This document shows positions 1 through 43,435 of a stretch of 43,435 bases of DNA, one piece after another. Numbering within the stretch: position 1 is the stretch's first letter; every line of letters begins with the position of its first letter. Under the pieces are notes generated by a model. It was not told the DNA's origin. It made no database searches and worked only from the letters and a program-made list of their open reading frames with translations. Made by a program: the position numbers and the translations under genes. The stretch is from Terriglobia bacterium (GTDB taxonomy: Bacteria > Acidobacteriota > Terriglobia > UBA7540): assembly GCA_020072655.1 (NCBI GenBank), contig JAIQGH010000010.1, forward strand, positions 1 through 43,435. The letters are read 5' to 3'.

Positions 1-653
1 AATTGCCCGTTGGGCCAAAGGGTGCGCTCGTCGAGGAAGAGCCGACCGCCCGCCTCGTTGATCAGCCGCGATGCCCACGGCTCGGGGGCCCACGCGCCGT
101 CGATTTCTTTCTTCATGAAGAGCGTGAGCTGATCGGGGTTGGCAATCGGAATCACCTGCACGTCGCCGCCCTTCTCGCGCGACTGCAGCCCGTGCGCGAG
201 GAGCCATTCGCGCAGCGCCACGTCCTGCGTGTTGCCGAGCTGCGGGGAGGCAACTTTCTTGCCATGAAAATCCTCCGGCTTCTGGATGCCGGAATCCGTG
301 CGCACCACAAGCGCTGCGCCGCCACTGGTCGCGCCAGCAACGATGCGCAGCGCTTCGCCCTGCGAGCGGACGTAGCCGGTAATGGCGGGGTTGGGGCCAA
401 TGTAGGTCAGGTCGAGGGCTCCGGCAAAAAGGGCCTCAATGGCGGAAGGGCCAGCATTGAAAACTTTCCATTCGACCCGCGCGGCAGGAGAGAGGGCCTT
501 CTCGAACCAGCCGTTGGCCTGCCCGATCACCCCTTGCGAGTGCGTGATATTAGGAAAATGCCCCGCGCGGACCACCACTTGCCCGCTTTGGCCGAGCAAC
601 CCTGGCGCCGGCAGCAGGCACATCAAGGCAAACAAGACGGCGAGCCTACTCAC
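1..653 (-). CDS. ABC transporter substrate-binding protein, SsuA/NMT1-like (3' end cut by window)
   Basis: Periplasmic binding protein of the sulfonate/nitrate/taurine family, which delivers an organic anion to an ABC importer. Reading leftwards from a GTG at 651-653, the visible 217 residues start with a hydrophobic signal peptide (about residues 1-22). A mature domain follows with the family's 'GxxPNITHSQ'-type opening (here AGHFPNITHSQG), then NAGPSAIEALFAG, LDLTYIGPNPAI, and PEDFHGKKVASPQLGNTQD. The substrate (aliphatic sulfonate, taurine or other) cannot be told from sequence. The start overlaps the stop of the upstream porin gene by 8 bp, so the two are probably translationally coupled, and permease/ATPase genes are expected beyond the left edge. 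The C-terminus lies outside the window. Confidence 0.85.
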   Translation of the reverse strand, partial: MSRLAVLFALMCLLPAPGLLGQSGQVVVRAGHFPNITHSQGVIGQANGWFEKALSPAARVEWKVFNAGPSAIEALFAGALDLTYIGPNPAITGYVRSQGEALRIVAGATSGGAALVVRTDSGIQKPEDFHGKKVASPQLGNTQDVALREWLLAHGLQSREKGGDVQVIPIANPDQLTLFMKKEIDGAWAPEPWASRLINEAGGRLFLDERTLWPNGQ

Positions 654-1830
654 CGGCCCCTCCTTTCTTCCCCGTCAACTGGAAAGAGAACTGGACTTGA
701 GTCAGGAAAACCGACGTCAGATGGCTGCTGGCAGCCTGGTCCGAGAGGCCGTAGTTCGCCCCCCACTTTACCCACTTGTTCAGATACCAGTTAAGGCCCC
801 CCATGTAGAGGTTTGTCCCTTTGTTGGGGGTATGCCGGTCTGGATTGTAGTTCTCAAGTCGGAAGATCCCCTCCCACTTCGGATTGAGCCGGTAGACAAG
901 CAAGGAATACCAGCCGCTTTTTCTCACGGCGCCATCGCGGCCCCAGATATATTCGCTGTAAACCGAAACGGGCTGTCGAATATAGGCGAGCTCGACACCC
1001 TCTCGTTGCTTGGCGAGCTTCGTTGTTCCCGTCGCGCCATCGTAATAATCTCCCGCGAGGGAAAGTCCGTCCACTGGATTGAACACAACGCGCGACGCGA
1101 AATCTTTGCGATTATTGACATCTAGAGTACTAATTCCATTTCCGTTAAAAAGGCCCACCGCGTAGGTCAGCAATGGCCTGCCGTGCCAAGCGGGAGAGCT
1201 GCCAGATACCTGAACGCCGATGTCGCGTCCTTGGTTCCCCGTGTCGCGGCCAGGCACCAGGGAATTCCCGATCATCGAGCGCTCGATGGGCATCCACTTG
1301 TCGTCGGAGATCAAGTTCTCCTGGCTGAACGGAATCTTGAATTGCCCGAAGGTCAGCTTGGCGAACGGGACGTAGGCAAAATCGACGCTGGCATCCAGGA
1401 GAAAGGGACTTCTCACTCCATCCGCCTGGACGTAGTAGCTGATCTTGTCCGCCAGTTTGCCATTCAATATTAGCCTGGCGCGTCGGATCTGGAGCGTATT
1501 CGGCTTGCCCGGCTCATTGCTCCACCGGGTTTGCACAAAACCCTTCGCCTCGAAAGGCAGACCATTCGCGGCAAGAGGTTCGTTCTTGGCAAGTTCCCCT
1601 GGAGGCTTCTGAGGAGGGTGCGCGAGCTCCCGGCGGGCCTCCTGTGCAGGCGTGGCTTTTTCCTGTGCAACCTCTCCGCGCAGTGCGCCGGCCTCTTCTT
1701 CAGTCACCACGTGTTTCTTGATCAACAGATCGAGCAGCAGATCCAGTTCGGACGCCGAGGCCGATTGCACCCCTAAGAGCACGGCGAGCGTCACGACATG
1801 TGCCAGCGCACGGAAAAAACGGGTCGTCAT
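646..1830 (-). CDS. Phosphate-selective-type (OprP/OprO-like) outer-membrane porin
   Basis: Predicted 394-residue outer-membrane beta-barrel of the porin O/P family. A signal peptide (about 1-27, ending ASAS) is followed by a short charged helical segment (about 28-75, LLIKKHVVTEEEAGAL), then the barrel with the family's pattern: KGFVQTRW, IRRARLILNGKLADKISYYVQ, TFGQFKIPFSQE, GRDTGNQGRDIGVQV. It ends in an alternating strand, VFLTQVQFSFQLTGKK. The ATG at 1828-1830 was chosen because AAGGAGGAGA lies just upstream and the signal peptide begins there; longer reading frames lack a signal. It is coupled by 8 bp to a sulfonate-type binding-protein gene, so it may serve as the outer-membrane entry for that anion rather than for phosphate. 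This pairing argument is inference. Confidence 0.85.
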   Translation of the reverse strand: MTTRFFRALAHVVTLAVLLGVQSASASELDLLLDLLIKKHVVTEEEAGALRGEVAQEKATPAQEARRELAHPPQKPPGELAKNEPLAANGLPFEAKGFVQTRWSNEPGKPNTLQIRRARLILNGKLADKISYYVQADGVRSPFLLDASVDFAYVPFAKLTFGQFKIPFSQENLISDDKWMPIERSMIGNSLVPGRDTGNQGRDIGVQVSGSSPAWHGRPLLTYAVGLFNGNGISTLDVNNRKDFASRVVFNPVDGLSLAGDYYDGATGTTKLAKQREGVELAYIRQPVSVYSEYIWGRDGAVRKSGWYSLLVYRLNPKWEGIFRLENYNPDRHTPNKGTNLYMGGLNWYLNKWVKWGANYGLSDQAASSHLTSVFLTQVQFSFQLTGKKGGAGE

Positions 1831-2032
1831 TACCACTGTCTCCTCCTTGGGATTGGCGGCGTCACGCCTCCAGGCGCGTGGTGAGCGGGCCGGAATGAGC
1901 TTTGAGGCGCTCCCGTGCCGAGGGGGCGCGCTGAAAGGGTTCCTGGTCACCAGACCTCGGAACTTGCTCGCATCGAATTGCGGGCCGATTCGGGAGCCCT
2001 CCTTACCAGTGTGAGAAAACTCGGGAAGAACG

Positions 2033-2443
2033 CTATTTCCGACGACCCAGGTCGGCGAGGGAGGTGCGGTCCACGATGCGCGAAGCGGCATTGCGAACGT
2101 CGAGGAACAGGCGATATAGCGGCCGATGCTTCCTATCGCGCGCCACGAGCCGCCGGAGCGACTGCGCATCTCCAAAGGGCGCCAGCGGCCCATCAATGGT
2201 CCGAATAATCTCACCGAGATAGATGCGGCTGGGCGGCCGCCGCAAGCGGTAGCCGCCCCTGGCGCCGCGCTCGCTTTCTACCAACCTGGCCCGCTTGAGC
2301 TCCAAAAGGATGAGCTCCAGGAATTTCTCCGGAATGTGCTCTGTGGAGGCGATTTCGTGAATCTTTGTCGTCCGGTCCGGATGTCTCTTCGCGAGCACCA
2401 TCATTGCTTCCAGCGCGTACAGGCCTTTTCTGGAGATTTTCAT
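2033..2443 (-). CDS. Rrf2-family transcriptional regulator without Fe-S cysteines
   Basis: 136-residue Rrf2 winged-helix regulator. The N-terminal MKISRKGLYALEAMMVLA, the recognition-helix region IPEKFLELILLELKRARLV and the wing ERGARGGYRL are typical. The three cysteines that hold the Fe-S cluster in IscR/NsrR (expected around residues 90-105) are absent, so this is not a cluster sensor of that kind. Cysteine-free Rrf2 proteins include CymR, a regulator of sulfur assimilation. The gene lies upstream of, and in the same direction as, the porin/sulfonate-binding-protein pair (202-bp gap), which makes a sulfur-source regulator plausible but unproven. A dyad 16 bp before the start may be its own operator. 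Confidence 0.85.
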   Translation of the reverse strand: MKISRKGLYALEAMMVLAKRHPDRTTKIHEIASTEHIPEKFLELILLELKRARLVESERGARGGYRLRRPPSRIYLGEIIRTIDGPLAPFGDAQSLRRLVARDRKHRPLYRLFLDVRNAASRIVDRTSLADLGRRK

Positions 2444-2459
2444 GACGCCTTTACAACGA

Positions 2460-2480
2460 AGTCTATCGGGTAAGTAGACT
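2460..2480. promoter_or_regulatory. Candidate Rrf2 operator dyad
   Basis: A 21-bp inverted repeat with 6-bp arms (AGTCTA and TAGACT) separated by TCGGGTAAG, 16 bp upstream of the Rrf2 start codon. The position suits autorepression. No second copy was found before the porin gene, so a wider role is not supported. Confidence 0.4.
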
Positions 2481-2662
2481 ATTTCCTGGAGGCTGCGGTT
2501 GTCAAGGAGCTTTCGCTCTTGAAAATGAAAACAGGCAGCATCTATCACGAAGTCGCGAGACGCTGGAATGCGGGTTGTAGGGGGGAGGCGACCACTCCTG
2601 ATTCCCCTCCCTAACAAGGCGGGGACTAAGAGATGGCTGCGGCGTGCTGAGACATTAACTTC

Positions 2663-3643
2663 TTAACTTTCCTCGCCCTCGGGCAGGAACACACTGGCGG
2701 CGCCAAAGATTCCGACGTTTTTCCGAAGCTTGGCCGGCAGCAAGGGGATCCTTGCTGCAAACCGCCGATTGATTGTGTATTGCGGGATTGTGTGGCGGAT
2801 CTTGTCAAAGAGGGGTTTGCCGATGTTTGCCACCCCGCCACCGATGACGATGGCCTCCGGGTCGAGCAACGTAATCATGCCTGCCAACCAGACTCCCAGA
2901 AAGAAGCCCGTCTCCTCAATAATTTCACAGGCGATGGGGTCGCCCTTTGCCGCGGCGTCTTGAATCATGCGCGGCGTGATCTGACTCAGGTGGCCGCGCG
3001 TCAGGTCTCGCAAGAGGCTGGGGGCGGTGTGTTCCTGCTCGAGCCGCACGCGCGCGCGCCGGGCCATCGCCGGCCCCGCGGCCAACGCCTCGATGCAGCC
3101 CAGCGTGCCGCATCCGCACCGGTACGGGCTGCGATAATCAATGGACACGTGTCCGCCTTCGCCAGCCACGCCGTCCTTACCGTGATAGATTTTCTTGTTG
3201 ATGATGATTCCCGTTCCGATGCCGGTGCTGACGGTTACGTAGAAGACGTCGCGGTAGCCGACGGCGGCGCCAAAGAGGACTTCTGCCAAACCGGCGGCGT
3301 TCGCGTCGTTCTCCACTTTGGCCGGCAATCCGAATTTCTTCTGCACCCGTTTGGCCAAGAGGATATTCCGCCAGCCCGGAAGGTTAGGAGGGTTGATAAC
3401 CAGCCCCGTCTTGGGATTGAGGGGGCCGGGCGCGCACATTCCGATCCCCTCGATGCTCTCCTTGCCGCCCGCCTGTTGGAGAAGACTCTCGATGACGGTC
3501 AGGATCTGGCCGAAGCTGGTCTCAAAACCTTCCTCGGCCCGCGTCGGCACGATGAGCGACTGCACGAGGCGGCCCTTCAGGTTGACGAGCCCCCCAGCAA
3601 TCTTGGTCCCTCCGACATCGATTCCCACTACCAGCTTTGGCAT
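2663..3643 (-). CDS. ROK-family sugar kinase (glucokinase-like)
   Basis: 326-residue cytoplasmic ROK kinase, phosphorylating a hexose with ATP. The phosphate-binding motif GIDVGGTK is at residues 7-14. The catalytic aspartate is in VENDANAA (D113). The ROK zinc site is complete: GEGGHVSID (H165) and CGCGTLGCIE (C176, C178, C183). The last of these also carries the glutamate of the sugar-binding EXGH/CGCGxxGCxE signature. No N-terminal helix-turn-helix is present, so it is an enzyme and not a NagC/XylR-type repressor. It lies 22 bp behind an FHS-type sugar transporter on the same strand, so the pair likely imports and phosphorylates one sugar, most simply glucose. The ATG at 3641-3643 is the family's usual start. 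Confidence 0.9.
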   Translation of the reverse strand: MPKLVVGIDVGGTKIAGGLVNLKGRLVQSLIVPTRAEEGFETSFGQILTVIESLLQQAGGKESIEGIGMCAPGPLNPKTGLVINPPNLPGWRNILLAKRVQKKFGLPAKVENDANAAGLAEVLFGAAVGYRDVFYVTVSTGIGTGIIINKKIYHGKDGVAGEGGHVSIDYRSPYRCGCGTLGCIEALAAGPAMARRARVRLEQEHTAPSLLRDLTRGHLSQITPRMIQDAAAKGDPIACEIIEETGFFLGVWLAGMITLLDPEAIVIGGGVANIGKPLFDKIRHTIPQYTINRRFAARIPLLPAKLRKNVGIFGAASVFLPEGEES

Positions 3644-3665
3644 GGTTGGCTCCGGGGAAGCTGCA

Positions 3666-4865
3666 TCAATCGTATTTCGCTCGGCCCAGCATAGCGAGCC
3701 CAAAAACATATCCGAAACACAAGGCCGGCACGAGCATTGCCGCGCGCAGGCCAAGGTGGTCTCCCACCAGACCCACCAGCGGCGGAATCACGGCGCCGCC
3801 CACCGCCGCTGTGCAAAGCAGGCCCGAGATCGCCCCCTGATTCTCCTCGAAGCTGTTGATCGTCCCGCTGAAAACCAGAGTGAACAGCACGGAGGTAAAG
3901 AAACCGCAGGCGGCGAAGCCCGCGGTCGTCATCCCCCGCGATCCGAAAGTGGCCACCAGCAGGCACACCAGCGCCAGGAAGGAATAAATGCGCAGCATTC
4001 TTCGGCTTCCCAGCCGATTCAGCACCGCCCCGCTCACCAAGCGGCCGATCCCCTGCAGTCCCCAGAAGAGCGCCACCACCAGCGCCGGCAAAGACGGCAA
4101 AACCCGGCGGATCAGGCTGGCCGCTTCGACATGGGAAACCTCCGCGCTCAGGCCGTGCTCCCGCTCGAAGAATTTCACGATCCACGACGCCGTGCCCACC
4201 TCCGCGCCGACGTAAAAGAAGATTCCCAGGCAGTAGGTAATGACGATGGGATGCGTCAGGAGTTTCGCATAAGATCGCGGCTTCACGACACTGCTCGCCG
4301 GCGGGCGCGCGGGGAAACTCGCCAGCCCGAGCAAGATCAGCAGCACGAAGGAGAGCGCGGCGAAGAAGAGATAGAGGGTCTGCCACGGTCGGCCCGTCCC
4401 GGTGAAAAAAGCAAGAATGAACGGCCCGAGAAACGCTCCGATCCCGCAAAAGCCGATGGTCAGCGTCAGGTTGCGGTGGTAGTTCTCCGCCCGGTCAAGG
4501 TGCTGGATCAGCGGATTGCCCGAGGTTTGCAGCACCGTCACCCCCACGCCGACGGCAAAGATCATCGCCACCATCAGGGGATAGCTTCGCGCCCAGGCGA
4601 CCACCAGGCAACCGAGGCCCATGAGCAGGACCCCAAAAAGCACGAGGGGCCGCGGGCCGACTCGATCCATGAGCAGTCCGGTGGGAATTGAGCAGAGACC
4701 GTAAGCAAGATAGAAGGCAAAGGCGAGGATGCCCGCGGCAAACAGGCTGAGGTGGTACTCCCTGATGACTTCAGGAATCACCACTCCCAGAACGTTGGTG
4801 ATCATCCCAAAAGTCAGATAGGCTAAGAAAAGAATCCAAAGTAACGCCGCGGGCCGATTCGCCAT
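3666..4865 (-). CDS. MFS sugar transporter, FHS (FucP/GluP-like) type
   Basis: 399-residue inner-membrane transporter with about 12 hydrophobic helices. The early segments (FGMITNVLGVVIPEV, AFAFYLAYGLCSIPTGLLMDRVG) and the motif QTSGNPLIQHLD resemble the fucose/glucose/galactose H+ symporters of the FHS family, whose motif is around 'NPYL'. The MFS loop motif is present as GLLMDRVGPRP. It is first gene of a two-gene operon with the ROK kinase 22 bp downstream, so glucose or a related hexose is the likely substrate. The exact sugar cannot be deduced. Confidence 0.85.
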   Translation of the reverse strand: MANRPAALLWILFLAYLTFGMITNVLGVVIPEVIREYHLSLFAAGILAFAFYLAYGLCSIPTGLLMDRVGPRPLVLFGVLLMGLGCLVVAWARSYPLMVAMIFAVGVGVTVLQTSGNPLIQHLDRAENYHRNLTLTIGFCGIGAFLGPFILAFFTGTGRPWQTLYLFFAALSFVLLILLGLASFPARPPASSVVKPRSYAKLLTHPIVITYCLGIFFYVGAEVGTASWIVKFFEREHGLSAEVSHVEAASLIRRVLPSLPALVVALFWGLQGIGRLVSGAVLNRLGSRRMLRIYSFLALVCLLVATFGSRGMTTAGFAACGFFTSVLFTLVFSGTINSFEENQGAISGLLCTAAVGGAVIPPLVGLVGDHLGLRAAMLVPALCFGYVFGLAMLGRAKYD

Positions 4866-5066
4866 TGACAGCCTTTTTCTTGCACCAGGAGTTCCGGATC
4901 GAAGCGAACAGCGTGGTTCCTGAGAATCCAGAAGTATACCCCAGCGATTGGTGCCAGTGTCACGACTTTGCCAAGTGGGGGGCTTCGAAGCGGCTGACCC
5001 GGCCTTGGGTTGGAGAGAGCGTCTCCCGAAAGACGGTGCTTGACGCTCGCGGCACGGTTTTCTAAG

Positions 5067-5522
5067 ATGGCGACAACCGGCCCGTCGGCCGTCCGTCGAG
5101 GATTGATGCCCCGAGGTCGTTTATCCGCTACTGCACGCCCGACTCCCGCCCCGCCCGACGCCGTGGCGATTCCGGAACAGCTCTATTTCCGCATCGGGGA
5201 GGTCAGCGAGCTCACGGCGACCAAGTCCTACGTCCTGCGGTATTGGGAGACCGAGTTTCCTACGCTTCGGCCCGTCAAGAGCCGCTCCGGCCACCGCCTT
5301 TACCGGCGGGAGGACGTCCAGATGATCCTCGAGATCAAACGCCTGCTCTACGAAAGAGGTTTCACGATCGAGGGGGCGCGCAAACAGCTCGCCGGCGAGG
5401 CTCCCCGCGCGGAACAGCAGAAGGCGCTCTTCCACGACCGCCCCCGCCACGACGGCGCGCCGCTTCGAGCTATTCGGCGCGAACTCGAGGGTCTCTTGAC
5501 AATGCTTTCACGCAAGTGCTAG
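5067..5522 (+). CDS. MerR-family transcriptional regulator
   Basis: About 151 residues if started at ATG 5067. A variable basic leader is followed by a MerR winged [23 protein letters not shown], then [17 protein letters not shown] and [16 protein letters not shown]. The C-terminal part is short, with no recognisable ligand or metal-binding cysteines, so the effector is unknown. This is the small type commonly seen as a housekeeping MerR next to tRNA genes in Acidobacteriota and Deltaproteobacteria (from memory, not checked). The start is uncertain: ATG 5067 and ATG 5106 are both in frame and neither has a clear ribosome-binding site. The gene directly precedes the tRNA-Pro pair. Confidence 0.8.
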
Positions 5523-5542
5523 CGTGACTCAAGAGCAGTAAT

Positions 5543-5610
5543 GAGTGACAAGCGAAGGGTGACCAGTGGGGGGCTTCTTCTCGTCACGCGTCACTATTCA
5601 CTTGTCACGG
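5543..5610. repeat. Heptamer-period inverted repeat before tRNA-Pro(GGG)
   Basis: Four consecutive 7-bp units on the + strand (GAGTGAC, AAGCGAA, GGGTGAC, CAGTGGG; 5543-5570) face four units in inverse orientation (GTCACGC, GTCACTA, TTCACTT, GTCACGG; 5583-5610). All fit a loose NRGTGAC consensus and keep a 7-bp register. The two halves can fold on each other. It separates the MerR gene from the first tRNA and may act as a terminator or simply be a genome-specific repeat family. Confidence 0.6.
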
Positions 5611-5620
5611 TATTGGATGC

Positions 5621-5697
5621 CGGGACGTAGCGCAGCCTGGTAGCGCACTTGCTTGGGGTGCAAGTGGTCGCCGGTTCAAATCCGGCCGTCCCGACCA
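5621..5697 (+). tRNA. tRNA-Pro (anticodon GGG)
   Basis: 77-nt cloverleaf: acceptor CGGGACG/CGTCCCG, D-arm GCGC..GCGC with AGCCTGGTA loop, anticodon stem CTTGC/GCAAG around loop TTGGGGT (anticodon GGG), T-arm GCCGG/CCGGC with TTCAAAT loop, discriminator A and encoded CCA. The C1-G72 pair is characteristic of bacterial tRNA-Pro. Confidence 0.97.
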
Positions 5698-5704
5698 ATA
5701 AGAA

Positions 5705-5788
5705 CAGTGGATAGTGACGAGCGAAAAGTGACGAGCAAGAACTGACCGCATGTGTTTGCTGTTCACTGACCGCTTGTCACTGTTCACG
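5705..5788. repeat. Heptamer-period inverted repeat between the tRNA-Pro genes
   Basis: Six + strand heptamers (CAGTGGA, TAGTGAC, GAGCGAA, AAGTGAC, GAGCAAG, AACTGAC; 5705-5746) and four inverse units (GTTCACT, GACCGCT, TGTCACT, GTTCACG; 5761-5788) of the same family as the copy before the first tRNA. The inverse halves could pair into a hairpin between the two tRNA genes. Confidence 0.55.
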
Positions 5789-5795
5789 CCAGTGC

Positions 5796-5872
5796 CGGGG
5801 CGTAGCGTAGCCTGGTAGCGCGCTTGGTTCGGGACCAAGAGGTCCGCGGTTCAAATCCGCGCGCCCCGACCA
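5796..5872 (+). tRNA. tRNA-Pro (anticodon CGG)
   Basis: 77-nt cloverleaf: acceptor CGGGGCG/CGCCCCG with C1-G72, anticodon stem CTTGG/CCAAG around TTCGGGA (anticodon CGG), T-arm CGCGG/CCGCG, discriminator A, encoded CCA. The gene is intact. Its 3' 49 bp, from the anticodon stem to CCA, are repeated at 24604-24652, so it served as the integration site of the gas vesicle island and was regenerated on insertion. Confidence 0.97.
5824..5872 (+). repeat. attL-like 49-bp direct repeat (tRNA 3' end)
   Basis: Starts TTGGTTCGGGACC and ends GCGCCCCGACCA, matching 24604-24652 at all 49 positions. It covers the anticodon stem-loop, variable loop, T-arm and acceptor 3' strand of tRNA-Pro(CGG). The next base differs between the copies (A here, G at the right copy), which marks the end of the repeat. 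Confidence 0.9.
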
Positions 5873-6817
5873 ACTTCTTATTTGTCAATGCCTTAGAGTC
5901 CCAAACGGTCACTTCTTATCGACCAACCGGTCGGTTGGGAACAAAACCGCCCGAACGACCTGTAAACCGCCTCCTTCGACCGGAGCACAAGCTAGGCAAG
6001 CCAAAAGGATGACGTTTGGCCAATGGGGACACGAACCGCAATCTTCCGAGATTGTTCCGTCACACCGGACAAGGGCTTTCAGCCACCCGTCGTTGTCGCG
6101 CGATCTCCCCAGAGCCGAGATTATGGCGGGCGACAGAATGACAAAATGTGCGCCTAATATTGGCGGTAGATTGACTTCACAAAAGGGCTAAATCTTTGCC
6201 TCCAGGGGGCCGATAGACAAAAGGGAATTGCCCACGGAGGAGCCTGTTCCAACGTCGCCATTTTTGTTCTCGATGACAAACCGGTCGTCCGCAGGTGGCT
6301 GAGCCGAAAACCTTGTTAGGGGGGATATGAGTACAGAGCTGCTCGCAGTGGGCAGGAGGTATTCGAGTTGAAGTAGACGGAAAGGAGCCTTCGGATTCAG
6401 CGCTTGGCGCAGATCTCCGGCTCGAACCTCTTGCACGAAGCTCAAGCCAAATCTCACCGCGAGGGAGCGCAGGGGAGTGCGTGCGATGAAGCTCTCCACG
6501 CCGCTTGCAATCAATCCTTCGGCTCCAGTCGAGCATGTGACATGGCTCCTGTTCATTTTCGAATCGAGCCCGTGTGGAAGAACTGATGCAAGCCGGAGGA
6601 GTTAAGTGGCGAGCGCAGAATGTTTGCTGGGAGGGGGAAACCGGATGGTAACGTCAACGCCATCCTTCAAAGAAGCAGACAGCACGCGAGCTAAAATCTT
6701 CTCGTGCGACCTTGGCCTCTAGGACCGCGGTGAGGCGATCTGATTACATGAAGGCTTCCCGAAAAGATTGGACGCTCCACCGAATACCCATGGATTCAGC
6801 TTCATAGGGCCGACACC
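5873..6817. other. Left arm of island, no recognisable gene (945 bp)
   Basis: No reading frame here shows a recognisable domain, and the longest ones (about 120 codons on the minus strand at 6177-6556) have a composition of random high-GC translation with no ribosome-binding site. Base composition is visibly lower in GC than the flanks in places. It is where an integrase gene would be expected next to attL, so it may contain its eroded remains, but nothing in it can be named. Confidence 0.5.
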
Positions 6818-7492
6818 ATGCATACCATGAGCAAGCAGACCAGGAAGGGCGGCGGCATCCAAGGTCCCGGGTCTGAGGAAAGGACCCTCATCTACATTCC
6901 GATTATCCATACCCAGGCGGATATGGGAGCGCTGCGCGAGCCGATACAGCGCTTGAAAGTCAAGAGGCTGGGTCGGATAGGCTGGGAGCGCAACGTGAGC
7001 CTCGTCGACAAATTGTGGGCAAAAATCGAACAGGCCTTAGAGGGTCTGGTCCTTCCCTACGAGCGGGTTCGTCTCTATCAGGATGGGCTGCCGGTGTGTG
7101 GCCACGAGGCGGAGATTGTTGCGGAGCTCGCAACGGCGGGCAGCAGAAACCATCGGCTGCTTCTCCGCCTAAGGGAGAAGGGGGCCACAATTATGGGCAC
7201 GGAATCTTCTGAACTCCTCGTGGAGGAGTATCAACTCGTCAAGGAGGCTTTCGCTTCCGGGAATCCGCAGGTTGCCTGCCGGGAAGAAGCGCGGAGGAGA
7301 GCCTTGCGGGACTCCCTGCTAAAACGGCGCGATCAATACATCGCCGAGAGGGTTAACGCCACGCTTCGGATCGGAGAAACGGGCCTGATCTTCTTGGGAA
7401 TGCTTCACTCTGTGGCCCCCTGGCTCGAAAAGGATATTCGGGTCATCCATCCCATTCATCATCCCTTCAGTCGTGGAAAGAAGGCACTGTGA
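6818..7492 (+). CDS. Conserved hypothetical with TraB/TIKI-like motifs, first gene of the gas vesicle island
   Basis: 224 residues (216-221 if one of the inner ATGs is used; ATG 6827 is an equally possible start, and neither has a clear ribosome-binding site). It has no signal peptide or membrane helix. Visible motifs are [11 protein letters not shown] (H31), VYQDGLPV-like [13 protein letters not shown] (about 86-97), GTES (127-130), a basic stretch [14 protein letters not shown] (170-183), and [10 protein letters not shown] (189-198). The combination of an early His, GTES and a late 'GxxH' after an R-rich 'RNxxhA'-like helix resembles the TraB/TIKI/EreA fold loosely. That is a weak similarity and the function is unknown. 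Its stop overlaps the start of the sigma-54 activator gene (GTGA), so the two form one transcription unit and a regulatory role is possible. Confidence 0.7.
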
Positions 7493-8659
7493 CACCCGTG
7501 GCAAGCAAAATTCTCATTGTGGACCACAAAGAAGAGACCTCCGCCGTTCTTTCCGAGTACATGGAGCATGAGAGACTCATCCCGGTCGTGGCGCACACTG
7601 GCGAAGCGGCATTGGAGAAGATCCGTACGGAACACCCCGACGCTCTGATTGTGAATCTCAAGCCCCCCGACATCGATGGCATGCAGATCATGAAGGGAGC
7701 CAAAGCCCTGGACGAGGACCTGCCGGTGATTCTGATCACGGGCTACCCGGAAATTCGGGACGCGGTGGCGGCCATGCGGGCGGGCGCTCACGATTACCTT
7801 GCGAAACCGCTGAAACACCATGAGGTGGTGCGCGTCGTTCTCCGCGCGCTGAACGAACGCGCTCTCAAGCGCAAGATTCGCCGGCTGTCCTCCCAGGTCC
7901 AGGATGAGACCTCGCTTTTGGAATCCATGGGACCCGGCGATGCGGTGAGCGCGTTGGTTGCCGACCTGACCCGAGTCGCAAAAACCAACTTCAGCGTCCT
8001 CATCCTGGGAGAAACGGGATCGGGCAAGGAGCTGGTGGCGCGTGCCATCCACCGATTCAGCCCCCGCTGCGAGGCGCCTTTTATGGCGGTGGATTGTGCG
8101 GCCATCCCCGAGACCCTGCTCGAGAGCGAGTTGTTCGGGCACGAAAAGGGAGCCTTCACCGGCGCGGACCGGCAGAAGGCCGGCAAGTTCGAGATGGCCG
8201 GCGGCGGGACACTCTTCCTGGACGAAATCTCCAACATGCCCCTCGGTTCCCAGGCCAAATTGCTGCGGGCGCTTCAAGATAGCCGCGATCGATGTTCTCC
8301 TGGCTCACCATTGGCCGGGAAATGTCCGGCAGCTTCGTTCCGTGATCCGTCGGGCAGTGCTCCTGGCGGACGATCTGATCACCGAGCAGCACCTGGGGAC
8401 GGAGTGTGTATCCCACAATCAGGTGCTTCCTTGCCCGGAATGCGACCCGGAATCCGACGACTCGCCCCAGGGGAACCTTCCCCTCAAGGAAATCAAGCAT
8501 CGCAAGATCATCGCTATGGAGCGAGAGATCTTGGCGCAGGTGCTGCGGGAAACGGGAGGCAATAAAGCGAAAGCCGCCCGCCTGCTTCACGTCGATTATA
8601 AAACCATCTATTCTAAGGTCAGGCAATATGGCCTTTCTGTAGATCGAAAGGAATCATGA
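7489..8659 (+). pseudogene. NtrC-type sigma-54 activator, disrupted by internal deletion and frameshift
   Basis: Begins at GTG 7489. Residues 8-122 form a receiver domain in which the phospho-accepting Asp is Asn (IVNLKPPD, N56) and the second acidic residue is His (VDHKE, H13), while T84 and K106 are kept. The AAA+ domain has Walker A GETGSGKE (174-181), the sigma-54 contact loop GAFTGA (221-226) and Walker B GGTLFLDE (238-245). Right after KLLRALQD (about 8280) the frame runs into unrelated sequence. The family sequence resumes in the next frame with [10 protein letters not shown], and the C-terminal Fis-type HTH ([20 protein letters not shown]) ends at TGA 8657-8659. Compared with E. coli NtrC, roughly 95-100 residues (sensor I, arginine fingers, lid start) are missing. 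The protein should be unable to activate transcription. NtrC-type regulators (GvrA, GvrB) control gas vesicles in Serratia 39006, a fitting precedent. Confidence 0.85.
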
Positions 8660-8663
8660 GCGT

Positions 8664-9182
8664 ATGGCAGAAAAGAACAAAGACAGGAACTCGCACGGCA
8701 GGATGGAAAGTGGCCTCGGCGGGATTCTCAGGGGCCTGGGAGACCTGTTGGAGAGGCTCAACGAACTAGCCCAAACCGGTCAAGAGCTCTCCAAGACCGG
8801 GGAAATCCGCGGGCCCGGAGGACAGACCCGAGGAATTTACGGGTTCAGTGTCAAGGTCGGGCTGGGAGATGAGAGCCCTCGCATCGAGCCCTTTGGAAAC
8901 ATTCGCCGCGACATCAAATCCGGACGAACCGAGGTTCAGGAGGTCCGCGAGCCCATGGTCGATGTTTTCGAGGAAGACGACTATCTCCTGGTTTTGGCGG
9001 AGTTGCCAGGCATCGGCAAGGAGGACGTGCGGATTGACCTCAAGGACGATGTGCTGACGATCTCCGCCGAGCACGGGGACAAGAAATACCGCAAGGAGGT
9101 TCTCCTGCCCCGCAGTGTGTCCAAGGAAAGGATGCAGGTTTCGTGTAACAACGGGGTTTTGGAGATCAAGTGTCCTAAGTAG
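8664..9182 (+). CDS. gvpH: GvpH, Hsp20-type small heat shock protein
   Basis: 172 residues. The N-terminal half (1-100) is Gly-rich and amphipathic (GLGGILRGLGDLLERLNELA), as in GvpH proteins. The C-terminal half is an alpha-crystallin-like domain: REPMVDVFEEDDYLLVLAELPG, then KEDVRIDLKDDVLTISAE and NNGVLEIKCPK. The C-terminal IXI tail of classical Hsp20 is absent, ending at CPK. Known family role: GvpH is an accessory chaperone-like gas vesicle protein. Here it begins 4 bp after the broken activator and is followed by the CDC48 ATPase, so two protein-quality-control factors open the gas vesicle operon. Confidence 0.85.
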   Translation: MAEKNKDRNSHGRMESGLGGILRGLGDLLERLNELAQTGQELSKTGEIRGPGGQTRGIYGFSVKVGLGDESPRIEPFGNIRRDIKSGRTEVQEVREPMVDVFEEDDYLLVLAELPGIGKEDVRIDLKDDVLTISAEHGDKKYRKEVLLPRSVSKERMQVSCNNGVLEIKCPK

Positions 9183-9202
9183 CCAACTTTGGAGGAGCAG
9201 CC

Positions 9203-11356
9203 ATCGATACCGGCGGGAAGTCCCTCAAGCTCAAAGTCAGCGAAGCCCTCAGCAAGGACGTGGCCCGCGCGTACGCCCGCATGGGACCGGAGGACCTCGC
9301 GGGATTGCGGGCGGAAGTGGGCGACATCGTGGAAGTGGCCGGTAAGGCCCGGACCGTCTGCAAGGCGATGCCGGCGTACAAGGAGTTGCGCGGTCAATCG
9401 CGGGTTCAACTGGACGGGCTTGCCCGAGAGAATGCCGGGACGGGGCTGGATGAGTTCGTTCAAGTGCGCAAGATCGCTTGTCCACCCGCCGAGCGGGTCG
9501 TGCTGGCCCCGGCCAATATCACTCCGTCCGACCGCGATTTGGATTACATCGGAAGCCGGCTCGACGGTCTCCCGGTTCTGGCGGAGAACCGCATTCGGGC
9601 CATCCTCTTCGGAGCGCGCTGGGCGGACTTCAGGGTGGAAAGCACGGTGCCCAAGGGTCCCGTGCTCATCAACCCGACGACCCAACTGGTGATCTCCAAG
9701 GAGACCCAGCCTGAGGAAACGGCCACCCGTGCGGTTTCTTATGAGGACATCGGTGGCCTGAAGCCGCAACTCCTACGCATCCGCGAAATGATCGAACTGC
9801 CTCTCAGATATCCTGAGGTCTTCGAGCGCTTGGGGATTGACGCACCGAAAGGTGTGCTCTTGCACGGACCTCCCGGATGTGGCAAGACCCTCATCGCCCG
9901 TGCGATTGCGCATGAGACTCAGGCGAGCTTCTACGCGGTTAGCGGCCCCGAAGTCATCCACAAGTTCTACGGGGAGAGTGAGGCCCACTTACGGAAGATC
10001 TTCGAGGAGGGCAGTCGTAAGGCCCCCAGCATCATCTTCCTGGATGAGATCGACGCCATTGCCCCCCGACGCGAGCAAGTGGTGGGCGAGGTCGAAAAGC
10101 GCGTCGTTGCCCAACTCTTGGCGTTGATGGACGGGCTCGCCAAGCGCCGGAAGGTCATCGTCATCGCGGCGACCAATCTACCCAACGTGCTGGACCCGGC
10201 CCTGCGGCGGCCAGGGCGGTTCGACCGGGAGATTGCCATTCCCATTCCCGACCGCAACGGACGCCAAGAAATCCTGGAGATCCACAGCCGGGGTATGCCG
10301 CTGGCGGAGAAAGTGGATCTCCCTCGCTTGGCAGAGATCACGCACGGTTTTGTGGGAGCCGACCTGGAAGCGCTTTGCCGCGAAGCGGCGATGATTTGCC
10401 TGCGGCGCATCATGCCCAATGTCGACTTTGGATTGGCGCGCATCCCTTACGACCAATTGGCCAAACTGGAAGTGGAGATGGACGATTTCCTGGACGCCCT
10501 GCGGGATATCGAGCCCTCCGCGATGCGCGAGGTATTTGTCGAAGTTCCCAATGTGCGTTGGCGGGACGTCGGGGGCTTGGCCGAGATCAAAAGGCGCCTC
10601 GTGGAAGCAGTCGAGTGGCCTCTCCGGCATCCCGAGTTGTTCGCTCAGGCAGCGATCCGTCCGCCCAAGGGAATCCTGCTATCGGGCCCCCCGGGCTGCG
10701 GAAAAACGCTTCTGGCCAAAGCCGTCGCCAGCGAAACGCAAGTGAATTTCATCTCGGTCAAAGGGCCGGAGTTGATTTCTAAGTACGTCGGGGAATCCGA
10801 ACGGGGGGTGCGGGAGGTCTTCCGCAAAGCGCGCCAGGCCGCGCCCTGCATCGTGTTTTTCGATGAGATCGACGCGCTCGTTCCCAGCCGTGGAGCTGGC
10901 GCCTCGGACTCGCGCGTGGGGGAGCGCGTCTTGAGCCAGTTTCTCGCGGAACTGGACGGTGTGGAAGAACTGAAAGGCGTTCTGATCCTCGGCGCGACCA
11001 ACCGGGTGGATTTACTCGACCCCGCGATTCTCCGGCCGGGGCGGTTCGATGAGGTGGTGGAGATTCCGCTGCCGGGGGAGAACGAGCGTAGCGAGATTTT
11101 TGCCATCCATTTGCACAACAAACCTCTCGGCCCAGGGATTAGCTTCGAGCACCTGGCCTCCCAGACCGACGGGTTTAGCGGCGCCGAAATCGGCTCGCTG
11201 TGCATTCAAGCTGCTCGCCGCGCCGTTCGGCGAGCCGTGCAGGCGGGCGAAAACACACCCGCCGACCAAGTGCGGGTGACGATCGAGGCCCACGACCTCG
11301 CGGCGGCGCTGGAAGAAACTCGGCAGCAAACTCTTCGAGGGATGGGGGAACAATAG
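9203..11356 (+). CDS. CDC48/VAT-type AAA+ ATPase with two AAA domains
   Basis: About 717 residues. The N-domain (1-150) has the CDC48/VAT double-psi barrel pattern: LKVSEALSKDVAR, VGDIVEVAGK, VQLDGLARENAGTGLDEFV. D1 has GPPGCGKT (about 222-229) and IIFLDEIDAI. D2 has GPPGCGKT (about 495-502) and IVFFDEIDAL, plus arginine fingers in LRRPGRFDRE and LRPGRFDE. The family unfolds or extracts protein substrates using ATP. The start is unusual. Homology reaches back to 9203 and GGAGGAG lies 5 bp before an ATC there, but the first ordinary start in frame is GTG 9260, which would remove about 19 residues of the N-domain. A rare AUC start, or a mutated ATG, is the best reading. It is followed without gap by a gvpF/L gene. 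Confidence 0.88.
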   Translation: MDTGGKSLKLKVSEALSKDVARAYARMGPEDLAGLRAEVGDIVEVAGKARTVCKAMPAYKELRGQSRVQLDGLARENAGTGLDEFVQVRKIACPPAERVVLAPANITPSDRDLDYIGSRLDGLPVLAENRIRAILFGARWADFRVESTVPKGPVLINPTTQLVISKETQPEETATRAVSYEDIGGLKPQLLRIREMIELPLRYPEVFERLGIDAPKGVLLHGPPGCGKTLIARAIAHETQASFYAVSGPEVIHKFYGESEAHLRKIFEEGSRKAPSIIFLDEIDAIAPRREQVVGEVEKRVVAQLLALMDGLAKRRKVIVIAATNLPNVLDPALRRPGRFDREIAIPIPDRNGRQEILEIHSRGMPLAEKVDLPRLAEITHGFVGADLEALCREAAMICLRRIMPNVDFGLARIPYDQLAKLEVEMDDFLDALRDIEPSAMREVFVEVPNVRWRDVGGLAEIKRRLVEAVEWPLRHPELFAQAAIRPPKGILLSGPPGCGKTLLAKAVASETQVNFISVKGPELISKYVGESERGVREVFRKARQAAPCIVFFDEIDALVPSRGAGASDSRVGERVLSQFLAELDGVEELKGVLILGATNRVDLLDPAILRPGRFDEVVEIPLPGENERSEIFAIHLHNKPLGPGISFEHLASQTDGFSGAEIGSLCIQAARRAVRRAVQAGENTPADQVRVTIEAHDLAAALEETRQQTLRGMGEQ

Positions 11357-12175
11357 GTGGAGCAGAATCCGAGGGCGCTTTATCTGTTTTGCTTTGCGCG
11401 CTCGAGCCTCCTCGGCGAAATTGAGGGCGCCGGTGTGGATGGGCACGAGCCGCTTGGCCTCTTTCGACACTCGGCAGATCTCTGTGCCGTGGTGAGTGAA
11501 GTGCCTCGGGAAGATTTCTGCGGCCCGGCGGCCGACGCCCAAATACAGCAACTGGCTTGGGTGGGTCCGCGCGCCCTGCGGCACGAGGCCGTCGTCGAGC
11601 AGGTGATGCGTCGTTCTCCCGTGCTCCCTGCCCGCTTCGGAACCCTCTTCTCGTCCAAGGAAAGCCTGGCGGAATTTCTGGATATCCATCGCCAGCGCAT
11701 TGCGCAGTTTCTGGAGCGGGTGACCGGCCAAGAGGAATGGTCCGTGAGAGGCTTGCTGCGCAGAAAACAAGCCGGAGAGGCCCTGATAGCAGCGAGTCAG
11801 GTGGCTCAAGAGGCGGAGTTGGCGACGCTGCCTCCGGGAACCCGCTACTTCCAGGAAAAACACATCCGCGCGGAGGCGGAGAAAGGATTGAGCCGCTGGC
11901 TCGACGAAACCTGCCGCGAAGCCGCAAACACCCTCTTGAAGCAGGCTTCGGACTTTCGCGAATGCCAGGTCCTGCCTCTCGAGCCCCCGGAAAGCGGGGC
12001 CGAGGTCGTGCTGAATTGGGCCTTTCTGTTGCCGCGCGACGCCGCCGCGGCATTTCGAACGCTCGTCAAGGGGCTGAGTTCTCGCCTCGCGCCTCAAGGG
12101 CTGGTCTTCGAGCTCTCCGGGCCCTGGCCCCCTTATCGCTTTGTTCCGCCTTTAACGATGGGAACGGCCCCATGA
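11357..12175 (+). CDS. gvpL: GvpF/GvpL-family gas vesicle protein (copy 1)
   Basis: 272 residues starting at a GTG that directly follows the CDC48 stop codon. Family features: N-terminal ALYLFCFAR strand, ADLCAVVSEV, the HEAVVEQVM helix with PARFGTLF just after it, a central basic/acidic coiled region, and the C-terminal LSGPWPPYRFVPP signature of GvpF/L. The family provides minor shell-associated and GvpA-binding proteins needed at an early step of vesicle formation. F and L cannot be separated on sequence alone. The stop overlaps the start of the next family member (ATGA). Confidence 0.9.
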   Translation: MEQNPRALYLFCFARSSLLGEIEGAGVDGHEPLGLFRHSADLCAVVSEVPREDFCGPAADAQIQQLAWVGPRALRHEAVVEQVMRRSPVLPARFGTLFSSKESLAEFLDIHRQRIAQFLERVTGQEEWSVRGLLRRKQAGEALIAASQVAQEAELATLPPGTRYFQEKHIRAEAEKGLSRWLDETCREAANTLLKQASDFRECQVLPLEPPESGAEVVLNWAFLLPRDAAAAFRTLVKGLSSRLAPQGLVFELSGPWPPYRFVPPLTMGTAP

Positions 12176-12915
12176 GTTACTTGCTTTACTGTATCCTCCG
12201 CAGCCCAGTGCAACCGGGAGCCGGATTCCCTCGAGGTGTCGGAGGGAAGCCTGTCTTTGTAATGGCTCACGATGGTCTGAGCGTCGGGCTTTCGGAGGTT
12301 GCGGAGTCCGACGCCGCCCCCGATATCTCGGAGGTCCTTGCCTATGAAGCAGTCGTGGAGCATTGGTTTCGCGACCGAACCGTCATCCCCGTGCGGTATG
12401 GATGCCGGCTTGAAGATGCGGCGGAGGTCCGTCGATTACTGGAGAGGCACTGCGATGAATACGGTGCGCTTCTCAACGAACTGGAGAACATGGCGGAGAT
12501 GGGTATCCAAGTTCTTCTTGACCATTCTAGAAGTGCAGCAGAGAACCACGCGCGGCCTGTCACTCCAAAATCCTTTCGCCTTTCCTTTCGCTCCGGTGCC
12601 GCCTACCTAGCGGCGAAACGCCAACGCTACCAAGGCCTGGACCGGACAACATCGCGCGAGCGCCGCTTGGCAGAGGAGCTTTGCGATGGCCTGAGCGGCC
12701 TCTTTGTTCGCCGCAAATTAGAACTCCCTGAGACGAGCCGGGGCCGTCTCCCGTCCCTTTACTTCCTCGTGCCGCGAGCTTCGGTTGAAGCCTTTCGCAA
12801 AGCTGTCCGTCAACTCGGTGCTAAAGAGTCGCGCAAGCTGCTCTTGAGCGGTCCCTGGCCGCCTTACAACTTCGTGGATTCTCTCGAAATGTGGCCGGAC
12901 ATTCAGACGCCATGA
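12172..12915 (+). CDS. gvpL: GvpF/GvpL-family gas vesicle protein (copy 2)
   Basis: 247 residues. MSYLLYCIL opens it, then AYEAVVEHWF, VIPVRYGCRLED, YLAAKRQRYQ, LYFLVPRASVEAFR and the closing LSGPWPPYNFVDSL. The start ATG 12172 overlaps the preceding stop by 4 bp, so the gene is translationally coupled to copy 1. It is the last gene before the 390-bp promoter region of gvpA, so the genes from 6818 to here form a unit upstream of gvpA. It may be GvpL or GvpF; the family placement is firm, the letter is not. Confidence 0.9.
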   Translation: MSYLLYCILRSPVQPGAGFPRGVGGKPVFVMAHDGLSVGLSEVAESDAAPDISEVLAYEAVVEHWFRDRTVIPVRYGCRLEDAAEVRRLLERHCDEYGALLNELENMAEMGIQVLLDHSRSAAENHARPVTPKSFRLSFRSGAAYLAAKRQRYQGLDRTTSRERRLAEELCDGLSGLFVRRKLELPETSRGRLPSLYFLVPRASVEAFRKAVRQLGAKESRKLLLSGPWPPYNFVDSLEMWPDIQTP

Positions 12916-13091
12916 ACCCCTGACGAGGCGCGGTTCAATTCGGGAATTATCGTCCGGTCCCCAGGCCCAAAACGGGAACTCGTTGCATTCCACCTTTGGT
13001 CGTCAAGTCCGGCCGCGCGAACCCGGAAAGCGACGGGGCTTTCTCGAAGCCGCCCGTAGGGATGCCGTGCCTCGCAAGTAGCGCTTGCATT

Positions 13092-13218
13092 CTATGGAAT
13101 GAATTCCCTAGTTGGCGATATCGCGAGTCCCCATTCTCCAAGCAACGGCGCCTTCCTCTTTTGAATCAAGAAATTGAAGGAACCAGCCGATGTATATCAG
13201 GCGCGGCAATACTTCTGC
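13092..13218 (+). promoter_or_regulatory. gvpA control region: two dyads and a sigma-54-like -24/-12 element
   Basis: In the 390-bp gap before gvpA, a 20-bp near-palindrome lies at 13092-13111 (arms CTA-T-GGAAT and ATTCC-C-TAG around GA; one mismatched pair). It is followed 3 bp later by a perfect 10-bp palindrome GCGATATCGC (13115-13124). About 94 bp downstream, CGGCAATACTTCTGC (13204-13218) has GG and GC 12 bp apart, with GGCA and TGC as in sigma-54 promoters (TGGCAC-N5-TTGC). Transcription would begin near 13230, giving a leader of about 75 nt before the ATG at 13306. The spacing fits an enhancer-bound NtrC-type activator. No good sigma-70 promoter stood out. The assignment is inference from short motifs. 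Confidence 0.4.
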
Positions 13219-13305
13219 CCATAAGGCCAGCGGTGCAGGTCTCGTCTCGGCGAGGCATGCCCACACCGAATGTTGGGTAGCTTGTTACCCGGAAGGAGAA
13301 CGACC

Positions 13306-13524
13306 ATGGCAAAGGTCCAGAAGTCGACTGACTCCTCGAGCCTGGCTGAAGTCGTCGATCGGATTCTCGACAAGGGGATCGTGATCGACGCCTGGGCGAA
13401 GGTCTCGCTCGTCGGGATCGAGTTGCTGTCGGTCGAAGCCCGCGTCGTGATCGCCTCGGTCGAGACCTACCTGAAGTACGCCGAGGCCATCGGTCTGACA
13501 GCCACTGCTGCGGCTCCTGCCTAA
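13306..13524 (+). CDS. gvpA: Gas vesicle major structural protein GvpA
   Basis: 72 residues, the usual GvpA length. The core [21 protein letters not shown] is followed by [31 protein letters not shown], giving the alpha-beta-beta-alpha fold that polymerises into the gas-filled, gas-permeable shell ribs. The ATG at 13306 has GGAAGGAGA 6-8 bp upstream, one of the strongest ribosome-binding sites in the window, fitting high expression. It is preceded by a dedicated promoter region and followed by a strong hairpin that would let gvpA mRNA accumulate over downstream genes. It is the only full GvpA copy; gvpS and gvpJ are minor paralogues. Confidence 0.97.
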
Positions 13525-13548
13525 TGCAGGGGATGGAGACCCACCACC

Positions 13549-13585
13549 GCCAAGTGGGGGGTCGCTGTGCGGTCCCCCGCTTGGC
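13549..13585 (+). terminator. Strong hairpin after gvpA (attenuator or mRNA 3' stabiliser)
   Basis: A 12-bp stem with one G-T wobble: GCCAAGTGGGGG (13549-13560) against CCCCCGCTTGGC (13574-13585), loop of 13 nt. No T-run follows, so full intrinsic termination is not expected. It lies 25 bp after the gvpA stop and 46 bp before the next gene, and likely protects a short gvpA transcript or partly stops polymerase. Confidence 0.65.
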
Positions 13586-13630
13586 AGTGCGCGGAGAGGT
13601 CTAGGGACGGAAAACAGAGGGAGGGCCACA

Positions 13631-13921
13631 ATGGGCAAATTGTTGGAGGACATGACTCGGCTGGCTGGCGAGGTCCAGGAGTTGCGCGGAAGACGCCAGG
13701 TGTTCAGGAAGGAACTCGCCGTCGGCAACCGGGATCGCCAGATGGACGTTTTCGAAATGTGCGCAGATTTCGCCGGCACTCAGAGACAGATCGCACAGGG
13801 GGCCAAGGAAGAGCGTTTGGCCTTTTTGAAGAATCTGAGACGGACCGTCGGTGGGCTGCAAAAGGGCATGAGGACAGACCTTGCTGCCGCGCGCCGCGTC
13901 TGGGCTGGCCGGGGGGCGTAG
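13631..13921 (+). CDS. Small helical gas vesicle-associated protein A (candidate GvpC analogue)
   Basis: 96 residues, not recognised by name. It is almost entirely predicted helix, rich in Arg/Glu/Gln, without Cys pairs or membrane segments. Phe-containing units recur after Arg: RRQVFRKEL (21-29), RQMDVFEM (36-43) and RLAFLKNL (62-69). It aligns without gaps over 93 positions to the protein at 14098, sharing for example MG.L..D.TRL..E (1-14), RL..... V.GL (62-76) and RTDL...R..W (81-91). Located right behind gvpA, where GvpC sits in cyanobacteria, and built of amphipathic repeats like GvpC, it could be a shell-reinforcing protein. That role is inference. It has GGAGGG 6 bp before the start. 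Confidence 0.75.
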   Translation: MGKLLEDMTRLAGEVQELRGRRQVFRKELAVGNRDRQMDVFEMCADFAGTQRQIAQGAKEERLAFLKNLRRTVGGLQKGMRTDLAAARRVWAGRGA

Positions 13922-14097
13922 CGACCGGGCGGAGGGCCCCGGAGGAAGAGTGGAAGGTTACCTTTGGAGTCGGCGTTTTGCCCCGCGGCTGGTAGTTGCC
14001 TGCCGGTATCCCCCTGGCACATCGGACGGAGGCAGGCCCGAACGGAAGGCCGCGGCGGCGATCATACCAAGATCAGAAACAGGGAGGCAAAATCATC

Positions 14098-14535
14098 ATG
14101 GGCGTGCTGACTCGCGACCTGACTCGATTACGAAACGAGATCCTGACCTCGCGAAATACTCGCCAGAGACTCATCCGTGATTTGGCGCAAGAGACCGTGG
14201 AGCGGCGGGCTGGCATCTCGCGGATGCTGATCGACATTTCCAAGGGCCTCGGCACGGTCGCCGGAAGAACGCGAGCCGACCGCTTGGACTCCATTTCGGA
14301 CGTCAAGCGGGCGGTTAGCGGCCTCTTGACGGAGGTTCGCACAGACCTCGGTGGCATCCGAGAAATGTGGCTCGCGCTGGGCACTCCATCGCGCCGGGTT
14401 GTGGAGGGTTTGAAGGGCCGTCCGGGAGGGGTCGCAGAGAACGTTGCGGATGAAAGCCAGCGTGAGACCCCCAGCGACTTTCCACCGGCGCACGGCCAAA
14501 GAGAGAAACGCGTGCGGAAAAAGCGGAAACGCTAG
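14098..14535 (+). CDS. Small helical gas vesicle-associated protein B, paralogue of the gene at 13631
   Basis: 145 residues. Residues 1-93 align gap-free with the preceding gene product (MG.L..D.TRL..E, RQ.....LA, RL.....V.GL....RTDL...R..W). A Pro/Gly/Glu-rich linker follows, with a strongly basic end (REKRVRKKRKR, 135-145) that the paralogue lacks. The pair arose by tandem duplication. As no other gene in the cluster could be GvpC, this is one of two candidates for an external coat protein; the basic tail could bind the acidic vesicle surface or nucleic acid. No function is established by sequence. ATG 14098 is preceded by GGGAGG at 9-10 bp. Confidence 0.75.
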   Translation: MGVLTRDLTRLRNEILTSRNTRQRLIRDLAQETVERRAGISRMLIDISKGLGTVAGRTRADRLDSISDVKRAVSGLLTEVRTDLGGIREMWLALGTPSRRVVEGLKGRPGGVAENVADESQRETPSDFPPAHGQREKRVRKKRKR

Positions 14536-14600
14536 GGTTATTCCCCTGATCCGGCAAGGCTCCGGCCGCGCCAAGTAGCCCAAGAAAAGGAAAAACCCGC

Positions 14601-15602
14601 ATGAATGGCGACAATGCGAAGTTGGCCTCTTGCGCTAGCGAAATGACTGGGCCGGGCGGACACAGCGTTGTGCCCGAGCCCAGCGCGGAATTCGTTTTGA
14701 CGCCGCAAATTCAAGAGCTAACGGCGCGGGCGCTGAGGTATCTGGAGGTGGGATACGCCGTCCATTTTGCCGGCCTGGCGGGAACGGGGAAGACAACGCT
14801 CGCTTTGCACGTTGCCGCGCAACTGGGCCGGCCGGTCGTGCTCCTGCACGGCGACGACGAGTTCGGAAGCTCGGACCTGATCGGCAAGGATTCCGGCTAC
14901 CGTCGGTATAAGCTCGTCGACAACTACATCCACTCAGTGATGAAGACCGAAGAGAGCCTGAGCACTCTTTGGGAGGATCACCAGCTCACCACGGCCTGCC
15001 TCAGCGGTTACACGCTCATCTACGATGAATTCAACCGTTCCCGGCCGGAGGCGAACAATGCGCTCCTCAGCATCCTGGAGGGAAGGGTTCTCAACCTGCC
15101 GAACTTGCGCCGGTCCGGCGAGGGATGCGTGCGCGTGCACGACGATTTCCGAGCCATCTTGACGTCCAACCCGGAGGAGTATGCCGGAGTCCACAAGACC
15201 CAGGACGCGCTGATGGACCGGCTCATCACCATCAACCTCGGCCACTTCGATCGTGAAACGGAGATTCAGATCGCGGAGGCGAAGTCGGGCCTTCCCCGCT
15301 CCGACGCGGAAAAGATCGTGGACATCGTCAGAGAACTTCGGGGCGTCGGGGTCAACAACCACCGCCCCACGATCCGGGCCTGCATTGCCATCGCGAAGAT
15401 CCTGGCGCGCGTCCAAAGCCGGGTGCGACTCGGGGACTCCACGTTCTGGTCGGTTTGCTACGACATTCTCAAGACGGACACGGCGAAAGTCACTCACGAT
15501 GGCCAGTCGCTGATGCTCGAAAAGGTTGAGGAAGCAATCCGGAAGGTCTGTGGGGACCATGCGAAGCGGCGGAAGAGCCATCGCCAGGAGCCTGCGGCGT
15601 GA
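14601..15602 (+). CDS. gvpN: GvpN, MoxR-like AAA+ ATPase of gas vesicle assembly
   Basis: 333 residues. Walker A GLAGTGKT (58-65), EFGSSDLIG (87-95), Walker B TLIYDEFNRS (138-147) followed by the MoxR-type insertion helix region EANNALLSILEGRVLNLP, sensor TSNP (188-191), and an arginine-finger region DALMDRL (202-208). This is the full GvpN pattern. Known role: GvpN is needed for normal vesicle enlargement and is thought to remodel or drive assembly with ATP. The N-terminal 30 residues are variable. It has AAGGA about 10 bp upstream and follows the two helical proteins by 65 bp. Confidence 0.95.
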   Translation: MNGDNAKLASCASEMTGPGGHSVVPEPSAEFVLTPQIQELTARALRYLEVGYAVHFAGLAGTGKTTLALHVAAQLGRPVVLLHGDDEFGSSDLIGKDSGYRRYKLVDNYIHSVMKTEESLSTLWEDHQLTTACLSGYTLIYDEFNRSRPEANNALLSILEGRVLNLPNLRRSGEGCVRVHDDFRAILTSNPEEYAGVHKTQDALMDRLITINLGHFDRETEIQIAEAKSGLPRSDAEKIVDIVRELRGVGVNNHRPTIRACIAIAKILARVQSRVRLGDSTFWSVCYDILKTDTAKVTHDGQSLMLEKVEEAIRKVCGDHAKRRKSHRQEPAA

Positions 15603-15615
15603 TAGGGGGACATCT

Positions 15616-15930
15616 ATGCCGATACCTCTAAGGGGCTTGCGAACCATCCGTACCTTGGCGGGTCGTCTCGACCGTGTCTGTGTTCCTCACCGGGCCCATC
15701 TACAGATCGCGTGTCTGGAAATCGAAAAGGCCCGGCGGGCCGCTGAGAGGATCAGCGCCAGCCGGCGGGTGGCCGAGCTCGATGCTCGTCTCTGCGCGAT
15801 CGAGGCCGAAGAAGCGGCCCTTTTCAAGCGTCTAGCCGACCGGAATAAAGAGAAGCCCGCCGGTCCATTGGCGGTCGGGGTGGCGCACACCCCGCCACGC
15901 GTTGCGGGGGCGCTCAGGATCCGGTACTAG
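15616..15930 (+). CDS. Small coiled-coil protein of unknown function in the gas vesicle operon
   Basis: 104 residues starting at ATG 15616, with AGGGGGA 5 bp upstream and 13 bp after gvpN. A basic N-terminus (IPLRGLRTIRTLAGRL) is followed by a long predicted coiled coil rich in Ala, Glu and Arg (EIEKARRAAERISASRR through AIEAEEAALFKRLADR, about 37-82), then a Pro/Val-rich tail. No catalytic or metal-binding motif is visible. It is not recognised as a named Gvp protein. Coding is supported by the clean ribosome-binding site and tight operon spacing. A structural or adaptor role is possible but unsupported. Confidence 0.7.
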   Translation: MPIPLRGLRTIRTLAGRLDRVCVPHRAHLQIACLEIEKARRAAERISASRRVAELDARLCAIEAEEAALFKRLADRNKEKPAGPLAVGVAHTPPRVAGALRIRY

Positions 15931-15970
15931 ACCCCTCAGGCAGGACTCAAGGAACGCAAGAAAATGGCCG

Positions 15971-16273
15971 ATGTACTCGGTCAGTCATGCCTTTGAGGAA
16001 AGGAGTCGGACGCCCTTGGGCGGAGGAAATTCCGAGGAAGCGGTGGGCGGGCGAAATCGTTCCAGACCTGAACTGGTGGAATGTTCTCCCCCCCCGGCTT
16101 GCCAGACCTTGCTTGCGCGCGTCTTGGACCTCCATGCCGCGGGACACAGCGCAGAGGAGATCGCTCGGCAGGTTCTCACGACCGAGCCTGAAAATGCCAT
16201 CTTCCGGGCTGCGATGCTGGTGGAGATCATCCTTCAGTACGCCCGCGGCGCCCGAGAGGAGGAAACGCCGTGA
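15971..16273 (+). CDS. Small protein of unknown function, coupled to gvpF
   Basis: About 100 residues from ATG 15971 (a TTG at 15902 would extend it by 23). The N-terminal half is low-complexity and basic. The C-terminal half is a well-formed helical segment, LLARVLDLHAAGHSAEEIAR followed by QVLTTEPENAIFRAAMLVE and IILQYARG, whose LHAAGHSAEEIAR portion looks like the start of an HTH. No known domain is assigned. Its TGA overlaps the GTG start of the following GvpF/L gene, so it is translated as part of the operon. The start is uncertain: the AAGGA upstream would better serve an out-of-frame ATG at 15964 that ends after ten codons. Confidence 0.6.
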   Translation: MYSVSHAFEERSRTPLGGGNSEEAVGGRNRSRPELVECSPPPACQTLLARVLDLHAAGHSAEEIARQVLTTEPENAIFRAAMLVEIILQYARGAREEETP

Positions 16274-17073
16274 GCGTCAGTCAAACCGCAACGGCCAAAG
16301 GAGCGAGGAAGCAACTTCCCAACCAAGCTGCCGCGAGTGGCAGGACCTACATCTATGCAATCACGCACGATGCCGGGGTCTCGGTGTACGGCGACTGCGG
16401 CGTTGACGGACTCAAGGTGTATTCGATCCCCGTGGGCCGGGTGGCGGCGGTCGTCAGCAATGTGCCCAGCGGCAAGGTGCGCCCAGAACGTTCCCATCTC
16501 GCGGCTCATCAGGAGGTTCTCAGGAGACTCCTGGCGGACTCGACCCCCCTGCCGATGTCTTTCGGAATCCTCGCGGGCGGTCCGGAGGCGGTTCGCAAGA
16601 TGCTGGCGAGGAACCAGCCGGCGCTCGTCGAGCAACTCCGCCGCGTCGCTGGAAGGGTTGAAATGGGTCTGCGAGTTACGTGGGACGTGCCCGACATCTT
16701 CGAGTATTTCGTGAATACCCATCCGGAGCTTCGCCTCGCACGGGACCAGTTATTGGGCGGCCACCGCGAGGCGACCCAGGAGCAGAAGATCGAGGTCGGA
16801 AGGCTGTTCGAGCGTCTCCTCAATGAGGACCGGGAGGCACATACCGGCAAAGTGGAAGAGATTCTGGCGCCTCACTGCGCGGAGACCGAGCGCAACAAGT
16901 GCCGCACCGAGCGGGAGGTGATGAACCTGGCCTGCCTGGTGGCGCGCGAAGCGACACCGCAATTCGAGCGCAGCGTCTTCGAGGCCGCACAGCAGTTCGA
17001 TAACAACTTTGCCTTCGACTACAACGGCCCGTGGGCGCCTTACAGCTTTGTGGAGGTTCACCTCGAGCTCTGA
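16270..17073 (+). CDS. gvpF: GvpF/GvpL-family gas vesicle protein (copy 3)
   Basis: 267 residues. After a variable 25-residue leader, it has TYIYAITHD, VAAVVSNVP, AAHQEVLRRLL, LPMSFGILAG, a long central helical region, and the C-terminal FDYNGPWAPYSFVEVHL, the family's closing GPWxPYxFV motif. It sits directly before gvpG, as gvpF does in the Bacillus megaterium order N-F-G-L-S-K-J, which is why the F label is used. It starts at GTG 16270, overlapping the previous stop. GvpF/L proteins bind GvpA and nucleate or cap the growing vesicle. Confidence 0.92.
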   Translation: MSVSQTATAKGARKQLPNQAAASGRTYIYAITHDAGVSVYGDCGVDGLKVYSIPVGRVAAVVSNVPSGKVRPERSHLAAHQEVLRRLLADSTPLPMSFGILAGGPEAVRKMLARNQPALVEQLRRVAGRVEMGLRVTWDVPDIFEYFVNTHPELRLARDQLLGGHREATQEQKIEVGRLFERLLNEDREAHTGKVEEILAPHCAETERNKCRTEREVMNLACLVAREATPQFERSVFEAAQQFDNNFAFDYNGPWAPYSFVEVHLEL

Positions 17074-17096
17074 GACGGCCGAACGACGCGGATACC

Positions 17097-17393
17097 ATGG
17101 TGCTCATCGACGACCTCCTGATGTTTCCGGTGCGTGGTGTGCTCTGGATTCTCCGGGAAATTCACAACGCCGCCCAGGAGGAACTCGCGAGCGAGGCGGA
17201 CTCGATCACGGCCGAACTGAGCAATCTCTACATGCGGCTCGAGACCGGCAAGATCTCGGAGGAGGAGTTCGCCGCGGAGGAAAAGGTTCTCCTCGAACGG
17301 CTGGAAAGAGCCCAAAGGCGCGATGCGGGCCTCGCAGCAGAGGAAGCCGGAGAAGAACTGGAAGAGCAAGACGTGAAGAAACGTGTCGCCTAA
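17097..17393 (+). CDS. gvpG: Gas vesicle protein GvpG
   Basis: 98 residues. It opens with the GvpG hallmark VLIDDLLMFPVRGVLWILR, followed by IHNAAQEELASEADSI and the helix LSNLYMRLETGKISEEEFAA, a pattern diagnostic for the family. A charged coiled-coil tail rich in Glu ends it. GvpG is a small accessory protein thought to help assemble the GvpF/L complex. It lies 23 bp after the third gvpF/L gene. The next gene, the tandem ArsA-like ATPase, begins within or just after its end. Confidence 0.95.
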   Translation: MVLIDDLLMFPVRGVLWILREIHNAAQEELASEADSITAELSNLYMRLETGKISEEEFAAEEKVLLERLERAQRRDAGLAAEEAGEELEEQDVKKRVA

Positions 17394-17412
17394 GGGACGC
17401 AGCGGATGCGCA

Positions 17413-19365
17413 ATGAACGAGGCAACCCCTTCGTTTCTGGATTACCGAGGCTTCCAACTGCTTATCTTCGGGGGAAAGGGCGGGGTTGGAAAGACGACTT
17501 GCGCCACAGCCGCGGCTCTCCGCTTGGCGCAAGGCGCGCCCGCGTTGTCTTTTCTCCTGGTTTCCACTGACCCGGCCCATTCTCTCGCGGATAGCCTCGC
17601 CGGTTTGCGTCCACCCGGCAATTTGAAAGTGCTGGAACTGGACGCTCGCGAATACCTCGCCGCATTCAAAAGGGCCCACAACGATCAACTCCGGGAAATC
17701 GCCTCCCGGGGAACTTTTCTCGATGACGAGGAGATCCGCCGCTTCCTGGACCTCTCCTTGCCGGGCTTGGATGAGCTGATGGCCTTTCTGGAGATTTCCA
17801 GGTGGGTGGAGAATCGCAGCTACGATTGCATCATCTTGGATACGGCCCCCGGTGGACACACGCTGCGCTTGCTGGCCATGCCGGCATTTCTCCGCAAATG
17901 GTTGAACATGCTGGACGCGCTGTTAGCCAAGCACCGGTACATGAAGTGGGCTTTTGCGCGCTCCGCTCACCGCGATGAGCTCGATTCCTTCCTCGAGGAG
18001 CTCGGGGCCTCGGTCGAACGCATGGAGGAACTGCTCTGCGATCCGGCCCGTTGTCGCTTTGTCCCGGTAATGCTGGCCGAAGCCATGAGCATCCGCGAGA
18101 CCGTTGCGATCGTGAAAGAAGTGGAACGTCTCCAACTGCCGATAGACGAAATCGTGATCAACCGCCTCTATCCCGACAATTCCTGCGCGCTCTGCCGGGA
18201 TGAACGGCTCCGCCAGCTCCGCGAACTGCGCAATGTCCTTCGCCGAACCTGCTTATCCCGCTATGCACTGTGGGCAGTCCCGCTTTACGCCGAGGAGGTC
18301 CGCGGGCAGAAGGCTTTGGAGTCATTCTGGGCGAGTGCCGCGCGGATTACCCAGGCTCCTCGCGAGGAACGCGGCCTCCCGGCATTGCCGGCGCTCGGGG
18401 TCGAGGCAGCAGCCCGCTGGCCTCCACCCGCGGCAACCCTGCTGATTTTCGCGGGCAAGGGGGGAGTGGGGAAGACCACGCTGGCGTGCGCCACGGCCCT
18501 GCAACTGGCCGAGAACGCAGTAGAGAAGGATGTCCTTCTCTTCTCGACGGGACCCGCTCACTCGCTGTCAGGTTGTCTTGGGCTTTCGATCGATTCACGG
18601 CCGAGGGCCGTCGCGTCCGGCCTCGCGGCCATGCAGATTGATTCGGAGGCGGAATTCGCGGCTTTGAAACAACATTACGCGGGAGACATTGCGCGCTTCC
18701 TGGAATCGCTCTCCAGCCAGTTTGACTTGACCTTCGACCGCGAGGTCCTCGAAAGGATTTTGGATGTTTCCCCGCCCGGCCTGGACGAAGTGATGGGCCT
18801 GACCCGCGTCATGACGCTGCTCGCTTCGGGTCGCTACGAGGTTCTCGTTCTCGACTCCGCCGCGACCGGGCACCTGATTCGCCTGCTGGAGCTTCCGGAA
18901 ATTATCGATCAGTGGCTCAAACTCTTCTTCGACCTCTTCTTGAGATACCAGCAGATCTTTCGCCTGACCCGGTTCTCTCAAGAACTGGTAACGATGTCAA
19001 AGAACCTCAAAAGTCTGCGGGCGCTGCTGACCAACCCGGCGAAGACCGCTCTCTACGCCGTCAGCATTCCAACCGACATGGCGCTTGAGGAGACGCAGGA
19101 TCTCGTGGCCGCCTGCGAGCGCCTGGGCATCCGCGTGCCCGGATTGTTTCTCAACCTCGTGACCCCGCTCAGGGATTGCGAGCTGTGTTCTGCCTTGCAC
19201 CGCAGGGAGTCTCTCGTGCGTAAGAAATTTCAACAGAGTTTTTCGGACCGGGATCTCACCGTAGTTTATCGTCGCGGAGAGATGCGGGGCCTTTGCCGGC
19301 TTGGAGAACTCGGCAGGGCTCTTTTCGAGAGGGCGCCCGCGGAATCGAGTGCCTATGTCGCTTGA
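17413..19365 (+). CDS. Tandem ArsA/Get3-like ATPase
   Basis: 650 residues: two ArsA/Get3 units joined head to tail. Unit 1 has the deviant Walker A FGGKGGVGKTT (about 19-29), switch I DPAHS (53-57), switch II LDTAPGGHT (142-150) and CALC (258-261). Unit 2 has AGKGGVGKTT (347-356), STGPAHS where the catalytic Asp of DPAHS has become Gly (380), DSAATGHL (481-488), and CELC (589-592). The Asp to Gly change suggests that the second site binds but does not hydrolyse ATP. No arsenite-binding Cys triad or arsenic genes are near, so a membrane/protein-targeting-type role within vesicle biogenesis is more likely than arsenic export. ATG 17413 is chosen, but an upstream GTG at 17383 overlapping gvpG is possible. 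Confidence 0.9.
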   Translation: MNEATPSFLDYRGFQLLIFGGKGGVGKTTCATAAALRLAQGAPALSFLLVSTDPAHSLADSLAGLRPPGNLKVLELDAREYLAAFKRAHNDQLREIASRGTFLDDEEIRRFLDLSLPGLDELMAFLEISRWVENRSYDCIILDTAPGGHTLRLLAMPAFLRKWLNMLDALLAKHRYMKWAFARSAHRDELDSFLEELGASVERMEELLCDPARCRFVPVMLAEAMSIRETVAIVKEVERLQLPIDEIVINRLYPDNSCALCRDERLRQLRELRNVLRRTCLSRYALWAVPLYAEEVRGQKALESFWASAARITQAPREERGLPALPALGVEAAARWPPPAATLLIFAGKGGVGKTTLACATALQLAENAVEKDVLLFSTGPAHSLSGCLGLSIDSRPRAVASGLAAMQIDSEAEFAALKQHYAGDIARFLESLSSQFDLTFDREVLERILDVSPPGLDEVMGLTRVMTLLASGRYEVLVLDSAATGHLIRLLELPEIIDQWLKLFFDLFLRYQQIFRLTRFSQELVTMSKNLKSLRALLTNPAKTALYAVSIPTDMALEETQDLVAACERLGIRVPGLFLNLVTPLRDCELCSALHRRESLVRKKFQQSFSDRDLTVVYRRGEMRGLCRLGELGRALFERAPAESSAYVA

Positions 19366-19642
19366 AACCAAGCCCGGAAGCCGGCCTGCCGTCTTTTCCG
19401 AACTGGCGCTGGAGGACAGGCGGCAGGTCTCCTTGTGCGAGGTGCTCGACCGGGTGCTGAACAAAGGCGTGGTGGTGACCGGTGAAGCAACGATCTCGGT
19501 CGCCGATATTGATCTGATTTACCTCGGGCTGCAGATCGTACTCACCTCCATGGAGACGGCGCGCGCGAGCGTTGGCCGAGTGCCGGTCAGGTTGGGCGCC
19601 GGTCTCGGCGTTAGAAAGGAGAGAGCGAGTGGGATCACCTGA
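19355..19642 (+). CDS. gvpS: GvpS, minor GvpA paralogue
   Basis: 95 residues. The GvpA-type core runs VSLCEVLDRVLNKGVVVTG, then EATISVADIDLIYLGLQIVL and TSMETA. The IDLIYLGL stretch resembles GvpS of Bacillus megaterium (VDLVYLDL) more than GvpA. N- and C-terminal extensions are non-conserved. It starts at ATG 19355 inside the last codons of the ArsA-like gene, and its own end is overlapped by gvpK, so translation is tightly coupled. GvpS/J/M proteins are low-copy relatives of GvpA thought to form the vesicle tips or nucleation complex. The S assignment rests on short-range likeness and on the S-K-J gene order. Confidence 0.88.
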   Translation: MSLETKPGSRPAVFSELALEDRRQVSLCEVLDRVLNKGVVVTGEATISVADIDLIYLGLQIVLTSMETARASVGRVPVRLGAGLGVRKERASGIT

Positions 19643-20006
19643 GTTGGCCCAAATCGAGTCGAACGCCCCGAGTGATTTTGCCCAGGTGATGAAGGTGCGC
19701 CCCGTACCCGAACCGGGGTCGCGCGGGGTCCAGCGCGTCCGGCCCGCCCGCCTCAACCTGGACGCGAACCACACTAAGAATGGGCTCGGACAATTGGTGC
19801 TGACTCTGGTCAAACTCCTTCACGAATTGTTGGAGCGCCAGGCCATTCGCCGCATCGAGGCCGGCGCTTTGAATGACGAGCAGATTGAACGGCTCGGACT
19901 GACGCTGATGAGGCAAGCTCAGGAGATCGAGCGTCTCCGAAAAGAATTTGGCCTGGAAGAAGAGGATCTCAATCTCGCCCTCGGCCCGCTCGGTAATCTC
20001 TTGTAA
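19629..20006 (+). CDS. gvpK: Gas vesicle protein GvpK
   Basis: 125 residues. After a variable 40-residue leader comes the GvpK core: RLNLDANHTKNGLGQLVLTL, VKLLHELLERQAIRRIE, LNDEQIERLGLTLMRQAQEI and FGLEEEDLNLALGPLG, the family's closing motif. GvpK is a conserved accessory protein required for vesicle formation. The GTG start at 19629 has AGGAGAG 5-6 bp upstream and overlaps the gvpS stop by 14 bp. A longer upstream reading lacks a ribosome-binding site. Confidence 0.95.
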   Translation: MGSPELAQIESNAPSDFAQVMKVRPVPEPGSRGVQRVRPARLNLDANHTKNGLGQLVLTLVKLLHELLERQAIRRIEAGALNDEQIERLGLTLMRQAQEIERLRKEFGLEEEDLNLALGPLGNLL

Positions 20007-20017
20007 AAGGAGAGCTC

Positions 20018-20374
20018 ATGGCGCAGCAACGCAGCATGTTACACGCGGTGGAAAGTTCAACCTTGGCGGACGTGCTGGAGCGTGTCCTGGACAAAGGGGT
20101 CGTCATCGCGGGCGATATCCGAGTGAAGCTGGTCGATATCGAGCTTCTGTCGATTCAAATCCGCCTGGTCATCTGCTCGGTGGACAAGGCCAAGGAAATG
20201 GGGATGGACTGGTGGGTCAACAACCCCATCTTTCGCCGGGAGGAAGACCACGGAACCTTGGCGAGCTCCCTCAGCAATATCGAGGAAAGGATGGCGAGGC
20301 TGGAAGCTTGCTTGACCAAAGAGGAAACCGTGAACGAGCCCCGACCCACGAGCGCCTCTCGGCCAGGATCGTGA
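20018..20374 (+). CDS. gvpJ: GvpJ, minor GvpA paralogue
   Basis: 118 residues. STLADVLERVLDKGVVIAGD and VKLVDIELLSIQIRLVICSV form the GvpA-like core. The extension carries the MDWWVNNPIF motif typical of GvpJ-type paralogues, then a charged helix IEERMARLEACL and a disordered Pro/Ser-rich tail. It follows gvpK by 11 bp with AAAGGAGA before the ATG. Likely a low-abundance vesicle cone or nucleation protein. It is the last recognised gvp gene; the hybrid kinase starts 8 bp after its stop, showing they share a transcript. Confidence 0.93.
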   Translation: MAQQRSMLHAVESSTLADVLERVLDKGVVIAGDIRVKLVDIELLSIQIRLVICSVDKAKEMGMDWWVNNPIFRREEDHGTLASSLSNIEERMARLEACLTKEETVNEPRPTSASRPGS

Positions 20375-20382
20375 GAGGAGCG

Positions 20383-22749
20383 ATGAAGACAACACAACCT
20401 GACAAGGCGCCCCACTATACACGGTCGCTACGTGCGCTGGTTCTTGAGGACAACCGCGAGGACGTGGAACGGATGGAGGCGCTCCTCAGGGGGGTAGGCT
20501 ACATCTTGAGTCTTGAGGTTGTGAACTCACTCGCCCACTTCCAAAAGCAGTTGGCGCAAGCCGACTACGACATCATCCTCGCCGACTACAATCTGCGCGC
20601 CGGAACCGCCATAGATGCCCTAGCGGTCCTGCGGAAGTCCGGGAAAGAGGTGCCACTGGTGGTGGTTGCTGGGGCCTCGGGCGATTTAGCGGCCGTCGAA
20701 TGCCTCAAGCAGGGGGCTGCTGACTACGTCCTCAAACACCGCCTGCAACGTCTCCCGGTGGTCGTGGAACGTCTGTTGCGCGACAAGGCCTACCGCGAGG
20801 AGGCGGCGCGGCTACAAGAGCAGATTCATTCCGCCCAGGAGGAATGGGAGCTGACCTTTGACGTTGTCCCCGACCCAATCTTCCAGGTGGACCGCCGGCA
20901 CCGCATCCAGCGCGTCAATCGCGCTGCCGCGGCGCTTCTGGGATTAAAACGCAGCGAGTTGATCGGCCGGTCATGCCACGAAGTGCTGCATGACCGGGCC
21001 GATCCTGTGCCGGGCTGTCCCGTCGAGCGCATGCTGATGACAGGCAAAGAAGAACGCGGCGATATCGAGGTCGCCTTACTCGGCAAGGTTTTCGACGCCA
21101 CGGCGTCGCCCCTGTTCGATTCTCACGGGGTGGTGCGGGGCGCCGTCCACGTGCTCCGCGATATCACCGAGCGGAAACGAGAGGAGGAGGCGCTCCGGCG
21201 TTCGGAGGCGAGTTATCGCTCTCTGATCCTGGGCGCCACGTATGGCATCTTTCGATGCGACCAGGACGGGAGATTCCTGGCGGTCAATCCCGCGCTGGTC
21301 GCGATGCTCGCGTACGAATCTGAGGCCGATCTGCTGGCGGCGAACGTCGTCCGCAATGTCACGCGGGATGCCGAGGAAGGGGCACAGTTGCTCCAGCAAT
21401 ACCGGCAACGAGGCAGGGTCGACGGGATCGAAGCCCAATGGAGGCGGAAGGATGGCACCTTGATTCCGGTGCGACTCAGTGGACGAACGGTTTTGGATGT
21501 GCATGGAGCTTGGCAGGGCTTTGAGGTTCTCGCCGAGAACGTGAGCGAGCGTTGGCACCTGGAGGACCAGCTCCGGCAAGCGCAGAAGATGGAAGCGGTG
21601 GGTCGCCTGGCGGGCGGTGTCGCCCACGATTTTAACAATTTGCTGACGATCGTCTCGGGTTACAGCGATCTGCTCCTGGAGAAACCTGAGGCTGCGGCGA
21701 CGATGCGGGGCTATCTGGAAGAGATCAAGAAGGCTGCGGACCGAGGCGGCACCTTAGTGCGGCAGTTGCTTGCCTTTAGCCGCCGGCAGGTTCTCGTGCC
21801 GCGTGTGCTCGATTTGAACGCCGTTGTGGCCAACATCGACAGGATGCTGCGCCGCCTGATTGGCGAAAACATCGAGCTGACCACGTTGAACGAGCCACGG
21901 TTAGAGCCGGTGAAAGCCGATCCAGGGCAGATTGAGCAGGTTATTCTGAACCTGGCCGTCAATGCCCGCGACGCCATGCCCGAGGGCGGCCAACTGACCC
22001 TCGAGACGGCGAACGTTGACCTCGACGAAGATTACACGCGTAGCCACGTGAACGTGGTGCCGGGTCGCTATGTCATGCTCGCCGTGAGTGATTCCGGCGT
22101 CGGGATGGATGCCGAAACGCAAGCCCATCTCTACGAGCCCTTTTTCACCACCAAGAAGGAGGGCCAGGGAACCGGTTTAGGACTGGCCACGGTCTACGGG
22201 ATTGTCAATCAGAGCGGGGGGCACATCTGCGTCTACAGCGAGCCCGGCCAGGGTACGACGTTCAAGGTCTACCTGCCGGCGGCCCCGCGAATGGAGACCG
22301 CGGCGGCCGAATCGACTCCAACGCGCCGCTGCCTACCCTGCGGGTCGGAGACCATCCTGCTGGTGGAAGACGAGGAGGGGGTTCGGACCCTGGCAGACAG
22401 GATTCTGCGACTGAGAGGGTACAAAGTGATCGCGGCTGCGAATCCCACCGAAGCCTCACAACTGTGTGAGCGGCACGAAGGACCTATCCACCTCTTGCTG
22501 ACCGACGTGATCATGCCGACCATGAGCGGGCGACGGTTAGCCGAGCATCTGTCGCTGATGCGCCCGGAACTAAGGGTGCTTTACATGTCTGGCTACACTG
22601 ATCGGGCGGTCGTACCTCGGGGCATCTTGGAGGAGGGCGCCCCGTTTCTTCAAAAACCTTTCACCCCGGAGTCGCTGGCCCGCAAGATTCGCGAGGTGCT
22701 GGAGACGCCGCAACCTCCCCTGCCTAGGAGGCGGAGAAAGGAATCATGA
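20383..22749 (+). CDS. Hybrid sensor histidine kinase (REC-PAS-PAS-HisKA-HATPase-REC)
   Basis: 788 residues, no membrane segment. N-terminal receiver 16-130 with intact D68 (IILADYN); two PAS domains (about 150-270 and 275-400); HisKA with VAHDFNNLL (H415); HATPase with NARDAMPEGG (N-box, about 527), DSGVGM and GTGLGLATVYG; C-terminal receiver with LLLTDVIMP (D708) and conserved YMSGYTD and LQKPF. The HDFNN-type H-box groups it with the soluble NtrB-like/hybrid kinases of Acidobacteriota and Deltaproteobacteria. The PAS domains could sense a cytoplasmic cue such as redox, gas or light, not determinable here. It starts 8 bp after gvpJ with GAGGAG before the ATG, so it is co-expressed with vesicle genes and probably controls them or buoyancy-related behaviour. 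Confidence 0.92.
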   Translation: MKTTQPDKAPHYTRSLRALVLEDNREDVERMEALLRGVGYILSLEVVNSLAHFQKQLAQADYDIILADYNLRAGTAIDALAVLRKSGKEVPLVVVAGASGDLAAVECLKQGAADYVLKHRLQRLPVVVERLLRDKAYREEAARLQEQIHSAQEEWELTFDVVPDPIFQVDRRHRIQRVNRAAAALLGLKRSELIGRSCHEVLHDRADPVPGCPVERMLMTGKEERGDIEVALLGKVFDATASPLFDSHGVVRGAVHVLRDITERKREEEALRRSEASYRSLILGATYGIFRCDQDGRFLAVNPALVAMLAYESEADLLAANVVRNVTRDAEEGAQLLQQYRQRGRVDGIEAQWRRKDGTLIPVRLSGRTVLDVHGAWQGFEVLAENVSERWHLEDQLRQAQKMEAVGRLAGGVAHDFNNLLTIVSGYSDLLLEKPEAAATMRGYLEEIKKAADRGGTLVRQLLAFSRRQVLVPRVLDLNAVVANIDRMLRRLIGENIELTTLNEPRLEPVKADPGQIEQVILNLAVNARDAMPEGGQLTLETANVDLDEDYTRSHVNVVPGRYVMLAVSDSGVGMDAETQAHLYEPFFTTKKEGQGTGLGLATVYGIVNQSGGHICVYSEPGQGTTFKVYLPAAPRMETAAAESTPTRRCLPCGSETILLVEDEEGVRTLADRILRLRGYKVIAAANPTEASQLCERHEGPIHLLLTDVIMPTMSGRRLAEHLSLMRPELRVLYMSGYTDRAVVPRGILEEGAPFLQKPFTPESLARKIREVLETPQPPLPRRRRKES

Positions 22750-22762
22750 GATGCCAAGGCGT

Positions 22763-22794
22763 GCCCTCGCAGGTTCAACCTGCCGGCCGAGGGC
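22763..22794. other. Hairpin between hybrid kinase and GGDEF-like gene
   Basis: Outer stem GCCCTCG (22763-22769) pairs with CGAGGGC (22788-22794), and inner stem CAGGT pairs with ACCTG, with CCGGC bulged on one side. No T-run follows. It may tune expression of the next gene. Confidence 0.5.
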
Positions 22795-22812
22795 TGCCCA
22801 GAGAGGCGGACC

Positions 22813-23562
22813 ATGCGAATCTTTGACCGAATTGAGCCCGCCATGTTGGACCGCCGTGAACTGCACCTGTGGCTGCTGGCCGTCACGATCATTTTAATTC
22901 TGGCTGCTGGCACGGCCCTGCGGATGTACCCGACGGCTTTCTCGGGCCCCGCCATTCTGAGCGGCCAAACCTTGCGGAAAACGTTCTTCGGCCTCTGCGC
23001 CATGTCCGTCCTGCTCGTCAGCTACTTCTTGGACCGCCAAATGACTATCCGCCAGCTTCGGAAGCAGCTCGCCGAGGAGCAGACCCGAATGGTGCAGATT
23101 CGCCGCGAGGCCAGCGCGGAGCTCTTGAAGTCTCTGCCCAGGGCCAGCCATTTTCGGGATCGCCTGAGCATGGAGTTTCGTCGTGCCTCCACGACCCAAC
23201 AATCCCTTTCCTTATTGACCGTGCAAGTGAAGTCTTCGCGCCATCCCCTGGATGCCCGAGATGCCGCCTCCTTTGGCGACGCGGCCAAGGCGCTCATCCA
23301 CACGCTGCGCGGGGAGGAGTCGATTTTTCGGTTCCAGCCCGGGGTGTTCGGAATCCTGGTGCCGGGCGTTTGCGCCAAGGGTGCCTATTGCGTCTCGGAT
23401 CGGATCGCCGATCGCTTGCGGGCTGCTGCCGGGGCCAGTGAGAGCTTCTCGTTTGACATCGGGGTCGTCAGTTACCCCGAGCATGTCGCCGCCGCTCGCG
23501 AAATGGAGAAGGCCGTCGCCTCCCACCTCCCAGCAAATCAACGGGAGCAGCACGCAGCCTGA
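22813..23562 (+). CDS. Membrane protein with degenerate GGDEF domain
   Basis: 249 residues. Two membrane helices (about 18-37 and 57-74) are followed by a coiled coil (about 77-105). A C-terminal domain keeps the diguanylate-cyclase outline: LPRASHFRDRLSMEFRRAS (the usual LTGLxNRxxF helix), LLTVQVK, and the late SFDIGVVSYPE matching 'S.G.A.yP'. The active-site GGDEF loop is replaced by FQPGVFGIL (175-183), and the Mg/substrate residues of the DxD region are missing, so cyclase activity is not expected. It may serve as a GTP- or protein-binding receptor. It is separated from the hybrid kinase by 63 bp containing a hairpin and is the last intact gene of the island. Confidence 0.75.
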   Translation: MRIFDRIEPAMLDRRELHLWLLAVTIILILAAGTALRMYPTAFSGPAILSGQTLRKTFFGLCAMSVLLVSYFLDRQMTIRQLRKQLAEEQTRMVQIRREASAELLKSLPRASHFRDRLSMEFRRASTTQQSLSLLTVQVKSSRHPLDARDAASFGDAAKALIHTLRGEESIFRFQPGVFGILVPGVCAKGAYCVSDRIADRLRAAAGASESFSFDIGVVSYPEHVAAAREMEKAVASHLPANQREQHAA

Positions 23563-24214
23563 GAGTAGTACGAACACAAGAAGCCTGTTCGTAGTCGGTT
23601 CCTTTTGGGGAAATTCCAATTCCGGAGATCCGATATCAAACGCTCAACTATCCTCGCTGCCAGTCCCACCGCCTCCATGAATCTGGCCTGCTGACGACCT
23701 CCCTCTAGAATAAAAGGCTAAGTTGTTGGAAAGTAAGAACACAATAAGTGAGGCAACTCGGTGGCGGGCTGGTGCGGGTCCCCCATTTTGGTTATTCGTT
23801 GTGGGCGGAAGGTTCATGAACAACTGCCCTTGATTGCTTCCCAATCGTAATTTGAGTTCTTGGGTTGATGACCCGCACATTTACGTCACAGAAATCTCCG
23901 CATCACTGCGAAAAGGCGAGCCGCTGAATCGCTGTAGCTTGGCAAGAATACAATCGTTGCAGCGGCGAGACCCGAGACCATTGCGTAGGGATTGTGAGTC
24001 CACGATTTCTGCCGAGATGAGCAGAGGTGACAGCATCCTGAGGGCAGGAGGTCAAACGCGATGCAAGAATTGGATCGGCTTGCTGTGCCAACAGAGGCGC
24101 AACACACCATTCGCACGACGGGCTTGGGACACTGAATCGCGGCTTCATACAACCCCCTCGGAATTTGCTCAGGTGCAAGAGATAGAGTGAACCCTTGAAA
24201 TGACACACACAGAA
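23563..24214. other. Right arm of island, no recognisable gene (about 650 bp)
   Basis: No convincing coding frame. Several 60-150 codon frames exist on both strands but have no ribosome-binding site, no domain and mutual overlap. Composition drops in GC compared with the gvp operon. Confidence 0.5.
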
Positions 24215-24575
24215 ATGGGCACAGTTCCCGAGAAAGGAACCAGCGTGGAGAGAAAATGATCCTCCCGGAAATTTCGCCGGATGGCCGTTGAGCGCATGAC
24301 GACCTGCGACGATATAGAGGCGTTGGCCCAGGAATTGGGAGTGACCCGGCGACGCCCATTCAAGTGGCGCCGGAAACTCGAAATGGTTGAGCCTGGACAG
24401 GAGGCATCGCGGCGGGGAACCCGCAGGGTCTCCCCCCGGGGTGATCGAGCAGCTCAAACGGCTGCTGGCCGAGAAGACCCCAGAAGTAGATCTTTCCGAA
24501 CTCAGGCCACATCTGGGCCACAAAACCTGCCGAATACCGTGCTGTATCGTCATGTTAAGCGTAGGAAAAGACTAA
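24215..24575 (+). pseudogene. IS transposase (orfA-type HTH protein) remnant
   Basis: The frame from 24215 (MGTVPEKGTS...) stops at a TGA. In another frame, SSRKFRRMAVERM leads into TTCDDIEALAQELGVTRR and FKWRRKLE, the HTH of IS3/ISNCY-like OrfA proteins. After a further shift, GVIEQLKRLLAEKTPEVDL gives the leucine-zipper segment that precedes orfB. At least two frameshifts and loss of the catalytic DDE part make it non-functional. It lies about 30 bp inside the right attachment repeat. Confidence 0.75.
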
Positions 24576-24603
24576 GCGAGCCAACTACATGCATGGTTTA
24601 GGG

Positions 24604-24652
24604 TTGGTTCGGGACCAAGAGGTCCGCGGTTCAAATCCGCGCGCCCCGACCA
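24604..24652 (+). repeat. attR-like 49-bp direct repeat (tRNA-Pro 3' fragment)
   Basis: Exact copy of 5824-5872, the 3' 49 nt of tRNA-Pro(CGG), without the 5' half of the tRNA; the preceding sequence (CATGGTTTAGGG) is unrelated. It cannot fold as a tRNA. It marks the right end of the island. Confidence 0.9.
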
Positions 24653-24837
24653 GTTTCCTAAAGCCAGTAATTCCTGCGGTTCTGTGGGTGGCCGTTTCTG
24701 GCCGAACAAGCCTCCAGCCCCCGCGAGCGCCAGCAAGGCTGCCCGTAGGATGAGAGGAGTTTTTTGTCTTAGGTTCTTCCAGAGTGTTGAACTGAACGCC
24801 TTTTCGACGCCCGAGTACGCAGGGCTCTTGCGAAGAA
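24653..24837. other. Flank between attR and efflux operon
   Basis: 185 bp with no assigned gene. On the minus strand the segment 24784 to about 24660 reads as a signal-peptide-like stretch (LRQKTPLILRAALLALAGAG, then GLFGQ) but has no start codon with a ribosome-binding site and runs into the attachment repeat. Confidence 0.4.
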
Positions 24838-25968
24838 TCAAGCCAGCGTCTTCCGGAATCGCCTTGACGCCACTCCCAGCGTGATCGTTCCCATCACGGC
24901 CAGTGTGGCGATTTGCGGCCACAAAATGTTGATCCCTACGCCCTTCAGGAAAATACCCCGCAGGATCACCATCACGTAGCGCATGGGGTTCAAGTAAGTC
25001 AGCCACTGGACGACCACTGGCATGTTGGCGATCGGAAACATGAAGCCCGAAAGCAGAACAGCGGGCATGAAGAAAAAAAACGTGCTCATCATCGCCTGCT
25101 GCTGGGTCTGGCTCACGGTTGAAATCAGCAGGCCGACGCCGAGCATGGTCATCAGGTAAACCGAGGTCGCAAAGACCAGTAGGGTGAAACTTCCCCGGAC
25201 GGGGATACGAAACCAGACCACGCCCACCAGCGTCACCAAAACCAAATCCACGAAGCTGATCAGCGCGAACGGCACGGTCTTGCCCAAAATGAATTCCACC
25301 GGACGGATGGGCGTCACGATGATTTGCTCCATCGTGCCGATTTCTTTCTCGCGCACGATCGCCATGCTGGTCAAAAGCAGCGTCAGCAACGTGATCATCA
25401 AGGCAATCACGCCGGGCACAAAATAGGTGCGGCTTTCGAGGTTTTCGTTGAACCAGGTGCGCGTCTGCAGACTCACCCGGCCGGGCTCGCGGACATTGCC
25501 GCGCAGACGGCGGAGGCGCTGCGACAGGATGGCTTGTGAGAATTGCTGGATGATCCCGTTGCTGTAACCCAGGACGATGCCGGCGGTGTTGGAGTCCGTC
25601 CCGTCCAAGATCATTTGCAGGGGCGCCGAGCGGCCAGCGTGCAAATCCTCTTCAAAGCCCTTGTCCACGCGCAGCACCAGCCGGGCTTGGCCGCGATCGA
25701 GCAGTTCGCGTTCGCGCGCGTCGTTGGTCACGTATTCGACGACATCGAAGTAACCCGACTTCACGAACTGGCTCAGAAGATCACGGCTGGCAACGGTGTT
25801 ATCCAAGTCATAGATGGCGGTCGCGATGTGCCGCACGTCGGTGCTCGCGGCGTAGCTGAAAATGAGCAACTGCATGATGGGAACAGCAAAGATGAACGCC
25901 TTCATCCGCGGGTCGCGAAAGACTTGGATGAATTCCTTGATGAGCATGTGCTGGATACGTTCCCACAT
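24838..25968 (-). CDS. ABC-2 type permease (YbhR/YbhS-like), distal gene of efflux operon
   Basis: 376-residue inner-membrane permease of the ABC-2 family. It has an N-terminal helix after KEFIQVFRDPRMK, a large periplasmic domain (about 45-175), then five membrane helices in the C-terminal half with the EKEIGTMEQIIVTPIRP loop (family ABC-2 motif) and LSGFMFPIANMP. It starts 2 bp before the stop of its paralogue (25971-27104), so the two permeases probably form a heterodimer. It is the last gene of the HlyD-ATPase-ATPase-permease-permease operon, which resembles E. coli ybhGFSR, a multidrug/cation efflux system. Confidence 0.9.
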   Translation of the reverse strand: MWERIQHMLIKEFIQVFRDPRMKAFIFAVPIMQLLIFSYAASTDVRHIATAIYDLDNTVASRDLLSQFVKSGYFDVVEYVTNDARERELLDRGQARLVLRVDKGFEEDLHAGRSAPLQMILDGTDSNTAGIVLGYSNGIIQQFSQAILSQRLRRLRGNVREPGRVSLQTRTWFNENLESRTYFVPGVIALMITLLTLLLTSMAIVREKEIGTMEQIIVTPIRPVEFILGKTVPFALISFVDLVLVTLVGVVWFRIPVRGSFTLLVFATSVYLMTMLGVGLLISTVSQTQQQAMMSTFFFFMPAVLLSGFMFPIANMPVVVQWLTYLNPMRYVMVILRGIFLKGVGINILWPQIATLAVMGTITLGVASRRFRKTLA

Positions 25969-25970
25969 GG

Positions 25971-27104
25971 CTACACCAGCTTCTTCCTGAATAATCCGAC
26001 CGCCATCAGCACGTTCGCCGCGGCGTAGACGACCAGCAGGAATCCCTCACCCGCGAGGACCGGAAGTCCCACACCTTTCAGGTAAATCGCCTTGAGCAAG
26101 GCGATGAAGTAGCGGGCCGGGATAAAGTAAGTGATCCACTGGATCACCAGCGGCATATTGCTGATCGGAAAAATGAACCCCGACAGCAAAAACGAAGGCA
26201 CGAAGGTCAGCACCATCGCAAACTGGTTGGCCATCAGCTGGTTTTTGGCGACGATGCTGATGACGATGCCAAAGGCCATGGTGCCCACCAGGAAAATCCC
26301 CGCCGACACAAAGAGCAGGAGGAGGCTGCCGCGCAGCGGAACATGAAACAGGAACTCGCCGAGCAGCACCGCGATCAGGACATCCACCAGGCCGATCGTG
26401 AAGTAGGGCAGCAGCTTGCCCAGGACCAATTCGCGGCCCGTCACGGGCGTGGAGATGAGCTGTTCCATCGTGCCGCGCTCCCATTCGCGCGCCACGGTCA
26501 GGGAGGTCAGGAGCGCCGCGATCACCATCATGATCACGGCGATGAGGCCCGGGATGATGTAATTCCGCGATTCCAATTCCGGGTTGAACCAGACGCGCGG
26601 GCGGAAGTCGAGGGGGGCATTGAGCGCCGCGCCGCCCAACCGCCGGGTTTCCTGAAGGCTCAGGGCCTGAGAATAGGTCTGAGTCACAACCTCGGCATAA
26701 CTTACCGCGAGGGTGGCCGTATTGGAGTCGCTGCCATCCACGATCAACTGAGTGGATGTCGGGCGGCCCGATCCAACCTGGTCGGCGAAGTCTCTCGGCA
26801 CCACCAAGGCGACCAGCGCGCGGCCGGAATCTATTTCTCGCTCCAGCTCCCCATAGTTCCAGCCATAACCTTCGATCGAGAAGTAGCGCGAGCCTCCGAA
26901 TCGGCTGATGAAATCGCGGCTGGCGGGCGTCTGGCTCTGGTCCCAAACGATCATGGGAACGTTGTCCACGTCGAGCGTCAAGGCATACCCGTAAAGCATC
27001 AGCAGCAGCATGGGCATGGCGATGGCCATTCCCAGGCTGCGGCGGTCCCGGAGGACGTGGAGGAATTCCTTGCGCGCGATCGCCCAAGCGCGGTGATGGT
27101 TCAT
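25971..27104 (-). CDS. ABC-2 type permease (YbhS/YbhR-like)
   Basis: 377 residues with the same architecture as its neighbour: ARKEFLHVLRDRRSL, first membrane helix, periplasmic domain, then REWERGTMEQLISTPVTG and LSGFIFPISNMPLVIQWITY and closing helices. The ATG at 27102-27104 overlaps the upstream ATPase stop by 4 bp. The two permeases share the FPIxNMP and GTMEQxIxTP motifs and arose by duplication. It pairs with the other permease and takes energy from one or both upstream ATPases to export a small molecule or lipid-like substrate, not identified by sequence. Confidence 0.9.
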   Translation of the reverse strand: MNHHRAWAIARKEFLHVLRDRRSLGMAIAMPMLLLMLYGYALTLDVDNVPMIVWDQSQTPASRDFISRFGGSRYFSIEGYGWNYGELEREIDSGRALVALVVPRDFADQVGSGRPTSTQLIVDGSDSNTATLAVSYAEVVTQTYSQALSLQETRRLGGAALNAPLDFRPRVWFNPELESRNYIIPGLIAVIMMVIAALLTSLTVAREWERGTMEQLISTPVTGRELVLGKLLPYFTIGLVDVLIAVLLGEFLFHVPLRGSLLLLFVSAGIFLVGTMAFGIVISIVAKNQLMANQFAMVLTFVPSFLLSGFIFPISNMPLVIQWITYFIPARYFIALLKAIYLKGVGLPVLAGEGFLLVVYAAANVLMAVGLFRKKLV

Positions 27105-28075
27105 GGCTCGACCTCCGGCCTGGGCCGGGCGGCGCGGTCGCGAGCTTCAATCAGCGAGACGAAAACGTCTTCCATCGAAGGAAGAATCTTCTCGACCCGC
27201 CCAACCTGAAAACCCCTTGGGGGCAGCAACTCCTCGATCGAACGCGCCGCAGCCGCGCCGTCATCCGCGACGACATGCAGGGATTTGCCAAAGAGCGCGA
27301 CCTCTTTGACCCCGCTGAGTGTTCGGATTTCTTCCATGGCGTCCTGGGGCCGCTCGCAGACGACCTCGAGGACGTCCTCTTGCATGAAGTTGGTCTTGAG
27401 CGCCTCCGGTGCACCATCGGCGATCAGCTCGCCGTGATAAATCAGGGCAATGCGGTCGCAATATTCCGCCTCGTCCATGTAATGCGTCGTAACGAAGACG
27501 GTCACACCGCGGCCGGAGAGCTCGTAAATGAGGTCCCAGAACTGGCGGCGACTGTTGGGATCAACACCCGAGGTCGGCTCGTCGAGGAAAACGATGGGAG
27601 GCTCGTGCAGAATTGCGCAGCCCAGCGCCAGTCTTTGCTTCCAGCCGCCGGACAGGATCCCGGTGCGCGCCTGCCGGTGGGCCTGAAGCCCGGCCATTTC
27701 GATGACCCATTCCTTTCGCTGGCGTTTTCTTTCCGGAGCGAGGCAATAGATACCGCTGTAGAAGTCGATGTTTTCTTCGACCGTCAGGTCTTCATAGAGC
27801 GAGAATTTCTGGCTCATGTACCCGATGTGGCTCTTGATCTCTTCCGATTGGGTTTGAACGTCAAATCCGGCGACCGTGCCGGAGCCCCCGCTGGGCGCCA
27901 GGATGCCGCACAGCATGCGGATCGTCGTGGATTTGCCTGCGCCATTGGGGCCGAGAAACCCGAAGATCTCACCCTTGGCAACCGCAAAGCTGACGCGGTT
28001 CACGGCCACAAACGTCCCGAAGCGTCGCTCGAGGTCTTTCACCACGACGGCTCTCTCACCGCCAGCGAGGGTCAC
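27101..28075 (-). CDS. ABC transporter ATP-binding protein (second of two)
   Basis: 324 residues. Walker A GPNGAGKST (about 39-47), Q-loop YMSQKFSLYEDL, signature LSGGWKQRL, Walker B IVFLDEPTSGVDP, and the switch His in VTTHYMDEAE. A C-terminal extension of about 90 residues (typical of ABC-2/ABCB-linked ATPases) ends the protein. It overlaps the upstream ATPase by 4 bp and the downstream permease by 4 bp. In E. coli YbhF is one protein with two ATPase domains; here the two domains are separate genes. Confidence 0.92.
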   Translation of the reverse strand: MTLAGGERAVVVKDLERRFGTFVAVNRVSFAVAKGEIFGFLGPNGAGKSTTIRMLCGILAPSGGSGTVAGFDVQTQSEEIKSHIGYMSQKFSLYEDLTVEENIDFYSGIYCLAPERKRQRKEWVIEMAGLQAHRQARTGILSGGWKQRLALGCAILHEPPIVFLDEPTSGVDPNSRRQFWDLIYELSGRGVTVFVTTHYMDEAEYCDRIALIYHGELIADGAPEALKTNFMQEDVLEVVCERPQDAMEEIRTLSGVKEVALFGKSLHVVADDGAAAARSIEELLPPRGFQVGRVEKILPSMEDVFVSLIEARDRAARPRPEVEP

Positions 28076-29001
28076 GCGCCTCTTCCTTTCTCGCCTAAGA
28101 CAGAAACGAAGACGTCTTCGAGCGATGGCTCGACAGTGCGAAGGCCCGTGAGACTTATTCCCGCGCGGGAAAATATCTCCTCAACCTGCGACCGGGTTGC
28201 CGCTGGGTCCGCGGCGAGCACGTGCACGCGGTCGCCGAACAGTCCTACCGACCCCACGCCCAGTTGCTCGCGAAGGACCGCCGAGGCCCGGCGCGGATCC
28301 GAGGCCCGGATTTCCAGGATGCTCCCCCGCATGAGTCTCTTCACCTCTTCCGGTGTGCCCACGGCAAGGAGCTTGCCGCGATGCATCAGGCCGATGCGAT
28401 TCGCGCGCTCGGCTTCGTCCAGGTAGGCCGTGGATATGAAGATTGTGACTTTCGCGCGGAGCAACTGATAGAGGATGCGCCAGAAGTCTCGCCGTGAGGA
28501 GGGATCCACGCCGTTGGTGGGCTCGTCGAGAAACAACACCTTGGGCGTGTGAATGAGCGCGCACGCCAGGCCCAGCTTCTGCTTCATTCCACCGGAAAGA
28601 TGTCCCGCCAGCCGCTTCTTGAAAGAAGTCAGGTTGCTGAAGGCTAGCAGCCGTTCCGTCTTCTCTTCACGGCCCCGGCGCGGCACGCCGTAGATATCAG
28701 CGTAGAAATCGATGTTCTCTCGGACCGTCAGATCCGGATAAAGCGCGAAACGCTGGCTCATGTAGCCGATGTCATTGCTCACCGCTGCCGCTTCTCGCAC
28801 CGTGTGGTGACCGGCCACCCAGGCGTCGCCGGAAGTGGGATCCATGATGGCCGCCAGCAGCCGCATGATCGTGGTCTTGCCGGCGCCGTCCGGGCCGACC
28901 AAGCCGAAAATTTCTCCCGGGGCCACACTCAGTGTCAGCCGGTCCACGGCGGTCAGCGCGCCAAAGGTTTTGGTCAGCGACTCTGTCCGGATCGCTTCCA
29001 T
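28072..29001 (-). CDS. ABC transporter ATP-binding protein (first of two)
   Basis: 309 residues. Walker A GPDGAGKTT (about 36-44), where the usual N before G is D, Q-loop YMSQRFALYPDL, signature LSGGMKQKL, Walker B VLFLDEPTNGVDP, and STAYLDEAE in which the switch histidine of the H-loop is replaced (STA for TTH). Loss of the H-loop His suggests that this site is catalytically weaker than that of its partner. The start ATG shares one base with the stop of the HlyD gene (TAATG). Confidence 0.92.
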   Translation of the reverse strand: MEAIRTESLTKTFGALTAVDRLTLSVAPGEIFGLVGPDGAGKTTIMRLLAAIMDPTSGDAWVAGHHTVREAAAVSNDIGYMSQRFALYPDLTVRENIDFYADIYGVPRRGREEKTERLLAFSNLTSFKKRLAGHLSGGMKQKLGLACALIHTPKVLFLDEPTNGVDPSSRRDFWRILYQLLRAKVTIFISTAYLDEAERANRIGLMHRGKLLAVGTPEEVKRLMRGSILEIRASDPRRASAVLREQLGVGSVGLFGDRVHVLAADPAATRSQVEEIFSRAGISLTGLRTVEPSLEDVFVSVLGEKGRGA

Positions 29002-30188
29002 TACTTGCCTCGCACCGCGATCTCGGCGTCCGCCGGCATGCCCGGTTTCAGCTCCAGGTTGGGGTTCTTGATGTCCACCTTGACGCGGTAAACCAGCTTC
29101 ACCCGCACCTTCTCCGTCTGGACACTTTTGGGAGTGAACTCGGCTTGCGACGAGATGAATGAAACCCGCCCTTCGTACACCTTGTCCGGATAAGTGTCGG
29201 TGGTCACGCGTGCGCGCTGGCCAAGCTTGACGCGGCCCAGGTCCGTCTCGTTGACGTAGGCGCGCAGCCAGAGGTTTTCCAGGTCCGCCACCGTGACGAT
29301 GGGTGTCCCCGCCGAAACGTATTCACCCGGCTCGACGCTTTTGGAGAGCACGACTCCGGACATCGGTGCGACGAGCGTAGCGTAACCGCGCCGAGTCTCC
29401 GCCACGGCCAACGACTGCCGCGCCTGTTCGAGGCGCGCGCGGGCCTGCTCGATATCCTCTCGCCGCGGACCTTTCTTGACCAGGGCGTATCGCTCCTGCG
29501 CCTGAGCGTAGGCGGCGCGTGCCTGCTCGATCTGTTCTTTGCGCGGACCTTCTTTCACCAAGTCCAGTTGCTCCTTGGCCTCGCGCTCGCGCGCCTGGGC
29601 CATCTGGGAGGCGGTCTGGGCGGCGTCGTATTGCTGCGTGGAGACCAGTTGCTTCTGGTAAAGGCCGCTATAACGCTGAAAGTCGTCTGCCAGGCGCTTG
29701 GCATCCGCTGTCGCGCTTCGATAGGCGGCCTCGGCTGCCGCCACTTCCTGCGGACGCGATCCGGCTTCCAGCTCCTGCCAGCGCGCTTTCGCCTGCTCCG
29801 CCGCAGCCTGCGCTTGCGCGATCTCTTCCGGCCGCGACCCGGCTTCCAGCTCGGCGACTGCAGCTTGCGCGGCTTGGACCTTAGCCCTGCTGAGGCTTAC
29901 TTGTTGAGAGAGCTCCTTGCTGTCCAGAAGCGCCACGGTCTGACCGGTGCTGAGGGTCTCGCCTTCGTCCACCAGGCGCGCTTCCACGCGGCCCGGAATC
30001 TTGAAACTCAACTCCGCATCGATCACTTCGATGTTGCCGGAGACGCGAATTACCTTGCCCTCGTTTCGAGACCGGCCTAGCAGCCATGCGAAAGTGACAA
30101 CCCCCGCGAGCACGATGACGGCCAGTACAAGCAGTGGTTTCCGGTAACGACGGAGTTTGGCTTTCATCTCGGTGTTTTCAAGCAACAT
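29001..30188 (-). CDS. HlyD/YbhG-family membrane-fusion protein
   Basis: 395 residues (388 if the internal ATG at 30167 is used). A single N-terminal membrane helix (about 19-37) is followed by the first lipoyl half (IPGRVEARLVDEGETLSTGQ, 65-83), a long coiled-coil hairpin (about 95-265), the second lipoyl half and a beta-barrel end. The hairpin contains internal repeats with a 26-residue period: EAGSRP at 115 and 141, and (E/K)GPRKEQIEQAR-type at 213 and 239. It bridges the inner-membrane transporter to an outer-membrane TolC-like channel, none of which is visible here. The operator-like TGTGAA-N6-TTCACA element lies 15 bp before its start. Confidence 0.92.
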   Translation of the reverse strand: MLLENTEMKAKLRRYRKPLLVLAVIVLAGVVTFAWLLGRSRNEGKVIRVSGNIEVIDAELSFKIPGRVEARLVDEGETLSTGQTVALLDSKELSQQVSLSRAKVQAAQAAVAELEAGSRPEEIAQAQAAAEQAKARWQELEAGSRPQEVAAAEAAYRSATADAKRLADDFQRYSGLYQKQLVSTQQYDAAQTASQMAQAREREAKEQLDLVKEGPRKEQIEQARAAYAQAQERYALVKKGPRREDIEQARARLEQARQSLAVAETRRGYATLVAPMSGVVLSKSVEPGEYVSAGTPIVTVADLENLWLRAYVNETDLGRVKLGQRARVTTDTYPDKVYEGRVSFISSQAEFTPKSVQTEKVRVKLVYRVKVDIKNPNLELKPGMPADAEIAVRGK

Positions 30189-30202
30189 TCGCGCACCCCA
30201 AA

Positions 30203-30220
30203 AGTGAACCTATGTTCACA
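30203..30220. promoter_or_regulatory. TetR operator candidate upstream of the efflux operon
   Basis: AGTGAACCTATGTTCACA: arms GTGAAC and GTTCAC (inverted, 4 bp apart), matching the operator at 30847-30864 in the TGTGAA-N6-TTCACA pattern. It sits 15 bp before the HlyD start and 15 bp after the TetR stop, well placed to block transcription of the efflux operon. Confidence 0.7.
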
Positions 30221-30234
30221 AGGTTCGCAAGAAA

Positions 30235-30834
30235 TCACCTCGCCCGGATCGCTTCGCTAAACAATTCCCAAGACCTTTCCGCCTGGCGAGTCACATCGAA
30301 TGCACCGTCGCTCATGTGCCACAAGATGACGACGGGGGGCAACATCCCCCAGAACATCACAGCCAGCGTTTTGGCGTCGAGGTCCGTCCGGACCTCGCCC
30401 CGCTCCTGTCCTTCTCGCATGATGCCCTCGATGGCGCTCAGGAAGCCCGTCAAGATCACGTAGGCTTGGCGCTTCCGTTCCGGGTGGTCGGCGGACACGC
30501 CCTCCGAAAAGACGATTCGGGGCATGGCCTGCAACTCGCGGATCATCTTGATGACTCGCATCAGCAGGAGCTTCAGGCGTTCGAGCGCGTTCGGGGTGCT
30601 GGCACAAACTTCCTTTAGGTTGTCAAGGCCTCGTCGCTGGACCAGTTGCACCGCCGCGTCCAGGATTTCCTGTTTGCTCTTGAAATGCCGGTAGAGCGCC
30701 GACGGAACTAGGCCGACGCGTCGCGCCAAGGCTGCCACGCTCAAGCGGCGAACACCTTGCGCCGCGATCAAGCTCAATGCCGCCTCCACGATTTGTTCCC
30801 GTCGGATTTCTGTGCCGAGTTTCTCGAGTGCCAT
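30235..30834 (-). CDS. TetR-family transcriptional repressor of the efflux operon
   Basis: 199 residues. The N-terminal TetR HTH reads EIRREQIVEAALSLIAAQGV, RRLSVAALARRVGLVPSALY, RHFKSKQEIL. The C-terminal ligand-binding domain (about 65-195) is of the type seen in drug-binding TetR proteins (FWGMLPPVVILW). It lies 46 bp upstream of the HlyD gene on the same strand, so it heads the operon and is itself flanked by two matching palindromes at 30203 and 30846. This makes autoregulation plus control of the efflux genes likely. The inducing ligand cannot be read from sequence. Confidence 0.92.
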   Translation of the reverse strand: MALEKLGTEIRREQIVEAALSLIAAQGVRRLSVAALARRVGLVPSALYRHFKSKQEILDAAVQLVQRRGLDNLKEVCASTPNALERLKLLLMRVIKMIRELQAMPRIVFSEGVSADHPERKRQAYVILTGFLSAIEGIMREGQERGEVRTDLDAKTLAVMFWGMLPPVVILWHMSDGAFDVTRQAERSWELFSEAIRAR

Positions 30835-30845
30835 GTGGTCACCCT

Positions 30846-30865
30846 ATGTGAATATCTATTCACAT
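30846..30865. promoter_or_regulatory. TetR operator candidate upstream of tetR
   Basis: A 20-bp perfect inverted repeat with 9-bp arms (ATGTGAATA and TATTCACAT) around TC, 11 bp upstream of the TetR start. The inner TGTGAA-N6-TTCACA agrees with the site at 30203-30220. It is likely the autoregulatory operator. Confidence 0.75.
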
Positions 30866-31079
30866 TTTGCGCCAACTCCCTCTTCCCGTCAAGAGCCACC
30901 TTTGAATTGTCCATGCGTTGCTATCTCATTGTATTTCAAAGGGATAAGATATGCCGGGATCATCGCGGAGAGGCTCTCGGCGTAGCGTTCCTGCTGTCGC
31001 AGAGCCGCCCCGGGCCCTTAATTGTGATACTTATTGTATGTCAGTCGAGGCCACTATGGTCACAGAACAGGAGGCGCCT

Positions 31080-31703
31080 ATGTTCCGGATGCTGACAATT
31101 GCACGCGAGTATGGCAGCGGCGGCGCCATCATTGGTCGCAGCATCTCCGAACAGCTCGGATGGAAGTTGCTGGATAGGGCGTTCATCGAGAACGTCGCCG
31201 GCGCTGCGAAAGTCGACCCGCAGTTGGCACGGCGGTTTGACGAGCGCACCGATTCGTGGCTGGAGCGACTCGCCCACCAGGGGGCGGGGCTTTGGCGAGG
31301 GGCCTTCGAGGGGGCCGTCGTCGTGGGCCAGCCGGACTTTTTCGATGCGGAGACGATGGCGGCGCTCGCGCAGAACATGATCGAAGAAGCCCACCAGCGA
31401 GGCAACTGCGTGATTGTCGGCAGGGGAGCCCAGTGCGTGCTGCAGAAGCGCCAGGATGTATTTCACGTCTTTATTTATGCGCCGTGGGGCGAAAGAGTGG
31501 CGCGCATCCGGCAGCGCCTGCCGGGCCAGACGGCCGTTGAGGAGCTGATCCGCTCGACGGACCGCCAGCGTGCCGACTACATTCGGACCTATTTTGGCTG
31601 CAACTGGATGGATCCGCACCTCTACCATCTCATGATCTCCTCGCAACTAGGCGAAGCGCTGGTCGAATCCACGATCATCGAAGCCCTGGCGGGCGGCGGC
31701 TAG
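31080..31703 (+). CDS. Cytidylate-kinase-like P-loop protein
   Basis: 207 residues of the cytidylate_kin2 type: MFRMLTIAREYGSGGAIIGR gives the P-loop variant (GSGGAIIGR, about 12-20), then ISEQLGWKLLDRAFIE, GNCVIVGRGAQCVLQ and FHVFIYAPWGERVARI, with the closing RQRADYIRTYFG and YHLMISSQLG. These proteins resemble CMP kinases but usually act on unidentified substrates. ATG 31080 was preferred to upstream ATGs (31038, 31056) because AGGAGG lies 7 bp before it and homology starts there. Confidence 0.85.
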   Translation: MFRMLTIAREYGSGGAIIGRSISEQLGWKLLDRAFIENVAGAAKVDPQLARRFDERTDSWLERLAHQGAGLWRGAFEGAVVVGQPDFFDAETMAALAQNMIEEAHQRGNCVIVGRGAQCVLQKRQDVFHVFIYAPWGERVARIRQRLPGQTAVEELIRSTDRQRADYIRTYFGCNWMDPHLYHLMISSQLGEALVESTIIEALAGGG

Positions 31704-31798
31704 TCGGGGGGTGCTTTGGAGATCAAGGAACCGCGAGTGGGCGTCCGCCGAGCATGTCCGGGGTTAGCCGTGCCCGCATCCTACCCGGATGAGACAAG

Positions 31799-33364
31799 AT
31801 GAGTCCCCAAGACCCCGCTGGTCCAACGGCGAACCGGTGGCTGATTGCGATCTCCGTCATGTCGAGTGCCGTCATGGAGGTGCTGGACACGTCGGTGGTG
31901 AATGTCAGCCTGCCGCACATTGCCGGCAGCCTGTCCGCCACCGTGGACGAATCGACCTGGGTGTTGACCTCCTACCTGATTGCCAATGCGGTGATTCTGC
32001 CCATCAGCGGGTGGCTGGCCAACTTGATTGGACGGAAGCGGCTCCTGTTAACCGTGGTGAGCGGGTTTACGATTTCGAGCGTGCTGTGTGGCCTGGCCCC
32101 GAGTTTAGGAGCCCTGATTTTTTTCCGCGTGCTCCAAGGGACGACGGGGGGAGGGCTGCAACCGCTTTCGCAAGCGGTCCTCCTGGAAGAGTTCCCGCCC
32201 GAGGAGCGGGGCAAAGCGATGGCGTTCTGGGGACTGGGCATCGTGGCGGCCCCCATCCTGGGACCGACGTTGGGTGGCTGGATTACGGATACCTACTCCT
32301 GGCGCTGGGTGTTTTATATCAACCTGCCCATTGGCATTCTCAGTCTGCTGATGATCTCGCTGTTTCTTTACGACCCTCCCTACATCCGCCGCGGGACGCT
32401 GCGCGTGGACCTCTGGGGACTGGGCATGCTGGCGGTGGGCATGGGAGCGCTCCAAATCATGCTGGACAAGGGCCAGGAGGAGGATTGGTTCGCTTCACAG
32501 TTCATCGTGACGCTGGCGGTGATCGCGTCGGTCACGCTCACGGCGTTCGTGATCCGTGAACTCTACACCCCGCAGCCCATTGTTCGTTTTAGGTTGCTGA
32601 GGTACCGGAGCTTCGCTGCCGGGATTCTGCTGGTCACGGTGCTCGGATTCGTGCTGTACGGCAGCCTGGTTCTGCTGCCGCTGTTCATGCAAACGCTGCT
32701 TGGGTGGACGGCCGTTACGGCCGGCATCTGGACCAGCCCGCGCGGGGTTGCCACCGCCTTGTGCATGCCGCTCGTCGGTTATCTTCTGGGCAAAGGCTGG
32801 GATGGCCGCTTGATGCTGGTTTTTGGGTTTGTCGTAGCCAGCATGGCTTTTTTCGGGTACTCCCACATGAGTCTGCAGTCGGGCACCTGGGACATCTTCT
32901 TGCACCAGATCAACCAGGGAGCCGGCATGGCGTTCGTCTTCGTGCCCTTGACGACCCTCACGATGGACCCTATTCCCAAGGCGGAGACCGGATACGCCAC
33001 CAGCTTGTACAGCGTGATGCGCAATATCGGCTCAAGCGTCGGCGTTTCGTTCGTGACCACGTGGGTGGCGCGGCGGTCACAGTTCCATCAGTCGATTCTG
33101 GCCGCTCATGTAACACAGTACGACCTGGGGACCCAGGAGTTCTTGGGGCTGGTCAGGGGGTTCTTTTTCCACGAAGGTTTCGACTGGAGCGCGGCGGGTC
33201 GCAGCGGCCTCGGCGTTCTTTACGGGATGCTCCGGCAACAGGCGGCGTTGCTGAGCTTTATCGAAGTTTTCCGGGTCATGGGTTTCCTGTTCTTGGCAGC
33301 CGTTCCTCTGGTGCTCCTCATGAGGAGGGCAAGGCACCAACGCGCAGGTCCGGCCACGGATTAA
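31799..33364 (+). CDS. DHA2-family (EmrB/QacA-like) MFS drug transporter
   Basis: 521 residues with about 14 hydrophobic helices. DHA2 motifs: LDTSVVNVSLPHIAGSL (motif D1), WVLTSYLIANAVILPISGWL, IGRKRLLL (motif A), and LGPTLGGWITDTYSWRWVFY (motif C, GPxLGG). This is the 14-helix proton/drug antiporter branch; EmrB-type members work with a membrane-fusion protein, and none is adjacent here although a HlyD protein is 1.6 kb away in another operon. The start ATG 31799 is followed by a short cytoplasmic leader. The substrate is unknown. Confidence 0.92.
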   Translation: MSPQDPAGPTANRWLIAISVMSSAVMEVLDTSVVNVSLPHIAGSLSATVDESTWVLTSYLIANAVILPISGWLANLIGRKRLLLTVVSGFTISSVLCGLAPSLGALIFFRVLQGTTGGGLQPLSQAVLLEEFPPEERGKAMAFWGLGIVAAPILGPTLGGWITDTYSWRWVFYINLPIGILSLLMISLFLYDPPYIRRGTLRVDLWGLGMLAVGMGALQIMLDKGQEEDWFASQFIVTLAVIASVTLTAFVIRELYTPQPIVRFRLLRYRSFAAGILLVTVLGFVLYGSLVLLPLFMQTLLGWTAVTAGIWTSPRGVATALCMPLVGYLLGKGWDGRLMLVFGFVVASMAFFGYSHMSLQSGTWDIFLHQINQGAGMAFVFVPLTTLTMDPIPKAETGYATSLYSVMRNIGSSVGVSFVTTWVARRSQFHQSILAAHVTQYDLGTQEFLGLVRGFFFHEGFDWSAAGRSGLGVLYGMLRQQAALLSFIEVFRVMGFLFLAAVPLVLLMRRARHQRAGPATD

Positions 33365-33562
33365 GAGACGAATGTGTCCGGCCTACCGCAGGAGGCCGGC
33401 GCGAGCTGGCGCATCCCAGCCTCCCCTCGCCCGCTTGATCAGAAAGATCGCCATCTTCCAGCCCCGGCTGCCCGTAGACGTAAGGGTCGGTGAGGGTGCG
33501 GCCGGCCTAGCCCCGCAAATACAGGTCTGGAATCGCCGCAGCTCCAGATGGCGGGAGTGGCA

Positions 33563-34114
33563 CTACTGGACTGCTGGTCGCGGGCGCAGGCGTTGGGCTG
33601 CGTCTTCGTCGGCGTAGGCGGCGACGATCTCGCCAAAGTAGACACGATGGAAGTCGCCCAGGGCGTAGAACTCCGCGCGCACCGCCTCCGCCAGCGCGTC
33701 GGGCGCGAGGTCGTTCCGATGTAGCGTCCGGCACTCATAGTGCACGACGCATTCCTTGATGACAGGCGGCCGCACCTCGCGGCTGGGAATCGGCGTCAAG
33801 CGCATCTCTCGAAACTTGTTGTGGTCTCTGCCCGAAACGGTCCCGCAATGGCTCACGGCCGCTGCCAGCTCTGGAGGAGGCACATTGACCGTAAAATCGC
33901 CTATCTGTTCCAGCCGACTGTAAGTATGGCGCGAGGGCCTCACGAGCACGATGAAGACCGGCCGCGCCCAAATGGAGCCTATCGTCCCCCAGCCAATCGT
34001 CATGACATTGGGCTTCCCGTCCGCGCCCAGGCTGACCAGCAACAGCCCGTCCTCGCGCATCCGCTGGATCGTCTGGGCAAATAGATCCGTATACCGCACC
34101 CGTACTTTGGCCAT
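33563..34114 (-). CDS. Flavin reductase (FMN-binding split-barrel) family protein
   Basis: 183 residues. KVRVRYTDLFAQTIQRM leads to the FMN-binding barrel: GLLLVSLGADGKPNVMTIGW, PVFIVLVRPSRHTYSRLE and FTVNVPPPE, then SGRDHNKFREM, the family's substrate-side loop. These enzymes supply reduced flavin or act as FMN-dependent oxidoreductases. The ATG 34112-34114 has GAGGTGA 7-8 bp upstream. It is on the same strand as the GMP synthase subunit, 71 bp downstream of that gene's stop, possibly in one transcript. Confidence 0.88.
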   Translation of the reverse strand: MAKVRVRYTDLFAQTIQRMREDGLLLVSLGADGKPNVMTIGWGTIGSIWARPVFIVLVRPSRHTYSRLEQIGDFTVNVPPPELAAAVSHCGTVSGRDHNKFREMRLTPIPSREVRPPVIKECVVHYECRTLHRNDLAPDALAEAVRAEFYALGDFHRVYFGEIVAAYADEDAAQRLRPRPAVQ

Positions 34115-34185
34115 TCGCGTTTCACCTCGATCAGCGAGTAGGCGCGGCACCGCTCCCCTGCCGTGGGCTTCTGAGGGCCGGGGAG

Positions 34186-35151
34186 TTACACAGCCTCCAT
34201 GGTCGATGGCGGCTTGGGGGCAATGTTGTACGTAACGCTCACCACCGCGGGAATCTCCGCAAGAAGGCTCTGGCTGAGGAGATCCAGCGTGTCCCAAGGC
34301 AAGTGCGTCGGGCGGCCCGCGCGCGCATCAATGCTCTCCCAACAGCGAACCTCGATCTGACACCCGAATTGCCGGCGACCTTCGCGGATGCCGGTCACGC
34401 GGTCCTCATGTAAGATGGCCATGCACTGGAAGGCTCCCACCGTCGAAAGCGCCGCTTCCACAATGGCGGTCGCCTGCCTCACCAGTTGGAGTCGTTCCGC
34501 CGTGACCTCCCCGATGACGCGCGCGGCGAGGCCAGGCCCGGGGAAAGGCATGCGGCCGTAAATCGAGGCGGGCAGGCCCAGCGCCTGAGCGACCTTCCGC
34601 ACGCCATCCTTCCGCAGTTGAATCAGTGGCTCAATGATCTTGTACCCGAAGGCTTCTTGCGGGTCGATCCCCAACTGCTCGAAGACGTTGTGCTGACGTT
34701 TGATTCCGGCCACCGTTTCGTCCACATCCGTCAAGATCGTCCCTTGCAGAAGGTGCTTCGCTCCGCTCGCCCGAACCAGACGGCCAAAGACTTTCTTGTA
34801 GAACGTCTGCGTGACCGCTTCGCGTTTCTGTTCTGGGTCCGTAATGCCCTGGAGGGCCTCAAGAAACTCCTGGCGTGCGTCGATCAATTCCACACTCACC
34901 CCCAGGCGGGCGAAGGTGGAAACAACCTGCTGCGGCTCGCCCTTTCGCATCAGTGCCGAATCGATGAAGTAGGTCTTCAGCTTTTCTCCCAGTGCCTGAT
35001 GGGCGAGCAGAGTGACCGTGGAGGAATCAACTCCGCCCGACAGGGCGTTGATGGCCAGCCCGTCGCCAACGCTGGCCGCGATGTGTTGCACTTGATTCAG
35101 GATGAATTGCTGCGGGTCAAGATCGCTGATCGGGATTTCGGTGATGTTCAT
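34186..35151 (-). CDS. guaA: GMP synthase ATP-pyrophosphatase subunit (no glutaminase domain)
   Basis: 321 residues matching only the C-terminal part of canonical GuaA. The PP-loop SGGVDSS is at 38-44, GTILTDVDETV follows, and the C-terminal dimerisation segment IYGRMPFPGPGLAARVIGEV is intact, with the last NIAPKPPSTMEAV matching the usual TxKPPxTIEWE end (E to A variation). The glutamine amidotransferase half is missing, as in the two-subunit GMP synthases of Archaea. It would need a separate GuaA-A subunit or free ammonia. It may be a second, specialised paralogue rather than the housekeeping enzyme. Confidence 0.88.
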   Translation of the reverse strand: MNITEIPISDLDPQQFILNQVQHIAASVGDGLAINALSGGVDSSTVTLLAHQALGEKLKTYFIDSALMRKGEPQQVVSTFARLGVSVELIDARQEFLEALQGITDPEQKREAVTQTFYKKVFGRLVRASGAKHLLQGTILTDVDETVAGIKRQHNVFEQLGIDPQEAFGYKIIEPLIQLRKDGVRKVAQALGLPASIYGRMPFPGPGLAARVIGEVTAERLQLVRQATAIVEAALSTVGAFQCMAILHEDRVTGIREGRRQFGCQIEVRCWESIDARAGRPTHLPWDTLDLLSQSLLAEIPAVVSVTYNIAPKPPSTMEAV

Positions 35152-35353
35152 GAGGGCCTCGTCGCAGTGGAATGGGCTTGAGACGTTGTTGGTCCTGCTT
35201 TGCGCGGCGCAGCATGATAGCACGCTACAAGAGCAAGGAGCCACGGCACAAAAGCGGTGGCGTGGCTACCAGCTTCGGCTGATGACTGAGGGAACTGTTC
35301 ATTATTGCCAGGGATGGCTTCAGAGTCCACGGCCTTTTCTGGATAGCCCAGCC

Positions 35354-36817
35354 TTAAACATACTTGAAGAGTCGCATGAAGCCGTAATCCATATGGAGTT
35401 GCTGGTGGCAGTGGAAGAGAGTGAGGCCCGGGTTATCGGCAACGAAATCCACCTCGATCCGCTCGTCAGGGCGGATCATCACGACGTCCTTCATAATGCC
35501 CGAGGAGGATTTGGCACCCACATTAACCATCTCGAACGAGTGCCGATGCAAATGGAGAGGATGGAGGTCGTCACTCTGGTTGTGAAACGCCAGGCGATAA
35601 CGGCGCCCTTCGTGGATCGGGAGGGGCGTGCTCTGATCGTACGTCAGGCCGTTGATCGTCCAATGATTGAACCCGTTGTGCCCCCCGGGGATCTTGCGAA
35701 TAACCATGGGGATCACTTCGTCGGGCTTGGGGACCGGCGCGCTCCCACCGAATAACGTGTAGTCCCAGCGCTCGCGGGGAGGAGCCATCCACTTCGGCGT
35801 TCCGCTCTCGCCGGCGTATTCCACGACGATGCCCATGCCACGCTGGCGGTCGTCGTCCATGGGAGTCCCGAGAATCCACACGCCCGGCTGATTCATTTCC
35901 ACGATGGCATCGATGCGTTCCGCCACGCCCAGCGAAAGCATGCGCACTTTGCGGGGCGTGGGTACCGGATTCCCGTCCATCGCCACGACCTCGAACTCGT
36001 GACCCGGCAGCGCAAGCTGGATATTCTCCGTTGCGCTGGCGTTGAGAATTCGGAACAGGACGCGCTCGCCGCTTTTCACGCGAATGGGCTCGCCGTGCCC
36101 CAGAGCCTTGCCGTTGATTGAGAAGAGCCGATAGCCAATCTCCAAGCCATTTTCCTTCTCTTCCTGCTCTTCAGCTTGGTCCTTTTTGCGCCCGTCCTCC
36201 TCTTCCTCTTCTTCCGCGCCGAGGAACGGCTCCCATTCGTGGGTTGCCAGAAAGACCTCGCGGTCATAGCGGCCGGGATCGTTCGCGGGCTCGACCAGAA
36301 CGAACCCGAACTGCCCTGTGTAGGTGCTGCGATGCAGGTCGGCCCTGGCCCCCACGTGAGTGTGGACCCAGCGCGTTCCCGCGGGCCGTGGAACCAGCGT
36401 GTAGCGGATCACGCCATGCGCCGGGACAAACCGGCTCTTCTCCTCCGCCGCGCCGTCAATTTCGGAAGGCAAGAATTGCCCGTGCCAGTGCACGAGCTCC
36501 GGAGTATCGGTCTCATTGATTAGTTCAACGTTCACGGGCCGGCCTTCGCGCAGCCGGATTACTGGCGCCGGAACGCTTCCGTTGTAGCCGACCGTGCTGA
36601 TGATGCGGTGCGGCGCCAGCTCCACCAAGACCGTCCCAATGCGAATGGTCACGTCGGCGTGCAAGGGCTGAGCCATCTCGGTGGAATTCGTCTGGATCGT
36701 AAGTCCTCCGACGGTTCCGGGCCGCGCCTCTGCAAAGGTATCTGCCGCCAGCAGACCTACACCAGTCCCGGCACTCGCGCGCAGGAAGTCGCGCCGCGTA
36801 CAGCGTTGTCGTCCCAT
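35354..36817 (-). CDS. Multicopper oxidase with Tat signal
   Basis: 487 residues from ATG 36815-36817 (ATG 36830-36832 is possible but lies inside the GGAGAG that serves the inner one). A twin-arginine signal CTRRDFLRASAGTGVGLLA opens it, so export is folded and periplasmic. Copper ligands: HWHG (110-113), HTH (152-154), HPLHLHRHSFEMV and HCHQQLHMDYGFM near the C-terminus, giving types 1, 2 and 3 sites. An acidic insert of about 22 residues (Glu/Asp/Lys run at 202-223) is unusual. The C-terminal Met of the type 1 site is present as GFM. Candidate roles are oxidation of Cu(I), Mn(II), phenolic compounds or nitrite; sequence alone does not choose. Confidence 0.9.
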   Translation of the reverse strand: MGRQRCTRRDFLRASAGTGVGLLAADTFAEARPGTVGGLTIQTNSTEMAQPLHADVTIRIGTVLVELAPHRIISTVGYNGSVPAPVIRLREGRPVNVELINETDTPELVHWHGQFLPSEIDGAAEEKSRFVPAHGVIRYTLVPRPAGTRWVHTHVGARADLHRSTYTGQFGFVLVEPANDPGRYDREVFLATHEWEPFLGAEEEEEEDGRKKDQAEEQEEKENGLEIGYRLFSINGKALGHGEPIRVKSGERVLFRILNASATENIQLALPGHEFEVVAMDGNPVPTPRKVRMLSLGVAERIDAIVEMNQPGVWILGTPMDDDRQRGMGIVVEYAGESGTPKWMAPPRERWDYTLFGGSAPVPKPDEVIPMVIRKIPGGHNGFNHWTINGLTYDQSTPLPIHEGRRYRLAFHNQSDDLHPLHLHRHSFEMVNVGAKSSSGIMKDVVMIRPDERIEVDFVADNPGLTLFHCHQQLHMDYGFMRLFKYV

Positions 36818-36979
36818 GTTCGAACTCTCCATTCTGGTCTCAAGCTCTGTATCGATGGGTCCAATAGCAAACCCGCTCGAGAAAGCCCAGACTCGAAATC
36901 TTGCTGCTTGGTAGCACGAGTTCGGGGGGATGTTAGCGTCATCAGGGGCACGGAGTTCCGGGCCGAGACACCCGGCGGC

Positions 36980-37735
36980 TCAAGGCACCAGATCTTCCTC
37001 CCACCGCTCCGCGTCAGCCGGAGTCCTGCCCTCCAGCAATGCCACAAACGCATTCAGGGCTTTTCGAGCGTCTCCCAAGGGATAGTAGAACGCGTCCCAG
37101 TTATCGCTGTCCTCCCCGTCATGGTTCGGAATCACATAGTCAAAATGCCACGCCTCCTTAAGTTCGATGCACGCGCTCGTCGCGCGGGTCTCGATATTCG
37201 CCAAATCGTTCAAGGAAAGATCGGATTTTTGGCGGCGCGCACGTCGCAGAAGTTTGCGCCTCATAATGTCCGCAACCAGATTCGCCAGCGAGACATTCCT
37301 CTCCGGCGACTTAAGGAAGACGATCTCTTCCCTCGACAGGGGAGAAAGGAAGATACTGAGCCGATCGATGCCGGCCAGGCGTGGATGGGTCTGAAGGGCT
37401 CGGCCCACAAACGGATTTCCCTCAAAGAAAGCGTTGCTCGTTTCGAGCAGGGTGCGCAACTCCTCGATGTCGACAGCCTGCAGGTCGCCCCGCACGTCCA
37501 GGACCGCGTAGCGAGGCTCCGCGCCTAGCGCCTCGATCTGGCTCCGCATGCGGAAATGGTAGTCCTCGCCGTCCACTTCGCCCGGACGCGGTGCCCGGCT
37601 GTTGTAGAGAACCAGCTTCTGAAGTCCGCGACGAAGCTCTGGATAAAACCTTCCCAGCGCCTTATCGAGTGGGCTCTTCCCGACGCACGATGGCCCGGAT
37701 AGGATGACCAGCTTTTTCGAAACATGACTATTCAT
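36980..37735 (-). CDS. Guanylate-kinase-like P-loop protein
   Basis: 251 residues. GPSCVGKS P-loop (14-21), then YNSRAPRPGEVDGEDYHF, equivalent to the guanylate kinase TTRxPRxGExxGxxYxF nucleotide-binding motif, and a lid-region helix. The remainder (ESL-type C-terminal half, about 120-250) is longer than in GMK (about 205 residues) and ends with an added domain including WDAFYYPLGDARKAL. It is not the housekeeping Gmk. It overlaps the HhH gene upstream by 4 bp (ATGA), so the two are co-translated and probably cooperate in a nucleotide- or DNA-related process. Confidence 0.8.
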   Translation of the reverse strand: MNSHVSKKLVILSGPSCVGKSPLDKALGRFYPELRRGLQKLVLYNSRAPRPGEVDGEDYHFRMRSQIEALGAEPRYAVLDVRGDLQAVDIEELRTLLETSNAFFEGNPFVGRALQTHPRLAGIDRLSIFLSPLSREEIVFLKSPERNVSLANLVADIMRRKLLRRARRQKSDLSLNDLANIETRATSACIELKEAWHFDYVIPNHDGEDSDNWDAFYYPLGDARKALNAFVALLEGRTPADAERWEEDLVP

Positions 37736-38208
37736 TGTCCACCTTCCGACACTACAGTCTTCTTGGTCGCGCGGGATGGATACCAGATGGGACGCACCTC
37801 TCTCAAAAAGATCTCCGCGGTCTTGGGGCCGACAAACTTGAACTCCTGCAATCGTGCTGAGAGCTCCTCCGGAGTTCTTGACTGCGCAAGAAGATTGGTG
37901 AGCGTGCCGTAGCGCTCCTTCAGCTCCTGCGAAACGTGCAGGAGCTTCGTCGCCGTCGAGAAATCATAGCGGACGTAATGGGCCTCATCGAGCAGCCGGA
38001 CAAGCTCATCCCAGCCGGCGCGGAGGATGGCCTCAGGGCTCAGCAACCGAGCCGCCGCCAACGTCCGGAAAGCGCGCTCGGCAATCGGCTGTTGAATCGG
38101 CTTTCCGAAAAGCAGACACGCCAAGAACCATTTGAAGAGTTCTTCCTCCTCCTTCGACGACAGGCGGATGCCCAGGTCTTCGGCAATGTGTGTTCGCTCG
38201 CTGCCCAT
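37732..38208 (-). CDS. HhH-GPD-like small protein, lacking the catalytic Asp
   Basis: 158 residues. The helical bundle contains LFKWFLACLLFGKPIQQPIA, AILRAGWDELVRLLDEAHYV and the HhH motif LQEFKFVGPKTAEIFLRE (about 124-141), as in endonuclease III/AlkA-type proteins (LPGVGxxTA). The Asp-bearing stretch that follows the hairpin in active glycosylases (VDTHV) is replaced by a short basic tail, and no Fe-S cysteines are present, so glycosylase activity is doubtful. It could be a DNA-binding or structural relative. Its stop overlaps the start of the guanylate-kinase-like gene. Confidence 0.7.
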   Translation of the reverse strand: MGSERTHIAEDLGIRLSSKEEEELFKWFLACLLFGKPIQQPIAERAFRTLAAARLLSPEAILRAGWDELVRLLDEAHYVRYDFSTATKLLHVSQELKERYGTLTNLLAQSRTPEELSARLQEFKFVGPKTAEIFLREVRPIWYPSRATKKTVVSEGGQ

Positions 38209-38332
38209 CTTTTAGCTCGGAAGGGGCTGAGCCCCCGGATTCCACTTTCAGGACCGGGGTGTGCGGACGCCTGAACAGCCGTGGGCCTACCCAAAGTGCA
38301 CTCCACGACGGGGGTGCGTTGGTCGCCGGTTC

Positions 38333-38557
38333 TTATTCGCCCTGAACGTTGTATTTCTTGCGGAGACGGTTGTAACGCTGGAGTAGCGCCTTTTCGTGGC
38401 GCACTTCATCTCGATAAAAGCCCTCAAGAACCTTTTTGAGTGCGGCGTCTTCGCAAAGCGCTGCGGCCTGCTGGTAGGTCTTCTGCGCTTCCCGCTCCGC
38501 TTCCAAGGCCTCTTTGAATATCAAGAACATCCGCATCGTCTTTTCTGGCATATCCTC
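38333..38557 (-). CDS. Short ferritin-like (rubrerythrin-type) protein
   Basis: About 74 residues from ATG 38555-38557 (longer in-frame starts up to 38605 are possible). Two predicted helices: IFKEALEAEREAQKTYQQAA carries a Glu ligand of the diiron type, and LEGFYRDEVRHEKALLQRY carries an ExxH motif (DEVRHEK). Ferritin-like proteins have two such pairs in a four-helix bundle; this has one, so a dimer would be needed to build a diiron site, as in EncFtn. No encapsulin gene is nearby. A role in oxidative-stress iron handling is possible but unproven. Confidence 0.7.
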   Translation of the reverse strand, partial: EDMPEKTMRMFLIFKEALEAEREAQKTYQQAAALCEDAALKKVLEGFYRDEVRHEKALLQRYNRLRKKYNVQGE

Positions 38558-38858
38558 GAGCAAGGCATCCCTCCCTCGGCGCGGTCGAGGCATCCACAAG
38601 CTGCCGGCCGTTTTTGACTAAAGCATACTTTATCAGCGAAATCAATTCGCGCCCGATCGTGTCCCAAGCCAGGTCAGGGAGCCGGGACTCAGCTCCAAGC
38701 TCGCTGTCCTGACGGGCGGTGGCAGAGTTCCGGGCAGCGCTACCCGGCGATTAAGTGCCTGATCTCAAGGCACTTGTCAGCGCCACTTACTCGTTACAAC
38801 GAATATCGTGATGACGCATCTAATCGAATGGATTGACCCAGGCGGGAAGGAGGGAATT

Positions 38859-39455
38859 ATGTTGGTTCCGGTCGAGACGGAAATCACCGATCGAATGTCT
38901 TTTCCTGTCCACGAGTTGGTTGCCCGGCGTTGGAGCCCCAAGGCTTTCAGCGCGCGCCCGGTCGAGCCCGAGAAACTGCGCAGCCTCTTTGAGGCTGCGC
39001 GTCTGGCGCCTTCCAGTTACAATGAACAACCGTGGCGGTTCATTGTCGCCACACAGGGCCAAGGGGCCGAGTTCGAGCGCATTCTCAGCACTCTCATGGA
39101 GGGAAACCGTCAGTGGGCGCAGCATGCTCCCGTGCTGATCCTCTCCGTCGCCACGCTGATCGGCGAGCGGACGGGCAAGCCCAACCGTCACGCCTGGCAC
39201 GATTTGGGTCAGGCGATTGCTTACCTGACTTTGCAGGCCACCGAACTGGGACTCTACGTCCACCAGATGGGCGGTTTCGACGTCGAGCTTGCCCGCCAAC
39301 GGCTGCAGATCCCCGAAGGTTACGAACCGGTAGCCGTGATCGCCCTTGGTTACCTCGACGAAGCGCAGGGCACCAGCATGCCCCCGCGCAACCGCAAAGC
39401 CGTTGAGGATCTTGTCTTCTCCGGCCGCTGGGGGCAGGCAACCGAGGGATTCTAA
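38859..39455 (+). CDS. Nitroreductase-family protein
   Basis: 198 residues starting at ATG 38859, which has AAGGAGG 6 bp upstream; an earlier in-frame ATG at 38808 has none. RRWSPKAFSARPVEPEKL and LFEAARLAPSSYNEQPWRFI are the FMN-binding opening of the family, and AIAYLTLQATELGLYVHQMG and the C-terminal EGYEPVAVIALGY complete it. The likely activity is FMN-dependent NAD(P)H oxidation of nitro or quinone compounds, substrate unknown. It is followed 21 bp later by a DoxX membrane protein, so both are probably one operon. Confidence 0.92.
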   Translation: MLVPVETEITDRMSFPVHELVARRWSPKAFSARPVEPEKLRSLFEAARLAPSSYNEQPWRFIVATQGQGAEFERILSTLMEGNRQWAQHAPVLILSVATLIGERTGKPNRHAWHDLGQAIAYLTLQATELGLYVHQMGGFDVELARQRLQIPEGYEPVAVIALGYLDEAQGTSMPPRNRKAVEDLVFSGRWGQATEGF

Positions 39456-39476
39456 GTTTCCTTTCAGGAGGACCCA

Positions 39477-39980
39477 ATGTTCGCAAAGCTCTTCAAAACC
39501 GAAAATGACGGAGTGCTGACCCTGACTCGAGTGGTCCTGGGCGTGGTGTTTTTCGCGCACGGCGCGCAGAAGATGCTGGGTTGGTTTGGCGGTTACGGTT
39601 ATAGCGGCACGATGGGCTTCTTTACCCAAGCCATGCACATCCCGGCCGTTTTCGCCTTTTTGGCCATCGCGGCGGAATTCTGCGGTGGGCTGGTACGTAT
39701 CCTGGGTCTGCTCAGCCGTATCGCGGCGCTGGGCATCATCACCAACATGATCGTGGCGGTGGTGATGGTGCACTCCAAGGTGGGCTTCTTCATGAACTGG
39801 TCCGGCACGCAAAAGGGTGAGGGCTTCGAATATCACCTGCTGGCCATCGCGCTGGCTCTGGTGACGCTGATTCGCGGCGCCGGAGCGCTTTCTCTTGACC
39901 GCCTAATCTCTTCGCGCCTGGCACACGAGCACGGCAGCGATGTCCCGCACGCGAACGCCGAGTCGCTGTCCCGCGCTTGA
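39477..39980 (+). CDS. DoxX-family membrane protein
   Basis: 167 residues with about four membrane helices: TRVVLGVVFFAHGAQKMLGW carries the family's HGxQKxxG motif, then FAFLAIAAEFCGGLVRILGL, LGIITNMIVAVVMVHSK and LAIALALVTLIRGAGALSLD. DoxX proteins often pair with redox enzymes; here it follows the nitroreductase by 21 bp, with AGGAGG 5 bp before its ATG. The exact role is unknown; membrane-associated redox or stress protection is the family's usual assignment. Confidence 0.92.
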   Translation: MFAKLFKTENDGVLTLTRVVLGVVFFAHGAQKMLGWFGGYGYSGTMGFFTQAMHIPAVFAFLAIAAEFCGGLVRILGLLSRIAALGIITNMIVAVVMVHSKVGFFMNWSGTQKGEGFEYHLLAIALALVTLIRGAGALSLDRLISSRLAHEHGSDVPHANAESLSRA

Positions 39981-40005
39981 CGGTCGAGCGACGTCTGCCG
40001 CGAGC

Positions 40006-40042
40006 AAAGGCCATTGTCCACTCATTAGAGGTGGGCCTTTTT
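40006..40042 (+). terminator. Intrinsic terminator after nitroreductase-DoxX
   Basis: AAAGGC (40006-40011) pairs with GCCTTT (40035-40040), and inner CCAC pairs with GTGG, with an internal bulge; the stem is followed by T residues (CCTTTTTG). It lies 26 bp after the DoxX stop. Confidence 0.65.
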
Positions 40043-40209
40043 GTCTTGCATTCCACCGCGACATGGAGTAAGAAGAAGGTATGCTAACGGGAGGGGGTAT
40101 GACTCCACCGGGCATGCATACGACGCACGGATAATCACACCGCTCTTGCGGTGCGTACCGGCGGCGCTCCCGCATGGCGGGACGCCCACGGCGTCAAGAA
40201 AAGTGAGGA

Positions 40210-40237
40210 AAAGGGGAGCTAAGCGTAGCTCCCCTTT
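40210..40237. terminator. Bidirectional terminator between DoxX operon and the 40472 gene
   Basis: An 11-bp perfect stem AAAGGGGAGCT/AGCTCCCCTTT with loop AAGCGT and T-rich flanks on both strands. It separates the rightward nitroreductase-DoxX unit from the leftward gene ending at 40472. The 490-bp gap (39981-40471) holds this and the preceding terminator and a further small hairpin near 40171-40193, but no gene. Confidence 0.8.
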
Positions 40238-40471
40238 CCTTTTGGCACGACACGTCGCGCAACACCTCCGGCCATCCCTTTCCTGTCGCCAGCTCCCCAG
40301 TTCTTGCACATTTATCGTGAACCCTAGTAGCTCCCTGAAAGCCCTCCGAGCCGGCTATGGAAACGCGAATCGGCGTCAGGCAAACTCCAACCAGCGCAGC
40401 CCAGACCAGGCAGGCCAGCGGCGGGGGCATCCCTGGTGCTAGACGGGCAGTACAGGCTCTCGCACGGGCGG

Positions 40472-41074
40472 CTACTCTTCTTCGAGTTCCTTGGCGAAAA
40501 CACTGTAGCCGGGATTGGGAGGGAACATTTCGGCCAGCAGCTTCATGCGCCGGCGAAGCGCGGGGACAGGCAGGTGTTCCGGCCCGACGCGCACTTGAAC
40601 GTCGTGCCAGAGGCCGTGCATATACTCGGCCGCGGTGCTGACAAAAGAGGTGTCGCGGTAACGTTCGAAGCGGCTGTGTCCCTGCCGCCTGATCCGCGTG
40701 GAGACCAGGGGCTGCTTGGCGGCCAGAGCGTCTTCATCGATTTCGCCGGTTACCCCGGCGCGCAGTTCTTCCTCGAGAAGCAGCGAGAAGCGCTCCATCT
40801 CTCCGCCCGAGAGCCGGGGCCGCAGCAATTCCGCCACGCTGGCCAGGAACTCGAACCCGGTGTCATGGGCGTCGAGTTCCCGGCAGGCCAACACCAGCGA
40901 GATCTGCTTTTCCATCTCCACCCAAACGGCGGAGTGCGTCTCGCCTTTGGGCTTCGAGAAGCTCACCAGGTCACCCGCCTCGGAGCACTCGATGTAGGGC
41001 ACCGCCAGGACGCGCAATTTCCCCAGCCGCTGGGCGATGGTATCCGGCACGGCCTGCGCGGGTTCGCGGACCAT
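40472..41074 (-). CDS. Conserved hypothetical protein
   Basis: 200 residues, with GGAGG 8 bp before its ATG and clear coding bias. It has a possible alpha/beta N-terminal part (GKLRVLAVPYIECSEAGDLV, MEKQISLVLACRELDAHDTG) and a helical C-terminal part rich in Glu and Leu, ending YSVFAKELEEE. No signal peptide, membrane helix or catalytic motif is apparent, and I do not recognise the family. It is separated from mtaB by a 215-bp stretch holding a GH130 remnant in the opposite direction. Confidence 0.65.
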   Translation of the reverse strand: MVREPAQAVPDTIAQRLGKLRVLAVPYIECSEAGDLVSFSKPKGETHSAVWVEMEKQISLVLACRELDAHDTGFEFLASVAELLRPRLSGGEMERFSLLLEEELRAGVTGEIDEDALAAKQPLVSTRIRRQGHSRFERYRDTSFVSTAAEYMHGLWHDVQVRVGPEHLPVPALRRRMKLLAEMFPPNPGYSVFAKELEEE

Positions 41075-41111
41075 CGTGCGGTCCTCCGCCGGGGTAAGGG
41101 TGACGGCGGCG

Positions 41112-41290
41112 GGCTCGATTTACAGACTGGGGCTTGCGCTGCTGGACAAAAATGAGCCGTGGAAAGTGCTCAAGAGAAGCGAGGAATGGATTCTCGGACC
41201 GAAGGAAAACTACGAAAGAATCGGCGACGTGGGAGATGTTGTCCGAGACGTTCTACCGGGATGTCTCGATGTGGAGTGCTGTGGCTCCCC
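41112..41290 (+). pseudogene. GH130 (mannoside phosphorylase-type) glycosidase fragment
   Basis: 44 codons from 41112 read GSIYRLGLALLDKNEPWKVL, KRSEEWILGPKENYERIGDV and GDVV, closely matching the GH130 family segment leading to the 'GDVxNVVFPCG' loop. The expected next motif (YYGAADT) is only distorted (CCGSPTM). The rest of the enzyme is missing, with no start or upstream domain, so this is the wreckage of a gene, overlapping the 3' end of mtaB on the opposite strand. Confidence 0.65.
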
Positions 41291-42678
41291 TACGATGCAG
41301 CGTATCCGTACAGCAACCCCCCGTGGACCCGGCCGATGCGGACGTCAAGAAGGCGATTGGACGCAAGCTGCGCGCCCGGCAGCACGATCTTGAGGTAATT
41401 GCTGCTCAGCGCCACACGCTCGTCTTCCTGAACTTCGTCCAGAGTTATCGCCGAGAGCGTTTGCCCGATCTGCGCCGCGAGGAAAGCCCTGCGCTTAGAA
41501 GCAATCAAGGCCCGCATTTCCGCGCCGCGCTCGTGAATCACCCGGCCATTCAGGTGGCCGGGACGGGCCGCGGCGGCCGTTCCTGGCCGCGCGGAGTAGG
41601 GGAAAACGTGGAGGTAGGTGAAGGGAAGGGACTCGACAAGCCGCAGGCTCGCTTGATGGTCTTCGATGGTTTCGCCCGGGAATCCCACCATCACGTCGGC
41701 GCCGATGCCGCAGTTGGGGATCTGCTCGTGGATTGACCGGAGGCGCTCCGCGTACTGAGCCGTCCAGTAGCGCCGGTTCATCAAGCGTAGGATGCGGTCT
41801 GAACCGCTCTGCAAGGGCACGTGGAAATGCCGAGCCATCCGCGGCTCCCGCGCCACTAGGCGGATCAGGTCCGGCGTGACATCCATGAGCTCGATCGAGC
41901 TGAGGCGCAGGCGGGCGATCGTGGTCTCGTTGAGAATGCGCTCGAGCAAGCCGAGGAAGGGAATCGGGCGGCCGAGGTTCTTCCCGTAACTCCCCAGGTT
42001 GATGCCGGAGAGGACGATTTCCTGGTAGCCGGCGCGCTCGAGCTCGCGCACCTGCTCGATCACTTTCCCGGGCACGAGGCTGCGGCTCGGCCCGCGCACC
42101 TGCGGAATGATGCAGAAGGAACAGCGGGCAGCGCAGCCGTCTTGCACCTTGCGTGTGGGGCGTGTGTGGTCGTCCGGAAACACAGGCGCGAAGTGGAACT
42201 CCTCGGTGATCTCGCCCACGAGAACGGTAGCGGAATCTGTCGCACGGGACTCGGGACTCGCGACTCGGGGCTCGGGGTTCAGAATTCTGAATTCTGAATT
42301 CTGAATTCTTTCTCCTAACTCCTGAATCCTGACTCCTGAATCCTGCTTTTTCAGCAGCTCCGCCACCAGATGCTTATGCGAATTCCCCACCACCCACGCC
42401 ACACCCGGCAACTTGGTGATTTCCTCGGGCGCGCGCTGCGCGTAGCAGCCCGTCACAAGGATGCAGCACGCGGGGTTCGCGCGGTGGATGCGCCGGATTA
42501 TCTGGCGAACCTCGGCGTCGGCGGTGGCTGTCACCGTACAGGTGTTCAAGACAGCGACTTGGCTCACCTCCGCCGCCGGGGCCTCGACGAGCCCGCTCTC
42601 CAGCAACTGCCGCTTGAGCGCCGTGCCGTCGGCCTGGCTCGCCCGGCATCCGAAGTTGATGACGTGGAACGTGGACAT
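41290..42678 (-). CDS. mtaB: tRNA (N6-threonylcarbamoyladenosine(37)) methylthiotransferase MtaB
   Basis: 462 residues. Radical-SAM methylthiotransferase that adds a methylthio group to t6A37 of certain tRNAs. The first Fe-S cluster ligands are C11, C47 (LNTCTVT) and C78 (VTGCYAQ). The radical-SAM cluster is CAARCSFC (about 181-188). A C-terminal TRAM-like region ends the protein. An extra segment of about 40 residues (113-155, QDSGVRIQELGERIQ...) between the first domain and the radical-SAM core is encoded by an array of 7-bp repeats; the frame remains open, so this is an in-frame insertion. ATG 42676-42678 starts at the family's STFHVINFGC. Confidence 0.9.
   Translation of the reverse strand: MSTFHVINFGCRASQADGTALKRQLLESGLVEAPAAEVSQVAVLNTCTVTATADAEVRQIIRRIHRANPACCILVTGCYAQRAPEEITKLPGVAWVVGNSHKHLVAELLKKQDSGVRIQELGERIQNSEFRILNPEPRVASPESRATDSATVLVGEITEEFHFAPVFPDDHTRPTRKVQDGCAARCSFCIIPQVRGPSRSLVPGKVIEQVRELERAGYQEIVLSGINLGSYGKNLGRPIPFLGLLERILNETTIARLRLSSIELMDVTPDLIRLVAREPRMARHFHVPLQSGSDRILRLMNRRYWTAQYAERLRSIHEQIPNCGIGADVMVGFPGETIEDHQASLRLVESLPFTYLHVFPYSARPGTAAAARPGHLNGRVIHERGAEMRALIASKRRAFLAAQIGQTLSAITLDEVQEDERVALSSNYLKIVLPGAQLASNRLLDVRIGRVHGGLLYGYAAS
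42248..42345. repeat. 14-unit heptamer array inside mtaB
   Basis: Fourteen consecutive 7-bp units in register: GACTCGG, GACTCGC, GACTCGG, GGCTCGG, GGTTCAG, AATTCTG (three times), AATTCTT, TCTCCTA, ACTCCTG, AATCCTG, ACTCCTG, AATCCTG. All fit a loose (R)(A)(Y)TC(N)G pattern. It encodes most of the extra segment of MtaB. Confidence 0.8.
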
Positions 42679-42964
42679 CAGGATGAGCTCCCATTTTAGC
42701 GAGCTTTGGTGAGATGTGTCATGGCGATTTTGCCTCGACCGGAGGTTACTTGTGGGCCAGACCTAGTGCCGTTCCAACTATTTCTCCCTATTCCCGAGTG
42801 CAGCAATCTCATCCGGTGTGGAAAGTTCCCAGCCTTAGCGCTTGGGCCGAATAATTTTGACCGGCACAAGGCTGGGGCGAGGCGAGGAGAAGTGCCTGCG
42901 GGCGTCTCCACCCTGGTTGCGGGCACACCACGCCCCACAGAAGGATGCTGGATGAGGGTGGGGA

Positions 42965-43267
42965 TCAGACGGGCGTTGGGGACGCTGACCGCCGCTGCTG
43001 GAAGCACTCGCGGCAGTAAACGGGCCGACCCTGGGTCGGCTTAAAGGGGACGGTGGTCTCCTTGCCGCACTGCGAGCACTTGGTCGTGGTCTCGGCGCGG
43101 GGATACCCCGGGCCGGAGCCCGACTGGCTCCGCTTGGACTTGCAGTTCTTGCAGCGCTTTGGTTCGTTCTTGAAGCCCTTGTCGGCGAAGAAGAGCTGTT
43201 CCCCGGCGGTAAAGACGAACTCACTGCCGCACTCGACACACTTGAGGACTCTATCCCGATATTCCAT
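42965..43267 (-). CDS. Zinc-ribbon protein with two CxxC-CxxC sites
   Basis: 100 residues. Site 1: C10-x2-C13 (CVEC) with C39-x2-C42 (CKNC), spaced by LFFADKGFKNEPKR, as in probable zinc-ribbon domains. Site 2: C64-x2-C67 (CSQC) with C85-x2-C88 (CREC), typical of 'CxxC_CxxC' regulators. It is hydrophilic and probably binds nucleic acid or another protein. No ribosome-binding site is evident at the ATG 43265-43267 except a weak GGGAG. The function is unknown. Confidence 0.8.
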   Translation of the reverse strand: MEYRDRVLKCVECGSEFVFTAGEQLFFADKGFKNEPKRCKNCKSKRSQSGSGPGYPRAETTTKCSQCGKETTVPFKPTQGRPVYCRECFQQRRSASPTPV

Positions 43268-43372
43268 GTAAAACTCCCTTTGCTGGAAGCAAGCCCTGCC
43301 TGTTCAGTGGTCCGGTGGGGCGGAAAAGCGGCCCCCGACCTCTTCTTCGACCCGACCGTTCCGCGACTAGAC

Positions 43373-43435
43373 TCAATCCGATTCGTGCCTGGCCTTCTTG
43401 CGGCTCCTCTTGCGAGCCAAGGCCTCTTTCACTCG
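43373..43435 (-). CDS. C-terminal 20 residues of an unidentified basic protein (cut by window)
   Basis: Reading leftwards from the window edge, 20 codons end at TGA 43373-43375. The tail is strongly basic (ALARKRSRKKARHE), a composition common at the end of ribosomal, helicase or nucleic-acid-binding proteins. Too little is visible for a call. Confidence 0.45.
   Translation of the reverse strand, partial: RVKEALARKRSRKKARHESD

Follow-up and report, generated by a model that had tools for sequence, protein, structure and literature searches.

Paired short GvpC-like proteins encoded between gvpA and gvpN in an acidobacterial gas vesicle cluster

The gene pair and its surroundings

The window (the whole 43,435-nucleotide stretch of DNA analysed, from a soil Terriglobia bacterium) contains a gas vesicle gene cluster in the order response regulator, Hsp20/GvpH, CDC48-type ATPase, gvpF1, gvpF2, gvpA, two genes here called C1 and C2, gvpN, a small unnamed gene (15616), a small ORF (15968), gvpF3, gvpG and a double ArsA-like ATPase, and ends with gvpJ, a gene in the gvpK position and gvpJ2. 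Its central features are as follows:

13306..13524, + strand: gvpA, main rib protein of the shell, 72 aa (PF00741, E 2.2e-16)
13549..13585, + strand: RNA stem-loop of 17 bp (3 G-U), 24 nt past the gvpA stop
13631..13921, + strand: C1, GvpC-like protein predicted to be a single helix, 96 aa (family between gvpA and gvpN; AlphaFold2 helix)
14098..14535, + strand: C2, 145 aa, paralogous to C1 and extended by a basic tail of 49 residues (identity to C1; tail composition)
14601..15602, + strand: gvpN, AAA+ ATPase, which closes the slot (AAA_5, E 1.5e-14; tblastn to annotated gvpN, at most 55% identity)
15616-15930: small helical protein ending in -RIRY, directly after gvpN (relatives in 98 loci)
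15968-16270: small ORF before gvpF3, lineage-restricted (relatives in only 7 loci)

The gvpA start was placed at ATG 13306 from the preceding AAGGAG ribosome-binding site, and a GGGAGG-like site lies upstream of each of C1 and C2. The two proteins are 31% identical over 96 residues with 0 gaps (E 4e-13 in a single BLASTP comparison). Their cores share a conserved N-cap (MGxLTxDMTRLxxEIxxLRxxR) and a conserved C-cap (R.DLAGARRAW.G), with about one repeat unit between the caps. C2 terminates in ...REKRVRKKRKR, and its last 49 residues hold 14 K/R versus 7 D/E. The gap-free paralogy, the position between gvpA (recognized by its PF00741 match) and gvpN, and the strongly basic tail of the second protein had all been claimed in an earlier note made from the DNA alone, and all three were borne out. 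So was its claim that the cluster holds no other GvpC candidate: PF01304, which recovers real GvpC (that of Anabaena) at 1e-75, gave 0 matches in the source genome and 395 others of the phylum, in a search that gave no match in any control genome. The ORFs downstream of gvpN were rejected as alternative candidates because they lie in the wrong slot and outside the C1/C2 family. Besides C1 and C2 themselves, a whole-genome search with C1 returned one chance-level match only. No fitting family for either protein was found in Pfam, NCBIfam or PHROGs, nor by a PDB sequence search. DUF7237 and TolA_bind_tri (E 0.14) were rejected as the identity of C1, and the phycobiliprotein matches (E 0.03) of the sequence searches with C1/C2 were taken as chance.

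The pairing of C1 and C2 is not fortuitous, since further genera of Acidobacteriota have the two genes arranged in this way. Identity of C1 to the C1 of other genera is 42–70%, compared with 31% to its own C2, which indicates that the duplication is old. A profile of just the two sequences found matches in 13 of 151 genomes, the source genome included, and the order gvpA, C1, C2, gvpN recurs in the fetched loci; one genome has a single copy, and another of the same family has three C genes, the last of them frame-broken (L059:674-1226). In 11 loci (L135, L139, L149, L155 and others) the order is gvpA-C-gvpA-C-gvpN, where gvpA and the C gene appear to have been duplicated as a unit. A basic end, defined as at least 5 K/R among the last 12 residues, is present in 44 of 120 family members. 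In some C2 proteins (L064:8516-9112, L100:6261-6851 and L101:8508-9164), the second half of the core is replaced by many short charged repeats (AEQERRQAEEAQALAK-like), followed by a basic end.

Two further kinds of protein were noted near the slot. Methylocella and Spartinivicinus have look-alikes of the -RIRY protein at the corresponding position; the -RIRY protein itself has no Pfam or NCBIfam match, and we regard it as a conserved, still unnamed accessory protein of gas vesicles. An acidobacterium (L059, roughly 250-680, - strand) and a gammaproteobacterium (L211:1616-2050) have a gene for a DnaJ-type zinc-finger protein (CxxCxGxG) in the interval from the C gene to gvpN.

The 46-nt segment that holds the hairpin after gvpA has a folding energy of -35.2 kcal/mol (z -6.2), compared with z -1.1 for the entire 106-nt spacer. 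In the relatives, the gvpA-to-C spacers have a median folding z of -3.7 and fall below -2 in 75 of 86, versus medians of -0.3 and -0.4 for the control spacers (C to gvpN and upstream of gvpA, respectively). The repeat search had missed the hairpin owing to the G-U pairs in its stem. An intrinsic terminator was rejected, as a U-tract was absent from all 86 spacers. A conserved hairpin that is not a terminator would suit a role in keeping GvpA abundant relative to the C proteins; it may guard the gvpA mRNA or lower read-through into C1/C2. For Anabaena, a GvpA:GvpC ratio of ∼25:1 has been reported (PMC9501494), and the hairpin could hold the output of GvpA as far above that of C1/C2 as such a stoichiometry would require.

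A family confined to the gvpA–gvpN slot

C1 and C2 are too diverged for pattern searches, and gvpN was therefore used as bait. It yielded 80 named loci (the groups being Acidobacteriota, Desulfobacterota, Poribacteria, Rokubacteria, Ignavibacteria, Calditrichota, Planctomycetes, Nitrospinia, Sumerlaeota, Victivallales and Proteobacteria). When a profile was seeded with 17 acidobacterial sequences, 135 of the 138 final members were found in the first pass. A family member lay between gvpA and gvpN in 65 of the 66 loci having both genes (approximately 10 phyla), and in 66 of 66 after one ORF start had been corrected by eye. The sole exception and the only two matches seemingly outside the slot were ORFs in the slot for which the start or end, as predicted, overlapped a neighbour; every family match truly sits between gvpA and gvpN. 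The profile also held on clusters unused in building it: among 369 genomes of a nitrosomonad's class, each of three gammaproteobacterial gas vesicle clusters had its slot protein, with scores of 41, 93 and 46 bits (E 7e-11 to 4e-27 for 5,000 proteins). In five whole genomes, all strong matches fell at gvp loci, the best match elsewhere reaching 12.9 bits in Desulforhopalus vacuolatus and ∼19–20 bits in two other genomes.

The gene in this slot is annotated as gvpC in Nostoc sphaeroides and Halobacterium salinarum, and as "hypothetical protein" on plasmids of Methylocella, Methylosinus, Spartinivicinus and Octadecabacter. At 34 bits, and with a period of 33, the protein from Methylocella matches the family; that of Methylosinus does so weakly and that of Spartinivicinus marginally, and the Octadecabacter protein gave no match to the family profile. 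A full-text literature search found no description of C1/C2-type proteins in Acidobacteriota.

Resemblance to GvpC

Many relatives of C1 and C2, notably in Desulfobacterota, are longer (174–392 aa) and consist of 2–5 tandem units. When each protein was self-aligned at every lag and compared with shuffles of itself, the dominant lag of these tandem relatives was 33 (mean z 5.9, n = 38), followed by 40 (33+7) and 73. GvpC of Anabaena (z 18.4) and of Nostoc (z 16) has the same lag of 33. The single-domain forms gave weak peaks at lags 18 and 40; C1 and C2, with about one unit between two caps, lack the length needed for the 33 period to appear. A single GvpC repeat of 33 residues covers about four GvpA molecules of the rib in Anabaena vesicles (PMC10185304), so that the number 33 is plausibly the footprint of the shell lattice. 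Several tandem proteins of Desulfobacterota and others (L166, L134, L168, L185 and L158) carry a C-terminal helix-hairpin-helix domain resembling one appended to the phasin PhaH and to ribosomal protein L21; this end is possibly a handle for a partner.

Whether this shared period reflects common descent was weighed with profiles. Profile A6 (50 segments, built without GvpC) scored 40.6 bits against GvpC of Anabaena and 40.2 bits against that of Nostoc (E 3e-9 and 5e-9 at Z 177,635), a lead that depends on summed repeats because the best single GvpC domain reached only 21–24 bits. In both proteins, A6 matched three gap-free domains in constant register. Among 177,635 PDB sequences, the best score was 31.1 bits (apolipoprotein A-IV), which the single-domain GvpC scores do not exceed, and all others, coiled coils included, stayed at or below 20.7 bits. 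Controls with a sister profile gave at most 1.2 bits for reversed GvpC and at most 7.9 bits for 300 plain shuffles; shuffles that keep the 33 period reached 20.8 bits. The single-domain profile A4 scored 14–18 bits against GvpC, which is inside the PDB helix background. In the reverse direction, a GvpC profile ranked slot proteins 1st to 19th among 13,266 ORFs, and 36 of its top 50 were slot proteins (which make up 1% of the ORFs), at E values of only 1e-4 to 3. The Anabaena sequence used here was checked by its PF01304 match at 1e-75; it also matches TIGR02641 at 3e-59 (it served as the positive control), and the fetched Nostoc GvpC behaves alike.

Common descent of the C1/C2 family and GvpC is, judged by these sequence comparisons, likely. 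The competing view is convergence, in which any helix lying on the GvpA lattice evolves a 33-residue period, so that function but not descent would be shared. The failure of other tools to link the families speaks for it: hhalign against GvpC gave probabilities of at most 5% and did not beat shuffles in two of five subgroups, and with E values up to 10 allowed, neither PF01304 nor TIGR02641 matched either window protein or any of nine tandem relatives. The haloarchaeal repeat model PF05465 was not listed for C1/C2 and reached only E 0.11 in one tandem relative. That apolipoproteins, with helical periods of 11 and 22 residues, are the best PDB scorers points the same way. Against convergence stand the gap-free constant register over three domains, the 40-bit scores with reversed GvpC near zero, and the identical gene slot, all of which favour descent. 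Considering both sides, we give convergence an appreciable, but less than even, chance.

The predicted shape is in keeping with a GvpC-like protein. AlphaFold2 modelled C1 as one helix (residues 2–91, pLDDT 95.8, 50-sequence alignment), which would be the form expected of GvpC; the tandem relative L126 was modelled as all-helix at low confidence from a two-sequence alignment. Family-averaged hydrophobicity peaks at 100 degrees with modest support, the peak being reached by 17 and 77 of 1000 permutations; the amphipathicity of C1 alone or C2 alone was not significant. Foldseek with the lone helix gave no match among the PDB and viral models.

Of the closest known systems, cyanobacterial GvpC (PF01304/TIGR02641; Anabaena flos-aquae, Nostoc) occupies the same slot, is helical, has the 33-residue repeats of the tandem relatives and gives the ∼40-bit profile match in constant register. 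The C1/C2 family differs in being unseen by the two cyanobacterial models and in its MTRL and ARRAW caps, and C1 and C2 in being short, paired and about one repeat unit long. Haloarchaeal GvpC (PF05465; Halobacterium salinarum) has the same gene slot as C1/C2 and helical repeats of 32–39 residues (PMC9501494). However, the Halobacterium protein is 382 aa long and acidic, with a globular C-terminal part, scores 17–26 bits against the family profiles and has no 33 period (z -0.8). In Serratia sp. ATCC 39006, mutation of gvpC lowered the collapse pressure from 0.43 to 0.14 MPa, and GvpC homologues are conserved in seven proteobacteria (PMC4982088), which may include tandem members of the C1/C2 family; this non-cyanobacterial, strengthening GvpC is likened to C1/C2 by its published description. 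Apolipoproteins A-I/A-IV/E (PF01442) also form long amphipathic helices with periods of 11 and 22 and match tandem members weakly, under the Pfam cut-off, but they are lipid-binding proteins of animals, and the likeness is one of helix type only. GvpC outside cyanobacteria is thus already known, from Halobacterium and Serratia. What is new is this family, with its spread over many phyla, its being missed by public models and its minimal paired form.

Proposed role and its alternatives

The earlier note had read the two proteins as possible non-cyanobacterial GvpC. The functional part of this reading is supported: a GvpC-like protein is favoured by the conserved gvpA–gvpN slot, by the period of 33 residues seen in tandem relatives, by the profile similarity and by the predicted long helix. 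Filing under PF01304 is withheld for want of a match, and the family is called GvpC-like. C1 and C2 are probably a pair of short, divergent GvpC-like shell braces. Each core would form one α-helix of ∼90 residues, made up of N-cap, about one repeat unit and C-cap, which, by analogy with GvpC, would run along the ribs outside the GvpA shell. Scaled from 33 residues per about four subunits, such a helix would span ∼11 GvpA and might stiffen the vesicle wall against collapse. The basic tail of C2 could make further contacts, perhaps with the surface of GvpA, which is acidic, with an adjacent helix or with an assembly factor. An extension of this model, which we consider doubtful, is that GvpC is supplied here as a two-gene kit, with two capped single helices tiled end to end along each rib in place of one protein whose number of 33-residue repeats is fixed.

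The same helices could instead act in vesicle nucleation, as coiled-coil assembly factors or as adaptors that deliver GvpA to GvpN, CDC48 or the GvpF proteins, and stay outside the mature coat. The hydrophobic columns of the N-terminal half (1, 4, 8, 11, 15, 18, then 25, 29) have the 3–4 spacing typical of coiled coils, the profile sees single-helix forms as similar to designed coiled coils, both genes adjoin gvpN, and haloarchaeal GvpC binds several accessory Gvps (PMC9501494). However, the tandem relatives have a period, 33, that fits a GvpC helix lying on the lattice of GvpA and is no heptad signature, and the slot is that of gvpC rather than of an assembly factor, which makes this role unlikely. 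Nor do we find it at all probable that the labour is divided, with C1 as the shell brace and C2 as a tether that uses its basic tail to hold vesicles to nucleic acid, to a membrane or to each other. Although these old paralogues differ consistently (C1 without a tail, C2 with a basic one) and basic ends are as frequent as noted above, such tails also occur in sole-copy members (L131, L170) and hence are not specific to a second gene, and no nucleic-acid-binding motif was detected.

GvpC sets the strength of gas vesicles and is a main engineering handle for ultrasound reporters. In many clusters the slot protein is missed by the Pfam and NCBIfam models of GvpC and so probably carries only a "hypothetical" label, an annotation gap that the C1/C2 family fills across about ten phyla. 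If the two-gene kit were true, brace length and vesicle stiffness would be set by assembly and the C1:C2 ratio, not by repeat number. The family includes the shortest GvpC-like proteins in this analysis and can serve to test, from sequence, which features of GvpC are truly demanded by the lattice of GvpA.

Follow-up and report, generated by a model that had tools for sequence, protein, structure and literature searches.

A tandem ArsA/Get3-like ATPase in a gas-vesicle operon with glycine for the switch I aspartate of its second unit, and a possible one-site role in vesicle assembly

The locus

The window (the whole stretch of 43,435 nucleotides that was analysed) contains a gas-vesicle (gvp) operon, and within it a gene at 17413..19365 on the plus strand that encodes a tandem ArsA/Get3-like ATPase of 650 aa. 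The frame is open, the Pfam family ArsA_ATPase (PF02374) matches the protein twice (E 4.7e-110 for the whole protein), and TIGR00345 scores 363 bits against a cut-off of 135; an in-frame GTG upstream, at 17383, is a possible alternative start. An earlier note, made from the sequence alone, had located this gene and its motifs exactly. It had also described the ATPase as "fused within" the gvp set: the gene does stand among gvpG, a GvpA-family gene and gvpK, but there is no fusion.

On the same strand, the upstream part of the operon encodes an Hsp20/GvpH-like protein (8664..9182; PF00011 E 1.2e-8, PF05455 E 1.8e-7), a CDC48-family AAA ATPase (9260..11356; TIGR01243 852.8 bits, over the cut-off), two gvpF/L products (11357-12175 and about 12172-12915; PF06386), the main shell protein GvpA (13306..13524; PF00741 E 1.5e-16, with close matches in related operons), GvpN (14601..15602; TIGR02640 333.7 bits, over the cut-off of 266.8), a further GvpF/L (16270..17073; PF06386 E 1.6e-66) and, directly upstream of the ATPase gene, GvpG (17097..17393; PF05120 E 1.7e-18). 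The ATPase gene is followed, again on the plus strand, by a GvpA-family gene of the GvpS/J type (19355..19642; PF00741 E 5.9e-17), gvpK (19629..20006; PF05121 E 3.5e-31) and a second GvpA-family gene (20018..20374; PF00741 E 5.3e-17), and the order around the ATPase is F-G-ArsA-A-K-A. The end of the ATPase gene overlaps the start of the first of these GvpA-family genes by 11 nt, which suggests that the translation of the two is coupled.

Four small genes complete the operon, two between gvpA and gvpN (13631-13921 and 14098-14535) and two between gvpN and the gvpF/L gene at 16270-17073 (15616-15930 and 15971-16273). None of the four has a family match in protein-family profile searches; several have counterparts in related operons, at about 30-70% identity. 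The CDC48-family ATPase and the Hsp20 protein recur in this operon type and, with GvpN, this makes three ATPases in a single gvp operon. The genes examined outside the operon include those for a sigma-54 response regulator, a hybrid histidine kinase, transporters of the ABC-2 and MFS types, a TetR regulator and a multicopper oxidase. Profile scans find no arsenic genes among the window genes examined, either in or outside the operon.

Motifs and structure model

The roles of the motifs can be taken from Get3. According to the excerpted text of PMC10248533, the switch I Asp holds the attacking water in position, an Asn of strand beta-7 selects adenine, and the ATP of each subunit is contacted from across the dimer by its partner's first GKGG lysine. 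According to that of PMC12506534, the D57N form of yeast Get3 is seen in a closed state, and it binds ATP but does not hydrolyse it.

In unit 1 of the window protein we find the P-loop GKGGVGKT at residues 21-28 (17473..17496, plus strand as for all motifs here; K22 is the intradimeric lysine and K27 that of Walker A), the catalytic Asp53 of switch I in STDPAHS (17569..17571; role as in the same excerpts of PMC10248533 and PMC12506534), switch II as DTAPGGH (17839..17859) and the CxxC motif CALC (18184..18195). Unit 2 has the same P-loop at residues 348-355 (18454..18477), with K349 as the intradimeric lysine, and its own CxxC, CELC (19177..19188). Its switch I reads STGPAHS, with Gly380 (18550..18552) at the expected position of the Asp, and its switch II is altered to DSAATGH (18853..18873) as compared with DTAPTGH. 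The adenine-selecting Asn is retained in both units in the alignment. The Get3 pattern, intradimeric Walker A with DPAHS and DTAP, is thus present in unit 1 and lacks the Asp in unit 2, with a Get3-type CxxC in each half. These readings of the translation bear out what the earlier note had said of the motifs: the KGGVGKT loop and CxxC kept in both units, the Asp to Gly change and the altered switch II in unit 2. Since five full-length and three partial relatives have the same Gly, an assembly or sequencing error at Gly380 is ruled out.

The AlphaFold2 model of the protein is of moderate quality (pLDDT 80.5, pTM 0.77, 16 sequences). Its whole chain superposes on ArsA 9nbw with Z 26.4 over 534 residues (rmsd 4.5), and its unit 2 on Get3 3zq6 with Z 28.6 over 278 residues (rmsd 3.8). 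The best whole-chain Foldseek matches are ArsA structures, and the nearest PDB sequence is the tandem ArsA1 of Chlamydomonas (5zme/5zmf). Large hydrophobic residues make up 0.49 of the 55 residues that follow switch II in unit 2 of the Gly clade described below, as compared with 0.32 and 0.35 in arsenic ArsA; in Get3 this stretch leads into the client-binding helices. This enrichment is suggestive only, because the difference in mean hydropathy over the same residues is small (0.09 versus 0.03 and -0.11).

Survey of relatives

We collect relatives by whole-genome searches of overlapping sets, namely the window's family (39 genomes), order (40), class (399) and phylum (327) and the order of genome G509 (257). 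In addition, a scan of named genomes gives 593 stretches (best 80 of 146 confirmed), a sample in which the tandem proteins are mostly arsenic-type. The yield is at least 48 tandem proteins of the gvp type that are long enough for use and at least 27 of the arsenic type. The motif survey uses 60 tandem proteins (48 gvp-type, 12 arsenic-type) in alignments of 52 and 8 rows; 15 of the 27 arsenic-type rows are not carried into the 52-row alignment. Left out of the counts are L050/L181 (assembly gap in unit 1), L051/L182 (frame break between the units), L052/L183 (5' part missing, no gvp match on the contig), L040/L173 (ends inside unit 2) and the fragments L035 and L043.

GKGGxGKT is intact in both units of all 60 aligned rows (52 + 8). 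The switch I Asp of unit 1 is present in 59 of the 60 proteins and in 47 of the 48 gvp-type rows; the only absence is in L205, whose unit 1 reads STGPSHT and whose intact unit 2 keeps DTAP in its switch II. The Asp of unit 2 is present in 52 of the 60 and missing in eight, with Gly in the window protein, L047, L048, L049, L066, L067 and L201, and a two-residue deletion in L070. None of the 60 has lost the Asp in both units. The gvp-linked L205 lies at about 1495-3345 on the minus strand; L205 and L201 come from one genome each, where a base error is possible.

In the window's subclade, Gly is found in unit 2 of all six full-length members and of all three partial ones (L050, L051, L052). Within the window's clade, every member of which has CxxC in both units, unit 2 shows no variation in its P-loop, Asn and CxxC. 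Relatives at 48-57% identity (L069, L088, L071, L089 and others) keep DPAHS in unit 2, so the Gly marks a subclade and not the family. The earlier note had called for a survey of the Gly and had counted homologues with DPAHS in unit 2 against its reading; such homologues exist, and this tells by half against it, the Gly being diagnostic of the subclade only. A family-wide Gly is rejected, as most other gvp-type rows and all arsenic-type rows keep the Asp, the latter in both units in 27 of 27 among the matches listed.

Changes in switch II of unit 2 are more widespread. Throughout the window's clade, including Thiohalocapsa L089, a Ser, Cys or Ala takes the place of the switch II Thr. In another gvp-type clade, of 13 rows (L075-L087), unit 2 of all rows has DPAPS with DMAPTGH, which is again a one-sided change. 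The aligned arsenic rows have DTAPTGH in both units (12/12). The CxxC is absent in some gvp-linked relatives (L029, L033, L091, L094, L095).

Phylogeny and selection

In a tree of the 52 rows, to which the sequences of Castillo and Saier do not belong, the 40 gvp-type rows stand apart from the 12 arsenic rows with support 100/100. The six Gly rows form one clade (100/99) that adjoins five Asp-keeping rows (99/91), and L070 and L089 fall outside both groups. A tree of 25 rows with the later finds again gives the six Gly rows as one clade (100/100) and places L201, with its Gly in unit 2, among Asp-keeping rows; its starred branches require at least two separate changes to Gly in unit 2. L205 is a long branch in this tree and its exact place is unsure. 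In a tree of single units, the 48 unit 1s and the 48 unit 2s of the gvp type form two unmixed sets (local support 0.83 and 0.40), from which it follows that the order of the units is old. The units of L205 group with the unit 1s and the unit 2s respectively, so that a domain swap is rejected and the loss there is a true reverse one. Taken from the alignments and trees, one-sided loss of the Asp would have occurred about four times, in the main clade, L201, L070 and L205, the last three in one genome each.

Selection on the two units is compared with Nei-Gojobori estimates of omega for 10 pairs in all. Units 1 and 2 give 0.169 and 0.155 for the window and L047, 0.155 and 0.151 for the window and L048, 0.244 and 0.192 for L047 and L048, and 0.174 and 0.172 for L066 and L067. 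The values for the window with L049 (0.110 and 0.164) and with L067 (0.123 and 0.143) are less sure, with dS above 1. Purifying selection acts on unit 2 as strongly as on unit 1, and a unit of no further use would not be expected to evolve in this way.

Operon context of the relatives

The context survey takes in 38 gvp-type genes with usable flanks, the window and 37 loci; ten gvp-type rows with short flanks (L076, L078, L079, L081, L083-L087 and L176) are outside it. Genes of the gvp set adjoin 37 of the 38, the exception being L092 (Lyngbya). The co-occurrence with gvp clusters that the earlier note had proposed to survey holds, and the tandem ArsA is a fixed part of the operon. The order F-G-ArsA-A-K-A is found in the window and in 19 of the 37 loci, and most other loci have F-G-ArsA-F-A-F-K or ArsA-F-A-F-K. 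One locus, L028 (225-10645, in G226, a genome of the phylum that is 77% complete), matches the operon in every gene except the ATPase, which is missing between gvpG and the GvpA-family gene. Since this operon is otherwise identical, the ATPase is dispensable in at least one lineage. A dead site is not required for the job, because Asp-keeping relatives occupy the same operon.

Two Chlorobiaceae gvp clusters (L094, L095) have a single-domain ArsA/Get3 homologue instead, without CxxC, between the Hsp20 gene and the CDC48-like AAA gene. Genome G659 has two different gvp operons, on contigs C13 and C36 (L185, L186), both with a tandem ATPase that keeps the Asp in unit 2. The ArsA fragments at the ends of contigs C3 and C6 of G000 (L001, L004) are apparently one single-domain ArsA split by the assembly, of which related genomes hold relatives of about 415 aa with DPAHS.

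A possible mechanism and its alternatives

We turn our attention to how such a protein could work. The tandem ATPase is probably a chaperone. We give an even chance to a more specific reading, in which it is a gas-vesicle assembly ATPase of the two-domain gvp-linked ArsA family and forms a Get3-like pseudo-dimer from a single chain; one of the sites would hydrolyse ATP and the other would bind it in a regulatory role. Both units would bind ATP, and the chain would close on two ATP. Unit 1 would hydrolyse its ATP using Asp53 and the lysine K349 provided in trans by unit 2, while unit 2, with Gly380 and its altered switch II, would hold ATP without normal hydrolysis, by analogy with Get3 D57N, and act as the half that regulates and binds the client. 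The two CxxC motifs together may form one pivot around zinc. With a single hydrolysis per cycle, the pseudo-dimer would then open and hand a hydrophobic GvpA-family subunit on to GvpF/G/K. Of the possible clients, we infer the GvpA-family proteins encoded in the operon to be the most likely, either the co-translated GvpS/J type or GvpA itself. The motifs, the place in the operon, the conservation in the subclade, the selection on unit 2 and the repeated one-sided loss of the Asp speak for this reading; the operon L028 without the ATPase and the Asp-keeping relatives in the same operon speak against it.

While it is possible that both sites hydrolyse, with another residue or a water network in place of the unit 2 Asp and the protein working as an ordinary tandem ArsA/Get3, we consider this rather unlikely. 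The Asp-keeping and Gly forms do share operon, order and selection, and in the excerpts of PMC10248533 the degenerate Get3d proteins still hydrolyse ATP, NosGet3d having Glu at the Asp position. Glycine, however, has no side chain; in yeast Get3 the change of Asp to Asn stops hydrolysis (PMC12506534, excerpts), and switch II of unit 2 is altered too.

The agreement of the omegas makes it unlikely, to our mind quite strongly so, that unit 2 is simply decaying, with the protein working through unit 1 alone. The changes of the unit 2 switch II in many Asp-keeping relatives could resemble stepwise erosion, and one member (L070) has a deletion; yet the P-loop, Asn and CxxC of unit 2 do not vary in the clade and no full-length member has lost unit 2. 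An ATP-independent holdase, switched by redox or zinc, in which the CxxC pairs are what counts and the ATPase serves just for fine adjustment, is improbable. It would fit the invariant CxxC in both units of the clade and the holdase role that oxidised ASNA1 has in the excerpts of PMC9803280, but it accords poorly with the unit 1 Asp kept in 47 of 48 gvp-type rows and with the gvp-linked relatives that have no CxxC. The family name, the two-domain layout like that of E. coli ArsA and the best whole-chain Foldseek matches would suit an arsenite or other anion pump ATPase that stands in the gvp operon by chance, a role we reject as highly improbable on operon content (no ars gene in the window scans, and gvp linkage of the gvp-type tandem genes), on model score (148.7 bits for the arsenic ArsA model TIGR04291 against a cut-off of 650) and on the absence of nearby ArsD and ArsB, which occur in 1/11 and 3/11 clade genomes, all on other contigs. 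The earlier note had named linked arsenic genes as evidence against its proposal, and on this count the proposal stands.

Returning to the one-site assembly ATPase, we tentatively extend it, with somewhat less than an even chance, to the gvp-linked tandem ArsA proteins in general. These may repeatedly have become one-site machines in which the silent half, whichever of the two it is, keeps a structural ATP and the other fires once per client, giving a single-stroke loader of amphipathic shell subunits. The question addressed is how the very hydrophobic gas-vesicle subunits stay soluble and get loaded. The role of the ArsA-like ATPase in gvp operons has been a bare suggestion since 2010, and a natural, conserved, one-sided inactivation offers a clean handle on it. 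It also touches the general question of whether Get3/ArsA dimers need two hydrolytic sites. Gas vesicles serve as ultrasound reporters, and the assembly factors matter for their expression in new hosts.

Comparison with known systems

Two-domain ArsA proteins in gvp operons of four phyla were published in 2010 by Castillo and Saier (PMC2963123), who, in the excerpted text, suggest that the gvp-linked ArsA energises vesicle biogenesis. The window protein resembles their clusters 4 and 6 as excerpted: two-domain proteins of about 640 aa in gvp operons without ars genes, some with Hsp20; an acidobacterial cluster is among those described. The same excerpts state that the motif copies of the two units show no significant difference and that the (S/T)(T/S)DPA submotif is a trait of all ArsA homologues, list changes only at the Pro and describe no loss of the switch I Asp. 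The window protein differs in that unit 2 has STGPA, and the submotif is therefore not in both domains. We found no report of one-sided Asp loss in gvp-linked ArsA in the open-licence literature. The gvp link of two-domain ArsA is long known; as far as we have seen, a recurrent silent half under selection is new. In the excerpts of PMC11445434, on the operon of Bacillus megaterium, a chaperone role towards GvpA2 is proposed for GvpF and perhaps for GvpG, and GvpA2 is connected with GvpL through GvpS, K and J; a term count in the accessible text of that paper finds no mention of ArsA.

With the E. coli-type arsenic ArsA the window protein shares the tandem layout, and ArsA structures are the closest over the whole chain. 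Arsenic ArsA differs in having a switch I of the DPASN/DPAAH type, no CxxC and both Asp kept (27/27 among the matches listed), and it lies in ars operons. Judged by motifs, the window protein has the DPAHS/CxxC pattern of Get3 and not that of arsenic ArsA. The BagA/BagB of M. tuberculosis (6bs3), compared by fold and family listings, are a Get3-like pair of subunits A and B according to the entry title, and are encoded by two separate genes. C. reinhardtii ArsA1 (5zme/5zmf), a eukaryotic tail-anchor factor, is likewise a tandem Get3-like chain, but in the alignment its P-loop and STDPAHS are intact in both units. Get3/TRC40 itself, whose known clients are tail-anchored membrane proteins, shares the fold, the intradimeric P-loop lysine, DPAHS, DTAP and CxxC; it is a homodimer with two identical active sites, whereas the window protein is one chain with one intact site.
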